Shown piece by piece: positions 1 to 64,000 of a DNA stretch of 64,000 nucleotides. Below the pieces are notes generated by a model. That model made no database searches. It was not told the DNA's origin and saw only the letters and a list, made by a program, of their open reading frames with translations. The position numbers and the translations under genes are program-made. The DNA comes from Halarcobacter bivalviorum (GTDB lineage Bacteria > Campylobacterota > Campylobacteria > Campylobacterales > Arcobacteraceae), in NCBI RefSeq assembly GCF_003346815.1, contig NZ_CP031217.1:1054001-1118000 (forward strand), read 5' to 3'. How positions within the stretch are numbered: the stretch's first letter is position 1; every line of letters starts with the position of its first letter.

Positions 1-1142
1 TTTTCCATTACTTTAAATACTTTTTCAAGCATTAAGAAATTTAATCTATCAAATTCATTTATACTAATAGCAATATCTATAAACTCATTTGGGTAGTAGA
101 TTTTATCTTCAGCATTTGATTTTATTCTCATTAAGATTTCATATTTTATAATCTCTTTATTTCTATTATAAATTGGCTGATAAACAGGAAAAACACTGTT
201 CTCTTTTATTGCCATTGAAATAACTTCTTTAATTTTAAGATTTACAAGGTCATTATCTTTTGTATCTATCTCTTTTGTATAAATTTTATATTTTTGATTA
301 TGGTTTTTTGCATATTTTAAAGCCATTTTTGCAGTTGAAATAAGGTTTTCTTGTTGTTCACAACTTGCTCCAATGCTATATGAAAAAATACTTTCATCAA
401 GTTTTTCAATTAAATTATTTTTTTCTTTTTCTAAATTTTGGCTAAATAAATATGCAAATTTATTTGTTCCTTTTCTATAAAGAGAATTTTTTTCACTAAT
501 TTTATTTTTAATTGTGTCTATTAACTCTTTTAAGATCTCATCACTTTTATCAATCCCATAAATTGATTGAATATTTTCTAAGTTTGTAAGTTCAATTATT
601 AGTAGATTTTTGTGATTTGTCTCTTTTATATCTTTATGAAGAGCATGAATATTTTTTAATTTTGTAATATTATCTATTTCACTTAGTTGTAAATGTGTCT
701 TTTCTAAATCTATTTTTTCATGTATCTCTTTTGCAGTTTTTTCTAAAACTTCAAAAAATCTATCGGTACTAACTGGTTTTTGAATAAAATATTTAATACC
801 TAATTCAATCAATGACTCTAATTTTTCAGAATCATTATAAGCTGAAATAATTAGTATCATTTGCTTTTTATTGATTTTCAAAATCTCTTTTGAAAGTTCA
901 ATTCCACTCATATATGGCATGTTTATATCAGAAATAACTAAATCATAAGTTTGATTACAGTTATTCTCTTCCACATATTTTTCAAAAGCTTTTTTACTAT
1001 TAGTATATGCATCAACCTTTTTAAAGATACTGTTTAAGATTGAAGTATTTACCTCATTTAACTTTTCGTCATCTTCAACATAAAGCACTTTTAAGTTTTC
1101 GCATAACTTTATTAGTTCATTTATATTACACATTTCTTTCAT
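1..1142 (-). CDS. response regulator with degenerate GGDEF and EAL domains (3' end outside window)
   Basis: Reading the minus strand from ATG at 1142 (or the in-frame ATG at 1133) gives an open frame with no stop down to base 1, so the C terminus is missing. An N-terminal receiver domain has the acidic pair in YVEDDE, the phospho-acceptor region in VISDINMP and the conserved lysine in FIQKP. A GGDEF-like fold follows, but its signature is replaced by KGTNKF, so it should not make c-di-GMP. The sequence then enters an EAL domain (VYQPIY, then YEILMRI in place of the usual EALLRW) and runs off the window. It is probably a cytoplasmic c-di-GMP phosphodiesterase or sensor under phosphorelay control; whether the EAL part is active cannot be judged from this fragment. 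Confidence 0.82.
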   Translation of the reverse strand, partial: MKEMCNINELIKLCENLKVLYVEDDEKLNEVNTSILNSIFKKVDAYTNSKKAFEKYVEENNCNQTYDLVISDINMPYMSGIELSKEILKINKKQMILIISAYNDSEKLESLIELGIKYFIQKPVSTDRFFEVLEKTAKEIHEKIDLEKTHLQLSEIDNITKLKNIHALHKDIKETNHKNLLIIELTNLENIQSIYGIDKSDEILKELIDTIKNKISEKNSLYRKGTNKFAYLFSQNLEKEKNNLIEKLDESIFSYSIGASCEQQENLISTAKMALKYAKNHNQKYKIYTKEIDTKDNDLVNLKIKEVISMAIKENSVFPVYQPIYNRNKEIIKYEILMRIKSNAEDKIYYPNEFIDIAISINEFDRLNFLMLEKVFKVME

Positions 1143-1262
1143 AATTATATTATATACTAAAAAAGTATCTAAATAGTATTAAAAATGATAATAGAAATTT
1201 TATTTTATTATCAATGTTTATATACAATACATAAAATAAAAAATTATAAAAGGAAAATATAA

Positions 1263-1973
1263 ATGTCAACAAAAAATAGTGTACTAATCTCAATTGGTTT
1301 TATAATAGGATTATCAATTATGGCATTGATTTTAAGTAAAGGTTTTATCTCATATAAAGAGTTAGACCGTACAGTTACAGTAAAAGGTTTAGCACAAGAA
1401 GAGGTTAAAGCTGATTTAGTTATTTGGCCAATAAAATTTATAAAAGCTTCAAATGATAATACAGAGCTTTATAAAGAGTTAGAAGATGACACAAAAAAGA
1501 TTTTAGAATTTTTAAAAGGTATTGGTTTTAATGATAGTGAATTAACAGTATTAGCTCCTTCCGTAAATGATAAGTTTGCACAAAGTTATGGAGGAAGTGA
1601 CAGAATTAAATTTAGATATAGTGGTTTTAATAAAGTAGTTGTATATTCTAATAATATAGATTTAGCAAGAGATGCGATGAAAAAACTTAGTAAACTTGGA
1701 AAAGAGGGAATCACTTTTTTACAAGATGATTATGATACAAGAGTTGAGTATATGTTTACAAAACTTAATGAAATTAAACCTAAAATGGTTGAAAAAGCAA
1801 CACAAAGTGCTAGAGATACAGCTCTTAAGTTTGCACAAGATTCAAGTAGTAATTTAGGAAAAATAAAAAAAGCCTCACAAGGACAATTCTCAATTAGTTC
1901 AAGAGATAAAAATACAGAGCATATTAAAAGAATTAGAGTTGTTTCAACAGTTGAGTATTATTTAGTAGATTAA
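1263..1973 (+). CDS. SIMPL domain (DUF541) protein
   Basis: A 236-residue protein with one N-terminal hydrophobic segment (about residues 8-28), a membrane anchor or uncleaved signal, followed by the typical SIMPL opening TVTVKGLAQEEVKADL. The family is periplasmic or membrane-anchored, and its biochemical role in bacteria is poorly defined. An AGGA Shine-Dalgarno sequence at 1251-1254 sits 8 bases before the ATG and supports this start. It stands alone between two signalling genes. The family call is strong; no function beyond that should be inferred. Confidence 0.8.
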   Translation: MSTKNSVLISIGFIIGLSIMALILSKGFISYKELDRTVTVKGLAQEEVKADLVIWPIKFIKASNDNTELYKELEDDTKKILEFLKGIGFNDSELTVLAPSVNDKFAQSYGGSDRIKFRYSGFNKVVVYSNNIDLARDAMKKLSKLGKEGITFLQDDYDTRVEYMFTKLNEIKPKMVEKATQSARDTALKFAQDSSSNLGKIKKASQGQFSISSRDKNTEHIKRIRVVSTVEYYLVD

Positions 1974-2036
1974 TTTTATTCCTGACTTTAATAGTAGATA
2001 TTATACCATTGTGTCACATTTTTAAATGGAGACCCA

Positions 2037-3647
2037 ATGCAAAAACTACTATTAATTGATAATTCTATAGTTATAATAAATGTTTTAAAAGACTTATTTG
2101 CAAAAAAAAATGATTATGAAGTTTTTGTTGCAAAAAGTTTAGAAGAGGCAAAAAATTTAATGAATTTTCATAAATTTTTTGTTTCTATTTCAAATTTAGT
2201 ATTGCCTGATGCTTTAAATGGGGAATTACTAAGTCTTTTGAAAGCTAACCAAATCCCAACAATTGTACTAACTTCAAAAATTGATTCTGAGACTATTTCA
2301 AAAATTAAAAGAAATGAAGTTATTGATTACATTTCTAAAGAATCAATCTATGAACTACAAAAAGCTTATCGTTTAGCAAATCTACTTTTATATATAAAAA
2401 ATATGGAAGTTCTTATTGTAGATGATTCTGCCACAGTAATTTCTCAATTAAAAAATAGTTTGGAAACTTTACTTTTAAATGTAAATATTGCAAATAGTGG
2501 AAAATCTGCTTTAAAAGAGCTAGAAAAAAATCAAAAAATCTCTTTAATAATTACAGACTATCATATGGATGAAATGAATGGTTTAGAATTTATAAAAAAA
2601 GTAAGAAAAGGAAATATAAATAATACTCTTCCAATCTTAGTGATGACTTCTGATAATAGTAACGAATTAAAAGTTGATTTATATAAAAATGGAGCAACAG
2701 ATTTTTTAGTAAAACCTTTATTAGTAGAGGAGTTAAAAGCTAAAATTTTTGATATTTTTTTAAATATGAAGCAGATAACAGATATTCAAAAATTTACAGA
2801 AATTATTGATAAAAATGTAATTATTTCTTCAACTGATGCAAATGGAACAATAACAAAAGTCTCAGAAGCTTTTTGTAAAATCTCTGGTTATACAAAAGAA
2901 GAACTAATTGGACAAAATCATAAAATAGTTAGACATCCAAGTATGTCTACTAAATTTTATGATGAGTTATGGAATACAATTACTTCTGGAAAAGTATGGA
3001 AAGGTGAAATTAAAAATATTTCAAAAAATAAAGAATCATATTGGGTATATGTAGTAATTGAACCAGTTTTTGATAATAAAGGTAATATCTCAGGATTTAC
3101 TTCAATAAGAGAAGATATTACAGATAAGAAAAAAATTTATGAACTATCAATTACTGATGGTTTAACTTCTCTTTTTAATAGACGATATTTCAATGATAGT
3201 GCTACAGTTTATATGCAAAATTGTTTAAGAGATAATGCCTATTTCGGTTTTTTAATTTTAGATATTGATAATTTTAAAAAATATAATGATACTTACGGGC
3301 ATCAAAAAGGTGATACAGTCTTAAAAAAAGTTGCCGATGCTATAAAAGAAGTCTTTAAAAGAGAAGAGGATTTAGTCTTTAGATTAGGTGGAGAAGAGTT
3401 CGGTATTTTAATTAGTGCTAAGAAAGAAGATGATATAAAACTACTTGCTGAAAAAGCTAGAAAAAGTATAGAGTCTTTAGGAATTGAGCATAAAAATAAT
3501 AAACCTTATTCTGTTGTAACTGCTTCATTTGGATTAACAATTTTAAAAGATGTAAATAAGCATATTGATGAAGTTTATAGTTTAAGTGATGAATTACTAT
3601 ATAAAGCAAAAGAAAGAGGAAGAAATCAAGTTTTTTTTGCTCCATAA
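2037..3647 (+). CDS. diguanylate cyclase with two receiver domains and an Aer-type PAS domain
   Basis: Domain order in 536 residues: receiver 1 (about 1-118), receiver 2 (about 122-245), PAS (about 250-365) and GGDEF (about 370-536). Receiver 2 is complete (LIVDDS, ITDYHMDEMNG, VKPL). Receiver 1 has SNLVLPD where the phospho-acceptor Asp is expected and looks degenerate. The PAS domain carries the RHPSM and VWKGEIKN signatures of redox/energy-sensing PAS domains. The cyclase site is intact (RLGGEEF), so c-di-GMP synthesis is expected. GGAG at 2028-2031 lies 5 bases before the ATG. No transmembrane segment is seen, so the protein is cytoplasmic and would combine a phosphorelay input with a redox or ligand input. 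Confidence 0.88.
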   Translation: MQKLLLIDNSIVIINVLKDLFAKKNDYEVFVAKSLEEAKNLMNFHKFFVSISNLVLPDALNGELLSLLKANQIPTIVLTSKIDSETISKIKRNEVIDYISKESIYELQKAYRLANLLLYIKNMEVLIVDDSATVISQLKNSLETLLLNVNIANSGKSALKELEKNQKISLIITDYHMDEMNGLEFIKKVRKGNINNTLPILVMTSDNSNELKVDLYKNGATDFLVKPLLVEELKAKIFDIFLNMKQITDIQKFTEIIDKNVIISSTDANGTITKVSEAFCKISGYTKEELIGQNHKIVRHPSMSTKFYDELWNTITSGKVWKGEIKNISKNKESYWVYVVIEPVFDNKGNISGFTSIREDITDKKKIYELSITDGLTSLFNRRYFNDSATVYMQNCLRDNAYFGFLILDIDNFKKYNDTYGHQKGDTVLKKVADAIKEVFKREEDLVFRLGGEEFGILISAKKEDDIKLLAEKARKSIESLGIEHKNNKPYSVVTASFGLTILKDVNKHIDEVYSLSDELLYKAKERGRNQVFFAP

Positions 3648-3701
3648 ACTCTACACAAAACTATGCTAAAATTGCAAAAATATAAAATTGGAGTTTTTTT
3701 G

Positions 3702-4346
3702 ATGCAAAATAAAAAAGTTGTATTAATTACGATAGTTGCTCTATTAGCACTATTTTTAGTTGCTGGATATGTTTATAAAAATAAGCAATCTGAAGAGTAT
3801 GCAAATATTTCAAAAAGTGAAGCCTTAGTTTTCCAACGACCTTATTCTGTTGTTATTGGAAATGAAGATGCAAAAGTTCAACTTGTAGAGTTCTTTGACC
3901 CAGCTTGTGGTACTTGTGCACAATTTCATCCTTATGTAAAAGATATTATGAAAGAGAATGAAGGGAAAATCAAATTAGTATTAAGATATGCACCTTTTCA
4001 TCAAAATTCAGATTATGCAGTAAAAATGCTTGAAGGTGCTAGAGAGCAAGGTTTATTTATGGAAGCTTTAGAGTTTATGTTTGCTACACAAGTTTATTGG
4101 ATAAAAAATCATGTTGTAAATCCTAAACAATTATGGGCATTATTAGCAAATGTAAAAGGTTTAGATATGGAAAAATTAGCTGCTTTTATGAATAATAATA
4201 AAACAGCTGATGAGATAATCGCACAAGATTTAAAAGATGCAGAGACTTTAAAAGCTGATAAGACTCCATCATATTTTGTAAATGGGAAACCTTTACAAGA
4301 GTTTGGATTAGAGAACTTAAAAAAACTAATCAATTCTGAACTATAA
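3702..4346 (+). CDS. DsbA-family thioredoxin-fold protein
   Basis: A thiol-disulfide oxidoreductase-like protein of 214 residues with an N-terminal membrane anchor or signal (VVLITIVALLALFLVAGYVY) and the redox motif C-G-T-C within FFDPACGTCAQFH. A DsbA-like helical insert and a cis-Pro region (KTPSYFVNG) follow. I chose the ATG at 3702 because GGAG at 3690-3693 sits 8 bases before it; an in-frame ATG at 3663 lacks a ribosome binding site and would put charged residues before the signal. It probably acts in the periplasm on protein thiols. A strong hairpin follows the gene at 4359-4391. Confidence 0.85.
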   Translation: MQNKKVVLITIVALLALFLVAGYVYKNKQSEEYANISKSEALVFQRPYSVVIGNEDAKVQLVEFFDPACGTCAQFHPYVKDIMKENEGKIKLVLRYAPFHQNSDYAVKMLEGAREQGLFMEALEFMFATQVYWIKNHVVNPKQLWALLANVKGLDMEKLAAFMNNNKTADEIIAQDLKDAETLKADKTPSYFVNGKPLQEFGLENLKKLINSEL

Positions 4347-4358
4347 AACTACTATTTC

Positions 4359-4391
4359 AAATACTTTATGATTCTAAATCATAAAGTATTT
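4359..4391. terminator. 15-bp perfect inverted repeat after the DsbA-like gene
   Basis: Arms AAATACTTTATGATT (4359-4373) and AATCATAAAGTATTT (4377-4391) flank a CTA loop. The stem is perfect but has only three G-C pairs and no clear T-run after it. It probably ends transcription before the aroB operon, or stabilises the 3' end. Confidence 0.55.
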
Positions 4392-4478
4392 AGAAAACTT
4401 CTATGACTTGGCTTCTTTAACCCATTTTCAATAAATTTTAGATAATATATTTAAAAAACTATAAACTATGGATTTTTA

Positions 4479-5519
4479 ATGATTGTAAATATTTCCCTAC
4501 CAGATAATACAAAGTATGATATTACTATTGATACCTTAAAAAAACAATATTTTGACAGAAAAGTTGTTATTGTAACTAACCCTACTGTAAGCTCTTTGCA
4601 TTTAGATTATTTAAAAGAAAAAATTTCAGCAAAAGAGTTATCTGTTGTAACTGTTCCAGATGGAGAACAGTATAAGAATATGGAGACTATTGAAGCTATT
4701 TTAGAACACTGCTTTGAACATAAATTAAATAGAAACTCACTTCTTATAGCTTTTGGTGGTGGAGTTATTGGTGATATGACAGGTTTTGCTGCTTCAATTT
4801 ATCAAAGAGGAATTGATTTTATTCAAGTTCCAACAACTCTTCTTTCACAAGTTGATGCAAGTGTTGGTGGTAAAACAGGAGTAAATAATAAATATGGGAA
4901 AAACCTAATTGGTGCATTTCATCAACCAATTGCGGTAAATATTGACCCACATTTTTTAACTACTCTTCCTAAAAGAGAGTTTGGTGCGGGAATTGCTGAG
5001 ATTGTTAAGATGGCAGTAACTTTTAATAAAGATTTCTTCCAATGGCTGGAGAAAAATAATCTAAATGATGAAAAAAATATAAAAACTGCAATTGCAAAAT
5101 CTGTAGAGACTAAAGCTTGGGTTGTATCTCAAGATGAAAAAGAGAGAGGCTTAAGGGCAGCTCTTAATTATGGACACACTTTTGGGCATGTTATTGAAAA
5201 TGAAACAAACTATAATACTTATTTACACGGCGAAGCTGTAGGTATTGGAATGGTTATGGCTAATGAGTTAGCTAAGAAAATTGGATATATGAGTGAAGGT
5301 GAAACTTTAAGAGTAAAACATCTATTAGAAAAATATGATATTCCAACTAGCTATAAAATAGAAGATGTAGAAGATTTTTATGAACATTTTTTCTTAGATA
5401 AAAAATCATTAGATAATAGAATTAAATTTATAGTTCCAAAGGGAATAGGGGATTGTGAAATCACAGATTTGATTTCAAAAGAGAATGTAATTGAAGTATT
5501 AAAAGGGTTTTCAAATTGA
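4479..5519 (+). CDS. aroB: 3-dehydroquinate synthase
   Basis: Second step of the shikimate pathway: NAD- and metal-dependent cyclisation of DAHP to 3-dehydroquinate in the cytoplasm. At 346 residues it is normal AroB length. Recognisable motifs are VPDGEQYKN, the nucleotide-binding GGGVIGDMTGF, the QVPTTLLSQVDASVGGKTGVN stretch (first 20 residues recognised), and the metal-binding region LNYGHTFGHVIE with HGEAVGIGM. Its TGA overlaps the TTG start of the following mscS-like gene, the first of several overlaps in this operon. Confidence 0.97.
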   Translation: MIVNISLPDNTKYDITIDTLKKQYFDRKVVIVTNPTVSSLHLDYLKEKISAKELSVVTVPDGEQYKNMETIEAILEHCFEHKLNRNSLLIAFGGGVIGDMTGFAASIYQRGIDFIQVPTTLLSQVDASVGGKTGVNNKYGKNLIGAFHQPIAVNIDPHFLTTLPKREFGAGIAEIVKMAVTFNKDFFQWLEKNNLNDEKNIKTAIAKSVETKAWVVSQDEKERGLRAALNYGHTFGHVIENETNYNTYLHGEAVGIGMVMANELAKKIGYMSEGETLRVKHLLEKYDIPTSYKIEDVEDFYEHFFLDKKSLDNRIKFIVPKGIGDCEITDLISKENVIEVLKGFSN

Positions 5520-7174
5520 AAAATATACTAAAACTACTATTAGTAACTTTAGTTTTATCTTTTGCTTGTGCACAAGAAAAAAAGCCTGTTGCAAATAAAT
5601 TAGCCGATATTGAAGCAATTGAAGAGAAAAGATTAAAAGAGATTGAAGAAGAGAAACAAAAGCAAAAGTTAGAAGAGGAAAAAAGAGCTAAGATTACTGA
5701 GATTAAAAATAAGATTGACTCTATTGATTCTGAATTAAGAAATAATATTTTATTAAAAAGATATAGTAACTACGATGCTTATAGAAGAATTTCTACAGAA
5801 TTAGATGATTTAAAAGAGAGTGTAATTAAAGTAAATCCTAAAGATGAAGATAGACTTTACCAATTAAACAACAAAATAAGAATTAAAGAAAATGAGCTTG
5901 AATTAATTTCTGAATATAGAGGTTCTCCTATTGGTGCACTTATAAACCCACCAGAAATAGAGAGTTATGAATCTATTTCTAATCCTTTTGGAATTATTAA
6001 TGCTCTTTCATATATTAAAAAACTTGAAAATAATAAAAAACAATTTTTATCAATTGAAGATAGAATCACTGAATTAACAAATTTACTTGATGAAAAGCTT
6101 TATGCTTATGTTGAGTTATATAATCTTGACCCAAAACCTGAATATAAAGAGGAAATAAACTTTTTAGATAAAGAGAAAAAAGATTTCCATATGGTACTTG
6201 AAATTGTATCTACAACAGAAGAGGTTTATACAAGAAAGATTGAGCAAGTTATTTTAGAGACAAAATCACAAATCTCTAATCAAGTAGAAAAGATATTTAA
6301 TATCGCAATGATTATTGTTTCTTTATTTATCATTACATTTTTAATTAAACTTGCACTTAAAAAATATTTCTCACAAAATGAAAACTATTATATGACAAAT
6401 AAAGTAATCAACTTCTTTGTTGTATTTTTTGTTGTGATTGTTATTTTATTCTCATATATTGACAATGTATCTTATGTAGTGACAATCTTAGGATTTGCAT
6501 CTGCGGGTATTGCTATTGCTTTAAAAGATTGGTTTATGTCAATTTTTGGATGGATGGTAATTGTTACATCTGGTTCGATTCATGTAGGAGATAGAATTAA
6601 AGTTACAAGAAATGGACTTGAAGTGGTTGGAGATGTATTAGATATCTCTTTATTTAAAATCACTATTAGAGAAGATATTACTTTAACTTCATATACAACA
6701 AATAGAAGAACAGGAAGAATTTTCTTTATTCCAAATAACTATATTTTCTCTGAAATGATTGCAAACTATACTCACTCAGGACTTAGAACAGTTTGGGATG
6801 GTATTGATATTACAATTACTTTTGATTCAAACCATAAAAAAGCTCAGCATATTGCAAAAGAGATTTTAAAACACTACTCAAAAGGATATACTGATATTAC
6901 AAGAAAACAGTTATCAAAAATGAGAAGTAAATATCAGCTAAGAGCAACTGGAGTTGAACCTAGAGTTTATACTTTTGTTGAATCTTACGGTATTGTAATT
7001 TCTGCTTGGTATTTAACTAACTCATATGCAGCTTTAGTTTTAAGAAGTACAATGTCTCCTGAGATACTTGAAGCCTTTATGAAAGAGGATGATATTCATA
7101 TTGCATATCCTACTCAAACAGTTAATTCAAGTACTGGAACAAGAACTCCACCAATTGATTTACCGAGTATTTAA
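5516..7174 (+). CDS. MscS-family mechanosensitive channel with a long N-terminal coiled coil
   Basis: 552 residues. A signal peptide or lipoprotein-like N terminus (LVTLVLSFACAQ) leads into about 200 highly charged residues rich in E/K heptads, predicted periplasmic coiled coil. Transmembrane segments lie near 257-280, 296-316 and 321-345; the last is the Gly/Ala-rich pore helix typical of MscS, followed by the MscS beta domain. The start is TTG at 5516-5518, overlapping the aroB stop by 4 bases, so it is translationally coupled. The channel should release solutes on hypo-osmotic shock; the extended periplasmic part resembles the larger MscK/YbdG-like forms. The same neighbour follows aroB in Helicobacter as I recall. 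Confidence 0.88.
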   Translation: MKNILKLLLVTLVLSFACAQEKKPVANKLADIEAIEEKRLKEIEEEKQKQKLEEEKRAKITEIKNKIDSIDSELRNNILLKRYSNYDAYRRISTELDDLKESVIKVNPKDEDRLYQLNNKIRIKENELELISEYRGSPIGALINPPEIESYESISNPFGIINALSYIKKLENNKKQFLSIEDRITELTNLLDEKLYAYVELYNLDPKPEYKEEINFLDKEKKDFHMVLEIVSTTEEVYTRKIEQVILETKSQISNQVEKIFNIAMIIVSLFIITFLIKLALKKYFSQNENYYMTNKVINFFVVFFVVIVILFSYIDNVSYVVTILGFASAGIAIALKDWFMSIFGWMVIVTSGSIHVGDRIKVTRNGLEVVGDVLDISLFKITIREDITLTSYTTNRRTGRIFFIPNNYIFSEMIANYTHSGLRTVWDGIDITITFDSNHKKAQHIAKEILKHYSKGYTDITRKQLSKMRSKYQLRATGVEPRVYTFVESYGIVISAWYLTNSYAALVLRSTMSPEILEAFMKEDDIHIAYPTQTVNSSTGTRTPPIDLPSI

Positions 7175-8442
7175 TGATGCAGTTTAGTACAAATAAACAA
7201 AAAGTATATTTCAAAACTTTTGGATGTAGAACAAATGTTTTTGATACTCAAGTTATGATGAGTAGATTAAAAGATTTTGAAATTACTCAAGATGAAAAGC
7301 AAGCAGATATTGTAGTTATTAACTCTTGTACAGTTACAAATAGTGCAGACTCAACAGCAAGAGGTTATATAAACTCTTTAAACAAGTTTGAAAAACCACC
7401 AAGGGTTATTTTTACAGGTTGTGGAGTTTGGACAAAGGGTGAAAATCTATTTAAAGACAATAAAATTGATTCACTTTTTGGGCATAGTGAAAAAGAGAAT
7501 ATCAATGAACTTCTAAAAAAAGAAGAGAGATTCTTTGATGCTGGAGATTTAGACCATATTGATGATACTATAGTTGAAGAGTTTATTGGAAAAAGTAGGG
7601 CATTTATAAAAATACAAGAAGGCTGTGATTTTAGATGCTCTTATTGTATTATTCCTTATGTTAGAGGAGATGCTAGGTCTTACAAAGAAGATAAAATTTT
7701 AGAACAAGTTTCAACACTAGCTTCTAATGGTTTTGGAGAGTTTATTCTTACTGGAACTAATGTTGGTTCTTATGGAAAAAAACAACACACTTCTTTAGCA
7801 AAACTTCTTAAAAAAATGGCACAGATTAAAGGTGTTAGAAGAATTAGAATGGGAAGTATTGAACCTATTCAAATTGATGATGAATTTAAAGAACTTATCA
7901 ATGAACCTTTTATGGCAAAGCATCTACATATTGCCTTACAACACACTTCTAAAACGATGTTAAAAATTATGAATAGAAGAAATAAAGTTTTATCAGATTT
8001 AGAACTTTTTGAATTTTTAAAAGATAATGGTTATGCTTTAGGAACAGATTTTATTGTAGGTCATCCTGGAGAAACAGAAGAGATATGGAAAGAAGCAGTT
8101 GAAAACTTACATAGATTTCCTTTAACTCATGTACATGCTTTTACTTATTCAAAAAGAGATGGAACACCAAGTGCAACAATGAGTGGGGAAGTTCATGGTA
8201 ATATTGCTAAACAAAGATATAATGAATTAACTCAAATTATAAAACAGAAGAATTTAGACTTTAGACTAAATAATAAAGAGCCTTTAGATGTCTTAATTGA
8301 ATCATATAAAGATGGAAAATATCATGGGCTTGATCAACACTTCAACCAAATAGAGGTTGAAAGTAATGCAGATTTAGTTGGTGATTGGATAACAATTGAA
8401 AACTACGAAGCAAAAGAAGATAAAAATGTGGCAAAATTCTAA
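7174..8442 (+). CDS. mtaB: tRNA t6A37 C2 methylthiotransferase
   Basis: A radical-SAM methylthiotransferase, 422 residues. The N-terminal MTTase domain has the start signature FKTFGCRTN and cluster cysteines in NSCTVT and FTGCGVW. The radical-SAM domain has CDFRCSYCIIPYVRG, and a TRAM-like region ends the protein. It adds a methylthio group to t6A37 of ANN-decoding tRNAs. GCRTN rather than GCQMN favours MtaB over MiaB. ATG at 7174 shares a base with the preceding TAA; a second ATG at 7177 is equally possible. Confidence 0.93.
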   Translation: MMQFSTNKQKVYFKTFGCRTNVFDTQVMMSRLKDFEITQDEKQADIVVINSCTVTNSADSTARGYINSLNKFEKPPRVIFTGCGVWTKGENLFKDNKIDSLFGHSEKENINELLKKEERFFDAGDLDHIDDTIVEEFIGKSRAFIKIQEGCDFRCSYCIIPYVRGDARSYKEDKILEQVSTLASNGFGEFILTGTNVGSYGKKQHTSLAKLLKKMAQIKGVRRIRMGSIEPIQIDDEFKELINEPFMAKHLHIALQHTSKTMLKIMNRRNKVLSDLELFEFLKDNGYALGTDFIVGHPGETEEIWKEAVENLHRFPLTHVHAFTYSKRDGTPSATMSGEVHGNIAKQRYNELTQIIKQKNLDFRLNNKEPLDVLIESYKDGKYHGLDQHFNQIEVESNADLVGDWITIENYEAKEDKNVAKF

Positions 8443-9913
8443 TAATAAAAAAAATAATCTACTAGATAAAAATATTAAGTTGATGGCAATTTCTGCCGTT
8501 GTTTTAATTGTACTTTTTTTATATACTTTATATAAAAGTAGTGCGCATATAGAATCAGGTTCTTACTATTTTGGAATAATCTTTTTACTATTTTTATTAG
8601 CCTTTGCAGTATTTGCAAGAATTAAACAAGATAAAATCCAAAAGTTTTTAAATAAAAATAGAAAAGAGAATGAAAATAGTTTCTCTTCTGAGTTAGAACA
8701 AGCAAAGCAGACTTCATCAAACAATGAAGTACCAGAGGCAAGTTCAATTAAAGCAGTTACTTCAAATGTAAGTTTTAATGATGTTGCAGGTATTAAAGAG
8801 GTAAAAGCTGAACTTGAAGAGATAGTTGATTTTTTAAATAAACCAAGCAAATATTTAAAACATGGAGTTAAACTTCCAAAGGGTGTTTTACTTGTAGGAC
8901 CTCCAGGCGTTGGAAAAACTCTGATTGCAAGAGCAGTAGCTGGAGAAGCTGATGTTCCATTTTTTTATCAAAGTGGAGCTAGTTTTGTTCAAATTTATGT
9001 GGGAATGGGAGCAAAGAAAGTTCGTGAACTTTTTATGCAAGCTAAATTAAATGCTCCTTCAATTGTTTTTATTGATGAGATAGATGCAATTGGTAAAAAA
9101 AGAGATGGTAAAAACAATGATGAAAGAGAATCAACTTTAAATGAACTTCTAACACAAATGGATGGTTTTGAAGGAGATTCAGGAGTAATTGTTATTGCTG
9201 CTACAAATAAGATAGAAGTATTAGATGAAGCTCTTTTAAGAGCAGGAAGATTTGATAGAAGAGTATTTGTAAACTTACCTAATATTGAAGATAGAAAAAA
9301 GATTTTAGAACTATATTTAAATAAAAAACATTATGAATTCAATTTAGATAATCTAGCTCAAGAGACTTCAGGTTTCTCTTCTGCTGCACTTTCTACACTT
9401 ATAAATGAAGCTTTATTAAATATGATAAAAAGAGAATCAAAAGTTGTAGAGCAAGTAGATATTGATACTGCAAAAACTAAAATTGAGTTTGGGAAAAAAC
9501 AGACTCTTCTTTTAGATGAAAAGCAAAAAGAAATTCTAGCAATCTATCAAGCAAGTAAAGCCTATATCACTAAAACAAAGGTAGCTTTATTTGATGAAAA
9601 AGTACAAACTTTAGACTCTATTTATCCTTCATATAATGAGTTAATTGAAAATATAAAAAGATATCTTTGTGGTTCAATTGCAGTAGAAGTTATCAAAAAT
9701 GAGAAGTATGCAATTAATTCAGAGGATTTAAAAAAGGCATATGAAATTGCTCAAAAGATGAAAGATGATTATAAGATGGTAGCTACACCTCAAAATATAA
9801 TTGATGAAGTATCTAACTCTTTACGGTCAATTATTTCTCAAAATGTAAATGAAATACAGAGATTAAAAGAGCTTATTTTAAAAAATGAGGTAATTTTAGA
9901 AGATGAGATTTAA
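8426..9913 (+). CDS. FtsH-like membrane AAA ATPase with a degenerate protease site
   Basis: About 495 residues. Two transmembrane segments lie in the first 80 residues, then an AAA domain with Walker A (GPPGVGKT), Walker B (IVFIDEID) and the second region of homology (ATNKIEVLDEALLRAGRFDRR, first part). In FtsH the AAA domain is followed by an M41 peptidase with HExGH; here the matching place reads AIYQASKAYITK (near 9545-9559), so the zinc ligands and catalytic Glu are gone. It is thus probably an ATP-driven unfoldase or chaperone rather than a protease. I chose ATG 8426, which overlaps mtaB by 17 bases; an in-frame ATG at 8396 would add a Lys-rich leader. A Helicobacter homologue sits in the same position as I recall. 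Confidence 0.85.
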   Translation: MWQNSNNKKNNLLDKNIKLMAISAVVLIVLFLYTLYKSSAHIESGSYYFGIIFLLFLLAFAVFARIKQDKIQKFLNKNRKENENSFSSELEQAKQTSSNNEVPEASSIKAVTSNVSFNDVAGIKEVKAELEEIVDFLNKPSKYLKHGVKLPKGVLLVGPPGVGKTLIARAVAGEADVPFFYQSGASFVQIYVGMGAKKVRELFMQAKLNAPSIVFIDEIDAIGKKRDGKNNDERESTLNELLTQMDGFEGDSGVIVIAATNKIEVLDEALLRAGRFDRRVFVNLPNIEDRKKILELYLNKKHYEFNLDNLAQETSGFSSAALSTLINEALLNMIKRESKVVEQVDIDTAKTKIEFGKKQTLLLDEKQKEILAIYQASKAYITKTKVALFDEKVQTLDSIYPSYNELIENIKRYLCGSIAVEVIKNEKYAINSEDLKKAYEIAQKMKDDYKMVATPQNIIDEVSNSLRSIISQNVNEIQRLKELILKNEVILEDEI

Positions 9914-10418
9914 ATACTTTTCAGGTTTCTCTTTAGAAAATGAAAAAGAACTTTTTGAAGAGTACTTAATCGAAAATGATTTTACTGTTGCAGGCTTCTC
10001 TTATGGTGCTATAAAAGCTTTTGAGTATGCTTTAACTACAAAAGCAAGGGTTGATTTATTACAACTTTTCTCTCCTGCTTTTTTCCAAGTTCGTGATGAG
10101 AAATTTAAACGAACACAATTAATGTATTATAAAAAAGATAAAGAAGCTTATAGTAATACTTTTTTGCAAAATGTATCTTTCCCTTCTAAAACTGATATGA
10201 AAAACTACTATAAAGAAGCAACAAGTGAAGAGTTAAATGAACTTCTTTCTTATAAATGGGATGAAAAAGATTTAGAGACTCTTTTAGCTAAAGGGACTAA
10301 AATAGAGGTTTATTTAGGACAAAAAGATAAAATCATTGATACTACAAGTGCGAAAGATTTTTTTGAAAAATTTGCAACATTATATTATATAAAAGAGAAA
10401 GGACATATTTTAAAATGA
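9903..10418 (+). CDS. probable pimeloyl-ACP methyl ester esterase (BioV-like alpha/beta hydrolase)
   Basis: A compact 171-residue alpha/beta hydrolase. The nucleophile elbow is GFSYG, an acid residue lies in YLGQKDKIID, and the histidine is in KEKGHIL near the C terminus, giving a complete Ser-Asp-His triad. Size and context (after the FtsH-like gene, before mog, in Campylobacterota) match the BioV esterases that release pimeloyl-ACP for biotin synthesis. No other bio gene is in the window, so the assignment rests on family resemblance. It overlaps the upstream gene by 11 bases. Confidence 0.62.
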   Translation: MRFKYFSGFSLENEKELFEEYLIENDFTVAGFSYGAIKAFEYALTTKARVDLLQLFSPAFFQVRDEKFKRTQLMYYKKDKEAYSNTFLQNVSFPSKTDMKNYYKEATSEELNELLSYKWDEKDLETLLAKGTKIEVYLGQKDKIIDTTSAKDFFEKFATLYYIKEKGHILK

Positions 10419-10954
10419 GTAAAGAAATAGCAAAAATTGGAATTATTACAACTTCAGATAGAGCAAGTAAAGGTATTTATGAAGATATTTCTGGGCGTGC
10501 AATTGAAGAGACTATGAATGATTATTTAACTTCACCTTGGGAACCTGTATATAGATGTATTGAGGATGACCAAGAAACAATAGAAAATACATTAAAAGAG
10601 CTTGTAGATACAGAAAAATGTTGTTTAGTAGTAACAACTGGTGGAACAGGACCAGCTAAAAGAGATGTAACTCCTGAAGCAACAGAAGCTGTATGTGATA
10701 GAATGATGCCAGGTTTTGGAGAACTTATGAGAGCAGAGTCTTTAAAGTTTGTACCAACTGCAATTCTTTCAAGACAAACAGCAGGTTTAAGAGGAAGTTC
10801 ACTTATTATCAATCTTCCTGGAAAACCAAAATCAATAAGAGAGTGTTTAGATGCAGTTTTTCCTGCAGTTCCTTATTGTATTGATTTAATGGAAGGACCA
10901 TTTTTAGAGTGTAATGAAGAGGTTATTAAACCTTTTAGACCAAAGGCAAAATAG
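10415..10954 (+). CDS. mog: molybdopterin adenylyltransferase
   Basis: 179 residues of the MogA/MoaB fold: GIITTSDRASKG at the N terminus, the pterin-binding TTGGTGP, DVTPEAT, and the LPGKPKSI active-site region. It adenylates molybdopterin before metal insertion by MoeA, and so serves the formate dehydrogenase encoded at 29-33 kb. ATG overlaps the stop of the bioV-like gene (ATGA). It is the last gene of the operon beginning with aroB. Confidence 0.93.
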   Translation: MSKEIAKIGIITTSDRASKGIYEDISGRAIEETMNDYLTSPWEPVYRCIEDDQETIENTLKELVDTEKCCLVVTTGGTGPAKRDVTPEATEAVCDRMMPGFGELMRAESLKFVPTAILSRQTAGLRGSSLIINLPGKPKSIRECLDAVFPAVPYCIDLMEGPFLECNEEVIKPFRPKAK

Positions 10955-11038
10955 GTCTTTCTTTTAAGTTCTTAAGTCAAGATAAAAAACTATTTTAAGA
11001 GCAATACTGTATAATTGTAAAATTTTTAGGGAGTTTTT

Positions 11039-12373
11039 ATGAAAAAAATAGCACTTTCTGTTCTTTTTGCAATTATTGGTTTTGCTTTAAGTTCTACAGT
11101 TTTTAATTTACAACACTCATTTTTAATTGGGATTTTAGTACTTTTAGTTGCCCTTTGGACAAATGAAGGTTTACCTTTAGGTGTAGTTTCTCTTTTACCT
11201 ATCATTCTTTTTCCTAGTTTTGATATTTTAAGTACAAATGAAACTGCTTCAAATTATTCAAAATCTATTATATTCCTATTTTTAGGTGGGTTTATGATAG
11301 CAATTGCAACTCAAAAAACTGAACTACATAAGTATATAGCAAATAAGCTTTTGAGTATTTTTCCAAGTACTACAAGAGGAATTATCTTCTCTCTTGCTAT
11401 TACATCAGCTTTTTTAAGTTCACTTATTTCAAATACAACTACGGCACTTTTACTTATTCCTATAGCAATGTTTTTGACAAATGATTTATCTTTAAAATTA
11501 AGATTTGTTCTTGCTATTGCATATGGAGCAAGTGTTGGAGGAATTGTGACTCCAATTGGTACTCCACCAAATCTTATTTTATTAGGCTTTTTAGAGCAAA
11601 AAGGAATAGAGACAATCTCTTTTGTAAATTGGATTTTCTTAGCAGCACCACTTGCAGTAGTTATGTTAATTTTTATTCCTTTTATTTTATCTTTAGGAGC
11701 AAAAGAGATTGTATTGGATAAAGATATAGGAAAACCGGTATCTTTAAGTGGTGAACAAAAAAGATTAGGGCTTATTTTAATTACACTTATTATTGTTCTT
11801 TTTGTAAACTCAAAGATAGAACCTTTTTATTCTGGTCTTGGAATAAATGAAAAGGGTATTTTATTAGGTTATGGTCTTTTAATGTTTGTTCCTAAACTTG
11901 GTTTTTTAGAGTGGGAAGATGCACGAAAGATTCCATATGAGATTATCTTTTTATTTGGTGCAGGTTTTTCAATTGCAATGGCCTTTTCAGAAACAGGTCT
12001 TGCAGAGCAAATAGCAAGTTATCTTTTAGCATTAACTTCTTTACCTGTATTTTTACTTATTCTTTTAGTTGCAGCTTTAGTAACTTTTACAACAGAGGTT
12101 ACTTCAAATACTGCTTTAATTTCAATTGCTTTACCAATTATCTATTCACTTGGAGAAGCAGCAAAAATTGATATTCAGTTAATACTTTTTGTGGCTACAA
12201 TTTGTGCTTCTTATGCCTTTATGCTTCCAATTGCAACACCACCAAATGCTATTGCAATGAGTAGTGGAGCTGTAAAAGTTAAAGATATGGCAAAATATGG
12301 ATTTGTATTTAATATTTTAGGTATTTTATCAATTACATTAATTGCATTGATTTATTGGCAGTTTGTTATTTAA
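11039..12373 (+). CDS. SLC13 (DASS) family anion/dicarboxylate transporter
   Basis: 444 residues with about 11-12 hydrophobic segments. Family signatures are the two SNT motifs (SNTTTAL and TSNTALIS) and the paired prolines in PIGTPPNLI and PIATPPNAI that form the Na+/carboxylate sites. It is an inner-membrane symporter for di- or tricarboxylates or similar anions; the exact substrate cannot be read from sequence. GGGAG lies 6 bases before the ATG. It converges with the chemoreceptor gene across a shared terminator. Confidence 0.88.
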   Translation: MKKIALSVLFAIIGFALSSTVFNLQHSFLIGILVLLVALWTNEGLPLGVVSLLPIILFPSFDILSTNETASNYSKSIIFLFLGGFMIAIATQKTELHKYIANKLLSIFPSTTRGIIFSLAITSAFLSSLISNTTTALLLIPIAMFLTNDLSLKLRFVLAIAYGASVGGIVTPIGTPPNLILLGFLEQKGIETISFVNWIFLAAPLAVVMLIFIPFILSLGAKEIVLDKDIGKPVSLSGEQKRLGLILITLIIVLFVNSKIEPFYSGLGINEKGILLGYGLLMFVPKLGFLEWEDARKIPYEIIFLFGAGFSIAMAFSETGLAEQIASYLLALTSLPVFLLILLVAALVTFTTEVTSNTALISIALPIIYSLGEAAKIDIQLILFVATICASYAFMLPIATPPNAIAMSSGAVKVKDMAKYGFVFNILGILSITLIALIYWQFVI

Positions 12374-12399
12374 AAGTAAGACTTTAAAGTCTTACTTTT
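12372..12399. terminator. bidirectional terminator between convergent genes
   Basis: A fully symmetrical 28-base palindrome with arms AAAAGTAAGACTTT and its complement. Strand-specific T-runs lie at each end. It lies between the SLC13 stop (12373) and the chemoreceptor stop (12399) and serves both. Confidence 0.75.
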
Positions 12400-14855
12400 T
12401 AAAATGTTTCCCATTCATCATCTGGGCTTGAATCTTTAAATGTAGCATTTTTTTCTACAGGTTTTTTATGAACTTGTTGTGGTGCTACTTTACTACTTTT
12501 TACTTCAACTTGTTTTACTGGTGATGAGATATTTTTTGTCTCTTTTGAGTTATTTGACTCTCTTGCAATATTAATATTGTTTTTACCATCAAACTCTTTT
12601 TTATCAACTTCAGAAACAATCTCTTTAGCTAAAGCAGAAGTATTTGTTGCAATCTCTTGTGTTTCTGTTGCTACTGCTGCATTTTTTTGTGTTTGTTGGT
12701 CTAATGAGTTAATAGCATCATTTATTTGGATAATACCTGTCTCTTGCTCTTTTGCAGCATTTGAAACATCAGCTATTAATTCAATAGTTTTATCAATATT
12801 AGTATTTAAACTAGCATATCCTTTAATCATCTCATCAGCAATATTTTTACCTTCATTTGCTTTAAGATTTGCATTTTCAACTAAAGCTTTAATCTCTTTA
12901 GCTGCTTCGGCTGATCTACTTGCAAGGTTTCTAACTTCTTGTGCAACAACCGCAAATCCTTTTCCAGCTTCACCAGCAGTAGCTGCTTCAACAGCTGCAT
13001 TTAATGAAAGAATATTTGTTTGGAAAGCAATTTGGTCAATTACTGTAATTGCTTCATTAATCGCTGTTACTTGTTCATTAATATCATCCATTGCAGAAGT
13101 AGTTTTAGTAGCAAGTTCTTGACCTTCACTTGCTGAGTTTGTAACTTCAGTTGCAAAAGTAGACATCTCTGTTACTTTAAGACTTGTAGATTTTACATTT
13201 CCAGTAATCTCTTCTAAAGCAGCAGCAGTCTCTTCTAAAGAAGCAGCAGCCTCATTTGAAGCTTGATTTAAAATATCAACATTTCTTAAAAGAATTGTCG
13301 AAGAGTTATCTACAATAAGACCATTTCTTTTATTCTCAATAAGCATTTGAGTAATAGAGTCTCCTAAAGAGTTTACTCCTAAACTTAATTTTTCTAAATG
13401 CTCTTTTATACCATCTGTATTTACTCTTGAAGTATAGTTATAATTAGAGAATTGACCTAATACTTCTAAGATATTATCAATATTATTCTCTAAATTATCT
13501 CCCATTTTATTAAGAACATCTCTTAACTCATTTAAAGCAGGATTATTTACTTTTGTAGTAATTCTTTGTTTTAAATCACCTTGTTCAAACTCTCCTAGAA
13601 CTTTAATTGTTTCATCAATAATTGCTCTATCTTCTTCTATCCCTGTTTTTGCTTTAATGATATTCTCATTTACTACTTTAGACATAAGACCAATTTCATC
13701 TAAGCTATCATTTTCAAGCTCTTTAACATTATCTGCTTCTCTATTAACATAATTAAAGAAACCAATAAGTCCTTCTTGGAAAGCTTTAAGTTTTTTAACA
13801 ATTACATTATTAATAACGAAAATAGTTCCTACGATTACAAAAGCAAGTACTACAAGAGAAATTATAATGATAATGTTTCTAATTGCATTAGGAGTTATTA
13901 AAACTTCTGCTTCATCAATTTCAGAAAGAATGGCCCATTTAAAATCTTCTCCAATATTAACTTGTGAATATGCAGATAATACAGGATTTCCATTATAATC
14001 AATAATAATTTCAGTATTCTCTTTTCCTGATAAAGCATTTTTTGTAGCAGTTGTATCTACTTTTGCATTATTTGAAAAAGAAGTAACTAATGAGTATTGT
14101 TTTGGGTTTAAATAACTATCACTTCTCATTAATAAATCTTCACCAACTAAATAGTCCTCTTGAGAAGTACCATATCCTTCTCTAAACTGCATTATTTTGT
14201 TGATTGCTCTATCACTAATTTGAAATACTAAAATAGCAATAACTTTTCCTTCATCAACTATAGGATTACCTATAAACATTGCAGGAGCATTATTGCTTGG
14301 AGCATAAGGTTCCATATCAATAAAAGTAGCTCTATTGTTTTTTAGAGTTTTTGCGTAAGCTTGACCTAAACCACTATCCTTTAAAGAACCATATTTTAGG
14401 TTTGCACCATAATCTGACTCTTTAGCAGCAGTATATATTACATGAGAAGTTTCTGTATCAATTAAAAAGATATCATAATATCCATACTCTTTTAAATAGT
14501 ATTGTAAAAAAGCTTCATGTTTTTGTGTTGCATCTTTTATAATAGAAGAATCTACAGGAAATTTCCCTTTCTCATCTATATCTAACATGCTGTAAGTATT
14601 TTTTAAATCATAAACTAGTTCAACTATATTATAACTTTTAGCTAAAACATTTATATCTCCAATTCTTTCATTGAAAAATGTTTCAATCTGATTGGCTTTA
14701 GAATCTCTAGCAGCAGTAAGCATTGCATAGTTTTGATTTAACAGGCTCTCTTTAACTTCTTTTACAGAAAATGAAGTTAGAACAATTGTAAGAAAACTCA
14801 GTGCGAAAATTATTAAAATGATAATTTTCGCTTTAATGGTAAATTTTTTTAACAT
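12399..14855 (-). CDS. transmembrane methyl-accepting chemotaxis protein with C-terminal EWETF
   Basis: 818 residues. An N-terminal transmembrane helix is followed by a large periplasmic sensor of double-Cache type (about 35-325), a second transmembrane helix near 325-350, HAMP-like and helical linker regions, and the conserved signalling hairpin ([20 protein letters not shown]). The protein ends, after a Ser/Lys-rich linker of about 60 residues, in E-W-E-T-F, matching the xWETF tail that tethers CheR/CheB in other bacteria. AGGAG lies 6 bases before the ATG. The ligand is unknown. Confidence 0.92.
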
Positions 14856-14950
14856 AATATCTCCTATATTACCAGTCTACTAATAATTATAGGATAATTT
14901 GATTACAAATTAGTTAAAGTGTAACAAGAAATAATACAATGAAGAAAATA

Positions 14951-16792
14951 TTAAGAAATGAAAACTCTTTTATTTTCCTCTTTTTTTATTTCAGAGAAAT
15001 TATCTAAATAATCTAAATAGCTGATTAGATACTTCCTACTTAAAGGATATTTTTCTTTTAGATTAGAAATATCGATATAACCGTCATTTTTAATGATTCT
15101 TCTCATTTCATTAACTATTTTACTAAGACTTTGAGCATGTATAAAAATGTTATGTTGAAGCCTTATTACACTTTTTTTAGCACAAAGAGCTTTTAAAATA
15201 TTATCTCCCATTTTTCTATCAATATCTAAATCATCATATATATTATAAGGAGCTGTTGGTGTAATATCTTCTTTTTCTAGTCTTTCTAATATTACTTTCT
15301 CTAAACTTTGTTTAAAATCCTCTTTAATTGTAGAATTTTTATACAGTTTTCCCTCTTGTACTAAAAACTTCTCATTTACAAGTTCATCCATTACTAATTT
15401 TATAAAATTCTCACTAGCCCATTTTAGTCTTAGTGCAATAGAAGCTACAGAGAGTAGGGCATATTGATTTTTTTTATAAATATTTGTAATCGTATCTTTG
15501 ATTAGATGTTTTGTCTCTATTGGATATAAAACAAGTGACTCCTCATCAATAAAAACATCAGACAAATCTTTTGCATATTCAAGAGCATTTTCATGGCTAA
15601 GAGCAAATCTTTGAGCAGATGAAACAAGACCTAAACCTTTTTTATGTGCATCAAGTAAAATTCTATAGGCTTTTTCTATTTCTTCTTTTTCTAAAGCTTC
15701 TAAAAGTTTTATTTTCTGACTCTTTTTCATAGGGTCTATAATTGGATTTAAAACAGTTGCCCCTGCAATAGTATCATTTGCTTGTCTAATAATGATTTTC
15801 TCTTTATAGATAGAAAAAATAGGTTCATCTAAACTTAATTGAGCAAAACCACTTTCAAGTTCTAAAGATTCTGTTGAGTTATAAAGTAAAACTCTTCCTT
15901 CTACTTTTTTTGTACCAATAAAAATAGAGTATTTTTGGTTATGTTTTAATTTTTTATTTTTAAGAGTACTAAATGAGATATCAATTTTATCAAAACCTCT
16001 TAAATAACCCTTTTTAGAGATCAAAAAACCTTTTTTTAAATCACTTGTATTTACATTACTTAAATTTATTGCTGTTCTATTTGAGATATTTGATATTTCA
16101 CTATTTTCTCCATGTACTTGAAGATTTTTTACTTTTGCTTCTTTTTTAATATCACAAATAAAAACTTTATCATCTTTTTGTAATGGCTTTCCTAATACTG
16201 TTCCTGTTACAATAGTACCACTTCCAGAAGAAGAGAAAACTCTATCTATATAATATCTAAAGAAGTTTTCTTCCACTTTTGTATTTGCATCTAGAGTAAA
16301 TAGTTTCTCTTTTAATTCATTAATTGAAGCCTCATCATAAATAGAGACTGCTTTTGAAAATAGAAGATTAAAATCATATTCATTTTTAATAAAATCTTCT
16401 ATTTCTTGTTTGTTTTTTTTAAGTGTTTCTTCCTCTACTAAATCTTTTTTAGTAATAGTTAAAATAGCATTTTTAACTCCAAGAAGATTTAAGATTTCTA
16501 AGTGTTCAATTGTTTGTGGCATAATCTTTTCAACAGCACTTACAACAATCATCACACAATCAAAAGAGAATGCTCCTGCAATCATATTTTTAACTAATTT
16601 TTCATGTCCTGGAACATCAATAAAAGCAACATTTTTTTCACCCTTACTTAAGTTTGAAAAACTTAAATCAATAGTGATTCCTCTTTGTTTTTCCTCTTTT
16701 GTTGTGTCACCTTCATAACCATTTAAAGCATGAATTAATGCAGTTTTACCATGGTCAATATGTCCACAAGTTCCAATAATATAGTTATTCAT
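14951..16792 (-). CDS. selB: selenocysteine-specific elongation factor SelB
   Basis: A translation GTPase of 613 residues that carries Sec-tRNA to UGA codons marked by a SECIS hairpin. EF-Tu-like domains come first: G1 GHIDHGKT, G3 DVPGHEK, G4 TKKD, and a domain 2 with GSGTIVTGTV. The last 240 residues or so form the winged-helix repeats that bind the SECIS RNA. The gene overlaps selA by 8 bases. Its clients in this window are fdhA and selD. Confidence 0.96.
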   Translation of the reverse strand: MNNYIIGTCGHIDHGKTALIHALNGYEGDTTKEEKQRGITIDLSFSNLSKGEKNVAFIDVPGHEKLVKNMIAGAFSFDCVMIVVSAVEKIMPQTIEHLEILNLLGVKNAILTITKKDLVEEETLKKNKQEIEDFIKNEYDFNLLFSKAVSIYDEASINELKEKLFTLDANTKVEENFFRYYIDRVFSSSGSGTIVTGTVLGKPLQKDDKVFICDIKKEAKVKNLQVHGENSEISNISNRTAINLSNVNTSDLKKGFLISKKGYLRGFDKIDISFSTLKNKKLKHNQKYSIFIGTKKVEGRVLLYNSTESLELESGFAQLSLDEPIFSIYKEKIIIRQANDTIAGATVLNPIIDPMKKSQKIKLLEALEKEEIEKAYRILLDAHKKGLGLVSSAQRFALSHENALEYAKDLSDVFIDEESLVLYPIETKHLIKDTITNIYKKNQYALLSVASIALRLKWASENFIKLVMDELVNEKFLVQEGKLYKNSTIKEDFKQSLEKVILERLEKEDITPTAPYNIYDDLDIDRKMGDNILKALCAKKSVIRLQHNIFIHAQSLSKIVNEMRRIIKNDGYIDISNLKEKYPLSRKYLISYLDYLDNFSEIKKEENKRVFIS

Positions 16793-18134
16793 TTATAATC
16801 TGTCCTATTTTCTCAATTAAAATATTTATATCATCTTCTAAAATTGTTCTAAAATCTAATAAGAATTTTTCATTTTCAATTCTTCCAATAATATTGTTTT
16901 GTCTAAATATTTTTTCTATTTTATTTGGTTTATAATTTTTAAACTCTATGCTAAGAGCTATTGTAGGAATCTTTTTATTTGGAGTTGTTCCTCCTCCAAT
17001 TACAGTTTTTGTTTCAAGGAGATTACAAGTACAAAAAGAAGAGATTTTTTCTTCTACTTTTTGTGCATTTATTGTTAATTCTTCAACTGTTTTGAAAAGC
17101 ATTTTTAAAGTAGGAATTGAATCAAAATCTTTTAAAAGAATCGATTTTACATTCTCTTCTAAAATAGCAAGAGTTAGTTTATCAACCCTTAACATTCTTA
17201 AAAGTTGATTCTTTTTTAGTTGTTCAATATATTTTTTCTTTCCAACTATAATTCCAGCTTGAACAGAACCTAAAAGTTTGTCTCCTGAAAAGCTAAGTAA
17301 ACTAGGCTTTTGTTTCATATACTCTAATACAGAAGGCTCAGATTCTTTAAGTCCATAGGGTAAATCAATTAGATGCCCACTTCCCATATCATAATAGTCT
17401 ATTACTTCATTTTTTTGTGCTACTTCAATAATCTCTTTAAAAGAAACCTCTTGTGAAAAACCTTCAATAGAGTAGTTTGACTTATGAACTTTCATAAGCA
17501 TTGAAGTGTTTTCATTTATAGCATTTTCATAATCTCTTAGGTGTGTTTTATTAGTTGTACCTATTTCTTTTAAAATAGCTCCACTATTACTCATAACATC
17601 TGGAACTCTAAAGCTTCCACCAATCTCTACAAGTTCACCTCTACTTACTGCAACTTCTTTTCCTTTTGCAAAAGTATTAAGGATTAAAAAAACTGCACTG
17701 GCATTGTTATTTACTATTAAAACATCTTCACATCCAAGAAGTTCACAAAAAACTTTACTAATATGAGAATATCTCTCTCCTCTTTTTCCTTTTTCTAAAT
17801 CATATTCTAAATTATTGTATGAAGTTGCAATATCTCTTGCTTTTTCAAAAACATTTTTATCAATAAGACTTCTTCCTAAATTTGTATGAACAATTACACC
17901 AGTAGCATTTATAACTTTTTGAAGTGAAGGCTTAATAATGTTTTCATATTCAGTTAGAACTTTAGAAATTAGCTCATTTTCATCAATTAAATCAATTTTT
18001 TTATCTAAAATATCACTTCTTAACTCTTCTATTTTATTTTTTATAATAGAAATTATTAAAGAGTTTGATAAATCTTTAAAAGCTTCATTTGAGGCTAATT
18101 TATCTACTTTAGGAATAGATTTTAGTAAAGACAT
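16785..18134 (-). CDS. selA: L-seryl-tRNA(Sec) selenium transferase
   Basis: A PLP enzyme of 449 residues that converts Ser-tRNA(Sec) to Sec-tRNA(Sec) with selenophosphate. The PLP lysine is in SFSGDKLLGSVQAGI; other hallmarks are NATGVIVHTNLGRS near residue 78 and the C-terminal RIENEKFLLDFRT. AAAGGG lies 5 bases before the ATG. It precedes selB with an 8-base overlap. Between its start and selC is a perfect 9-bp inverted repeat that may contain promoter elements for both. Confidence 0.96.
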   Translation of the reverse strand: MSLLKSIPKVDKLASNEAFKDLSNSLIISIIKNKIEELRSDILDKKIDLIDENELISKVLTEYENIIKPSLQKVINATGVIVHTNLGRSLIDKNVFEKARDIATSYNNLEYDLEKGKRGERYSHISKVFCELLGCEDVLIVNNNASAVFLILNTFAKGKEVAVSRGELVEIGGSFRVPDVMSNSGAILKEIGTTNKTHLRDYENAINENTSMLMKVHKSNYSIEGFSQEVSFKEIIEVAQKNEVIDYYDMGSGHLIDLPYGLKESEPSVLEYMKQKPSLLSFSGDKLLGSVQAGIIVGKKKYIEQLKKNQLLRMLRVDKLTLAILEENVKSILLKDFDSIPTLKMLFKTVEELTINAQKVEEKISSFCTCNLLETKTVIGGGTTPNKKIPTIALSIEFKNYKPNKIEKIFRQNNIIGRIENEKFLLDFRTILEDDINILIEKIGQIINE

Positions 18135-18166
18135 TTTTACCCTTTTAGAAATTTTTAATCTTTTTA

Positions 18167-18187
18167 TTGTAGAATTTCATTCTACAA
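18167..18187. promoter_or_regulatory. inverted repeat between selA and selC, possible back-to-back promoter
   Basis: TTGTAGAAT (18167-18175), a TTC spacer, then ATTCTACAA (18179-18187): a perfect 9-bp dyad. Each arm contains TAGAAT, a plausible -10 element, reading toward selC on the plus strand and toward selA on the minus strand. It lies 33 bases from the selA start and 5 bases from the selC 5' end. An operator or a transcript hairpin are alternatives. Confidence 0.45.
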
Positions 18188-18192
18188 AAATT

Positions 18193-18292
18193 TGGGGGGT
18201 ATGTGACCCTGGTGGGCACCGCAGGCTTCAACCCTGATCGGCGGTTTTTGTGTAAACGCCGCGGTAGGTTCGATTCCTACACCTTCTCGCCA
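18193..18292 (+). tRNA. selC: tRNA-Sec (anticodon TCA)
   Basis: About 100 bases with a TCA anticodon at 18228-18230 in a CTTCAAC loop closed by CAGG/CCTG. A long GC-rich variable arm (near 18238-18262, CGGCG...CGCCG) and the T arm GTAGG-TTCGATT-CCTAC follow, ending in a genomically encoded CCA at 18290-18292. The acceptor pairs TGGGGGGT with ACCTTCTC, leaving a T-C mismatch at the first position and several G-U pairs, so the exact 5' end could be 18193 or 18194. The gene lies antisense between selD and selA. Confidence 0.9.
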
Positions 18293-18296
18293 AATT

Positions 18297-19331
18297 TTAA
18301 TAAATAATTATTGGCGTAGCCCCTCTTGGAATTACTTCTCCCATAATAGTTGCATATCCGAAAGTTAAATCTTCAACTCTTTTGATATACTCTTTTGCAT
18401 CATCTTTATCCATAGCAATTAATAGACCACCAGAAGTTTGTGCATCACAATATAGTTGATAACACTTATCTGTAGCACACATAATTGTTGTTTTATCTTC
18501 AAGATATTTCATATTTCTTTTTGTACCACCAGGAACAACACCTTGGTCTGCAAAATCTTGAGCTTCTGGTAAAACAGGAACAATCCCACAATGAATTGCA
18601 AAAGAGTTAAAAGGACCAACTGCTTCTAAAGCATGACCTAATAAACCAAAACCTGTAATATCAGTACAAGCACTAACATCATAATCTCTTAAAAGCTTTG
18701 CTGGTAAATAGTTTAATGCTTCCATTACTCTTACTGCTTCACTTTTTGAACTTTCACCTAATAAATCTCTTTTAATAGCTGTTGTTAAAATCCCAATACC
18801 TATTGGTTTTGTTAGTACAAGAACATGACCAATTTTTGCAGTATTGTTTCTTAATATTTTATCTGGATGTACTAATCCTGTAACAGATAAACCATAATAC
18901 ATTTCAGGTGCTTCAATTGTATGTCCACCCATTAATAATCCACCACACTCTTGGATTTTTTCATTACCACCTCTAAGTATCTCTCTTAATACTTCAATTC
19001 CATGGTTTTTTCTATCGAAGCCAACAATATTTAAAGCTGTTTTTACATCTGCTCCCATTGCAAAAGCATCTGATAAAGAGTTTGCAGCAGCTATTTTCCC
19101 ATATACATACGGGTCATCAACAACTGGAGTAATAAAATCTAAAGTTTGTACTAAAGCCTCTTCATCATTTAGTTTATATACTGAAGCATCATCGTTATTT
19201 TCAAATCCAACAAGTACTTTGTCATCACACGGTACTAAACTGCAAATAGTTTGTTTAAGGTCACCCGGACCCATTTTTGCAGCTCAACCAGCAGCTTGAA
19301 CGAATTTAGTTAATTTATATTCTTCATTCAT
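18297..19331 (-). CDS. selD: selenide, water dikinase (selenophosphate synthetase), itself a selenoprotein
   Basis: Makes selenophosphate from selenide and ATP, the selenium donor for SelA. The uninterrupted frame starts only at an internal Met (19274), but upstream the frame continues through a single TGA (19284-19286) to ATG at 19331. That ATG has TAGGA at 19338-19342, 6 bases away. Read through, the N terminus contains A-A-G-U-A-A-K-M-G-P-G-D-L, the SelD active-site signature with Sec at codon 16 where other SelD proteins have Cys or Sec, followed by the catalytic Lys. The protein is 344 residues, normal for SelD; a start at 19274 would lose the catalytic pair. A SECIS-like hairpin follows the TGA. 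It converges on selC. Confidence 0.95.
19259..19286 (-). promoter_or_regulatory. Sec codon and bacterial SECIS-like hairpin of selD
   Basis: In the mRNA sense, TGA (19286-19284) is followed by 12 bases and then a stem GGTC/GACC (19271-19268 with 19262-19259) closing a 5-base CGGGT loop. A G-U pair at 19272/19258 may extend it. Spacing and loop size resemble the fdhA element here and known bacterial SECIS elements. Confidence 0.7.
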
Positions 19332-19410
19332 AAAAAATCCTAATTTGATTTATGGAAAAGGTATAATAAATAGAAGTGTCTAAAGCAGAGTAAAGATAAT
19401 ATTTATGTAT

Positions 19411-19425
19411 ACCTATTCCATAGGT
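19411..19425. promoter_or_regulatory. dyad 1, ACCTAT-TCC-ATAGGT
   Basis: Perfect 6-bp inverted repeat with a 3-base spacer. It shares the half-site ACCTAW and the spacer length with the dyad at 19546-19560, so it looks like an operator for one dimeric regulator. No regulator is identified. Confidence 0.45.
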
Positions 19426-19544
19426 TAATTATAGAGATTTTACAAACATATTATTTAAAGATAGTTTAAGTAAGGTAAAATTTTTTTTACTATTTAAGTT
19501 GATATTTATTTACTCTTTATTATAGTTACAAGAATAAAAAGCAT

Positions 19545-19561
19545 AACCTAAGGTTTAGGTT
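19545..19561. promoter_or_regulatory. dyad 2, AACCTAA-GGT-TTAGGTT
   Basis: Perfect 7-bp inverted repeat with a 3-base spacer, about 10 bases after a possible -10 element of the transporter operon, a position suited to repression. The 10-mer GCATAACCTA covering its left side recurs in reverse at the start of the fdh-cluster gene at 26697. Confidence 0.5.
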
Positions 19562-19640
19562 GGACATTAAAATTAAAAAATGCATGCAAATTAATTTATG
19601 ACTACATATGCTTCAAAACAATAAAAATTTTGGAGTACAA

Positions 19641-20486
19641 ATGAAGAAACTACTGTTTATTGCACTATTATGTGTAAGCTCACTTTTTGCGAAAGATTTT
19701 GCATTTACTGCAATTCCTGATCAAGACGAAACTAAATTAAAAGAGAGATTCTCTTTATTAGCTGACTATCTGTCAAAAGAGTTAGGTGTAAATGCTAAAT
19801 TTATCCCTGTTAAATCATATTCTGCATCAATTGCAGCTTTTAGAAATAATCAAGTTCAATTAGCTTGGTTTGGTGGATTATCTGGTGTTAGAGCAAGATT
19901 AATTGTTCCTAATGCAGTTGCAATTGCACAAGGTGTTGAAGATCCAAACTTCCACTCATTTTTAATTGCAAATACTTCAACTGGTTTAGAAAAATCTGAA
20001 AATGTTCCTGCAGCAATTGAAGGTAAAACTTTTACTTTTGGTTCAAAAGGTTCTACTTCTGGAAGATTAATGCCAGAATATTTTATTAGACAAGCATTTA
20101 ATAAAGCACCTGAAGATATTTTCTCAAAAGTTGGATTCTCTGGAAATCACTCTAAAACAATTGCATTAGTTCAAAGTGGAGCTTATGAAGTTGGTGCTGT
20201 TAACTATAAAGTTTGGCATAGAGAATTAAAAGAGGGTAAAATTGATACTTCAAAAGTAAAAATTATTTATCAAACTCCTGGTTATCCTGATTATCAATTC
20301 ACTGCAAGAGGTGATTTAGACGCAACTTATGGTGAAGGTTTTACTAAAAAATTACAAGAAGCATTAATTGCTATTAAAGATGAAAAAATCTTAAATGCTT
20401 TCCCTAGAAGTGGATTTATCAAAGCTTCAAATAAAGATTTTGAACCAGTATTAGAGACTGGAAGAAAAATAGGGATTATTGACTAA
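19641..20486 (+). CDS. PhnD-like periplasmic binding protein, probable selenium oxyanion importer
   Basis: 281 residues: a cleavable signal (LLFIALLCVSSLFAKD) and a PhnD/PtxB-type binding fold with FTAIPDQDE, AWFGGLSGVRAR and GSTSGRLMPEYF. The superfamily binds phosphonate, phosphite or related oxyanions; a clade found with selD is annotated as putative selenate-binding. Divergence from selD and the absence of any phosphonate-degradation gene make selenium the better guess, but the ligand is not proven. GGAG at 19632-19635 is 5 bases before ATG 19641; the in-frame ATG at 19608 has no such site and would precede the signal. Confidence 0.82.
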   Translation: MKKLLFIALLCVSSLFAKDFAFTAIPDQDETKLKERFSLLADYLSKELGVNAKFIPVKSYSASIAAFRNNQVQLAWFGGLSGVRARLIVPNAVAIAQGVEDPNFHSFLIANTSTGLEKSENVPAAIEGKTFTFGSKGSTSGRLMPEYFIRQAFNKAPEDIFSKVGFSGNHSKTIALVQSGAYEVGAVNYKVWHRELKEGKIDTSKVKIIYQTPGYPDYQFTARGDLDATYGEGFTKKLQEALIAIKDEKILNAFPRSGFIKASNKDFEPVLETGRKIGIID

Positions 20487-21147
20487 AATGGCATTTAATC
20501 TTGTTAATGAATCAATATACTATGATAGTTTTAAGGCTATTGACTCTTTAACACTAAATATTCAAAAGGGCGAAAAAGTAGCTCTTTTGGGTAAAAGTGG
20601 AAGTGGAAAATCAACACTTTTAAAAAGAATGTTTGAGTTACAAAAAGACTCTTCTTCTTATATTCCTCAAGAGTTAGGCTTAGTAAATAATCTATCAGTT
20701 TTTCACAATGTATATATTTCAAAACTTGATACAAATTCATTTTTTTATAATATTAGAAATTTTATTTATCCATGTAAAACGCAAGTAAGTGGAATTTCTA
20801 ATATTCTAAAAGAGTTATTACTTGAAGATAAGCTTTTTACAAAATCTCTAAATCTTTCTGGTGGTCAAAGACAAAGAGTTGCAATTGCAAGAGCTATGTA
20901 TGGACAAAATGAGATTTTGTTAGCTGATGAACCAGTTTCAGCTTTAGATGAATTTTTGTCAAAAAGAGTGATTGAAAAGTTAAATAGCTCTTTTGAAACA
21001 GTTGTATGTACAATGCACAATGTAGATTTAGCAATAGAAAACTTTGATAGAGTAATAGGTTTAAAAGATGGAGAGGTTTTAGTAGATAAAGCTTCATCTG
21101 CCCTTACAAGCGAAGATAGAAACAGATTATATTATGCTACAAAGTAA
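20479..21147 (+). CDS. PhnC-like ABC transporter ATPase
   Basis: 222 residues with Walker A (GKSGSGKST), a Q-loop (SSYIPQE), the ABC signature (LSGGQRQRVAIARA) and Walker B (ILLADEPVSALDE). It energises the neighbouring permease. Start choice is uncertain: TTG at 20479 overlaps the binding-protein stop and has AGGG 4 bases before it; ATG at 20488 has only a distant site. It overlaps the permease gene by 14 bases, so the three genes form one operon. Confidence 0.87.
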   Translation: MTKMAFNLVNESIYYDSFKAIDSLTLNIQKGEKVALLGKSGSGKSTLLKRMFELQKDSSSYIPQELGLVNNLSVFHNVYISKLDTNSFFYNIRNFIYPCKTQVSGISNILKELLLEDKLFTKSLNLSGGQRQRVAIARAMYGQNEILLADEPVSALDEFLSKRVIEKLNSSFETVVCTMHNVDLAIENFDRVIGLKDGEVLVDKASSALTSEDRNRLYYATK

Positions 21148-22615
21148 GAGCTTAAATGTTTCAGTTATTTTTATAGCTGTTGCACTTGTTTCATTTATTT
21201 TTGCAGATTTTTCTATCTCAACGATTGACCCTTTTATGGAGTTAAAAAACTTTTCTTTAGCCCTTTTTCAAATAGATATTTCTCAAACACCTAAGTTAAT
21301 TCCAGCACTTTTTACAACAGTTTCTATTGCTATTGTTGCTATGCTTATCTCTTCAATTTTAGGTTTTATTTTAGCTTTAGTTTTTGAAAACTTTTTTGTA
21401 CGAACTACCTTAGCTTTCACAAGAGCAATACATGAACTTTTTTGGGCTTTGATTTTTTTACAAATCTTTGGATTAAATACTTTAACAGCTCTTTTAGCAA
21501 TTATAATTCCTTATAGTGCTATTTTAGCAAAGGTTTATGCAGAGATATTGCAAGAGCATGATACTTTTCCAAAAGAGTTAAAAGGAAAAGCAAAAGCCTC
21601 TTATTATCTTTATACAAAAATCCCAGATGCTTTACCTCATTTAGTTGCTTATACTTTTTATAGATTTGAGTGTGCTTTAAGGTCAACTGCAATCTTAGGA
21701 TTTGTAGGGATTACTACTTTAGGTTATTATCTATCTTCATCTTTTATGCAAGGTTATTATAATGAGGTTTGGTTATTATTGATTATGTTTTATATCATCA
21801 TTGCAACGATTAGATGGTGGATAAATAAATATACAGTAATACCTGCAATTTTGGCTTCATTTTTTTACTTAGATGATTTTGGTAATGTAAATATGGATAA
21901 TTTTATTAGATTTATTACTAGTGATATAATTCCTCATCCTATCAAAACCGATAAACCTTTTTCAGAAGTTGTATCTTGGTTTGAAGCTATTTTTAGAGAT
22001 GAGATTTTAGTAGGGGTTTTTAATACTATTTTGTTAACTCAAATCTCACTTGTATTAACAGCTATCTTAGCTTTAATTACTTTTCCTCTTGTTTCAAAAA
22101 AATTTACTAATAAGTTTTTTAGAACTCTTTCTCATATTTTCTTAGTAGTTCTTAGGTCTACTCCTGAATATATCTTAGCCTATTTATTTTTACAAATTTT
22201 TGGACCATCTATGCTTCCAGCAGCACTTGCTCTAATGCTTCACAATGGAGCTATTATTGGATTTTTAATGGGGCAACAAACAGATGAATTAGAGTTTAGA
22301 TTAGATGTAACAAAAAAGAGAAATGAACTTTATTTATATGAGGTATTACCACGTATTTATTCTCAATTCTTAGCTTTTTTATTTTATAGATGGGAAATAA
22401 TTATGAGAGAATCAGCTATTTTAGGAATCCTTGGAGTTGCTACTTTAGGATTTTATATAGATTCTGCTATTGCTGATTTTAGACTTGATAAGATGATGTT
22501 ACTTCTAGTAGTAACTGCTTTATTAAATATCTTTATTGATTTAATCTCTAAAAAGAGTAGGGAGTATTTAAAAGTTGAAAAGAGTATTACCTCTTGTGGC
22601 TGTGATTTAAAATAG
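21134..22615 (+). CDS. fused two-domain PhnE-like ABC permease
   Basis: 493 residues with two homologous permease halves (about 40-245 and 285-480), each with a binding-protein-dependent transport fold and an ATPase-docking region (YRFECALRSTAILGFVG and YRWEIIMRESAILGILG). Each half matches a single PhnE subunit, so this is a tandem fusion giving a one-chain channel. With the upstream binding protein and ATPase it should import a small oxyanion, probably selenate or selenite by context. The protein ends in a Cys pair (TSCGCDLK) whose role is unknown. Confidence 0.85.
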   Translation: MLQSKSLNVSVIFIAVALVSFIFADFSISTIDPFMELKNFSLALFQIDISQTPKLIPALFTTVSIAIVAMLISSILGFILALVFENFFVRTTLAFTRAIHELFWALIFLQIFGLNTLTALLAIIIPYSAILAKVYAEILQEHDTFPKELKGKAKASYYLYTKIPDALPHLVAYTFYRFECALRSTAILGFVGITTLGYYLSSSFMQGYYNEVWLLLIMFYIIIATIRWWINKYTVIPAILASFFYLDDFGNVNMDNFIRFITSDIIPHPIKTDKPFSEVVSWFEAIFRDEILVGVFNTILLTQISLVLTAILALITFPLVSKKFTNKFFRTLSHIFLVVLRSTPEYILAYLFLQIFGPSMLPAALALMLHNGAIIGFLMGQQTDELEFRLDVTKKRNELYLYEVLPRIYSQFLAFLFYRWEIIMRESAILGILGVATLGFYIDSAIADFRLDKMMLLLVVTALLNIFIDLISKKSREYLKVEKSITSCGCDLK

Positions 22616-22635
22616 AAGAAAACTTCTATTTTAAA
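22606..22635. terminator. bidirectional terminator between transporter and sensor operons
   Basis: 13-bp stem TTTAAAATAGAAG (22606-22618) with CTTCTATTTTAAA (22623-22635) and an AAAA loop. It overlaps the stop codons of both convergent genes and so ends both operons. Confidence 0.75.
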
Positions 22636-23125
22636 TAATTATTTCATCTAAGTTAGTATCTCTAACTTTCTCTATTTTAAATGTTGCATTTGCAACTTTT
22701 CTTGGAGTATCTTCTTTATATTTTTCAATCACTTCTTTTAAGATTTTTAATTCATCTTTAGAGAAAAAAGATTTATCAAATTCCTCTTCCATTTTTAAAA
22801 AATTTAACTCTATAAAACTATCTTTTGTAAGAATTTCAATATCTAAATAATCAAGTAGTTCTTGAATAATATATAATCTTTCATCCTCTTCATCTAAATC
22901 TACACCATTTGCAATTATGTCAAAAATCTCACTTAAAACTACTGGCTCAGGATTTCTTTTATTTTTTATATAAGTCTCATTAAATATTTTTTCACCAGTT
23001 TTCTCTTGGTATAAATAATCACATAAAAAAAGTAAAATAGCTACTTTTCTATCACTTAAATGTTTTACATCATTTTCAAGCATAAGCAAAATAGCATTTG
23101 CAATCTTTGTTATATCAATTTTCAA
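22631..23125 (-). CDS. Panacea/SocA-like (DUF4065-type) domain protein
   Basis: 164 residues, soluble and acidic. The stretch LLFLCDYLYQEKTGEKIFNE with PEPV further on resembles the Panacea/SocA-like fold (leucine-rich DYL helix, G-x-x-I, then PxPV). That family includes antitoxins and proteolytic adaptors. No toxin is adjacent: the gene is the last of a four-gene sensory operon, 9 bases after the response regulator. Start is TTG at 23125 with AGGA 5 bases before it. Function here is unknown; the domain call is by eye. Confidence 0.55.
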   Translation of the reverse strand: MKIDITKIANAILLMLENDVKHLSDRKVAILLFLCDYLYQEKTGEKIFNETYIKNKRNPEPVVLSEIFDIIANGVDLDEEDERLYIIQELLDYLDIEILTKDSFIELNFLKMEEEFDKSFFSKDELKILKEVIEKYKEDTPRKVANATFKIEKVRDTNLDEIII

Positions 23126-23134
23126 TTTCTTCCT

Positions 23135-23800
23135 TTAAATTAAGTCTAATGCTTTTTCATTAAATCTATAAGTTTTGTGTGCAACTTTTACAAGTATCTC
23201 TTTAGAAGCTAAATCTTTAAAAAGTTTAATCAATGTCGGTTTAGAAATAGAGATTTCACTCATAATCTCACTATAAGAAGCGTGAAGAAGGTTCTCATCA
23301 TCTAAATTTCCAATAATATATTTTACAACTTCAACTTGTTTACTATCTGTAATAGCTGAGATGGTTTTAATAATATTTGAGTTTTTTTCTATTTGTTCTG
23401 ATTGAATAATAGGAAATAAAACATCATGTAAAGTATTAAGTAACTCTTTTATATTAATAGGTTTTACAATATAATTTTCTACTTTTAATTTAATAGCATC
23501 TAAAAGATATTTTGTATCTGTATGTGCAGTTGTTAAAATAGCTGGAATATTTAAATGTTCACTATCTTTTAGGTTTCTTAAAAAGTCAATTCCATTTTCA
23601 TTTTCAAGTAAAATATCTGAAATAATAACATCAACTTTTTTAGTTTTTAATATCTCTAAAGCTTCCTTTGAAGTATTTACAGCATACACCTTTGCAACAA
23701 AATCATCTAAAATATCTTTAGTGTGTGTTAATAATGATTTATCATCTTCTAAATAAAGAATATTAAATCTATTTAAAATGTTTAGATTTCTTTCTGACAT
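23135..23800 (-). CDS. response regulator with C-terminal winged helix
   Basis: 221 residues. The receiver domain has LYLEDDKS, VIISDILLEN with the phospho-acceptor Asp, and IVKPI. A short linker leads to a C-terminal helix-turn-helix (SISKPTLIKLFKDLASKEIL) of winged-helix type, unlike the OmpR or NarL classes. It overlaps the kinase stop by one base (TAATG), so it is the partner of that kinase. Likely targets are the divergent formate dehydrogenase cluster and its own promoter, by position. Confidence 0.86.
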   Translation of the reverse strand: MSERNLNILNRFNILYLEDDKSLLTHTKDILDDFVAKVYAVNTSKEALEILKTKKVDVIISDILLENENGIDFLRNLKDSEHLNIPAILTTAHTDTKYLLDAIKLKVENYIVKPINIKELLNTLHDVLFPIIQSEQIEKNSNIIKTISAITDSKQVEVVKYIIGNLDDENLLHASYSEIMSEISISKPTLIKLFKDLASKEILVKVAHKTYRFNEKALDLI

Positions 23801-25392
23801 TAGTCTATTCCTTCTATATTTTTATCTAAAGGTATATCTATAATAAATAGTGCCCCATGTTCTAAATTGTAACCATCTATTTTATTAAAAACATTCTTAC
23901 ACTTTATATTTCCATTCATATGTCTTTCAATAATTTGCTTTGACATATAAAGTCCAATACCAGTTCCAGCACTTTTATATTTAGTAGTATAATAAGGCTC
24001 AAAAATTTGAGGAAGAATTGTTTCATCAATTCCTCCTCCATTATCATAAATATTGATTCTAGCATTGTTATTATGCTCTTTTATTACAATTTTAATAAAT
24101 CTCTCTTTTTCTTTATTTTTTAAAGCATCTTTTGAGTTTGAGATTATATTTAAAATTACATGAGATAACTCATTATAAAAACCATAAATTTGTAAATCTT
24201 TTTCAACAATAAGTCTAAGATTTATACTCTCTTTTTCCAAAATATATTTTGAAAGTTCAATAGAGTGTTTAACACAATCTTTTACACCAAAATTAGATTT
24301 ATCTTTATTTGGGCTAAAAAAGTTTTGAAAATCTTCTAAAGTATTTGACATATTTTCAGCTAATAAAATAGCATCATTTGTTTTTTGTTCTACAAACTCA
24401 AATGAGAGTTTACCAAGTTCCATTTTAGTTTGAAAAGATTGAATAATCATCATAAGAGAACCAAGAGGTTGTCTCCATTGATGAGCTATATTTCCTAGCA
24501 TTTCTCCTAAAGAGGCAAGTTTAGATTGCTGGAACATAATTAAATCTTTTTTTCTTGAGTTTGCAACTTCTTTTTGAATCTTAATTTCAAGATAATCATT
24601 AAGCTCTTGTAACTCTTTTGTTTTTTCATCAACAGCATCTTCTAGTCTAAAGTGAAGTTTTCTAAAGTTATTGATTAATAGAATTGATAAAATAATAGAA
24701 AATAAAAATACAAAAACAATTGAGATATTTAAAATTGTAGTTAAGGTACTAAAAGTTTTTAATGTCTCTCTTCTTTCACTAATTGCTAGATTTAAGTCAT
24801 AGTTTGAAAGATTTGTAATATAAATATTTATAGAGTTGATTTCAAAATAGATTTCATTTATCAAAGAAGAAGTCTCTTCTACTTTTCCATCTTCAAGAAG
24901 TTTTACAGCTCTTTGTATCTTTCTATGAAGCTCTAAAATTTTATTATCAATATTTGAGATAATGCTCTCTTGTAAAATTTGACTTGTAGAGTGATAAGTT
25001 ACTCCAAATAGTTCATTTATCTTTCTTGTTACATATGACTTTTCAAAATTTGCATCTTTTGAAGTTTTTAGATAACTATTCCAGTTTTTATTGATTAGCT
25101 GTTGACCTAAAAAGATTATCTCTTTTGATTGTTTTATCGTGATATTGTTTTTTTGTATATCATAAAGAGTATCATAAATATTAATTTTGTATGTATCTTT
25201 TATCTTTTCTAATTTGATAATAGGTTTAGTTCTTTTCTCAAAAAGAATATCAAAGTCATTTTTTAAAGTATAAATTGAAATTTGAGAAAGAATAATTATA
25301 GAAACCATTCCTCCTGTAATAATAAAAATTAAAATAGAAGTTTTATAAGAGAAAGGCAACTCTTCAAAATAAGACCAAATTTTCTTAATCAT
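23800..25392 (-). CDS. membrane sensor histidine kinase
   Basis: 530 residues. Transmembrane helices at about 18-40 and 215-243 flank a helical periplasmic domain. A coiled coil follows, then the H-box AHQWRQPLGSL with the phospho-acceptor His, and a HATPase domain with an N-box (ILNIISNSKDAL), G1 (YDNGGGID) and G2 (GTGIGLYM). The periplasmic domain has no ligand-binding fold I recognise, so sensing may depend on the binding protein encoded just upstream, which overlaps this gene by 8 bases. Confidence 0.92.
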   Translation of the reverse strand: MIKKIWSYFEELPFSYKTSILIFIITGGMVSIIILSQISIYTLKNDFDILFEKRTKPIIKLEKIKDTYKINIYDTLYDIQKNNITIKQSKEIIFLGQQLINKNWNSYLKTSKDANFEKSYVTRKINELFGVTYHSTSQILQESIISNIDNKILELHRKIQRAVKLLEDGKVEETSSLINEIYFEINSINIYITNLSNYDLNLAISERRETLKTFSTLTTILNISIVFVFLFSIILSILLINNFRKLHFRLEDAVDEKTKELQELNDYLEIKIQKEVANSRKKDLIMFQQSKLASLGEMLGNIAHQWRQPLGSLMMIIQSFQTKMELGKLSFEFVEQKTNDAILLAENMSNTLEDFQNFFSPNKDKSNFGVKDCVKHSIELSKYILEKESINLRLIVEKDLQIYGFYNELSHVILNIISNSKDALKNKEKERFIKIVIKEHNNNARINIYDNGGGIDETILPQIFEPYYTTKYKSAGTGIGLYMSKQIIERHMNGNIKCKNVFNKIDGYNLEHGALFIIDIPLDKNIEGID

Positions 25393-26530
25393 ATTCTATC
25401 TCTTTAAAATTTTTATTTTCATATTCATATAAATATACTCTATTTAAAAGTTGTTTATTTTTATACTCTATTTTTATTCCTTGTAAAATATCACTTGGAA
25501 GATTTTTAATAGCTTCAAGGAATTTTTCTTGAGTAATATTTCCCTCTATTTTTCTAATTGCTTCAACTGTTGTTTTTGCTGCAAGAAAAGATTCTAAAGA
25601 GATAAAACCTAAAGGCTCATTTGGAAAATATTTTTTCATAATATTTCTATATTCTGCAACTATTCTAATGGTATTATCATAATATGCAGGTACAACTTGA
25701 GAGAAAATAATATTTGAAGTATCCTCTCCTAACTCATTTACCATCTCATTTGCATCTCCAAAAGAGATATTACAAAAAATCACATCTTTGAAATTAGGGT
25801 CTTCTTTTGCTTTTTTTATAAAATGAGTATTTGCTTCGTATGCACCAATCATAATAATAGCTTCAGGATTATGTGATTTTATCTCTAAAAAAGCATGTCT
25901 TATAGAAAGTGTATTTCTTTTATACATTCCTTCCCCTTGAATAGATAAATTCTTTTTTCTAAGAGATTTGATTAAAGAGACATAACCTTCTTCTCCAAAA
26001 GTGTCATTTTGATAAAAAACTGCAAATTTTTTAATTCCTTTTTTTTCATTCAAATAGTTTACAAGTTTATCTATCTCTTCTTGATATGAACTTCTAAAGT
26101 TAATAAAAGTAGAGAGTTTTTCATTTCTTAAAAATGAAGCACCTGTAAAAGGAGCAATAAAAGGAATCTCTAATTTTGTTAGTTCAGGTAGAATATTTTT
26201 AACAGTAGGTGTACCAACTAAACCAAAAAGAGCAAACAATCTATTTTGTTCTACAAGTTTTATTAAATTCTCTTTTGTAAGTTCTGGCTCATATTTATCA
26301 TCATACCAAAGAAGCTTAATGTTTTTTCCATCAGGAAGTAACCCAACCTCATTTGCATAAGAAAAATATGCATTTGCTCCCACATAGACATTATGCCCCA
26401 TAGCTTTCATAATACCTGTTTTAGGTAGAGATGTTCCAAGATACAAAGTATCTTCATTAAAATTATTTTGATTTAACTTTACATAGCTTAAAAAAAAGAC
26501 TAAAATAAAGATTAAAATATATTTTATCAA
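25385..26530 (-). CDS. Peripla_BP_6-type substrate-binding protein, probable co-sensor of the kinase
   Basis: 381 residues: an N-terminal signal or anchor (ILIFILVFFLSYV), then a type I periplasmic binding fold similar to branched-chain amino-acid receptors (TSLPKTGIMKAMG, PFIAPFTGASFLR, AVFYQNDTFGEEGY). There is no permease or ATPase nearby. The gene opens an operon with a histidine kinase and a response regulator, so it more likely presents a ligand to the kinase than feeds a transporter. The ligand is unknown; small carboxylates or amides are typical for the fold. Confidence 0.83.
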   Translation of the reverse strand: MIKYILIFILVFFLSYVKLNQNNFNEDTLYLGTSLPKTGIMKAMGHNVYVGANAYFSYANEVGLLPDGKNIKLLWYDDKYEPELTKENLIKLVEQNRLFALFGLVGTPTVKNILPELTKLEIPFIAPFTGASFLRNEKLSTFINFRSSYQEEIDKLVNYLNEKKGIKKFAVFYQNDTFGEEGYVSLIKSLRKKNLSIQGEGMYKRNTLSIRHAFLEIKSHNPEAIIMIGAYEANTHFIKKAKEDPNFKDVIFCNISFGDANEMVNELGEDTSNIIFSQVVPAYYDNTIRIVAEYRNIMKKYFPNEPLGFISLESFLAAKTTVEAIRKIEGNITQEKFLEAIKNLPSDILQGIKIEYKNKQLLNRVYLYEYENKNFKEIEYD

Positions 26531-26575
26531 TTAAAATCCTATAATAATTTAAGTTTAGAAAATAAAAGTTAAACT

Positions 26576-26700
26576 TTTTTTACCAAAAAGTAACAGATTC
26601 CTAACAAGTGGTAAACAAAATTTAACTTTTTAAGTTTCAATTAAGTTTATACCTTATAAAATAAAGTAAAATATTTTTTACCAAAAGGCATAGGTTATGC
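26576..26700. promoter_or_regulatory. divergent control region upstream of the formate dehydrogenase cluster
   Basis: TTTTTTACCAAAA occurs twice in the same orientation (26576-26588 and 26674-26686, 98 bases apart). A dyad GCATA-GGT-TATGC (26688-26700) covers the ATG of the first cluster gene. The repeats are candidate binding sites for the adjacent response regulator; the dyad is related to the selD-transporter motif. Both are inferences. Confidence 0.4.
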
Positions 26701-28367
26701 AGGAATTTATATATTATAACAAAGATGGAATAGATTTTCCATTACCTGAAACTATTTTTGTAACTCAAACACTTACAGATATCCCACACAATGAATATAT
26801 TGTTTCAAATGCAAAAGCTGCAAATGCAGAGTTAATTGCTGATGAAATCGACTTTTATATTAAAAATAGCCAAGACTCTTTAGCTGATAAAATTAAAAAT
26901 GTAGAAAAACTTTATGAAATCAATGCAACAAAATTTGATAATGCAAAAGATATGTTTTTTAAAGAAGAGATTTCAAATAGCGTTTTATTAGTTTGTGAAA
27001 ATGAACAAAAAAGTGAAGTTTTAAAAGCAATGGTTCCAGATGAATTTGATCTTTTTCATATCACAGCAGATATTATTAAAGATTTAGAAGGAAAAATTGG
27101 AAACTTAACAGTTACTATTGAAGATGGCGAAGAAGATGTTCAATTAAATGTTAGCCAAATTATTTGGTATAACAAAAAAGATATTGCCTGTAAATTCTCT
27201 GGAATTTTTGATCCAACTGAAATAGAATTAAATGATGTTTTAGCACAAGTTAGAATAAATATAACTAATTATGAATATAGAAAAGTTATTGCTTATGATT
27301 CTTCTATTTGTCAATACCATGAAAGAAGAGAAGAAGTTTGTGGAAGATGTGAGGCTGTGTGTCCTACAAATGCAATTACTAAAATTGACTCTTCAAAACA
27401 TTTAGAGTTCTCTCATGTAGATTGTACAAATTGTGGAGAGTGTTTCTCTGTATGTCCTTCGGGTTCTTTAGAATATACACCTCAAGGGAAAGAATCAATA
27501 TATTATACAAGTGATTTTTATAAAGATATACACCCTTTAATTATTCCTTCAAAAATGGATATTAAAAACCTTAATGTTTCAACTAAAGAAAAAGTTCTTC
27601 CTTTTGTTTTAGATACTTCACTATTCTTAGATGAAAGCTCATTACTTACAATTGTTCAAATGTCAGGTTCTCAAGTTGTAATTTACAACAGTGATTTTTC
27701 AGATTCAGTTACAAACTCTATTCAAATAATAAATGATATTTATCAAGCTAAATTCCAAAAAGATGCAATTTTAATTGCAAAAGATGAAGAGGAATTAAAG
27801 CTAAGATTAGAAGAGGTATCTTTTGTAGAGAACTCATATGTAAACTATAACCAACAAGGACAAAGAAAAAGAGAGATTTTTTCTAGTAGATTAGAGAAAC
27901 TTGTTGGTGATAATGATTTTGGAACAGTTAAAACTGGTGAATTTGTTCATTATGGAAAAGTAAAAGTAAATGAAGCTACTTGTACTTTATGTTTATCTTG
28001 TGTTGGAGCATGTAATGTTTCTGCTTTAACAGCAAATGCTGAAGATAATACATTAAGATTAAATGCTTCAATCTGTACAGCTTGTGGATATTGTGAAGCT
28101 TCATGTCCAGAAGCAGATTGTTTAACAATCGAAAGAGATGTAATTGAATTAAAACCTACTTGGTTTAAAGAAGAAATCTTAGCAAAAGATACTCTTTTTG
28201 CCTGTGTTGAGTGTGGTAAAGAGTTTGCTACTACAAAAGCAGTTGAAAAGATAGCTAATATGATGGGACCAATCTTTGCTTCAAACCCTACAAAACAAAG
28301 AACTCTATATTGCTGTGAAGATTGTAAAGCAAAATTAATGATTAAACAAGGATTATTAGATGCATAG
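26697..28367 (+). CDS. poly-[4Fe-4S] protein of the formate dehydrogenase cluster
   Basis: 556 residues. The first 180 or so have no motif I recognise. Then come ferredoxin-type groups: C215-x2-C218-x3-C222 (with C205 nearby), C243-x2-C246-x2-C249-x3-C253, C429-x2-C432-x2-C435-x3-C439 and C460-x2-C463-x2-C466-x3-C470. A C-terminal C503-x2-C506 and C539/C540/C543 group could bind zinc or iron. No signal peptide is seen, so it is cytoplasmic and not a subunit of the periplasmic enzyme. It may carry electrons or assist assembly. AAGG lies 8 bases before the ATG. The TorD-like gene overlaps its end by 8 bases. Confidence 0.8.
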   Translation: MQEFIYYNKDGIDFPLPETIFVTQTLTDIPHNEYIVSNAKAANAELIADEIDFYIKNSQDSLADKIKNVEKLYEINATKFDNAKDMFFKEEISNSVLLVCENEQKSEVLKAMVPDEFDLFHITADIIKDLEGKIGNLTVTIEDGEEDVQLNVSQIIWYNKKDIACKFSGIFDPTEIELNDVLAQVRINITNYEYRKVIAYDSSICQYHERREEVCGRCEAVCPTNAITKIDSSKHLEFSHVDCTNCGECFSVCPSGSLEYTPQGKESIYYTSDFYKDIHPLIIPSKMDIKNLNVSTKEKVLPFVLDTSLFLDESSLLTIVQMSGSQVVIYNSDFSDSVTNSIQIINDIYQAKFQKDAILIAKDEEELKLRLEEVSFVENSYVNYNQQGQRKREIFSSRLEKLVGDNDFGTVKTGEFVHYGKVKVNEATCTLCLSCVGACNVSALTANAEDNTLRLNASICTACGYCEASCPEADCLTIERDVIELKPTWFKEEILAKDTLFACVECGKEFATTKAVEKIANMMGPIFASNPTKQRTLYCCEDCKAKLMIKQGLLDA

Positions 28368-28968
28368 TAAAGAAATTGATAAAGCTAGAATGTTTATTTA
28401 TAATGTTTTAGCAATGCTTTTTTTAGAAGATGAAGTAAAAAGTAATCAAGAACAAATTTTAGAAAGTTTAAAAATATTATCAGAAAATCCTTTTGACAGT
28501 GATTTTGCAGATTCAGTTAATAATATTATTGCTCTTATAGAATCATATAAAAAAGATGAGTTTTATGTGCAATACCAAGAACTATTTTTAGTTCCATTTG
28601 GAACATCTGTTTCTCTTAGTGCTTCATGGCATTATGATGAAAGAGAAGCTGGATTAATGCTTTTAAAAGTTAGAGATATTTTAGGTAAAACAAAAATTAG
28701 AAGAGATGAAAAAGCTTTTACAGCTCCTGAAGATAATTTTGGTTTTATCTTTACTCTTTGTGCTTATTTAATTGAGCAACAAGTTGAAGGAGAGATAAAA
28801 GAAAACCTTCAAAAAGAGTTATTTAAAGAGGTAATAAATCCATTTGTTGAGAAATTCTCATTTCAACTTGTATCAAGTGGTTCTGATGTTTATTCTCATG
28901 TTGGTTCTTTATTAAATATTTTCTTTAATTTTGAAAGATCATATTTAGAGCTTGAAAAAGTAGCTTAG
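28360..28968 (+). CDS. TorD/DmsD-type molybdoenzyme chaperone
   Basis: 202 mostly helical residues with the TorD-family features FYVQYQELFLVPFG and an EDNFGFIFTLCAYLIEQQ stretch. Such chaperones bind the Tat signal of a molybdoenzyme and hold it until the cofactor is inserted. The likely client is FdhA encoded 325 bases downstream. It overlaps the preceding Fe-S gene by 8 bases; a large hairpin separates it from the structural genes. Confidence 0.82.
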   Translation: MHSKEIDKARMFIYNVLAMLFLEDEVKSNQEQILESLKILSENPFDSDFADSVNNIIALIESYKKDEFYVQYQELFLVPFGTSVSLSASWHYDEREAGLMLLKVRDILGKTKIRRDEKAFTAPEDNFGFIFTLCAYLIEQQVEGEIKENLQKELFKEVINPFVEKFSFQLVSSGSDVYSHVGSLLNIFFNFERSYLELEKVA

Positions 28969-28977
28969 GCTATGGGA

Positions 28978-29024
28978 GTGAAACTCCCTCTAAGGACTTA
29001 AAGAGTCTTTAGAGGGTTTTTCAC
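28978..29024 (+). terminator. long hairpin between chaperone and fdh structural genes
   Basis: CCCTCTAAGGACT (28986-28998) pairs with AGTCTTTAGAGGG (29004-29016), one G-U, loop TAAAG, followed by TTTTT. An outer GTGAAA/TTTCAC arm extends it. It can act as a partial terminator or as a processing/stability element that sets fdh structural expression apart from the accessory genes. Confidence 0.65.
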
Positions 29025-29049
29025 CCACTAACAAAATAAGGAGTTTAAT

Positions 29050-29274
29050 ATGGCTGATGAGTTAACTCAAAGAAGAGGCTTTATTAAAAGAGCAGGGATT
29101 GCAGCTACTGTTTTAGCTGGTTCTGTTGTAGCAACTGCTGCGACTTCTGAAAGTAAAGATAGAGGAGCTGGAAGCAACGTTGGTAACGGTGTTGTAACGG
29201 GAACTTCTAACAAAAAAGAGATTCTTTATAAAAAGACTGCGGCTTGGAGCGAATTTTATAGCGCTGCAAAATAG
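29050..29274 (+). CDS. Tat-signal small protein of the formate dehydrogenase cluster
   Basis: 74 residues: a twin-arginine signal (QRRGFIKRAG followed by IAATVLAGSVVATAA), then a short Gly/Ser/Lys-rich tail ending in AAWSEFYSAAK. It matches the small formate dehydrogenase region Tat targets found just before fdhA in Campylobacterota and other proteobacteria. It is probably exported with, or part of, the enzyme, but its role is not established. GGAG lies 6 bases before the ATG, and fdhA begins 18 bases later. Confidence 0.83.
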   Translation: MADELTQRRGFIKRAGIAATVLAGSVVATAATSESKDRGAGSNVGNGVVTGTSNKKEILYKKTAAWSEFYSAAK

Positions 29275-29292
29275 ATTACATAGGAGAAGAAG

Positions 29293-32094
29293 ATGAATAT
29301 GCTTAAAAGCTTTGGAAGAAGAAGCTTCTTAAAGATGGCTTCACTTGCAACAGCTGTTACAGCAACTTCTGCCTTTGCTAGTACAAAAACGGTACTTAGA
29401 GATGCGACTGAGGAAGAGATTAAAAATCCATTCCCTGGGTCAAAGCTTGTAAAGACAATTTGTACGCATTGTTCAGTAGGTTGTGGTGTAATTGCTGAAG
29501 TTCAAAACGGTGTATGGGTAAGACAAGAAGTTGCTCAAGATCACCCTATTAGTCATGGAGGTCACTGTTGTAAAGGTGCTGATATGATTGATAAAATTAG
29601 AGCAACTAATAGATTACAATATCCAATTGAAAAAGTTAATGGAGCTTGGAAAAGATTAAAATGGGATGATGCTATGAGCAAAATCTCTGATAAACTTATG
29701 GCTCTAAGAGAACAATATGGTCCTGATTCAGTACAATTTTTAGGATCTGCTAAAGTTAGTAATGAGCAAGCTTTCTATATTAGAAAATTTGCTGCTATGT
29801 TTGGAACGAATAATATAGATCACCAAGCTAGAATTTGACATAGTCCAACAGTTGCCGGTGTGGCAAATACATGGGGTTATGGAGCTATGACTAATCACTT
29901 AGGTGATATGCAAAATTCAAAAGCTATTATTATTTTCGGAGCAAACCCAGCTTCTAACCACCCGATTTCTATGCAACATATTTTAAAAGCAAAGGAACAA
30001 AACGGGGCAAAAATTATTGTTGTTGATCCAAGATTTACTAAAACTGCTGCTAAATCTGATATCTATTGTAGAATTAGAACAGGTACAGATATCGCATTTA
30101 TGTATGGTATGATCAGACTAATCAAAGAGAATGGTTGGTATGACAAATCATTTATTGCAGATAGAGTTTATGGTATGGATGAAATCTTCAAAGAGTGTGA
30201 ACAATATACTCCTGAAGTAGTTGAAGATATTACTGGATGTCCTAAAGAGATGCTTATTCAGGCTACTACTGCATTTGCAGCAGCTGACCCAGGTGCATTA
30301 ATTTGGAATCAAGGTTGGACACAACATACTATCGGTTCTTCAAATACAAGATTAGGTTCTATTTTACAATTAGTACTTGGTAACATGGGTAAACCAGGTG
30401 GTGGATGTAACATTCTAAGAGGTCACGATAACGTACAAGGTTCTACTGACTTAGGTTGTTTATCACACACATTACCAGGATATTATGGTTTAAGTGAAGG
30501 TTCTTGGAAATACTTTGCTAAACAATGGAACGTAGATTATGACTGGTTAAAAATGAGATTCAAATCTCAAGAAATGATGCAAAAACCAGGATACAGTTTA
30601 TCATTATGGATTCACGGTGTAAATGAAAAAGAGAATGAAGCTAATAATGCTGGAGCTCCTTTAAAAGCACTTGTTTGTATTGGTAACGGTATTTCAACAA
30701 TTACTCAAACACATAAAGTAAAAGAAGCATTAGACAACTTAGATTTAGTTGTATTTATTGATCCATATGTAAATGATGCAGCAGTTATTACTACAAGAGG
30801 TGATAATATGTTCTTATTACCAGCAGCTTCACAAGTTGAGACTGAAGGTACAGTTGTAAATACTGCAAGAACTGCTCAATGGAGATATAAAGTTGTTGAT
30901 CCTTTATATGAAGCAAGAACAGACCACGATATCTTATTTGACTTTGCTAAGAGAATGGGATTCTATAAAGAGTTTGTTGCTGGTATGGGTAAAGGTGAAA
31001 ACTTTAAATGGCCAGAAGATGCTACTAATGAAATTGCAAGAAGTTTAAAAACTATTGGAATGCAAGGTAGAACGGCTGAAAGAATTAAAAAACATACTGA
31101 TAATTGGCACTTATTTAACTCTACATCTTTAAAAGGTAGAGGTCCAGTTACTAAAGAGTACTATGGTTTACCATGGCCTTGTTGGGATGAAAAACACCCT
31201 GGAAGTCCAGTATTATATAATGTAAACTTACCAGTATCTCAAGGTGGATTAGGATTTAGAGCTAGATTCGGTACAGAAAGAAATGGTGAAAGTTTATTAG
31301 CAGCTAATGGTGTTGCACCAGTTGGTTCTAAAGTTAAAGGTGGTTATGCAGAAATCACTTCTAAAAATATTGAAGAACTTGCAGGTATCAAATTAACTGA
31401 TGAAGAGAGAAAAGCAGTTGAAGGTAAAAACTGGAAAACTGATGATAGTGGTATTTTAGTTAAATATGCATTACAAGCAGGACTTGCTCCTTATGGAAAT
31501 GCAAGAGCTAGAACTATTGTTTGGAACTTTAAAGATAATATTCCTAAACATAGAGAGCCATTACACTCATTTAGACCTGATTTAGTTAAAAAATATCCAG
31601 CTATTGATGACTTAAAGAGCCATTATAGAACAAATGTTAGATATAAATCTGAGCAAAATGCACAAGTATGGGTAAATGATTATCCAGTAAATATTGTTTC
31701 AGGAAGAGTTGTTGAGCACATGGGAACAGGTACAGAGACAAGAGCTTCTAAATATTTAGCTGAATTATCTCCTGAAATGTACGGTGAAGTACACCCAGAA
31801 TTAGCTGCAAAACTTGGACTTAGAGATGGTGAAATGATGTGGGTTCATGGAACAGGTGGAGGAAAAATCAAAATTAAATGTGTACACAGTTTAAGAGTAG
31901 ATGAAAACTCAGTATTCTTACCTCAAAACTTCTCTGGTATCTGGAGTGGTGAGCATTTAGGTAAGAGATATCCATCAGCTACAGCACCATATGCATTTGG
32001 TGAGAGTTCTAACCAAGTTACAAGTTATGGTTACGATCAAGAAACATCTTGTCCAGAGACTAAATGTTCTCTAGTAAGATTAGAAAGAGCATAG
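29293..32094 (+). CDS. fdhA: formate dehydrogenase catalytic subunit, selenocysteine-containing
   Basis: Oxidises formate to CO2 on a bis-MGD molybdenum or tungsten centre in the periplasm. The frame is interrupted once, by TGA at 29836-29838; read as Sec it gives 933 residues with U182 in A-R-I-U-H-S-P-T, the expected metal ligand followed by His. The N terminus has a Tat motif (GRRSFLK) and a [4Fe-4S] site (C57, C60, C64, C92 or C93). Sequence similarity continues without break on both sides of the TGA, and a SECIS-like hairpin follows it. GGAG lies 6 bases before the ATG. fdhB starts 9 bases after its stop. Confidence 0.97.
29836..29866 (+). promoter_or_regulatory. Sec codon and bacterial SECIS-like hairpin of fdhA
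   Basis: TGA at 29836-29838 is followed after 13 bases by a stem TTGCC (29852-29856) and GGCAA (29862-29866) closing a GGTGT loop. Distance and 5-base loop match bacterial SECIS elements read by SelB. Confidence 0.8.
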
Positions 32095-32103
32095 GAGAAT
32101 AAA

Positions 32104-32697
32104 ATGGGAAAACAACCAGAATTTGCAAGAATGAAATTTTATTGTGATGAAAACCTATGTATCGATTGTAACGGATGTGTAGTTGCTTGTAAAGAGGCAC
32201 ACGAAGTTCCAGTAGGAGTTAACAGAAGAAAAGTTGTTACAGTAAATGAAGGTGTAGTAGGGAAAGAGATTTCTGTATCTATGGCTTGTATGCACTGTAG
32301 TGATGCTCCTTGTCAACAAGTTTGTCCAGTAGATTGTTTCTATATCAGAACTGATGGAATTGTTTTACATGATAAAGACAAATGTATCGGTTGTGGTTAT
32401 TGTCTATTTGCTTGTCCTTTTGGAGCTCCTCAGTTCCCTAAAGATGGTGCATTTGGAACAAAAGGAAAAATGGACAAATGTACTATGTGTGCGGGAGGTC
32501 CTGAAGAGACTAACTCTGCTGAAGAGTTCCATAAATATGGACAAAATAGAATTTCAGAAGGTAAGGTTCCTATGTGTGCTTCAATGTGTTCTACTAAAGC
32601 GCTTCTTGTTGGTGATTCTGACGAGGTTGCTTTAATTAAAACATATAGAGCTACGCATAAAGGAAAAGGTATCGCAACTGAATCTTATGGATGGTAA
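32104..32697 (+). CDS. fdhB: formate dehydrogenase iron-sulfur subunit
   Basis: 197 residues with four ferredoxin-type cysteine clusters (CIDCNGCVVAC, CMHCSDAPCQQVC, CIGCGYCLFAC and a CTMC...CASMC group), the four-cluster wire of the FdnH/HybA family. It passes electrons from FdhA to the cytochrome b subunit. The C-terminal membrane anchor seen in E. coli FdnH is absent. GGAG overlapping the fdhA stop is the ribosome binding site. Confidence 0.94.
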   Translation: MGKQPEFARMKFYCDENLCIDCNGCVVACKEAHEVPVGVNRRKVVTVNEGVVGKEISVSMACMHCSDAPCQQVCPVDCFYIRTDGIVLHDKDKCIGCGYCLFACPFGAPQFPKDGAFGTKGKMDKCTMCAGGPEETNSAEEFHKYGQNRISEGKVPMCASMCSTKALLVGDSDEVALIKTYRATHKGKGIATESYGW

Positions 32698-32702
32698 TAT
32701 AA

Positions 32703-33653
32703 ATGAACAATAGCTCGTTTTATGAAAGAAATAAGGCATATATTTTAACATTTTTAGGGCTATCATTAGTAGGATTTATTTTCTTAGAATTCTTAATGGT
32801 AATTGATTGGGATTACTTTATGAGATATAAGTTAGCAATCCTATTAACAGGGAATCTGGATGGAGTTTTAACTCCTCCAAGTTCTACTTATGAAGCTATG
32901 GTTAATAAAGCCTTTGGTCCAGGATATGAAGCTTTTGCCCCAGAGATTATTAGAGCAAGTAATGAGAGACAACTTTTTATTTGGTGGGTATTTGTTGCTG
33001 AAATTGCACTTTTCTGTTTTATGTATGTAAAATATGGAAGACAAGAAGCAGTAATTACAAGACCAGATGACCAAGTTCAAGTATTCTCTTTATTTCAAAG
33101 ATTTGTAATGATTGCAAATGTTTTAATCGTAATTACACTTATTATTACTGGTTTTAACATTACATGGGGATTAAGATCAGGTGGTGGAGATATCGCATTT
33201 TTCTTAAGAGGACTTCATGAAGTAACTGGAATCGCGTGGTTCCCAATTTGGTTACTAATGAGTATTATTGCATTTAAAGATGCTAAATTATTAGTTAAAA
33301 ATAGTTTAACAAATAAATTTATCTTACCAGGTAAATATAAACCTATGAAAAGAATTATTTATTTCTTCTTTGTTATTATGGGTGGTGGTTTACTTGTAAG
33401 TGGATTTTTAATCTGGTTTTTACATCCAGATGCATTTACTCATGGAGAGTTTATACAATTTAAGAGATTATTATTATATGTTCACTTTGGTTCATCTGTA
33501 ATGATTATGTTCTTTATGATGGATTTTGTATATTCTGTAGCAGTAGCTGTAAAAGGAAATATTCAAGGTATTATTACTGGAAAATATCCAAGAGAACATT
33601 TAGAGCAATTAGCACCAGATGTTTTAGCTGATATTGAAGGAAAAGGGAAGTAG
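32703..33653 (+). CDS. fdhC: formate dehydrogenase cytochrome b subunit
   Basis: 316 residues with an N-terminal transmembrane helix plus four core helices of the FdnI/FdoI di-heme b type. Candidate heme-ligand histidines are in RGLHEVTG and YVHFGSSV. It anchors the complex and reduces menaquinone. Compared with E. coli FdnI it has an extra N-terminal region of about 100 residues with a helix and a periplasmic loop. It ends just before fdhD. Confidence 0.92.
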   Translation: MNNSSFYERNKAYILTFLGLSLVGFIFLEFLMVIDWDYFMRYKLAILLTGNLDGVLTPPSSTYEAMVNKAFGPGYEAFAPEIIRASNERQLFIWWVFVAEIALFCFMYVKYGRQEAVITRPDDQVQVFSLFQRFVMIANVLIVITLIITGFNITWGLRSGGGDIAFFLRGLHEVTGIAWFPIWLLMSIIAFKDAKLLVKNSLTNKFILPGKYKPMKRIIYFFFVIMGGGLLVSGFLIWFLHPDAFTHGEFIQFKRLLLYVHFGSSVMIMFFMMDFVYSVAVAVKGNIQGIITGKYPREHLEQLAPDVLADIEGKGK

Positions 33654-33654
33654 T

Positions 33655-34485
33655 ATGACTAAGCCATACAGAAGTGAAAACTTCTCCCCTTTTCATACTA
33701 ATTCTTCTCAATATTGCAAAGAAGTAATAATTGATAGAATCTATGAAGATGGGTCTGAAGTTTTAGAAGATTATGTAATAAAAGAAGAAAAAGTTGAATT
33801 CTTTTTAAATGGTGAAAAGTTTTTATCTGTAATGACAATTGCAAAAAACCAAGATGCACATATTGTTGGATTTTTATTAAGTGAAGCAGTTATTAAAACT
33901 GTGGATGATATTCAATCAATAAATGTAAGTGAAGATGGTTTAAAAGTAGAAGTTATAGCAAATGTTAGTCAAGAAGGATTTGAAAACCTATTTAAAGAAA
34001 AAACTCTAACTTCAGGTTGTTGTGTTGGTGTAACAGGAAATGCAGAGAAGACTTTTGATTGTGCTTTTGTAAGTACTGATTATACTATTAAAGCAAAAGA
34101 TATTTTATCTCATATGAAAAAGTTTAATAAACCAAGTGAACTTTTTGATAATACAGGTTGTGTTCATAAAGCAGAATTAGTGCTTGAAGATGGTACAGTA
34201 TATATTTCAGAAGATATTGGAAGACACAACGCAATTGATAAAGTTATTGGTCAAGCTAGTTTAGATAGAAAAGATGTAAAAAGGTCAGTTCTTTATGCTA
34301 GTGGAAGATTATCAATGGAAATGGTTGTAAAGTGTGTTATGCATAAAATACCAATTGTTGTTTCAAAAGCAGCAGTAACATTTCAAGGTATTAAAAGTGC
34401 AAACGAACATGGTATCACTTTAATTGGTTTTGCAAGAAACAGTAAAATGAACCTTTATACTCATACAGGAAGAGTTCATGTCTAG
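33655..34485 (+). CDS. fdhD: formate dehydrogenase sulfurtransferase
   Basis: 276 residues. FdhD moves sulfur from a cysteine desulfurase to the bis-MGD cofactor, which is needed for formate dehydrogenase activity. The motif region TSGCCVGVTGNAEK, NTGCVHKAEL, EDIGRHNAIDKVIG and LYASGRLSMEMV are typical. ATG 33655 lies one base after the fdhC stop; an upstream in-frame ATG at 33634 inside fdhC is less likely. The family normally has CxxC at the sulfur site; here two adjacent cysteines occur. Confidence 0.93.
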   Translation: MTKPYRSENFSPFHTNSSQYCKEVIIDRIYEDGSEVLEDYVIKEEKVEFFLNGEKFLSVMTIAKNQDAHIVGFLLSEAVIKTVDDIQSINVSEDGLKVEVIANVSQEGFENLFKEKTLTSGCCVGVTGNAEKTFDCAFVSTDYTIKAKDILSHMKKFNKPSELFDNTGCVHKAELVLEDGTVYISEDIGRHNAIDKVIGQASLDRKDVKRSVLYASGRLSMEMVVKCVMHKIPIVVSKAAVTFQGIKSANEHGITLIGFARNSKMNLYTHTGRVHV

Positions 34486-34903
34486 TATAGACGATAATGT
34501 AAATATACAATTAGATAATACACAAAAAGAGTTATTATTAAATAATCTTGATGCTGATGGTAGATTATCATGTCTTAAAGCTTTTAAAGTTGCAAGATTA
34601 ATTGGTAAAAAACCAAAAGAGATGTCAGCCGTGACAAAAAGTTTAGGAATTAAAATCACAAATTGTGAATTGGGAGTTTTTGGAAAATTAAAATTCTTTG
34701 ATCCTAATATTGAAGTTTATAAAAACTTAAAAGAGAGCTACAATGGAGCAAAACAATTAGAGTGTAAAATTCTATTTGAAGAGGCTAGAAATAGTAGTTT
34801 AAAAACAGTAGGTTCTACAGTTAAAAATTCTGACATTGAAGTTACAAATTGTCAGTTAGGATGTTTTAGAGAAAGAAAGGGTAAAGTTGCCAAAACTAAA
34901 TAG
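34478..34903 (+). CDS. uncharacterised protein with a duplicated TNCxLGxF cysteine module
   Basis: 141 residues, no signal or membrane segment, no family I can name with confidence. It has two related halves: about 25-70 (SCLKAFKVARLIGKK...ITNCELGVFGK) and about 88-136 (ECKILFEEARNSS...VTNCQLGCFRERK). Each half has one Cys at the start of a helix and one in TNCxLGxF, and basic residues follow. It overlaps fdhD by 8 bases and the NifS-like gene by 17, so it is co-expressed with formate dehydrogenase maturation. A carrier or regulatory role is possible but not shown. Confidence 0.7.
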   Translation: MSSIDDNVNIQLDNTQKELLLNNLDADGRLSCLKAFKVARLIGKKPKEMSAVTKSLGIKITNCELGVFGKLKFFDPNIEVYKNLKESYNGAKQLECKILFEEARNSSLKTVGSTVKNSDIEVTNCQLGCFRERKGKVAKTK

Positions 34904-35867
34904 TCTTCAATACCATAAATTAGAAGATAATAGTTTAAATTGTTTATCTTTAGATGCTTTGGTTTCTAATGACTTTTTTGATGAGTTATCAAAAGAGTAT
35001 AAAAAGAGTTTTGGCTTTAAAAAGTTTAGAACTTTTTCTTTTTCAAAAGAGGGCTTTTTAGGTCTTTTTTTAGAGCTTAATTCAAAAATTGCAGTAAGTT
35101 TAGGTGAAAGTAAAGCAATAATTGATGGAGCTAAATTATATGAAAAGCTAGGCTTTCAAGTTCAATGGCTTTCTTTAAATAAAGATGGAAAAGTAAATTT
35201 ATATGATTTAGAAAATAAAGATATAGATTTCCTTTTTTTATCTTCTTATGTAATGGATACTTTTGTAAAGACTTCACTAAAAGAAGTTAAAAGTAAAACC
35301 AAAGCAAAAATCATCTCAAATGCAACAGCACACAAAGACAATTTAAGTGATATTATCTATTTTGACTCTTATAAACTTTTTGGATTCTGTACAGCTTCTG
35401 TTTTATTATTTGATAATGAAGAGTTTGAACAGCTATCAATAGGGCAAACTGATACCCTTGCTGTAAAATATACTCTTGAAGCAATAAAAAAACAAAACTT
35501 TGATTATGACTTAAAGCAAGAGTTTTTAGAAGAATTAATAGTATTATTCAAAGATGATATCTATTTTTTTGTAGAACCAAATACGACCTTAGAGTACTCT
35601 TTACATTTTGGATTAAAAGGAATAAAAGCAAGAGAGTTAATCCGTACCCTTGCTTTAAATAAAATCTTTATTTCAAATGGAGAAGGGTGTTCTTTAGGAC
35701 TTTCAAAGCCATCACAAATAATTCAGCAAATGGGTTATGATGAGCTTACAAGTAGAAATTCTATAAGCTTATCATTTTATAAAAGTGATGAAAAAATAGA
35801 TGTTAAAAATATAGTAAAAACTATCTATTTAAAATATAGACAGATTAAGGCTTTAAATGATGAGTAA
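34887..35867 (+). CDS. divergent NifS/IscS-like class V aminotransferase
   Basis: 326 residues, about 60-80 shorter than usual NifS proteins. The PLP lysine is probably in FDSYKLFGFCTASV and the C-terminal active-site Cys in NGEGCSLGLSKPSQIIQQMG, which mirrors the SACSSG...PSHVLxAMG region of cysteine desulfurases. The N-terminal PLP-phosphate region is weak. Between fdhD and moeA it could supply sulfur to FdhD or selenium to SelD. The start is TTG at 34887 with AAGG 7 bases before it. Enzyme activity is inferred only. Confidence 0.62.
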   Translation: MPKLNSLQYHKLEDNSLNCLSLDALVSNDFFDELSKEYKKSFGFKKFRTFSFSKEGFLGLFLELNSKIAVSLGESKAIIDGAKLYEKLGFQVQWLSLNKDGKVNLYDLENKDIDFLFLSSYVMDTFVKTSLKEVKSKTKAKIISNATAHKDNLSDIIYFDSYKLFGFCTASVLLFDNEEFEQLSIGQTDTLAVKYTLEAIKKQNFDYDLKQEFLEELIVLFKDDIYFFVEPNTTLEYSLHFGLKGIKARELIRTLALNKIFISNGEGCSLGLSKPSQIIQQMGYDELTSRNSISLSFYKSDEKIDVKNIVKTIYLKYRQIKALNDE

Positions 35868-37095
35868 AATATTTATTAGCTTAGAAGAAGCAATCAAAAA
35901 GAGTTTAGAGTTAGTTGAAGCATCAACTTTAATAGAATCAATTCCTTTAGAAAAAGCTTTAGGAAGAGTTTTATCTAAAGATATTATTTGTATTAAAAAC
36001 TTACCTGCTTTTAATAATTCAGCAATGGATGGCTTTGCTATTAAAGCTAGTGATGCAGGAAAAACTTTAACAATCAAAAAGAAAATCTTTGCAGGAGATA
36101 AAGGAGAAGTAAGCCCTTTAGAAAAAGATGAGTGTTATAAAATTATGACAGGGGCAAAAGTTCCAGCTGATGTTGATACCATTATTCCTTTTGAACTTTG
36201 TACTAATGTTAGTGAAACTTCTGTAACAATTCCAAATGAAGTAAAAAAAGGAAATCATTTAAGACTTAAAGGGGAAGAGCAAAAAGAGGGCAATACTCTT
36301 ATAAGTAAAGCTGAAACTATAAACTTCTCTCATATAACTCTTTTAGCTTCTCAAGGAATTACAATGGTAGAAGTTGTAAAGAAAATCTCTATTGCAGTAA
36401 TTTCAACTGGAAATGAATTAAAAGAGCCTTGGGAGTCTTCTGATGAAGAGGAGATTTATAATTGTAATTCATATGGAATAATCTCTTTGTTAAATCAAAA
36501 AGGTTTTGAAGCTTCGTATTGTGGAGTAATCTCTGATAATTTAGAAGAGTCTTCAAAATGTATCTCAAATCTAAAAAAATATGATGTGGTAATAACTACA
36601 GGTGGTATCTCTATGGGAGATGCTGATTTTGTTTCACAAGCTTTTAAAGAGAATGGATTAGAAGTTGCTTTTCATGGAGTAAATATTAAACCTGGAAAAC
36701 CAATTATGATGGGTAAAATGGATAATACTGTAGTTATCTCTTTACCAGGAAATCCTCTGCCAGCTTTAATTAATACCTATCTTTTTATTTTGCCAGTTCT
36801 TAGTAAAAAACAAGGAAGTAAAGCTTTTTATCACGATACAACTTTTTCTATGAATACTCAAAGATTTGAAGTAAAACAAGGTAAAGTAAATATAGTACTT
36901 GGAAAAGTAGAAAATGGAAACTTTAAAGTTACAAGAGATAACAAATATGGAGCTGCTATGATTACAGCACTTTATGAGAGCAATGCCTTACTTGTAACAA
37001 AAGAAGAGAGAGCCTCTTTAGAAGTAGGGGAAGAGGCTCATCTTATAAAATTTGATAGTGATTTAATAGAAAAAGAGTCATATATTTTTAATTAA
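35857..37095 (+). CDS. moeA: molybdopterin molybdenumtransferase
   Basis: 412 residues of normal MoeA architecture: FNNSAMDGFAIK at the N terminus, IMTGAKVPADVDTII, and the MogA-like domain with VISTGNEL, TTGGISMGDADFV and ISLPGNPLPA. It inserts molybdate into adenylated molybdopterin, the product of mog at 10.4 kb. ATG at 35857 overlaps the preceding stop by 11 bases (a second ATG at 35860). Last gene of the formate dehydrogenase cluster. Confidence 0.94.
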   Translation: MMSKIFISLEEAIKKSLELVEASTLIESIPLEKALGRVLSKDIICIKNLPAFNNSAMDGFAIKASDAGKTLTIKKKIFAGDKGEVSPLEKDECYKIMTGAKVPADVDTIIPFELCTNVSETSVTIPNEVKKGNHLRLKGEEQKEGNTLISKAETINFSHITLLASQGITMVEVVKKISIAVISTGNELKEPWESSDEEEIYNCNSYGIISLLNQKGFEASYCGVISDNLEESSKCISNLKKYDVVITTGGISMGDADFVSQAFKENGLEVAFHGVNIKPGKPIMMGKMDNTVVISLPGNPLPALINTYLFILPVLSKKQGSKAFYHDTTFSMNTQRFEVKQGKVNIVLGKVENGNFKVTRDNKYGAAMITALYESNALLVTKEERASLEVGEEAHLIKFDSDLIEKESYIFN

Positions 37096-37152
37096 AAAAA
37101 ACTATAGTAGTTTTGATACTTTTTTAGTATTTTTTATAGCTACAATTACCTT

Positions 37153-37239
37153 ATGAAAGAAGACTTATTAGTACTTGGGTCATGCTTAGTTATGTATCCA
37201 TGTTTATATTATGTTTTTTATATAGGATTTGTTAGTTAG
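37153..37239 (+). CDS. possible 28-residue hydrophobic peptide
   Basis: ATG to TAG encodes a short peptide with a Lys-Glu-Asp start and a hydrophobic stretch (LLVLGSCLVMYPCLYYVFYI) able to span a membrane. No good ribosome binding site is seen. It lies in the 232-base gap between moeA and the terminator at 37268. It could be chance. Confidence 0.25.
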   Translation: MKEDLLVLGSCLVMYPCLYYVFYIGFVS

Positions 37240-37267
37240 ATTAAATATTAATTTATGAGTATAAAAA

Positions 37268-37290
37268 AAGCCAGCTATAGAAGCTGGCTT
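37268..37290 (-). terminator. terminator of the aldolase gene
   Basis: AAGCCAGCT (37268-37276) pairs with AGCTGGCTT (37282-37290), loop ATAGA. Read on the minus strand the stem is followed by seven T residues, a canonical intrinsic terminator. Confidence 0.85.
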
Positions 37291-37327
37291 CTTAAAGATT
37301 TGAGGCTAACTCTTGTTCTTTAAAATT

Positions 37328-38302
37328 TCAACTGTACTCTTCAGTTAATTTGTCATAAAATTTAACATATTGAGTATCACCTTCATCTCTTGCTTTCATG
37401 GCAGGTCTTGGGTGCTCATTTAAATGTCCTGTAATAATATATGGCACACTTGGTCCCCAATCTAATTCTTTTTCGATTGCAACCATATGTTCTTCAATAA
37501 ATTTTAATACAGGTTTTAATTTATATTTTGGATTCTTTAAAAATCCAAGTAATAGTTCCATTGCACAGTTTCCTGCACCTCTTCCTAATCCACTAACTGT
37601 AACATCTAAATAGCTTGTTCCATAAATCATAGCTTCTAAAGTATTAGCATATGCAAGTGTTAGGTTGTTGTGTGCGTGAATACCAACTTTTTTTCCAGCT
37701 GGTTTAGCAAATGATAAATATTTTGCTGTTAGTTTATTAATCTGTTCTGGATAAAAAGAACCAAAGCTATCTGCAATATAAATTACATCTACATTTGTTT
37801 CAGCTAATTGTGTTAAAACTTCTGTTAGTTCATCATCAAATGATTTTGAAATAGCCATGATATTACATGTAGTTTCATAACCTTTTGCATGGAAATCTTC
37901 AATTAATTCAATTGCTTCAGGTAATTGATGAATATAAGTAGCAACTCTAATCATATCTACTACTGATTCAGATTTTGGAGGAATCTCTTCTTTGATAGTT
38001 CTTCCAACATCTGCCATTGTAGCAATCTTCATGTTTGTATTATTTTCACCTACAATTCTTCTTATATCTTCTTCTTTACAGAAATTCCATGTTCCATACT
38101 CATCTTCACTCATAACAGTTGGTGATACATTTTTACCAATTTCCATATAATCAATTCCAGCCGCTACACACATTTCATAGTGAGCTTTTACGAATTCATC
38201 TGTAAAGTGGTAATTATTTACAAGTCCACCATCTCTTATAGTACAGTCAAAAACTTTAATGTCTTTTCTTACTGAAAGTATTGAACCTTTTCTTTCTAAC
38301 AT
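37328..38302 (-). CDS. HMGL-like aldolase (DRE-TIM metallolyase fold)
   Basis: 324 residues with the TIM-barrel start VFDCTIRDGGLVNNYHF, metal-binding HAHNN and SGLGRGAGNCAMELL. These place it near 4-hydroxy-2-oxovalerate aldolases and HMG-CoA lyase-like enzymes. The partner acetaldehyde dehydrogenase is absent, so the aromatic meta-cleavage role is unlikely. Related proteins are annotated only as aldolase catalytic domain proteins. Substrate unknown. AGGG lies 8 bases before the ATG; the terminator at 37268 ends the transcript. Confidence 0.82.
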   Translation of the reverse strand: MLERKGSILSVRKDIKVFDCTIRDGGLVNNYHFTDEFVKAHYEMCVAAGIDYMEIGKNVSPTVMSEDEYGTWNFCKEEDIRRIVGENNTNMKIATMADVGRTIKEEIPPKSESVVDMIRVATYIHQLPEAIELIEDFHAKGYETTCNIMAISKSFDDELTEVLTQLAETNVDVIYIADSFGSFYPEQINKLTAKYLSFAKPAGKKVGIHAHNNLTLAYANTLEAMIYGTSYLDVTVSGLGRGAGNCAMELLLGFLKNPKYKLKPVLKFIEEHMVAIEKELDWGPSVPYIITGHLNEHPRPAMKARDEGDTQYVKFYDKLTEEYS

Positions 38303-38375
38303 AATATATCCCTATTTTTATTAATTAAATGTGACAAGAATAATACCTTAAAGTTATAAAAAAAATTATTAAGCA

Positions 38376-39668
38376 TTATCTATTTTGTCGTCTTTCCTGC
38401 CCTTGATAAGTTTTTGAAGCTAAGGCATCTCTTATTTTTAAGTTATCTTTACCTTCAAATTGTATGTGTTTTGTATTCTCTACATTCTTATCTGCAATCT
38501 TACTTAAACTTACAGATATAAGTTTTACATTCTCAGCAATATCTGCATTTCTTTGAGTTAATACATCAATATTAGAAACTGTTGAATTAATCTGAGAAAT
38601 ACCTCTTTCTTGTTCAATTGAAGCTTCAACAACATTTTGAATTAACTTTGTTGTTTCATTGATATTTTTATTTAATAATTCATACCCTTCAATCATTTTA
38701 TCTGCAATATTTTTACCTTCATTTGCTTTTGAAGTTGCATTTTCTACTAAGTTTTTTATCTGTTTAGCAGCTTCAGCAGACCTATTTGCTAAATTTCTAA
38801 CTTCTTGTGCAACAACTGCAAACCCTTTTCCTGCTTCTCCAGCAGTAGCAGCTTCAACTGCTGCATTTAGTGAAAGAATATTTGTTTGGAAAGCAATTTG
38901 GTCAATCATTTCAACAGCTTCATGTACTGCATTTGTTGAGTTATTTATCTCATCCATTGCATTAACTGTTTGAGAAGTTAAATTCATACCTTCTTCAATC
39001 TCTTCTTTTACATTTTTACCATAAATTGACATCTCTTTCGCAGTTTGTGAAGTAGCTACAATTCTAGTTGTAATCTCTTCAATTGCAGCTGAAGTTTCCT
39101 CTAATGAAGCAGCTTGTGAAGAAGTAGCTTCTGAAAGATTAGTACTATTTTCAAGAAGTACTTTTGACTCTTTTTGCATTACAAGACTTGTTCTATATGT
39201 ATACATTAGATTTTTTGTAATTTCATCTTTTAGATAGTTTACACCAATTGAAAGGTTTTTTAACTCTCCTCCACGGAATAAATTTTCATTTATACTTCTT
39301 AGGAAGTTTTGTTTAGAGTACTCTTCAAGAACACTATCTATTTCAATTAAAGACTCTTCTAATTTATCTGACATTTTATTAAATGTTTTAGCAATATAAT
39401 TTAGTTTTTGATTTGAAGTATTCTTTGTGATTCTATCATTTATAAAACCATCAGAAAGTTTTTCTGCACAAATCATTATCTCACCATAAATAGTTAAATC
39501 TTCTTCTTGTTTTTGTTCAATAAGTTTTGCTAAATCTTGAATTCTTGTTAAAACTTTATTATTTTTTTGGCTTTCAATTTCTATGCTATTTGTTTCACCT
39601 TTGATAAAGCTCTCAATCTTATCAATGGCTTCAATTATTTCATTTGTATTATTTGATTTAAAAAACAT
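38376..39668 (-). CDS. soluble methyl-accepting chemotaxis protein
   Basis: 430 residues without a transmembrane segment. A helical N-terminal half (about 1-170) of HAMP-like or linker character leads into the signalling hairpin ([20 protein letters not shown], identical to the receptor at 12.4 kb). It lacks the EWETF tail, ending in [10 protein letters not shown] stand-alone PAS gene lies 9 bases upstream, so the pair is likely a split energy-taxis receptor like Campylobacter CetA/CetB, though CetA is membrane-bound. Confidence 0.88.
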
Positions 39669-39677
39669 AAAGCACCT

Positions 39678-40061
39678 TTATCTCAATGTCTTATATAGTT
39701 TTTCAGCACTTAATATCTCTTCTAAAGTTGGTTTAACTCTTACAGATAGATACCTTTTTTCTCCATTTGCACTTTGAGATGGAAAAGCAGTTGCATTAAC
39801 CCAATAATAGCCACCATCTTTTGTTCTATTTTTTACTATACCTTTCCAAGTCTTACCTTTTTGAATAGTTTCCCACATATCTTTAAAAGCAGCTTTTGGC
39901 ATATCTTGATGTCTTACAAAATTATGAGCTTGTCCTATTAACTCATCTTTTGAATAACCAGCAATTTTGCAAAAATCCTCATTGGCATAAATTATTATAC
40001 CTTTTTCATCCGTTTCGGACACGATCATTGTGTCCTTTTGTAAAGTTATTTCTCGTCCCAT
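39678..40061 (-). CDS. stand-alone Aer/CetB-type PAS protein
   Basis: 127 residues forming one PAS domain: IIYANEDFCKIAGYSKDELIG, NFVRHQDMP and KGKTWKGIVKNR, the pattern of FAD-binding Aer PAS domains. AGGA lies 6 bases before the ATG. With the downstream soluble chemoreceptor it probably forms a two-protein redox or energy sensor. Confidence 0.87.
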   Translation of the reverse strand: MGREITLQKDTMIVSETDEKGIIIYANEDFCKIAGYSKDELIGQAHNFVRHQDMPKAAFKDMWETIQKGKTWKGIVKNRTKDGGYYWVNATAFPSQSANGEKRYLSVRVKPTLEEILSAEKLYKTLR

Positions 40062-40210
40062 TTTAATTCCTACTAATAATTAAGGGCGCGATTATATAAT
40101 AACAAATCTGTGAATTTAGTTATAAGGAATTATTAATTTTTCTAATCATAATTTAGTCTATTAAAATATTATTTATAAAATAATCAATGCTTTTAAGATA
40201 TAATTCGGCC

Positions 40211-42415
40211 ATGAATGAAATATTAAAAAAATTAGATTTATTAGATTATATAGATTCCTTTACAAAACTTTTTGCAAGGGAAAAATCTGTAGTTTTAGAA
40301 GGGGATATTAATCTTCATTATAGATTAATAAATGAGCTTTCAAAATTTGAAATAAAACAACCAGCAAAAGTAAAAAACTTAGATACACAAATAATGCATA
40401 TTCAAAAACAAGGTGTATTAAAGTCTTATGAAATATATGAGTTTATTAAAATTATTAATTACTTTTCTTATTTGAAAAAGTTCTCTTTTGAAGGTAAGTT
40501 AGCAGAGTGGATTGAAAAAATTATTATTCCACAAGAGATAATATCAATTTGTGAGTATTTTGATGATAAAGCAAAATTAAAACATGGTATTGATGAAGAT
40601 TATGACAGGGTTAATGAAGCCATAAAGCAAAATAAAGAAGAGATAAAACAAAGCCTTTATAAGATTATTAATTCAAGCAAAATAAGAACTTATATGGTTG
40701 ATTCTCAAGTTCATTATATAAATGGTGAGGAGTGTCTACTTGTAAGAGGTGGTTTTAACCATGTTTTAAAAGCACAAGTATTAGACCGTTCAAATTCTGG
40801 ATTTTTCTATGTTTTACCTCATAGTGTAAGTACTTTAAAGCAAAAACAAAATGATTTACAAAATAAGCAAGAAGAGATTTTATTAAAAGTTTGTAAACAG
40901 ATAACTTCTCTTTTTGAGAAAAATTTATTATTTTTAAAATTTATAAATAAAGAGTTTGATAGATTTGACCACTATCAAGCAAGACTATATTTTGCAAAAA
41001 TTGGAGATAAAAACTTTATTCTTCCAAATAAAAATGGTAAAAATAGACTTGTAGAATTTAAACATCCAGCCTTACATGATCCAAAACCTATAACAATTGA
41101 TTTTTCAAAATCAGTTATTATGATTACAGGGGTAAATGCTGGTGGTAAAACAATGATGTTAAAATCTATTTTAAGTGCCGTATTTTTATCGAAATATTTA
41201 CTTCCATATTTTGCACACCATGAGACACAAATAAGTAACTTTAAATCAATTCAAGCTGTACTTGATGACCCACAAAGTGTAAAAAATGATATCTCTACTT
41301 TTGCAGGAAGAATGGTTGAATTTTCTAAACTTTTTTCTACAAAACAGGCAATTGTAGGAGTTGATGAAATAGAACTTGGTACAGACTCTGATGAAGCAGC
41401 AAGTCTGTTTAAAGTGATAATTGAAGATTTAATCCAAAAAGATATGAAAATTATCATTACAACTCACCATAAAAGATTGGCTGCACTTATGGCTTCAAAT
41501 GAAGAAGTAGAATTAATAGCAGCTCTTTATGATGAAGAGAATCAAAAGCCAACTTATGAATTTTTACAAGGAACAATTGGAAAATCATATGCCTTTGAAA
41601 CAGCAAGTAGATATGGAATTCCTCATAATGTAATCAAAAGAGCAAAAGAGGTTTATGGAGAAGATAAAGATAGATTAAATGAACTTATTGAAAGAAGTTC
41701 TGCTTTGGAGATTGAGTTAAAACAAAAAATAGCAAAACTTGATGAAGAGATAAAAGAGCATGAGAGATTAACAAGAAATCTAAAAGAGACAAAAGAGAGT
41801 TTAGATACTCATATCTTTTTGGAAAAGTCAAAACTTCATAGAGAGTATAAAGATGCGAGAGATGAAGCTAAAAAAGCCATCAAAGCAAAAATTTCACAAG
41901 AAGGACATAGACATTTAAATACTGCTCATCAAAAAGCTTCTTCAATTAAAACAGAAAAAGTAAAAGAAGTTGAAGAGAATTTAAAAGAGGGTGATAGAGT
42001 TAAATATAGAAACTCAAAAGGTGTAATTATCTCAATTAAAGGTAAAAAAGCTTATATTGAAAATGATTTAGGAATGAGACTTCAAGTTCCTATGATAGAG
42101 CTTTCAAGAAGTGGAAATCCACCAAAAATAAAAACAAAACCAAAAGCAACTGTTACAGTTGCAAAACCAGATTCAGGACATATAAAATTAGATTTACATG
42201 GTCAAAGAGTTGAAGAGGCTTTAGAGAACTTAGATAAATTTATTTCTGATGCTTTAATAGCAGGTTTTGATGAAGTATTAGTTTATCATGGTATTGGAAC
42301 TGGAAAATTAGCAGGAGCTACAAAAAAATATCTTGATAAACATCCAAAAGTAAAATCATACGAAGATGCACATCCAAGTTCTGGTGGCTTTGGTGCAAAA
42401 GTTATAAAACTATAA
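40211..42415 (+). CDS. mutS2: MutS2 family ATPase/endonuclease
   Basis: About 734 residues: an N-terminal helical lever/clamp region, an ABC-type ATPase core (VNAGGKTMMLKS Walker A, VDEIELGTDSDEA Walker B, TTHHKRLA), a long coiled coil (about 480-570), and a C-terminal Smr domain (LDLHGQRVEEAL, VYHGIGTGKL). It suppresses homologous recombination or rescues collided ribosomes in other bacteria. ATG 40211 fits the family N terminus; an in-frame ATG at 40187 adds eight residues, and neither has a clear ribosome binding site. Confidence 0.92.
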   Translation: MNEILKKLDLLDYIDSFTKLFAREKSVVLEGDINLHYRLINELSKFEIKQPAKVKNLDTQIMHIQKQGVLKSYEIYEFIKIINYFSYLKKFSFEGKLAEWIEKIIIPQEIISICEYFDDKAKLKHGIDEDYDRVNEAIKQNKEEIKQSLYKIINSSKIRTYMVDSQVHYINGEECLLVRGGFNHVLKAQVLDRSNSGFFYVLPHSVSTLKQKQNDLQNKQEEILLKVCKQITSLFEKNLLFLKFINKEFDRFDHYQARLYFAKIGDKNFILPNKNGKNRLVEFKHPALHDPKPITIDFSKSVIMITGVNAGGKTMMLKSILSAVFLSKYLLPYFAHHETQISNFKSIQAVLDDPQSVKNDISTFAGRMVEFSKLFSTKQAIVGVDEIELGTDSDEAASLFKVIIEDLIQKDMKIIITTHHKRLAALMASNEEVELIAALYDEENQKPTYEFLQGTIGKSYAFETASRYGIPHNVIKRAKEVYGEDKDRLNELIERSSALEIELKQKIAKLDEEIKEHERLTRNLKETKESLDTHIFLEKSKLHREYKDARDEAKKAIKAKISQEGHRHLNTAHQKASSIKTEKVKEVEENLKEGDRVKYRNSKGVIISIKGKKAYIENDLGMRLQVPMIELSRSGNPPKIKTKPKATVTVAKPDSGHIKLDLHGQRVEEALENLDKFISDALIAGFDEVLVYHGIGTGKLAGATKKYLDKHPKVKSYEDAHPSSGGFGAKVIKL

Positions 42416-42424
42416 GGAAAATAG

Positions 42425-43255
42425 ATGGAACAAGAAATCCAATCAATACAGAAGGTTTATAATCTTTTAATTGAATTTTTTATGAATTATAGTTTCCAAA
42501 TTCTTGGAGCTATAATTATCTTTATACTTGGTCTTTATATAGGTAAAAAGGTATCAGAAGCTGTACAAAGATTATGTGATAGAAATAATTTAGATGTAAC
42601 ACTTACAAAGTTTATTGTAAATATTGTTAGATTTGGGATTGTTATTGGGGCTGTAATTATTGCAGTTGGTAAATTAGGTATCACTTTAACTCCATTTATT
42701 GCAGGTATTGGTGCTGCATCATTGGGTGCTGGACTTGCCTTACAAGGTACTTTATCAAATTATGGAGCAGGGCTTTCTATAATTATTACTAGACCTTTTA
42801 TAGTTGGAAATACAATCACTGTACAAGATGTATTTGGAGTAGTAGAAGAGATAAAATTAGGACATACAATTCTTAGAACAGAAGATGGAGAGCAGATTAC
42901 TGTTCCAAATAAGTATATTATTGGAGAAGTCCTTGTCAACTCTTTTGAGTATAGAATCGTTGAAGCAACTATTGGTATTTCGTATAATAGTGATATGAAA
43001 AAGGCTATCTCTTTAATCTTAGAAGAGTTAAATAAGTTTGAAGAGTTCATCTCAAAAGAGGCAAAACCTCAAGTGGGAATTAAAGAGTTTGCAGACTCTT
43101 CTGTAAATATTGAGTATAGATATTGGGCTAAAACAAATAGCTATTTTGAGGTTCAATACAAAGTAAATCTTGCAATATTTGAGGCACTAAAAGCAAACTC
43201 TATAGAGATACCATATCCTATAAGAGATGTTTTTATCCATGAAAAAAAAGCATAA
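42425..43255 (+). CDS. mscS: small MscS-type mechanosensitive channel
   Basis: 276 residues, classic MscS size. It has transmembrane helices near 20-42 and 62-85 and a Gly/Ala-rich pore helix (AGIGAASLGAGLALQGTLSNYGAG, first 20 recognised) with the following ITRPFIVGNTI of the beta domain. It is a second, simpler channel than the coiled-coil form at 5.5 kb. It starts 9 bases after mutS2 and is probably co-transcribed. Confidence 0.92.
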   Translation: MEQEIQSIQKVYNLLIEFFMNYSFQILGAIIIFILGLYIGKKVSEAVQRLCDRNNLDVTLTKFIVNIVRFGIVIGAVIIAVGKLGITLTPFIAGIGAASLGAGLALQGTLSNYGAGLSIIITRPFIVGNTITVQDVFGVVEEIKLGHTILRTEDGEQITVPNKYIIGEVLVNSFEYRIVEATIGISYNSDMKKAISLILEELNKFEEFISKEAKPQVGIKEFADSSVNIEYRYWAKTNSYFEVQYKVNLAIFEALKANSIEIPYPIRDVFIHEKKA

Positions 43256-43276
43256 AATAGTTTTTCTATTTTATGC
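43250..43276. terminator. bidirectional terminator
   Basis: GCATAAAATAG (43250-43260) pairs with CTATTTTATGC (43266-43276) around TTTTT. It overlaps the stop codons of the convergent mscS and hypothetical genes. Confidence 0.72.
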
Positions 43277-43805
43277 TAACAAATGATTTAAATACACACT
43301 CAATTCTCTGTTTTATATCACTTCCATCTTCTTTCATATAATCAGTTTGTATTTTGTAAATTAATTTATCTTCAAGTTTAAATTCAAATACTAAATATCC
43401 TGCATAAAGTTTTGCTTTTTTATTCTTTTTATTTGTATCTTCTTTATCATTTTCATATACATAATAGTTTATTTCTACTTGTTTTTTATTTTCAATTTTT
43501 TGTGTAAAGTATTGGCTAATTACTTCTTGAAACTCTTTTTGCAGCTCTTTGTTTGAATAGTGTTTTATAAGAAAAGAGTTCATTATTTTTGAGTATTCAA
43601 TGTTTGAAGTAGTTTTTATATTTTGTGATTGAAGTAATTTTATTGCTTCTTGAATCTTATTTATATCAACTATTTTTTCAAAGGTAATTGTTTTTTCTTG
43701 GCAAGATACTCTTTTAGATTTTATAGTTTTTTTATTTACTTGTTCATAGATTCCATATCCAAAAAAAAGTATAAGAGCAAAGATTATAAGTAGTAGTTTT
43801 TTCAT
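43266..43805 (-). CDS. hypothetical membrane-anchored or exported protein
   Basis: 179 residues with an N-terminal hydrophobic stretch (LLLIIFALILFFGYGIY) as signal or anchor and a Lys-rich, probably periplasmic body. There is one Cys near residue 35 and another near the C terminus, which might pair. I recognise no family. It stands alone in the minus direction between mscS and the DUF748 gene, with a gap of 82 bases to the latter. Confidence 0.65.
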   Translation of the reverse strand: MKKLLLIIFALILFFGYGIYEQVNKKTIKSKRVSCQEKTITFEKIVDINKIQEAIKLLQSQNIKTTSNIEYSKIMNSFLIKHYSNKELQKEFQEVISQYFTQKIENKKQVEINYYVYENDKEDTNKKNKKAKLYAGYLVFEFKLEDKLIYKIQTDYMKEDGSDIKQRIECVFKSFVSIK

Positions 43806-43887
43806 AGTAATATCCTTTTAAAAAAGAATATTACTATTATAATAATTATAAGTAAATAAAATAATTTAAATATAAGTTTGAGTTATC

Positions 43888-46785
43888 TTATTTTTTAACA
43901 GAAACACTTAGATTAAAAGTTGACCATTTATCTTTTTCATCAATTTGTACATTGATTTTTTCTGTAATAACAACAGCTTTTTTATCTACTTTTTTCTTTA
44001 CAATTAAATAGTCTAAAATATTTTTACTTCTACTATTTGCTAGTTCTTCAAGCTCTTTAGTAGTCACTTCTTGTTTTGAAGCTAGAGTTTTTCTTAAACT
44101 TTCCACATACTCTTTAGTATCAAAATACTCTTTACCACTTTTATCTTTTTTTACAAAAGTTTCTTTAATATCATCTAAGTCTTTGTCTTTGAAACTCTCT
44201 TCAAAAAGGTTTTCTAAAGCTTTTTTATATTCATCACCTTTTACAATTTTTTTCATTCTTTTTTCTAAGAACTTATCAAACTTTATATCTTGTAAAGCAA
44301 TTGTATCAAAAACTTGGTGGTATGAAGGAGTTACATTTATAGCAAGCCTTTTCTTAGTAGCTAAGATTTTTGCAATATTATCTAAAGCCTCTTTCTCTGA
44401 AGCTATTATTGTACTGTTTCCATATTCAAAATCAATTGTTTTGATTTCATCTGCTTCAATACCTAAAACAGAAGCTAAAAGAGTAAATGGAGAAGAGATA
44501 GCTTTAACTATTAAATTTGTAAATACTTTCCATACAATAGGAGCTATTGCAAATTGAGGATCATCTACATTTCCTGAAATAGGAAGTTCTAAATCAATAA
44601 TTCCATCACTATTTTCTAAAAGAGCGATAGCTAAATCAAGAGGTAGATTTGTTGCATCTTCACTCTGTACTGTTTCTCCTAATCTAATATCACTAATTAT
44701 AATTGAGTTGTTTGCATCTAAATTTGACTCTTTTATATTATATTTTAGATTTAAATCAAGTTTTCCACTATCTATCTCTCTTCCTACAAATTTTCCAGAA
44801 TAAGGTGTGAAGTTTTTGATTGCAATATTTTTAAATAAAATAGTTGTATTTGTTAGTAGTTTTATATCATTTATATCTACAGTTCCAGTTATTTTTGTGA
44901 AACCATATTTATCTACTTTCCCTTCTAGTTCAAGTTTTGTAGGTTTTGAAGAACTTGAGTGTAGTCTTGAAAAGTCTCCATGTAATTGAGTGATATTTGT
45001 TTTAAATGGAATTGGTAAGTTTTTATCTTCAAATACCATTCTTGCATCTTTTATAATAAGAGGACCTATATCAAAAGAGAAGTTACTATTAGCTTTTTTT
45101 TCAACTTTTTTCTCGATTTTTTCTGCTTCTTTTTCTTCAACTTTTTTCTTTTCTTGTTTTCCTAAAGTAATAGCTATAAAAGGTTTATTTAGCTTAGAAG
45201 AGTCAATTTTTAATTCACTATTTTTATGTGAGATTTTATTTACTAAAAGATTAATATCTTTAGCTTGAATATTAGTTTTTGACACTTTATCATTTAGTTT
45301 AAAATCTGGCTCAATAAGATTTAAATTTGCAATTTGAATATCACTATTTTGATTTATAATATCTTTGATTTTAAGCTCTAAGTTTTGGGCATTTATATCT
45401 TTTTTTTGTTTTTTATCATTAATGTTTATAGAAGATTTAAGAGCTACTTGTTTTATTGTTCTGTTTTTATCATTAAGTTTTAAATCTTCAATTATAAGAC
45501 TACTATTTTTAACTTTTACATCAAGATTATTTTTCTTATCATTAAAAACAAAGTTTTTGTTTTCAAATAAAACTTGCTCTAATGAGATATTTTGATTTTC
45601 TATATTAAGGTTTTTTGCATTCAGATTTACCTCTTCGGCAAGAGTAGCAAAAGAGTTTTTTTCATCTTTAAATGAAAGTTTTGAATTAGCAATTTTAAAA
45701 TTAGCTAATAGAATTTTCCAGTTTGTTTCTTCTTGTGTAGAGTTTTGTTGTACTTCTTCTTTTTTTTGTTCTTTTGGAAGATTTACTAATTTAGCTAAGT
45801 TAATAGTTTCATCTTTTGAGTTTATGATTTTTCCATTTAGGTTTTCTAAACTAAATTGATTTATTTTTATCTCATTTTGAGGATAAAATAGATTTAAATC
45901 TTCAATATCTAAACTCTTTAAATATAAAACAGAATGTGCATCTTGTAAGATATTTAAATTGCTTAGTTTAAAGTTTAACTTCTCAACTTTAATATCTAGC
46001 TCTTTTTTAGTATCAACTTTATAACCAAAATTTAAATCAATATTTGTCTCATTTGTAAGTTGAAAATTAAATAGTTCATCTTTATATGCTAAAAACTCAT
46101 TTGGTCTTAGATTTGTAAGTTTTACATTTCCATACATATGGAAAGGATGCACTTTTAATCCACCATTTATTATAAGTTTTGTATGTTCATTGATTAGGAT
46201 ATTAAGACTATGAGAAGCTAAGATATTTCTAAATGTTCCCATATCATAAAAAGTATAGTTAAGCTCATTTATATTAACTTCAAAAGGTTTTTTATCTTTT
46301 GCTAATTTTGTAAATTTTATTTTAGCTTTTTCTAATACAGTTTTATAGATTTGAAACTTAATAGGCTCGCTTTGTTCTTCCTCAACCCTTACTTGTTTCT
46401 CTTCTTTTGTAGTTGGTTTAAGTAGTTTTTCTAGATTAAAACTTTTATCCTCATTTTCAATAATATGAATATATGGATTAATCAGTTGTAAATCTTGAAA
46501 AGCTAAATGTTTTTCACTAATAGTTCTAAAAAGATTAAAATCAATTGATAAAGAATCTATTGAAAAAGTAATGTCCTCTTTATCTTGTATCTTCAGGTTG
46601 TTAAGAGAAAAAGTTAATAAGAATGGATTAAATTCTACTTTTTCTAAACTTGCTTCTTGAGTAATATTTGCATTAATATTATCGACAATAATAGGCTTTA
46701 CTATCTTTGGTATTGCTACAAATCCTAGAATTGAATAGATGATTAGTATAGAAGATAGTATTAAAGCTAATTTATTTTTTTTCAT
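43888..46785 (-). CDS. DUF748/AsmA-like envelope protein
   Basis: About 965 residues. An N-terminal membrane helix (LALILSSILIIYSILGFVAIP) is followed by a long, repetitive beta-rich body with many LNFKLSNLNI-like strands and runs of LKIKD. The end holds a DUF748 region (PYSGKFVGREIDSGKLDLN) and an OmpA-like segment (YHQVFD, NILDYL). Such AsmA/TamB-like proteins bridge inner and outer membranes and are linked to lipid transport. ATG 46785 has AAGG 7 bases before it; the in-frame ATG at 46809 does not. Confidence 0.82.
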   Translation of the reverse strand: MKKNKLALILSSILIIYSILGFVAIPKIVKPIIVDNINANITQEASLEKVEFNPFLLTFSLNNLKIQDKEDITFSIDSLSIDFNLFRTISEKHLAFQDLQLINPYIHIIENEDKSFNLEKLLKPTTKEEKQVRVEEEQSEPIKFQIYKTVLEKAKIKFTKLAKDKKPFEVNINELNYTFYDMGTFRNILASHSLNILINEHTKLIINGGLKVHPFHMYGNVKLTNLRPNEFLAYKDELFNFQLTNETNIDLNFGYKVDTKKELDIKVEKLNFKLSNLNILQDAHSVLYLKSLDIEDLNLFYPQNEIKINQFSLENLNGKIINSKDETINLAKLVNLPKEQKKEEVQQNSTQEETNWKILLANFKIANSKLSFKDEKNSFATLAEEVNLNAKNLNIENQNISLEQVLFENKNFVFNDKKNNLDVKVKNSSLIIEDLKLNDKNRTIKQVALKSSININDKKQKKDINAQNLELKIKDIINQNSDIQIANLNLIEPDFKLNDKVSKTNIQAKDINLLVNKISHKNSELKIDSSKLNKPFIAITLGKQEKKKVEEKEAEKIEKKVEKKANSNFSFDIGPLIIKDARMVFEDKNLPIPFKTNITQLHGDFSRLHSSSSKPTKLELEGKVDKYGFTKITGTVDINDIKLLTNTTILFKNIAIKNFTPYSGKFVGREIDSGKLDLNLKYNIKESNLDANNSIIISDIRLGETVQSEDATNLPLDLAIALLENSDGIIDLELPISGNVDDPQFAIAPIVWKVFTNLIVKAISSPFTLLASVLGIEADEIKTIDFEYGNSTIIASEKEALDNIAKILATKKRLAINVTPSYHQVFDTIALQDIKFDKFLEKRMKKIVKGDEYKKALENLFEESFKDKDLDDIKETFVKKDKSGKEYFDTKEYVESLRKTLASKQEVTTKELEELANSRSKNILDYLIVKKKVDKKAVVITEKINVQIDEKDKWSTFNLSVSVKK

Positions 46786-46860
46786 GAAATAGCCTTTTTT
46801 TGTATTCAATATAATTATAACTAAATATTAGCTACAATCCGTTTACAATAAAGGAACAAA

Positions 46861-47961
46861 ATGACAGTGATAGAATTATTTCAAAAATTATTAAGGTTTA
46901 AATCAATTACTCCTAATGATGACGGAGCATTCGATTTTATTGAAGAGTATTTAGGTGAGGAATGGACTTGCATAAATATTGATAGAGAAGATACAAAAAA
47001 TAGATTTTATTATAAAAAATTTAATGATAATCCACAACATTTATGTTTTGCAGGACATATTGATGTAGTACCTCCTGGACAAGGTTGGGAAGTAGATCCA
47101 TTTGCTGCTGATATAGTAGATGGTGTAATAACAGCAAGAGGAACACAAGATATGAAAAGTGGAGACGCTGCTTTTTTATATGCTTGTAAACATGCCCAAA
47201 ATTTTGATGGAACACTTTCAATTCTAATGACAAGTGATGAAGAAGGTGAGGGAACTTATGGAACTATCAAAGCCTTAGAACACTTAAAAGAGATTGATTT
47301 TATACCTCAATATGCAGTTGTAGCAGAGCCAACTTGTGAAGAGGTTTTTGGAGATGCTATCAAAGTAGGAAGAAGAGGAAGTATCAATGGATATATCACT
47401 ATCAAAGGAAAGCAAGGTCATGCTGCTTATCCTGAAAAGTGTATAAACCCAGTACATAACTTTGCCCATGTACTTCCTAAAATAGCAGGTCATAATCTTG
47501 ATAATGGAGATGAGTATTTTGCTCCTTCTAAAATGGTAATTACTGATATAAGAGCTGGAATGGAAGTTACAAATGTAACTCCAAACGAGTTAAAACTTAT
47601 GTTCAATGTAAGAAACTCAACAAATACAACAAGAGAGTCAGTAGAAGAATTTATCCATAAAAACCTTGAAGGTTTAGAGTATGATTTTAGAACTACACAA
47701 GGCTCATTTCCATTTGTAACCAATAAAGAATCAAAAGTGGTGAAGGCTATGGAAAACTCTATAAAAGAAGTTTTAGGCGTAACGACAAAACACTCAACAC
47801 ACGGTGGAACTTCTGATGCTAGATATTTTGGAGCATTTGGAATAGAAGCTATCGAGTTTGGTGTAATCAATGACACTATCCACTCTGTAGGTGAGAGAAC
47901 AACAGTTAAAGAAGTAGAAGGTTTAACTGATGTTTATGTGGATTTAATTAAAAACTTTTAA
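46861..47961 (+). CDS. dapE: succinyl-diaminopimelate desuccinylase
   Basis: 366 residues of the M20 family: metal-binding FAGHIDVVPPG, TQDMKSGDAA, SDEEGEGTYGT and VVAEPTCE, and the dimerisation region GRRGSINGYI. It makes LL-diaminopimelate for lysine and peptidoglycan synthesis in the cytoplasm. AAAGGA lies 5 bases before the ATG. It is divergent from the DUF748 gene with a 75-base gap. Confidence 0.95.
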   Translation: MTVIELFQKLLRFKSITPNDDGAFDFIEEYLGEEWTCINIDREDTKNRFYYKKFNDNPQHLCFAGHIDVVPPGQGWEVDPFAADIVDGVITARGTQDMKSGDAAFLYACKHAQNFDGTLSILMTSDEEGEGTYGTIKALEHLKEIDFIPQYAVVAEPTCEEVFGDAIKVGRRGSINGYITIKGKQGHAAYPEKCINPVHNFAHVLPKIAGHNLDNGDEYFAPSKMVITDIRAGMEVTNVTPNELKLMFNVRNSTNTTRESVEEFIHKNLEGLEYDFRTTQGSFPFVTNKESKVVKAMENSIKEVLGVTTKHSTHGGTSDARYFGAFGIEAIEFGVINDTIHSVGERTTVKEVEGLTDVYVDLIKNF

Positions 47962-48042
47962 TTTAATTTTATTATGTAATATTTTTTATTATTTCTAAAA
48001 AATATTAATAGAATTACTTTATATTCATTATGGAGTAGTTCT

Positions 48043-48582
48043 ATGGAAAACCTACCAACTAATTTTATAGAAAATAAGATATATGAGATAAGAGGTTTAA
48101 AAGTGATGTTAGATAGTGATTTGGCTTCACTTTATGAAGTTGAAACTAAAAGAATAAATGAAGCTGTTAAAAACAACCCTGAAAAATTTCCAAAAGATTT
48201 TTATTTTGAATTGACAAAAGAAGAATTTGAAGTTTTGCGGTCGAAATTTTCGACCACAAAATTTTCCAAAACAAGAACTTTACCAAAAGTTTTTACTGAA
48301 CAGGGTGTTTATATGTTAGCAACTGTACTGAAAAGTAAAGTTGCCACAGATGTAACTATAAACATCTTGCGTACCTTTACAAAGCTTAGAGAGTTTGCAA
48401 TAACTTACAAAGATATAGTAATTGAGTTAAAAAATCTAAGAGAAGATTTGAAACTAAATAAAAATCAAACAACTCAAAATACTAAACATATTAAAACAGC
48501 CTTTGAATTACTTTCTCAAATACTTGAAGATACAAAAAGTACAGAAGAAAAGGTTATGGGCTTTAAGGTTGAAAGAAAATAA
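48043..48582 (+). CDS. ORF6N domain protein (phage-type DNA-binding)
   Basis: 179 residues. The ORF6N domain is clear: IYEIRGLKVMLDSDLASLYEVETK, NNPEKFPKDFYFEL and LPKVFTEQGVYMLATVL (recognised in pieces). A coiled-coil C terminus follows. The family derives from phage antirepressors and is widespread on bacterial chromosomes as solitary genes. No phage gene is nearby. Inside the gene a 17-base palindrome uses codons rare in the neighbours. GGAG precedes the ATG. Confidence 0.88.
   Translation: MENLPTNFIENKIYEIRGLKVMLDSDLASLYEVETKRINEAVKNNPEKFPKDFYFELTKEEFEVLRSKFSTTKFSKTRTLPKVFTEQGVYMLATVLKSKVATDVTINILRTFTKLREFAITYKDIVIELKNLREDLKLNKNQTTQNTKHIKTAFELLSQILEDTKSTEEKVMGFKVERK
48239..48255. repeat. 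GC-rich palindrome inside the ORF6N gene
   Basis: GGTCGAAA-T-TTTCGACC, perfect 8-bp arms. It encodes the linker between the two halves of the ORF6N domain (RSKFSTT region). It may be an operator or a hot spot of variation. Confidence 0.55.
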
Positions 48583-48639
48583 TAATATATTAGATATGAT
48601 CTATAAAATATGTAATTTTTATAGAGTAAAAGGATAACG

Positions 48640-48888
48640 GTGGCATTTTCAAAAGATGAAAAAGAGATGTTATTAAAAGTAAAGTTTGTAGGAGAAACTG
48701 TTATTTCAAGGTTTGAGCAAATTGGAATTGATTCTTTAGAAACTTTGAGTAAAAGTAGTGTAGAAGAGATTACAGATATTGTTTCAGATATTTTGGGAAG
48801 TAGTTGTTGGAAAAATTCTCCCCAAGCTAGAAAAGCTGTTCAAAATGCAATAAATTTCGCAAAAGAGTACCAAAATAAATATGAATAA
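48640..48888 (+). CDS. small helix-hairpin-helix (Cdd1-like) protein
   Basis: 82 residues with an HhH-like core (VKFVGETVISRFEQIGIDSLETLSKSS, read in pieces) and a C-terminal SSCWKNSPQARKAVQNAI motif typical of the Cdd1 pathogenicity-locus family. Role unknown; nucleic-acid binding is plausible. The start is GTG at 48640 with AAGGA 6 bases before it. It overlaps the AraC gene by 8 bases, so the two are probably co-expressed. Confidence 0.78.
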   Translation: MAFSKDEKEMLLKVKFVGETVISRFEQIGIDSLETLSKSSVEEITDIVSDILGSSCWKNSPQARKAVQNAINFAKEYQNKYE

Positions 48889-49690
48889 ACTTATGTCAGA
48901 AAACTTTTCTTTTTTTACTTATATACAAAAAGAGCCACAATATAAAAATGAAATTATCCTTTCTTCAAATAGTTTAATTTTAGTAACTAAGGGTACTAAG
49001 ATATTGCATTTAGAAAATGAAAATATCAATGTGGATGAAAATCATTTTTTATTTTTAAAAAGTGGTTCATATCTTATGAGCGAAGTTTTAGATGAGTATT
49101 ACGAAGCGATGATTTTCAATTATGATGATTCAGTATTGTTAGAGTTTATCTCTAAATATAATATCACTTTCTCAAAAGAGCTTATAGAAGAAATAGATAT
49201 TTTAAAGTTAAAGAAAACAGCAGAGTTAAAAATACTTATTGGTTCAACTTGTGACTATATGAGAAATACAGCAATACAAAATGACCAACTAATAAAACTA
49301 AAATTAGAAGAGGCTTTTTTAAATATTTTGAATAGTTCTCTTGCAAAAGAGTTTAAAGGTTTTTTATACTCTATTTATAAAAACAACTCTTTTAAAATTC
49401 TTTTTGAAAAACACTTCTCTTATGAAGATAATATCTTAGATTTAGCAGATGAGTTAAAAATGACTCCTTTAGCTTTTAGGCAGAAATTTAAAGAAGTTTA
49501 TAATACAACTCCTAAAAAATGGCAAGTTCTAAAGAGACTAGAAAAAGCAAAAGTACTTTTAGAAAATACATCTAAAAATGTAAGTGAAGTTTGTATTGAG
49601 TGTGGCTTTGATAACTTATCATGGTTTATACAAGCTTTCAAAAAACAATACAATTTAACTCCAAAACAAATAAAAAACAACAAAAATTAG
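48881..49690 (+). CDS. AraC family transcriptional regulator
   Basis: 269 residues. The N-terminal part is a cupin-like sensor without an obvious ligand signature. The C-terminal 100 residues hold two helix-turn-helix units (LADELKMTPLAFRQKFKEVY and VSEVCIECGFDNLSWFIQAF). It is coupled to the HhH gene upstream and followed by a PEBP gene, either of which could be controlled by it. An alternative ATG lies at 48893. Confidence 0.9.
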   Translation: MNKLMSENFSFFTYIQKEPQYKNEIILSSNSLILVTKGTKILHLENENINVDENHFLFLKSGSYLMSEVLDEYYEAMIFNYDDSVLLEFISKYNITFSKELIEEIDILKLKKTAELKILIGSTCDYMRNTAIQNDQLIKLKLEEAFLNILNSSLAKEFKGFLYSIYKNNSFKILFEKHFSYEDNILDLADELKMTPLAFRQKFKEVYNTTPKKWQVLKRLEKAKVLLENTSKNVSEVCIECGFDNLSWFIQAFKKQYNLTPKQIKNNKN

Positions 49691-49760
49691 AGTTTTTCTA
49701 ATATCTTAAATTTTTATTTTCTTTTATAATCTTTTATCTTCAAAATATAAAAGGAAATAT

Positions 49761-50285
49761 ATGAGAAAAATATTGTTTGCTATATCTTTTATAGCTCTTA
49801 GTCTATTTGCAGAAAACTTCACTTTAAAAAGTAGTTCTTTAAAGGGACAACTAACAAAAGCCCAAGAATTTAACGGTTTTGGTTGTAGTGGTGAAAATAT
49901 TTCACCTGATTTATCTTGGGAGAATGCTCCAAAAGAAACAAAATCTTTTGCTGTTACAGTTTATGACCCAGATGCTCCTACTGGTTCTGGTTGGTGGCAT
50001 TGGGTAGTATTTGATATTCCCAAAGATAAATTTAGTTTAGAAAAAGGCTTTGGTTCTAAAGAAGATAAAAAGATAATTCAAAGTGTTACGAACTATGGTA
50101 AAACTGGTTTTGGTGGAGCTTGTCCTCCAAAAGGTGATAAAGCACATAGATATATTTTTACAGTATATGCTTTAGATACTGATAAACTAGGATTAGATAA
50201 AAATACAAACCCTGCAATTGTAGGTTACTATTTAAATGCTCATGCTCTAGCAAAAGCTTCTTTAATCTCTTACTATAAAAAATAA
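49761..50285 (+). CDS. YbhB/YbcL-type PEBP family protein, exported
   Basis: 174 residues: a cleavable signal (ILFAISFIALSLFAE), then the phosphatidylethanolamine-binding fold with CSGENISPDLSWEN, YDPDAPTGSGWWHWV and HRYIFTVYALD. It is a periplasmic member of the family related to Raf-kinase inhibitor proteins; the bacterial role is unknown. A terminator hairpin follows. Confidence 0.9.
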   Translation: MRKILFAISFIALSLFAENFTLKSSSLKGQLTKAQEFNGFGCSGENISPDLSWENAPKETKSFAVTVYDPDAPTGSGWWHWVVFDIPKDKFSLEKGFGSKEDKKIIQSVTNYGKTGFGGACPPKGDKAHRYIFTVYALDTDKLGLDKNTNPAIVGYYLNAHALAKASLISYYKK

Positions 50286-50309
50286 TACATTGCCTTTTGG
50301 CAATGTATT
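50284..50309 (+). terminator. intrinsic terminator after the PEBP gene
   Basis: AATACATTGCC (50284-50294) pairs with GGCAATGTATT (50299-50309), loop TTTT, followed by TTATCTTTTC. Confidence 0.78.
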
Positions 50310-50389
50310 TTATCTTTTCTTCACCTTCTCAAATTGCTTTTATTTTCTTTTGATAATATAATAAATATAAATAAAATAGAAAGAGACAA

Positions 50390-50836
50390 ATGAAAGTAAA
50401 ATATTTAGAAAAATTTTATGTATCAGGTATTACAACAAGAACAAACAATGAAACAGAACTAAACGAAGAAACTGCACAGATTCCAGCCTTATGGGATAAA
50501 TATGCAGAGGAAAACATAGAAGGTAAAACTTTTAATAAAGCAAAGTCTATGGCTATGTATGGTGTTTATAATAAATATGAAAGTGATGTAAACTCTGATT
50601 ATGATTATACTATAGGTGTAGAAGTTACAAAACCTAAAAATGCAATTACTATAGAAAAAGATAGATATTTAGTATTTACAAAAAATGGAGAGTTTCCAGA
50701 AGTTGTAATTGAAGCATGGAAAGATGTTTGGGATTATTTTGCTTCTGAAGCTTGTGAGTATGAAAGAGCATATAATTATGACTTTGAAAAATATGCAAAA
50801 GAAGATGAGATAGAGATTTATATCTCTATAAAATAA
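50390..50836 (+). CDS. GyrI-like / AraC effector-binding domain protein
   Basis: 148 residues corresponding to a free-standing GyrI-like small-molecule-binding domain (YTIGVEV...ITIEKDRYLVFTKNGEFPEVV, read in pieces, and a C-terminal FEKYAKEDEIEIYISI). Members bind drugs or other ligands and may regulate partners. It lies 8 bases before the racemase gene. Confidence 0.8.
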   Translation: MKVKYLEKFYVSGITTRTNNETELNEETAQIPALWDKYAEENIEGKTFNKAKSMAMYGVYNKYESDVNSDYDYTIGVEVTKPKNAITIEKDRYLVFTKNGEFPEVVIEAWKDVWDYFASEACEYERAYNYDFEKYAKEDEIEIYISIK

Positions 50837-50844
50837 GGAATTAG

Positions 50845-51537
50845 ATGAAAACTATAGGATTACTTGGTGGAATGAGTTGGGAAAGTACAGCTTTATACTA
50901 TAAACAAATCAACGAAGAGGTAAAAAAACAACTTGGTGGATTACATAGTGCTAAAGTAGTCATCTATAGTGTAGATTTTGATGAGATAGAAAAACTTCAA
51001 CACGAGGGGAAGTGGGATGAAACTGCAAAGATATTAAGCGAAGCTGCTAAAAATATCCAAAATGCAAGTGCTGACTTTTTAGTTATATGTACAAACACTA
51101 TGCATAAAGTAGCTCCTACTATACAAGAACATATTGATATTCCTATTTTACATATTGCAAATGCAACAGGTAAAAAACTTCAAGAAGAGAGTATAAAAAG
51201 AGTTGGGCTTTTAGGTACTGCTTTTACTATGCAACAAGACTTCTATAAAGATACAATCCAAACTAACTTTGATATTGAAGTAATCGTGCCTTCAGAAGAA
51301 GATATAAAAATAGTTCATAAAATTATCTATGAAGAGTTATGTTTGGGTACAATAAAAGAGTCATCAAAAAAAGAGTATTTAAGAATTATAGACTCACTAA
51401 GTTCTTACGGGGCACAAGGAGTTATTTTAGGTTGTACAGAAATAGGAATGTTAGTATCTCAAGAAGATACAAATATAAAACTTTTTGATACAACTTATAT
51501 ACATGCAATTGAGGCTGTAAATAAAGCCCTTAATTAA
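50845..51537 (+). CDS. aspartate/glutamate racemase family protein
   Basis: 230 residues with GLLGGMSWESTALYYKQIN, the first catalytic Cys in VICTNTMHK and the second in LGCTEIGML, so the two-Cys PLP-independent racemase site is intact. Substrate could be aspartate or another amino acid. It is in an operon with the GyrI-like gene and the aldo/keto reductase. Confidence 0.88.
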   Translation: MKTIGLLGGMSWESTALYYKQINEEVKKQLGGLHSAKVVIYSVDFDEIEKLQHEGKWDETAKILSEAAKNIQNASADFLVICTNTMHKVAPTIQEHIDIPILHIANATGKKLQEESIKRVGLLGTAFTMQQDFYKDTIQTNFDIEVIVPSEEDIKIVHKIIYEELCLGTIKESSKKEYLRIIDSLSSYGAQGVILGCTEIGMLVSQEDTNIKLFDTTYIHAIEAVNKALN

Positions 51538-51547
51538 AGGATTGATT

Positions 51548-52351
51548 ATGCCAAATATGATTTATGGAACAGCTTGGAAACAAGAAGATACAGCTTCTTT
51601 AGTTGAAGAGGCTCTTTTATGTGGTTTCAAAGCTATAGATACTGCTTGTCAACCAAAACACTATAGAGAAGATTTAGTTGGAGTAGGTTTAGAAAATGCT
51701 ATAAAAAAAGGTATAAAAAGAGAAGAGATATTTCTTCAAACAAAATTCACTCCACTAAGTGGGCAAGATAGAGCTAATATGCCCTATGAAGTTAGCGATG
51801 ATATTTTAATTCAACTTGAAAAATCTTTTTATAAATCAAAACAAAATCTAAAAGTAGATTTTATTGATTCTTATCTTATTCATTCTCCTTTTGCTCCTTT
51901 AGAAGACTTAATAAAAGTATATAGAACTATGGAAGAGTTTGTAACTTCAAAAGAGGTGGGACAAATAGGTATTTCAAACTGTTATGATATAAATTTACTC
52001 TCATATCTTTATGATATTGCAAAAGTAAAACCAAGGGTAATACAAAATAGATTTTATGCCCAAAGTGATTATGATAAAGAAATAAGAGAGTTTGCAAGAC
52101 AAAAAGGTATTATGTATCAATGTTTTTGGTCATTAACTGCAAATCCTCATTTACTAAAACTTGATGAGGTACAAACATTAGCAAAAAACTATAAAAGAAC
52201 AGTTCCTCAAATTTTTTATAAGTTTTTAAACCATTTAGGAATAACTCCACTTAATGGAACTACTTCTAAAACTCATATGCTTGAAGACTTAGATATTAAG
52301 AACTTCTCCTTAGAAGAAGATGAGGTAAACTCAATACTTCGCTATTTATAA
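51548..52351 (+). CDS. aldo/keto reductase
   Basis: 267 residues of the AKR fold: AIDTACQPKHYREDLVGVGL with the catalytic Asp/Tyr pair, then DSYLIHSPF and GISNCYD. NADPH-dependent reduction of a carbonyl is expected; the substrate is not evident. ATG 51548 has AAAGGA 6 bases before it; an upstream TTG at 51542 abuts that site. Confidence 0.85.
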   Translation: MPNMIYGTAWKQEDTASLVEEALLCGFKAIDTACQPKHYREDLVGVGLENAIKKGIKREEIFLQTKFTPLSGQDRANMPYEVSDDILIQLEKSFYKSKQNLKVDFIDSYLIHSPFAPLEDLIKVYRTMEEFVTSKEVGQIGISNCYDINLLSYLYDIAKVKPRVIQNRFYAQSDYDKEIREFARQKGIMYQCFWSLTANPHLLKLDEVQTLAKNYKRTVPQIFYKFLNHLGITPLNGTTSKTHMLEDLDIKNFSLEEDEVNSILRYL

Positions 52352-52417
52352 TTAACCCATATGTAACCAAACTTATGATAACATACACTTATAATTATAT
52401 TAAGTTAAAGGAAAGAA

Positions 52418-52765
52418 ATGGAGCAATTACCAAATTGTCCTAAGTGTAATAGTGAATACACATATGAAGATGGAAGTCTATTTATTTGTCCAGAGTGTGC
52501 ACACGAATGGTCAAAAGATGCAAGTCAAACAGAAGATGAAGATACTTTAGTAGTAAAAGATGCAAATGGTACGATTTTACAAGATGGAGATGATGTAACT
52601 GTTATCAAAGATTTAAAAGTAAAAGGAAGCTCTTCTGGTATTAAAGTAGGTACAAAAGTAAAAGGTATCAGACTTGTAGAAGGAAATGATGGTCACAATA
52701 TTGACTGTAAAATCCCTGGTGTAGGTGCTATTAAATTAAAACAAGAATTTGTAAAAAAATCTTAA
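52418..52765 (+). CDS. yjdM: YjdM (PhnA-domain) zinc-ribbon protein
   Basis: 115 residues: an N-terminal zinc ribbon ([13 protein letters not shown]...CPECAHEW) and the PhnA/YjdM C-terminal domain ([26 protein letters not shown], read in pieces). It was named for alkylphosphonate use, but a phosphonate role is doubtful and no phn degradation gene is here. A shared terminator separates it from the convergent ynfA gene. Confidence 0.92.
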
Positions 52766-52769
52766 TATA

Positions 52770-52794
52770 AAATGAGAGTTTAAAACTCTCATTT
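52770..52794. terminator. bidirectional terminator
   Basis: AAATGAGAG (52770-52778) pairs with CTCTCATTT (52786-52794), and the TTT/AAA next to the loop can extend it. It overlaps the ynfA-like stop. Confidence 0.7.
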
Positions 52795-53134
52795 ATATAC
52801 TACTTATAACTTTTTGATTTCCAAAAAGAATAATACAAATCCCTGCAAATACAACTAAAGAACCTATAATATCCCATTTATTAAAAACTTGTTTTTCTAC
52901 TAAAAATAACCAAGCCAAAGAAGAAATAATATAAATACCTCCATAAATAGCATAAGCTCTTCCAGCAAACTCTAAATTTACCTTTGTAAGTAAATAAGCA
53001 AATAAAATTAAAGATATAACACCTGAAAAAAGCCAAAAAGAAGATTTTTGAAGTTTAAAAACCATCCAAAAACTATAACACCCTAATATTTCAAAAAATG
53101 CTGCTAAAAAATATATTGCAAACTCTAAACCCAA
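52793..53134 (-). CDS. YnfA family membrane protein
   Basis: 113 residues, four transmembrane helices, with FLAAFFEILGCYSFW at the N terminus and GRAYAIYGGIYI in the middle, as in the UPF0060/YnfA family of small multidrug-resistance-like proteins. The start is TTG at 53134 with GGAG 5 bases before it. The gap to the next gene is 88 bases with no evident feature. Confidence 0.88.
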   Translation of the reverse strand: MGLEFAIYFLAAFFEILGCYSFWMVFKLQKSSFWLFSGVISLILFAYLLTKVNLEFAGRAYAIYGGIYIISSLAWLFLVEKQVFNKWDIIGSLVVFAGICIILFGNQKVISSI

Positions 53135-53222
53135 AGTAACTCCAAAAGATTTTATTATTAGTATTGAATATCATTACTAAATTGAACTTTAGTTAAAAAC
53201 CTTTTAAAAGCTACTAAAACAG

Positions 53223-54569
53223 TTAAGCTATAAATTTCATCCAATAAAACTCTAAAGGATATAAAAACACAATAGAGATAATAGCTAACACAAGTACTAC
53301 TTTTAACATATGTTTTTGTTTCATACCAGATAAAGCAAGTCCAACTGCTAAAGGTGGAGCTTGAAATGGAAAATAAACATTAGAAAAAGCAGCAACTTGC
53401 ATCATAAAGATTTCATTTAATGAAAAGCTACTTATACTACTTAGGTGTTCTGCCATTGGAGTAAAAATAGCTGGAATAGTTGGTTGCGTGATAATAACCC
53501 CACTTAAAGACATCAAGGTAGTGATTTTTATATAGTCAAACAACTCATATTCTGATGGTGTGTATAGGTTTATGATACTAAGTAAACTCTCTTTTATAAA
53601 CTCATTATTTGCAACTATACTTCCAAGACTAATAATAGCAGCTACAAAAATCAATGAAGAGAAGTTAATACTATTTATATCTTTGCTTTTAATGATATTT
53701 ATACTTGGATATGCTAAAAATAAAACTCCAATCATAGCTATCACACTAGGTGAGATTTTATGAATAAAATCAGTCAACCAAAATAGAAGCATGATAGATA
53801 AAGTTATCATAACTACTTTTTCATTTTTACTAAAAGAACTATTCTCTTTTTCTAGTTTGTTATGTTTTATTTCATCTTTGAAAAATAGGTATATTAAAAC
53901 AACAATTATAATGTTTTTTAAAAAACCTAAAACAAAGAAGTTTGATAATAAATAGTGAGAAAATAAAAGCTCAAAATCATAAATCTCTTTTGTAAGTCCA
54001 CCTAATATCATATTTGGGACATTTGCAGGTAAAACAGTAAAGGCTGGAATAGAAGTACAAAGTATAAAAGTAAGCAGTATTCCAATATATCCTTTGTCGT
54101 TTTCTTCAAAGCCTAAAGCTTTTGCAATAGTAATAGCTAACGGTACTAATAAAACAACTCTAACTACACTAGAAGGCATCAAAAAGCTAAATGCCACACT
54201 GAATATAGAAATATAAATAAGAAGCTTTAGATAGCTAATATTCTTGATTATAGAAAAGAAGTTAGAGAATCTATTGTTTAGGTTTACATTTTTTATTGCT
54301 GTTGCAATTAACATACCAGAAAAAACTAACCAAAAAGCAGAAGAAGAGAAACCAGAAAAAATTATCTCTTTAGGGCTTAGTGCAAATACTAAACAAGTAA
54401 ATAAAAATATAAGTGATGAAAAATACAAAGGTATTATGTTTGTTGCCCAATAAGCAATAGTAGAAAGAATCAAAGTAATTAGTATTAAATCTTTTGTTTC
54501 CCCAATAAAACTATTTAAAATAAAATATAAAAATAAGGGAATACAAATAAAAGCAATATTTTTTATCAT
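53223..54569 (-). CDS. SLC13/ArsB-superfamily anion permease
   Basis: 448 residues with about 12 hydrophobic segments. It resembles the DASS family (AYWATNIIPLYFSSL, LPANVPNMILGGL, FPFQAPPLAVGLA), but the SNT motifs are altered (SSVVRVV and TQPTIPAI), so the transported anion may differ from dicarboxylates. No partner gene is adjacent. Confidence 0.78.
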   Translation of the reverse strand: MIKNIAFICIPLFLYFILNSFIGETKDLILITLILSTIAYWATNIIPLYFSSLIFLFTCLVFALSPKEIIFSGFSSSAFWLVFSGMLIATAIKNVNLNNRFSNFFSIIKNISYLKLLIYISIFSVAFSFLMPSSVVRVVLLVPLAITIAKALGFEENDKGYIGILLTFILCTSIPAFTVLPANVPNMILGGLTKEIYDFELLFSHYLLSNFFVLGFLKNIIIVVLIYLFFKDEIKHNKLEKENSSFSKNEKVVMITLSIMLLFWLTDFIHKISPSVIAMIGVLFLAYPSINIIKSKDINSINFSSLIFVAAIISLGSIVANNEFIKESLLSIINLYTPSEYELFDYIKITTLMSLSGVIITQPTIPAIFTPMAEHLSSISSFSLNEIFMMQVAAFSNVYFPFQAPPLAVGLALSGMKQKHMLKVVLVLAIISIVFLYPLEFYWMKFIA

Positions 54570-54640
54570 AAGAGTTTATCCTTTTGTTTTATAGGATTTT
54601 ATCAAGTATAGAAATTTTTGTATTGTAATATTTTGAACAA

Positions 54641-55450
54641 TTAAGAAATATTTTTAAAATTTGTTGGTGTGATTCCATGATATTTTTTAAACTCTTTTGT
54701 AAAGTGTGCTTGGTCATAAAACCCACACTCCTGTGCAATAGAAGCTAAAGACTCATGCTCTTTTAAAAGTTTGGTTGCCTTTGAAACTCTTAAAAAGTTT
54801 ATAAAACTTTGTGGTGTAAGACCAATTGTTTTAGAAAAGGTTCTATGAAAATAGTAAGGGTTCATTTGCACAACCTCAGCCATTTTGTAAAAGTTTAACT
54901 TTTTTAGTTCATAACTCTCTTCTTTTAGATATTTAAATAGTAGTTCAAACTTTTCATTTTCTATTGTTTTGATTTTTTCTTTATATGTCATATACTTTTC
55001 ACAAAGTAACGATATAAAGTTTATTATCTCTTCTGAAACTAGTTTTTCAGAGTGTAAAGTTGTTTTTATAAGCTCTTCTAAATACTCAAATAACATCTCA
55101 TCTTTTATGAAATACTCTTTAAAAGTATAGTTACTTTTAGAGCAAATACTACTAGCAATACTTTCAAAAAACTCCTTTGGAATGAAACAAGTTAAAAAGC
55201 TCCATTTTCCATCAACATTATAAGAGTTACAAGCATGAACAGTATTAGGTGGTACAATAAAAAGCATTTTCTCTTTTACTTCGTTTTCTTTATTGTCCAT
55301 TGAAAATATTCCTTTACCTTCTATACAAAGTCCAACCATATAGTTATCTTCATGTATATGTTTAGCAAAGGAGTGTTTTTTATTTATATGTTTAAAGATA
55401 AGTTTATGTTCATTGAAAGCTATCTCTTTCATAATAGAGTGTTTTGTCAT
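54641..55450 (-). CDS. AraC family regulator with cupin sensor
   Basis: 269 residues. The N-terminal cupin domain has HKHSFAKHIHEDNYMVGL-type His-rich strands (up to 18 residues read) and PPNTVHAC. The C-terminal AraC domain has a first HTH (MAEVVQMNPYYFHRTFSKTIG) and a second (LASIAQECGFYDQAHFTKEF). It overlaps the Crp-type gene by 4 bases. AraC regulators of this shape often control nearby efflux or metabolite exporters such as the EamA protein at 56.2 kb. Confidence 0.9.
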   Translation of the reverse strand: MTKHSIMKEIAFNEHKLIFKHINKKHSFAKHIHEDNYMVGLCIEGKGIFSMDNKENEVKEKMLFIVPPNTVHACNSYNVDGKWSFLTCFIPKEFFESIASSICSKSNYTFKEYFIKDEMLFEYLEELIKTTLHSEKLVSEEIINFISLLCEKYMTYKEKIKTIENEKFELLFKYLKEESYELKKLNFYKMAEVVQMNPYYFHRTFSKTIGLTPQSFINFLRVSKATKLLKEHESLASIAQECGFYDQAHFTKEFKKYHGITPTNFKNIS

Positions 55451-56052
55451 TTTTTACTCTTTAGTGATTTTCTTATTCTACTAAGATGAGTAGGTGAAAT
55501 ACCTAAGTATGAAGCAATATGGTGTTGAGATAGTCTTGATAAAATATGCTCAAACTCTTTTAAAAATCTTTGATATCTAACTTGGGCATCTTCTAAAACT
55601 AGGGCATAAGTATTATGATCTTTTTGTAGTATCCAATGTTTTTCTAAATATAAAATATGATACATCTTTAAATCTTCATATTTTGCTAAAAGCTCTCTAT
55701 ATTTTGTATGATTTATATCTACAACAATAGAGTCTTCTATCGCTTGAACTGATGAGGTGTTTTGAGTATTTGAAAGTAGTGCAACCATAGGACCATAAAA
55801 TCTAGTCTCCCAAAAGAAGTTTTTTGTGTACTCTTCTCCATGTTCATTTGTAGCAAAAGTTCTAAATAGTCCTTTATAAACAAAAGAGATAGCATCAACT
55901 TTATCATATAGTTCAAAGGCATAGTCATTTTTCTTAATCTCTTTTATAGTGCATATATTTTTAAAGTCATTCCATGTCGTCTCTGAAATCTTAGTATAAG
56001 AGTCCATAGTATTTTTCAATGAAGTAAAAATCTCATTTTCATCTATTTTCAT
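55447..56052 (-). CDS. Crp/Fnr family regulator
   Basis: 201 residues: a cyclic-nucleotide-binding-like beta barrel (FVYKGLFRTFATNEHGEEYTKNFF) and a C-terminal HTH (HHIASYLGISPTHLSRIRKSL). It lacks the Cys set of Fnr and the RxS of true cAMP binding, so the effector is unknown. It is divergent from the EamA gene, a possible target, across 110 bases. Confidence 0.87.
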   Translation of the reverse strand: MKIDENEIFTSLKNTMDSYTKISETTWNDFKNICTIKEIKKNDYAFELYDKVDAISFVYKGLFRTFATNEHGEEYTKNFFWETRFYGPMVALLSNTQNTSSVQAIEDSIVVDINHTKYRELLAKYEDLKMYHILYLEKHWILQKDHNTYALVLEDAQVRYQRFLKEFEHILSRLSQHHIASYLGISPTHLSRIRKSLKSKK

Positions 56053-56162
56053 ATTGACCTGTTATTTTTTGCAAAGAATAGTATATATTTATTAAAAAAT
56101 CAACATATGTAAATGACAAAAAGAGATTATTTTAATAATCTTCCACCTATGAAAGGAAGAAT

Positions 56163-57047
56163 ATGTCAAAAGAATTAAATTCACATCTTATTATTTTGTT
56201 TGCAACTTTTTTAGTTGCTGGTTCATTTATCGTATCTCAAAAGTTATCTGGAATAATTGACCCTATTTCAATTACTCTTCTTAGATTTGTGATTGCTTCA
56301 GTTATTTTAGCTCCAATTGTTTTATTGAATAAAGAGTTTAGAAAACTAATAACATTTACTTTTAAAAGAGCTATGATTATTAGCTTTTTTTACTCTTTAT
56401 ATTTTATTGGACTATTTAAGTCTTTAGAATACACAACAGCACTTAATACTGGAACACTATTTACACTAGTTCCTCTACTTACTGCTATTTTTTCAATTTT
56501 TGTTTTTAAACAAAGAATACCTACAAAACAATATTTAGTTTACTTTTTAGGAATAGTTGGAACTTGTATTGTTGTTTTTAAAGGAGAGTTAGAACTATTT
56601 TTATCTCTATCTTTAAATAGAGGAGACTTCCTTTTTATTGCTTCAATTGTATGTATGGCTTTATATTCTGTTTGTGCAAAATATTTCCATAAAGAAGAGG
56701 ATAAGTTAGTAGTATTAGTATTCTTAACTCTTGTGGGTGGAAGTATTTGGATGAGTATTGCTTTAATAGCTTTTGATATTCCTTTAGAGTGGAATAAAAT
56801 AAATAGCTCGCAGTTTTTATCGATGGCTTATCTAAGTATTGCTGCTACTTTAGTAACTTCATATCTTTATCAAAAAGGAACTATTCATTTAGGTCCTAAG
56901 AAAGTGATGTCTTATGTCTATTTAAACCCAGCAGCTATTGCCATACTCTTAATGGTATTTGAGTTTAGATTTATAAATATTTGGATGGTATTAGGTATTG
57001 TAATCTCTTCTTTTGCTACAGTAATTTTATTAAGAAGTAAGAATTGA
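56163..57047 (+). CDS. EamA/DMT family transporter
   Basis: 294 residues, ten transmembrane helices in two EamA repeats (about 5-140 and 150-290), with LLRFVIASVILAPIV and a second-repeat PAAIAILLMVFEF. It is a probable metabolite exporter. The 3' end overlaps the convergent MocR-type gene by 18 bases. Confidence 0.9.
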   Translation: MSKELNSHLIILFATFLVAGSFIVSQKLSGIIDPISITLLRFVIASVILAPIVLLNKEFRKLITFTFKRAMIISFFYSLYFIGLFKSLEYTTALNTGTLFTLVPLLTAIFSIFVFKQRIPTKQYLVYFLGIVGTCIVVFKGELELFLSLSLNRGDFLFIASIVCMALYSVCAKYFHKEEDKLVVLVFLTLVGGSIWMSIALIAFDIPLEWNKINSSQFLSMAYLSIAATLVTSYLYQKGTIHLGPKKVMSYVYLNPAAIAILLMVFEFRFINIWMVLGIVISSFATVILLRSKN

Positions 57048-58406
57048 TTTATACCAGACTTTAGAGAAGGCTTCTACTGCTTTAAGGATTTCCTCCTCCT
57101 TAAAGCAGCCAAAACCTAAATAAATAGTATTATCATCCAAAGTTGAATCACTCTTTGTTGAGTATATCTTAATAGACTCCTCTTCTAAAAGTCTATTTAG
57201 TTTTTCCCAATCTATTTCTACACAAGCTTTAATCAAAAGAGCTAAACCACTACCTTCTCTAACTATTTTGACACTATTTTTTAGATAACTCTTTATGGCT
57301 TTTTTCATTAGGTCATGTTTTCTTTTATTTAAAGTTCTCATCTTTCTTATATGTTTTTCCCAATGACCTTCTTTCATAAAAACTTCTAAAGTTTTTTGTG
57401 TATCTAAAGGTACTCCTGAATAAGAGAATTGAAAAATCTCTTTATATATAGATACCAATTCTTTAGGAAGAACTATATAACTTACTCTAAGTGCAGGAGA
57501 TAAAGCTTTTGAAAATGTACCTGAGTAGATTACCCTTTGATTATTGTTTATTCCTTGTAAAGAAGGAATAGGTCTATTGTTATAACTTAGCTCACTATCA
57601 TAATCATCTTCTATAATATAAGCATTGTTTTTCATTGCCCAAGATATTAGTTTTATTCTATTTGAGATAGGTATTGTTATACCAGTAGGATATTGATGTG
57701 AAGGAGTTACATATAGAAGTTTATTGTTACTTTTTTCTAAGCTTTTTAAATCAATCCCTTCTTTTAAAATAGCTATATTATCTATACTATAGTTTTGTAG
57801 TTTAAAAACTCTTTCTACAACCTTATATCCTGGATACTCAATAGCAATAGAAGAACTAAACTCTTTTAATATAGTAGCTATAATAAACATAGAATCAGAA
57901 AAGCCACTACAAATAATAATCTGCTCTTCCTCACAAATTAAAGCTCTTGAAGTTGAAAGATATTTTGCAAGCTCTTTTCTAAGTCCTAATGTTCCTTGTT
58001 TATTTGGATAAGAACCAAAGTTAATAGAGTTAATAACTTTATTATGCAATTTAGCCCAAAGCTTTTTAGGAAAAATATCTTTGCTATGCCTTGCTTGATA
58101 GAAATTATATTTATACTCTTTAGAAACTAGTGGTTTCTCTTCTTTTATCTCTTGGGTATTAAAGTTTTGTACAATATCTTTACTTACAAAATAACCACTT
58201 TGAGGAAGACTCTCTATATACCCTTCGGCATATAATTGACTATAAGCAGATTCAACAGTTGTTTTACTTATTTTATAATCATTTGACATCTTTCTTATAG
58301 AAGGAAGTTTTACCCCTGAAGCTAAGATATTATTTTTTATATCCTCTTTTATTTGAGTATATAACTGTATATATAAAGCAGTAGAAGATTTTTGAAGTTT
58401 GTACAT
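57030..58406 (-). CDS. MocR/PdxR-type GntR regulator with aminotransferase domain
   Basis: 458 residues. A GntR winged helix (KLPSIRKMSNDYKISKTTVE, residues about 35-60) is joined to a fold-type I aminotransferase domain with IIEDDYDSEL and the PLP lysine in SGTFSKALSPALRV. PLP or its adducts are the usual effectors, and targets are usually adjacent and divergent. That points to the operon starting at 58502, which encodes an aminotransferase and a PNPOx-like flavoprotein. Confidence 0.92.
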   Translation of the reverse strand: MYKLQKSSTALYIQLYTQIKEDIKNNILASGVKLPSIRKMSNDYKISKTTVESAYSQLYAEGYIESLPQSGYFVSKDIVQNFNTQEIKEEKPLVSKEYKYNFYQARHSKDIFPKKLWAKLHNKVINSINFGSYPNKQGTLGLRKELAKYLSTSRALICEEEQIIICSGFSDSMFIIATILKEFSSSIAIEYPGYKVVERVFKLQNYSIDNIAILKEGIDLKSLEKSNNKLLYVTPSHQYPTGITIPISNRIKLISWAMKNNAYIIEDDYDSELSYNNRPIPSLQGINNNQRVIYSGTFSKALSPALRVSYIVLPKELVSIYKEIFQFSYSGVPLDTQKTLEVFMKEGHWEKHIRKMRTLNKRKHDLMKKAIKSYLKNSVKIVREGSGLALLIKACVEIDWEKLNRLLEEESIKIYSTKSDSTLDDNTIYLGFGCFKEEEILKAVEAFSKVWYKSILTS

Positions 58407-58501
58407 TAACTGACCTTTTACAAAATATAAAATCTGTATCTTTTAAAAAGTACAATTTATTGCTATTATACTTTTGAAAAACTTACTAAAGGATTATATC
58501 G

Positions 58502-59200
58502 ATGCAAATAGAAGCAGAAGTACTTTTTATAAAAGTAGGAAAAGTAACTACTACAAAACTAGAAAATCAAAAAAGAGAAGAGCTAGTTTCAGCAATAAAA
58601 AAATATCCAGTTCAAAATGCTTATCTAACAAAAACAGGTTTTAAAGAGGATGAACAAGCAGACTTAAGACATCATGGTGGAGAAAACAAAGCTTTGTTTT
58701 TATTTGCAAAAACTACATATGAGAAAATAAACAAAGAGTGTAATACTGAGTTTAAAATAGATGGAGTTTCACATTTTGGAGAAAATCTAATCTTATCTAA
58801 TATAGATGAGAAAACTGTATGTATAGGAGATATATATAAAGTAGGGGAAGCTATTATTCAAATTACACAACCAAGACAACCTTGTTGGAAATTAAGTGCA
58901 AATACAAATAAAAAAGAGATGACTAAATTTATTTTTAATAGTGGCTTAACAGGTTGGTATGCAAAGGTTATAAAAGAGGGAGTAATCTCTAAACATGATA
59001 AGTTAGTATTAGAACAAAGAGTAGAAGATGAACTAACAATATCTGTTTTAAATAAACTAATATTAAATCCATATGAAAATGAGACTCTAAGCAAGAAAGC
59101 TTTAGCTTCAGAAGTATTGGGAAAACAATTTTTAACTTCACTTGAAAAAAGATATAAAAATAAAGATGAAGATAAACAATTTGAAATCTATCATAGCTAA
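58502..59200 (+). CDS. MOSC domain protein (YiiM-like)
   Basis: 232 residues. The MOSC domain has DLRHHGGENKALFLF, HFGENL and the conserved Cys in QPRQPCWKLS. Proteins of this type bind molybdopterin and can reduce N-hydroxylated compounds or move sulfur. It opens a four-gene operon (gaps of 10, overlap 4 and 11 bases) divergent from the MocR-type gene. Confidence 0.88.
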   Translation: MQIEAEVLFIKVGKVTTTKLENQKREELVSAIKKYPVQNAYLTKTGFKEDEQADLRHHGGENKALFLFAKTTYEKINKECNTEFKIDGVSHFGENLILSNIDEKTVCIGDIYKVGEAIIQITQPRQPCWKLSANTNKKEMTKFIFNSGLTGWYAKVIKEGVISKHDKLVLEQRVEDELTISVLNKLILNPYENETLSKKALASEVLGKQFLTSLEKRYKNKDEDKQFEIYHS

Positions 59201-59210
59201 GAAGTAAAAA

Positions 59211-60395
59211 ATGAATAATAATTATCTATTTCCTGTATACAAACAAATAAATATTGAATTTGAGTATGGAAAAGGCTCATCACTTTATGATAAGAAGAGT
59301 AATAAATATATAGACTTCACTTCAGGTATTGGAGTAAATAGTTTAGGACATGCACATCCAAAAGTTATTAAAACGATAAATAAACAAGCAAATAAATTAA
59401 TTCATTTATCAAATATATACTCTATAAAAGTTCAAAAAGAGTGTGCAAAGAAGATAGTTAAGTTAAGTACTTATGAAAAGATGAAATGTTTCTTTTGTAA
59501 TAGTGGAGCAGAAGCTAATGAAGCAGCGATAAAGTTTATTAGAAAGTATGCTTATTTAAATGAGATTAAAAATCATAAAATCATAACTATAAATAACTCT
59601 TTTCATGGTAGAACTTTAACAACTTTAAAAGCAACAGCCCAAGAGGATAAACAAAAAGGCTTTGGTCCTTTTACTGATGAATTTATTTATGCTAAAGATA
59701 TAGAAGATATAAAAAATAAGATAGATGAAAATACTGTTGCTGTAATGCTTGAACTTGTTCAAGGAGAAGGTGGAATAAATGCTTTTGATAAAAAACAGAT
59801 ACAAACTTTAGCCAAAGAGTTAAAAAACAAAAAAATATTACTAGCCATCGATGAGGTACAAACAGGAGTTTATAGAACAGGCGAGTTTTTAGCTTCAAAC
59901 TATTATGAAATCAAACCAGATATTATAACTTTAGCAAAAGGTCTTGCTGGTGGTTTACCAATTGGTGTAATGATGAGTGATATAGAAGATGTTTTTACTT
60001 TAGGAAATCATGGTTCAACCTTTGGAGGAAATCCTTTATGCACAAAAGTAGCTTTAGAGGTTTTAACTATTTTAGAAAAAAGATATAAAACAAAAAAACT
60101 TCAAAAAACAGTAGAAATTTTCCAAAAAGAGCTAGATAAATTTTATCTCAAAAATAAAGAGTATTTTGTTTGTAAAACAGGAATAGGTTTGATGTTGGGA
60201 CTTAAGCTAAAAGATGAAAATAATTTATCAAAGGTATTTGAGGAAGCTTTAAAACATAAGCTTTTAGTTTTAAAATCAGGAAAAGATATTATAAGATTTT
60301 TGCCTTCTTTACTTATCTTGGAAAAAGAGATAAAAGAAGGCTTTCGTAAGCTTCAAAAATCAATTATTAAGTTAAATAATAAGGATAAAAAATGA
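59211..60395 (+). CDS. class III aminotransferase (acetylornithine/ornithine aminotransferase-like)
   Basis: 394 residues with FTSGIGVNSLGHAHP, CNSGAEANEAAIKF, LAIDEVQTGVYRTG and the PLP lysine in LAKGLAGGLPIGV. The sequence looks like ArgD, but the operon (MOSC, flavoprotein, transglutaminase-like) and the adjacent MocR-type regulator suggest a special role with another omega-amine. Whether it is the cell's main ArgD cannot be decided here. It overlaps the next gene by 4 bases. Confidence 0.88.
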   Translation: MNNNYLFPVYKQINIEFEYGKGSSLYDKKSNKYIDFTSGIGVNSLGHAHPKVIKTINKQANKLIHLSNIYSIKVQKECAKKIVKLSTYEKMKCFFCNSGAEANEAAIKFIRKYAYLNEIKNHKIITINNSFHGRTLTTLKATAQEDKQKGFGPFTDEFIYAKDIEDIKNKIDENTVAVMLELVQGEGGINAFDKKQIQTLAKELKNKKILLAIDEVQTGVYRTGEFLASNYYEIKPDIITLAKGLAGGLPIGVMMSDIEDVFTLGNHGSTFGGNPLCTKVALEVLTILEKRYKTKKLQKTVEIFQKELDKFYLKNKEYFVCKTGIGLMLGLKLKDENNLSKVFEEALKHKLLVLKSGKDIIRFLPSLLILEKEIKEGFRKLQKSIIKLNNKDKK

Positions 60396-60865
60396 GACAT
60401 CGAACAAAAACTTATTTATTAACAAATGAAGAGATTGAAAAGCTGTTTCAAAGGGCAGAAATTGGGCGTTTAGGAACACATAGTGAAGATGGTTATCCTT
60501 ATGTTTTACCTATGCATTTTGTTTATTATGATAATAAAATATATATGCATGGTTTACCAAAAGGTAAAAAAATAGACAATATTAAATTTAATTCTAATGT
60601 ATGTTTTGAAATAGATGAAATGCTTTCTTTATTATATGATGGTGTTGAAAATCCATGTGATGTAAATACTGAGTTTAATAGTATTATTCTTAGAGGTCAA
60701 GCTAGTTTAGTAAACAATCTTGAAGAAAAAAGTATTGCTTTATCAAAAATTGTAGAAAAATTTACCCCACATTTAATGAATAAAGAACTACCTATAAATA
60801 TGATAAAAGGAACAGCAGTTATAAAAATAGAGATATTTGATTATGTAGGAAGATATTATAAATAA
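60392..60865 (+). CDS. pyridoxamine 5'-phosphate oxidase family (NimA-like) flavoprotein
   Basis: 157 residues of split-barrel FMN fold: AEIGRLGTHSEDGYPYVLPM, YMHGLPKGKKIDNI and VCFEIDE. This subgroup resembles 5-nitroimidazole reductase rather than true PdxH. It could oxidise or reduce a small cofactor or amine. Stop codon and downstream gene are 11 bases apart. Confidence 0.85.
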   Translation: MRHRTKTYLLTNEEIEKLFQRAEIGRLGTHSEDGYPYVLPMHFVYYDNKIYMHGLPKGKKIDNIKFNSNVCFEIDEMLSLLYDGVENPCDVNTEFNSIILRGQASLVNNLEEKSIALSKIVEKFTPHLMNKELPINMIKGTAVIKIEIFDYVGRYYK

Positions 60866-60876
60866 GGATTTTTAAA

Positions 60877-61464
60877 ATGATTAATACAAAAAACTATTTA
60901 GAAGAGAGTAATATAATTGATTACTCAAATGAAAAAATACAAACCTTAGCAAAACAATTATCTGAAAATATTTTTTCAAAAGAAGAGATAGTTAAAAACT
61001 GTTTTGAATATGTAAGAGATGAAATTAAACATAGTGGAGATTATAAACTAGATATTCCAACTTGTAAAGCAAGTGAAGTCTTAGATTTTAAAAGTGGTTG
61101 GTGTTTTGCTAAGTCACATCTATTAGCAGCACTATTACGAGCGAATAAGATTCCTACTGCTTTTTGTTATCAAAGGTTAGCTCTTTCTGAATATAAAAAA
61201 GATTCATTTTCTTTACATGGTTTAAATGCTGTTTATTTAGAAAATTATGGTTGGATAAAAATTGATGCAAGAGGAAATAAAACAGGGGTTGATGCACAAT
61301 TTATACCACCGCAAGAAAAGTTAGCTTTTTCTCTTTGTGAAAATGAGTATGATTTAGGTGTCTATTATTCAAGACCTTTAGATGTGGTAGTAGAAGCTTT
61401 AAATAAAAATAGAACTTATGAAGAGATGATTAGTAATATTCCAGATTTAAAAAGTACTATTTGA
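60877..61464 (+). CDS. transglutaminase-like cysteine protease-fold protein
   Basis: 195 residues with the Cys-His-Asp triad visible: Cys in KSGWCFAKSHLLAALLR, His in SLHGLNAVYL and Asp in WIKIDARGNK. No signal peptide is seen, so it is cytoplasmic. Members act as amidases, peptidases or N-terminal trimming enzymes. It closes the MOSC-aminotransferase-flavoprotein operon. Confidence 0.86.
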   Translation: MINTKNYLEESNIIDYSNEKIQTLAKQLSENIFSKEEIVKNCFEYVRDEIKHSGDYKLDIPTCKASEVLDFKSGWCFAKSHLLAALLRANKIPTAFCYQRLALSEYKKDSFSLHGLNAVYLENYGWIKIDARGNKTGVDAQFIPPQEKLAFSLCENEYDLGVYYSRPLDVVVEALNKNRTYEEMISNIPDLKSTI

Positions 61465-61482
61465 AAAATCAAATAGTACTTT
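61451..61482. terminator. bidirectional terminator
   Basis: AAAGTACTATTTGA (61451-61464) pairs with TCAAATAGTACTTT (61469-61482) around AAAA: a 14-bp stem between the transglutaminase-like gene and the convergent DoxX gene. Confidence 0.75.
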
Positions 61483-61485
61483 AGC

Positions 61486-61905
61486 TTATCTTTTATCTAC
61501 ACTGATTTTACCAGCACCTAAAAACATAAGTGCAAGTGCACCTAACATAAATAAAAGAGGTGTTTCTATTAAAAGAGCTCCTGTTTTAGCACTTGTTCCT
61601 AAAATATAAGAAGCATGAGCTAAATAGATAGCAAAAGCCATTGTTACTGTATAAATAAAACTACTAATTCTAGTATATAGTCCAATGATTAATAAAACAG
61701 GTACAATAAGTTCTCCTAGATAAACTCCATAAGCTAAAAACTCTGGTAAACCATTTTTAGTTACAAGGAATTTAATACCATCAATTCCTTTTTCAAGTTT
61801 GCTGATTCCATGAAAAAGCATTAAAATACCAAGAGTTAATCTAAGTATTAATTTACCAATGTCATCACTTAAAACTCTAGCTAAAAAGTTTTCTAACGTC
61901 CTCAT
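61486..61905 (-). CDS. DoxX family membrane protein
   Basis: 139 residues, four transmembrane helices, with LTLGILMLFHGISKLEKGID and YLGELIVPVLLIIGLYTR, as in the DoxX/YphA group linked to quinone or thiol redox systems. I chose ATG 61905, which has AGGAG about 8 bases before it; a longer frame from 61992 adds a Lys/Phe-rich leader without a site. The 126 bases upstream hold nothing clear. Confidence 0.86.
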   Translation of the reverse strand: MRTLENFLARVLSDDIGKLILRLTLGILMLFHGISKLEKGIDGIKFLVTKNGLPEFLAYGVYLGELIVPVLLIIGLYTRISSFIYTVTMAFAIYLAHASYILGTSAKTGALLIETPLLFMLGALALMFLGAGKISVDKR

Positions 61906-62031
61906 AATATTTTCTCCTAGAAAATTAAATGTTTTATAAATTATTAGATAGAATTTATAAGTTATGATTTTAGCGAAAGCTTTAATAATCAAAGATTATG
62001 TAATAGAAAAAATTATAGAAATGGAAAGAAA

Positions 62032-62664
62032 ATGAATAATGAGAAATTAAAAGATTTAGAAGCAGAGTTTTTAGATGAGTATCCTTTAGGCTTTGACGAT
62101 GAAAGACTTTTGAAGATTATGAAAAAATTCAATCCTTCAAAACTTGAAGAGATGTCTAAAGAGTTTTTTCATAAAGATAATTTTTCTATTCCTGAAGTTG
62201 TTTGTGAAAACTTTTTTAAAGTAATTTATAAATCTGTAGTAATCTCTTTTTATGATAAGTTAAAACTAAAAGATGCTTTTGCTGAGATGGGAATGTATCA
62301 AAAGGATATGTTTAGCCTTGCTCTTTTTGATTTACTACATGGAGATAAGAAAGAAGGATATAACTCTTTAGTTGAGATATTAAGTGAACATAAACTAGCA
62401 AAATGGACTATTATCTCTTTAGTTCCATATTATATGAATAGAAAAAGTGACTATTTTGTAAAACCTACTACGGCAAAAAGTATTATAAGCTATTTAGAAA
62501 TAAAAGGTTTAGAGTATAAACCAAAGCCAAGTTATGAATTTTATGTTGGTTTTAAAAAAGCCTTGGATAAGATTAAAAAGAGTGTCCCAAAAAATCTGTC
62601 AGAAGATAATATTTGTCTAACAGCTTTTTTAAGATTAGCAATTCAAATATGTGAAGTTGAATAA
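62032..62664 (+). CDS. hypothetical soluble protein
   Basis: 210 residues, acidic to neutral, mostly helical, without signal or membrane segments. No family or motif recognised. It begins MNNEKLKDLEAEFLDEYPLG and holds an FFKVIYKSVVISFYDKLKL segment. The GNAT gene follows after 17 bases, suggesting one transcript. GGAAAG precedes the ATG. Confidence 0.7.
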   Translation: MNNEKLKDLEAEFLDEYPLGFDDERLLKIMKKFNPSKLEEMSKEFFHKDNFSIPEVVCENFFKVIYKSVVISFYDKLKLKDAFAEMGMYQKDMFSLALFDLLHGDKKEGYNSLVEILSEHKLAKWTIISLVPYYMNRKSDYFVKPTTAKSIISYLEIKGLEYKPKPSYEFYVGFKKALDKIKKSVPKNLSEDNICLTAFLRLAIQICEVE

Positions 62665-62681
62665 TTATTAAGGAATATAAT

Positions 62682-63245
62682 ATGTTGTTGAAAGTAGCAG
62701 AGTTGAGTGATATTGATGATGTTTTAGAACTTCATTATAAATATCAAGTTGATTCTATAAAAGAAGAAGATAAAAAAGATGGTTTTGTTACAACTGCTTT
62801 TACAAAAGAGCAATTAACTCGATTAATAAACAAAGAGCAGGGGCTTTTTATCGCAAAACTTGGAGAACAAGTAGTTGCTTATGTGATGTGTGCTTCTTGG
62901 AAGTATTGGTCTGCTTGGCCTATGTTTATTCATATGAAAAAGGATTTGCCAAATCTTGAATATTTAGGACAAACATTAAGTGCTGAAAACTCTTATCAAT
63001 ATGGACCAGTTTGTATAGATAAAAGTGTTAGAGGAAAACAAGTACTAGAAAGAATTTTTGAATATGCAAGAGTTCATATGGCAAAAAAATATCCTATTTT
63101 AGTAACTTTTATTAATAAGATAAATCCTAGGTCTTATGAGGCTCATACAAGAAAGTTAGGTTTAGAAGTGATTCAAGAATTTGAATTTAACAATAACCAA
63201 TATTATGAGTTAGTTTATGATACTTCAAAAGAGGTAAAAATATAA
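62682..63245 (+). CDS. GNAT family acetyltransferase
   Basis: 187 residues with a GNAT layout: VAELSDIDDVLELHYKY, GLFIAKLGEQVVAYVMC, and the acetyl-CoA region near YGPVCIDKSVRGKQVLERIF. The substrate is unknown. It follows the hypothetical gene closely and ends at a bidirectional terminator. Confidence 0.83.
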   Translation: MLLKVAELSDIDDVLELHYKYQVDSIKEEDKKDGFVTTAFTKEQLTRLINKEQGLFIAKLGEQVVAYVMCASWKYWSAWPMFIHMKKDLPNLEYLGQTLSAENSYQYGPVCIDKSVRGKQVLERIFEYARVHMAKKYPILVTFINKINPRSYEAHTRKLGLEVIQEFEFNNNQYYELVYDTSKEVKI

Positions 63246-63271
63246 AGCATTAGGAAAATTCCTAATACTTT
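63244..63271. terminator. bidirectional terminator
   Basis: ATTAGGAA (63249-63256) pairs with TTCCTAAT (63259-63266), extended by AAAG/CTTT with one mismatch; T-rich flanks on both strands. Between the convergent GNAT and DsbC-like genes. Confidence 0.68.
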
Positions 63272-64000
63272 TTATTTTACTTCAATTCCAAAATCTTGTA
63301 GCATTTGTGCCCAAACAATTCTATTTCCATTTTTATCAAATAAAGTAGGTGTTCCACTAATACCTAAATCAGTAGCAATAGTCATTTGTTCTTCTAAAGA
63401 TTTTTCTAGTTTTGCAAGTTTAGTAGAATCAATTTTTCTGTTTTTAAACTCTTCACTATCTTTTGTAGTATTAATCATTGCATTTACTTTATCTTTATAT
63501 GAGTTTTGACTCATAATATAAAGTGAAATATCTTTTGCATTTTCATGAAATGATAAAGGGAAGAAAAATACTCTGATTTTAACTTTATCTTCAATTTGAG
63601 AAAAATATGATTCAAATTTTTTACAATATGGACATTCCGGGTCTGTAAATAATACATATTCATCTTTCCCTTTTCCAAAAGTAAATGCCTCTTTCCCTAA
63701 TGTTGGCGAAATATCAATTGGTAACTCTAATGGTTGACCATTTTGAGTACTAATTGCATCTCCTGGAAGTAGATATTTTTTATCTTTTGTTAAAAATACT
63801 GTATCCATTCTTCCTTGAACTTTTACATTCAGTCCATATAAAGAACCAAAATCAGTACCATCTTGTACTTGAACCTTTGCCATATTTAAAAGTGGTAAAG
63901 CTTGGATTTCTTTTAACTCTTTTTGTGATAGTTTATCTGCTGCACTTAATCCTGTAGTTAAACAAAGTGCTAATAAAATATTTCTTGTTGTTTTTATCAT
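63272..64000 (-). CDS. DsbC/DsbG-like thiol:disulfide interchange protein
   Basis: 242 residues: a signal peptide (ILLALCLTTGLSAAD), a short N-terminal domain, and a thioredoxin fold with CPYC in FTDPECPYCKKFES and a cis-Pro GTPTLF. It is probably a periplasmic disulfide isomerase or reductase. The ATG falls on the last three bases of the window, so a longer N terminus cannot be fully ruled out, though the signal peptide is complete. Confidence 0.88.
   Translation of the reverse strand: MIKTTRNILLALCLTTGLSAADKLSQKELKEIQALPLLNMAKVQVQDGTDFGSLYGLNVKVQGRMDTVFLTKDKKYLLPGDAISTQNGQPLELPIDISPTLGKEAFTFGKGKDEYVLFTDPECPYCKKFESYFSQIEDKVKIRVFFFPLSFHENAKDISLYIMSQNSYKDKVNAMINTTKDSEEFKNRKIDSTKLAKLEKSLEEQMTIATDLGISGTPTLFDKNGNRIVWAQMLQDFGIEVK

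Follow-up and report, generated by a model that had tools for sequence, protein, structure and literature searches.

The window, as we call the whole 64,000-nucleotide stretch of Halarcobacter bivalviorum DNA analyzed here, holds everything required for reading UGA as selenocysteine (Sec), namely a tRNA-Sec gene, selA, and selB (Table 1). The tRNA-Sec gene is convergent with selD, which encodes selenide-water dikinase (SelD), and lies 8 nucleotides from the selD stop codon. The binding protein of the nearby transporter matched TIGR04553 ("putative selenate ABC transporter substrate-binding protein") with 365 bits against a cut-off of 250, and its partners are PhnC- and PhnE-like. The window also contains a client selenoprotein gene, fdhA, which a plain list of open reading frames splits in two at the Sec TGA. 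Its read-through translation has the motif ARI-U-HSPTVAG, a hairpin follows the TGA, and the product matched TIGR01591 with 463 bits and one TGA, a partial match (1-480) that falls under the curated cut-off of 666.

Table 1. Coordinates of selD, its sequence elements, and associated genes in the window
Feature	Position	Strand	Details
selB, Sec-specific elongation factor with SelB winged helix	14951..16792	-	TIGR00475, 290 bits; PF09107
selA, Sec synthase	16785..18134	-	TIGR00474, 570 bits
tRNA-Sec (selC)	18193..18288	+	ARAGORN, anticodon TCA; Rfam RF01852, 48 bits (cut-off 47)
selD, selenide-water dikinase	18297..19331	-	344 aa with TGA translated as U; Sec at residue 16
SECIS hairpin GGGUC-CGGGU-GACCU	19258..19272	-	Fold and comparison of UGA-type sequences
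Internal ATG (Met20), false start in a plain gene finder	19272..19274	-	ORF list; relatives start upstream
In-frame TGA, codon 16, read as Sec16	19284..19286	-	TGA/TGT/TGC exchange in relatives; aligns with E. coli Cys17
TAGGA, Shine-Dalgarno-like	19338..19342	-	6 nt spacing to the ATG at 19331
Putative selenate ABC transporter: binding protein, ATPase, permease	19608..22615	+	Divergent from selD
fdhA, formate dehydrogenase alpha subunit, client selenoprotein	29293..32094	+	In-frame TGA at 29836-29838

Read directly from the sequence, selD runs from an ATG at 19331-19329 to a stop codon at 18299-18297 with a single in-frame TGA, and the coordinates and the motif AAG-U-AAKMGPGDL reported in an earlier note on this DNA proved exact. 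That note had also described an ATG upstream of the TGA with a well-placed TAGGA, and the spacing bears this out; among 20 relatives found by protein search, most carry a purine-rich GAGG or AAGG at the matching position. The mechanical open reading frame covers only 18297-19274 and encodes 325 amino acids, so that, as foreseen, a gene finder trims 19 codons and removes the catalytic residue, Sec16, together with Lys19.

With the TGA read through, the product matched TIGR00476 with 354 bits (cut-off, 125) over positions 1 to 310 of the 311 in the profile, and the match begins at residue 6, upstream of the TGA. A search of the organism's own genome found a single SelD above the family cut-off, with one TGA inside. 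Both the full-length match above the curated cut-off and the presence of Cys/Sec and Lys in the N-terminal glycine-rich loop place the protein in the SelD family, and its best relatives in the PDB are the SelD proteins of E. coli and Aquifex. The stretch preceding the TGA (MNEEYKLTKFVQAAG) was conserved in all 20 relatives of the protein search, each of which had ATG or GTG as its start codon at the equivalent upstream place. Given this conservation and a profile match that starts at residue 6, the read-through frame is not a product of chance.

An open reading frame does begin at Met20, and the upstream TGA might accordingly be taken as a true stop in front of a 325-residue SelD that lacks the catalytic residue. 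Relatives, however, conserve the upstream residues, Cys types with an open frame and the same start among them, and TAGGA stands before the upstream ATG. Initiation at Met20 would moreover strip both Cys/Sec and Lys from the sole SelD of a genome whose fdhA contains a UGA. The alignment that had been proposed as a check showed family members beginning upstream, with no case of a start at the internal Met, and we consider this explanation very improbable.

Selenoproteins are classically recognized by an exchange of UGA and Cys codons at the active-site position. At codon 16 of 84 close selD sequences, the window's included, we found TGA in 62, TGT in 19, TGC in 2, and TTA in 1. In the Cys-type relatives the frame is open throughout and the start is the same as in the Sec types. 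The selD trees need about seven to eight Sec/Cys changes, with several independent switches. The context of the TGA is LTKFVQAAG-U-AAKMGPGDL, in which the Lys19 codon occupies 19277-19275, and Sec16 and Lys19 align with Cys17 and Lys20 of E. coli SelD (PDB 3u0o). SelD is present in 283 of the 397 genomes of the phylum and in 73 of the 104 genomes of the window's family, where one TGA was present in 54 of 74 places (as counted from the table of results); TGA also occurs at the same selD codon in other families of the phylum.

The one TTA (Leu) at the Sec codon lies at 5046-5048 of L003, on the same contig as L101, in a genome of the window's genus (G292) that still has selB and tRNA-Sec as well as several fdhA genes with a UGA. 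Either the metagenome assembly contains a sequencing error here, or SelD lost its function recently.

Since TGA is one base from TGT and TGC, the window's codon could itself be a Cys codon disabled by mutation or misread in sequencing, and the TTA in G292 indicates that point changes occur here. Against this, 62 of 84 sequences, as well as other families of the phylum, share the TGA at this codon, and the hairpin that follows it is conserved, which makes an accident of this kind scarcely credible.

That hairpin has 5 bp in the RNA fold, and its loop, CGGGU, begins 16 nucleotides after the UGA with a G as the second base. A 45-nucleotide single-sequence fold of selD was no more stable than shuffled sequences (z, 0.69), and codon sampling indicated that the amino acids GPGDL alone give such a stem with a probability of about 0.43, so the evidence for the hairpin comes from comparison and from the CCG codon. 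Among 64 distinct UGA-type selD sequences, four of the five pairs are possible in every one and the fifth in all but one (63 of 64 have all five), and the loop G is conserved. The pairs form in 98 to 100% of these sequences, versus 14 to 62% when the hairpin is slid by 1 to 3 bases. The middle pair has changed from G-C or G-U to C-G in 11 UGA-type sequences, a compensatory swap (GGT..GAY to GCT..GAG) in which Gly becomes Ala and Asp becomes Glu together. The loop G comes from a Pro codon that is CCG in all 19 UGA-type selD genes of the Arcobacteraceae, whereas CCG makes up about 4% of Pro codons elsewhere in the Arcobacteraceae selD genes compared. The E. coli-like Cys type (GCGCK) showed no such hairpin, with 21% of cells paired.

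What is expected of a bacterial selenoprotein gene is thus found here, with UGA/Cys exchange, a SECIS hairpin that has a G among its first two loop bases, and selA, selB, and tRNA-Sec in the genome. Readthrough of the UGA with some other amino acid, independently of SelB, has a precedent in the non-Sec UGA readthrough proposed for an SPS gene in hymenopteran insects (PMC4561486). The complete bacterial Sec machinery and the SECIS hairpin nevertheless exist here, relatives show only Sec and Cys codons at the position apart from the one TTA, and we give such decoding almost no weight. The UGA of selD almost certainly specifies selenocysteine rather than termination; the active-site Sec put forward in the earlier note is supported by alignment, by the adjacent Sec machinery, and by the conserved hairpin.

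The native selD gene of Aquifex aeolicus encodes Sec at the corresponding position. Its crystallized chain (PDB 2yye, 2zod, and 2zau) has a near-identical motif, SSG-C-AAKVGPGDL, with Cys where the window's protein has Sec16; the 2yye chain shows SSGCAAKVGPGDL at the place aligned with the Sec16 motif. E. coli SelD (PDB 3u0o) belongs to the same family but is a Cys enzyme, with a second Cys (GCGCK) where the window's SelD has Ala (GUAAK), and its type is without the SECIS hairpin that the window's selD has. Sec-containing SelD was described in the note as known from other bacteria, and it has in fact been reported within the window's own class (PMC4607533, PMC4561486, PMC1794560). It was described for Epsilonproteobacteria in 2015 (PMC4607533), with SelD as both part of the machinery and a selenoprotein, a complete set of selA, selB, and tRNA-Sec, a short SECIS hairpin with an invariant loop G just past the UGA, and frequent misannotation of such genes. 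The present case differs from these only in species and in nothing of substance. How Sec- and Cys-SelD evolved, and the bacterial SECIS of SelD, have likewise been treated (PMC4561486). Because Sec-SelD is thus established, and described for this group, the reading of the window's selD is correct but ordinary.

We put the probability at roughly 0.97 that selD encodes a Sec-containing selenophosphate synthetase in which SelB and the SECIS hairpin direct insertion at residue 16, Sec16 and Lys19 serve in catalysis, and the product feeds back on SelD itself and on FdhA. This reading builds on the gene, its UGA, the upstream start, the conservation of the hairpin, the full machinery, and the client gene, all observed here. 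By analogy with established SelD biology, SelB loaded with Sec-tRNA(Sec) would bind the hairpin just past the UGA and place Sec at residue 16; SelD would then use Sec16 and Lys19 to convert selenide and ATP into selenophosphate, from which SelA would supply further Sec-tRNA to the synthesis of both SelD and FdhA. Since the only SelD of the genome carries the Sec UGA, SelD needs its own product to be made, and the self-dependent loop asserted at the outset follows. A machine serving SelD as its sole selenoprotein is ruled out by the TGA-containing fdhA in the same window, so that SelD here has at least two clients, itself and FdhA. Neither a SelW-like gene nor a tRNA 2-selenouridine synthase was found in the genome.

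Other genomes show different complements. One (G328; L077 and L051) has both a UGA-type SelD and a Cys-type SelD like that of E. coli, a combination that would abolish the self-dependence, and another, of the window's genus (G425), has two UGA-type selD genes (L171 and L200). L201, in G299, is a SelD-like open frame from the same family that has no recognizable N-terminal Sec/Cys-Lys motif and may be a degenerate or repurposed SelD.

Most Cys-type selD genes of the window's family retain the hairpin. In nine such species (L108, L110, L112, L114 to L118, and L120), the five hairpin codons, +5 to +9 after the Cys codon, read GGT CCG GGG GAT CTA without a single synonymous difference, although three of them (CCG, GGG, and CTA) are rare; codon differences numbered 0 of 180 at these codons versus 2386 of 8121 (29%) elsewhere. 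In two sister species (L109 and L119), the hairpin is dissolved at all five codons (GGA CC[A/T] GGA GAG TTA). Nearly all of these Cys-type genomes retain selB and tRNA-Sec, with a TGA-containing fdhA gene in the cases checked. Recombination of a Cys-type 5' segment is an unlikely cause of the identical hairpins, since the flanking codons follow the Sec-type sisters of each gene, which would limit the exchange to a tract of about 30 bp. At the foot of the hairpin, a Leu codon with A as its third base tended to accompany Cys, a link that is suggestive only (P = 0.0625 in a sign test on 5 independent pairs).

Remnant SECIS-like structures after Cys codons were noted in 2006 in genes converted from Sec to Cys, selD among them (PMC1794560). 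The Cys-type relatives here likewise keep the hairpin; that they do so even at synonymous sites, in nine species that have diverged, hints at selection rather than a mere remnant. Selection on such remnants, beyond the observation of them, may be new. The former SECIS hairpin might still have a role besides Sec insertion, for example by letting SelB sense Sec-tRNA to tune selD translation or by keeping the gene one mutation from a functional Sec form. We think this unlikely, given shared descent, the origin of the nine species from about two conversion events, and neighboring codons that are also well conserved. A literature search found no paper on point concerning SelB repression via SECIS-like leaders.

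In its self-dependence, the selD gene of the window is an ordinary example of a loop already known. For annotation, it illustrates that the true start of SelD and its catalytic residue are easily lost, and with them the evidence of selenocysteine use. If SelB-dependent control of selenophosphate supply were true of the Cys-type relatives, it would mean that a SECIS hairpin in a coding region is used without Sec insertion.
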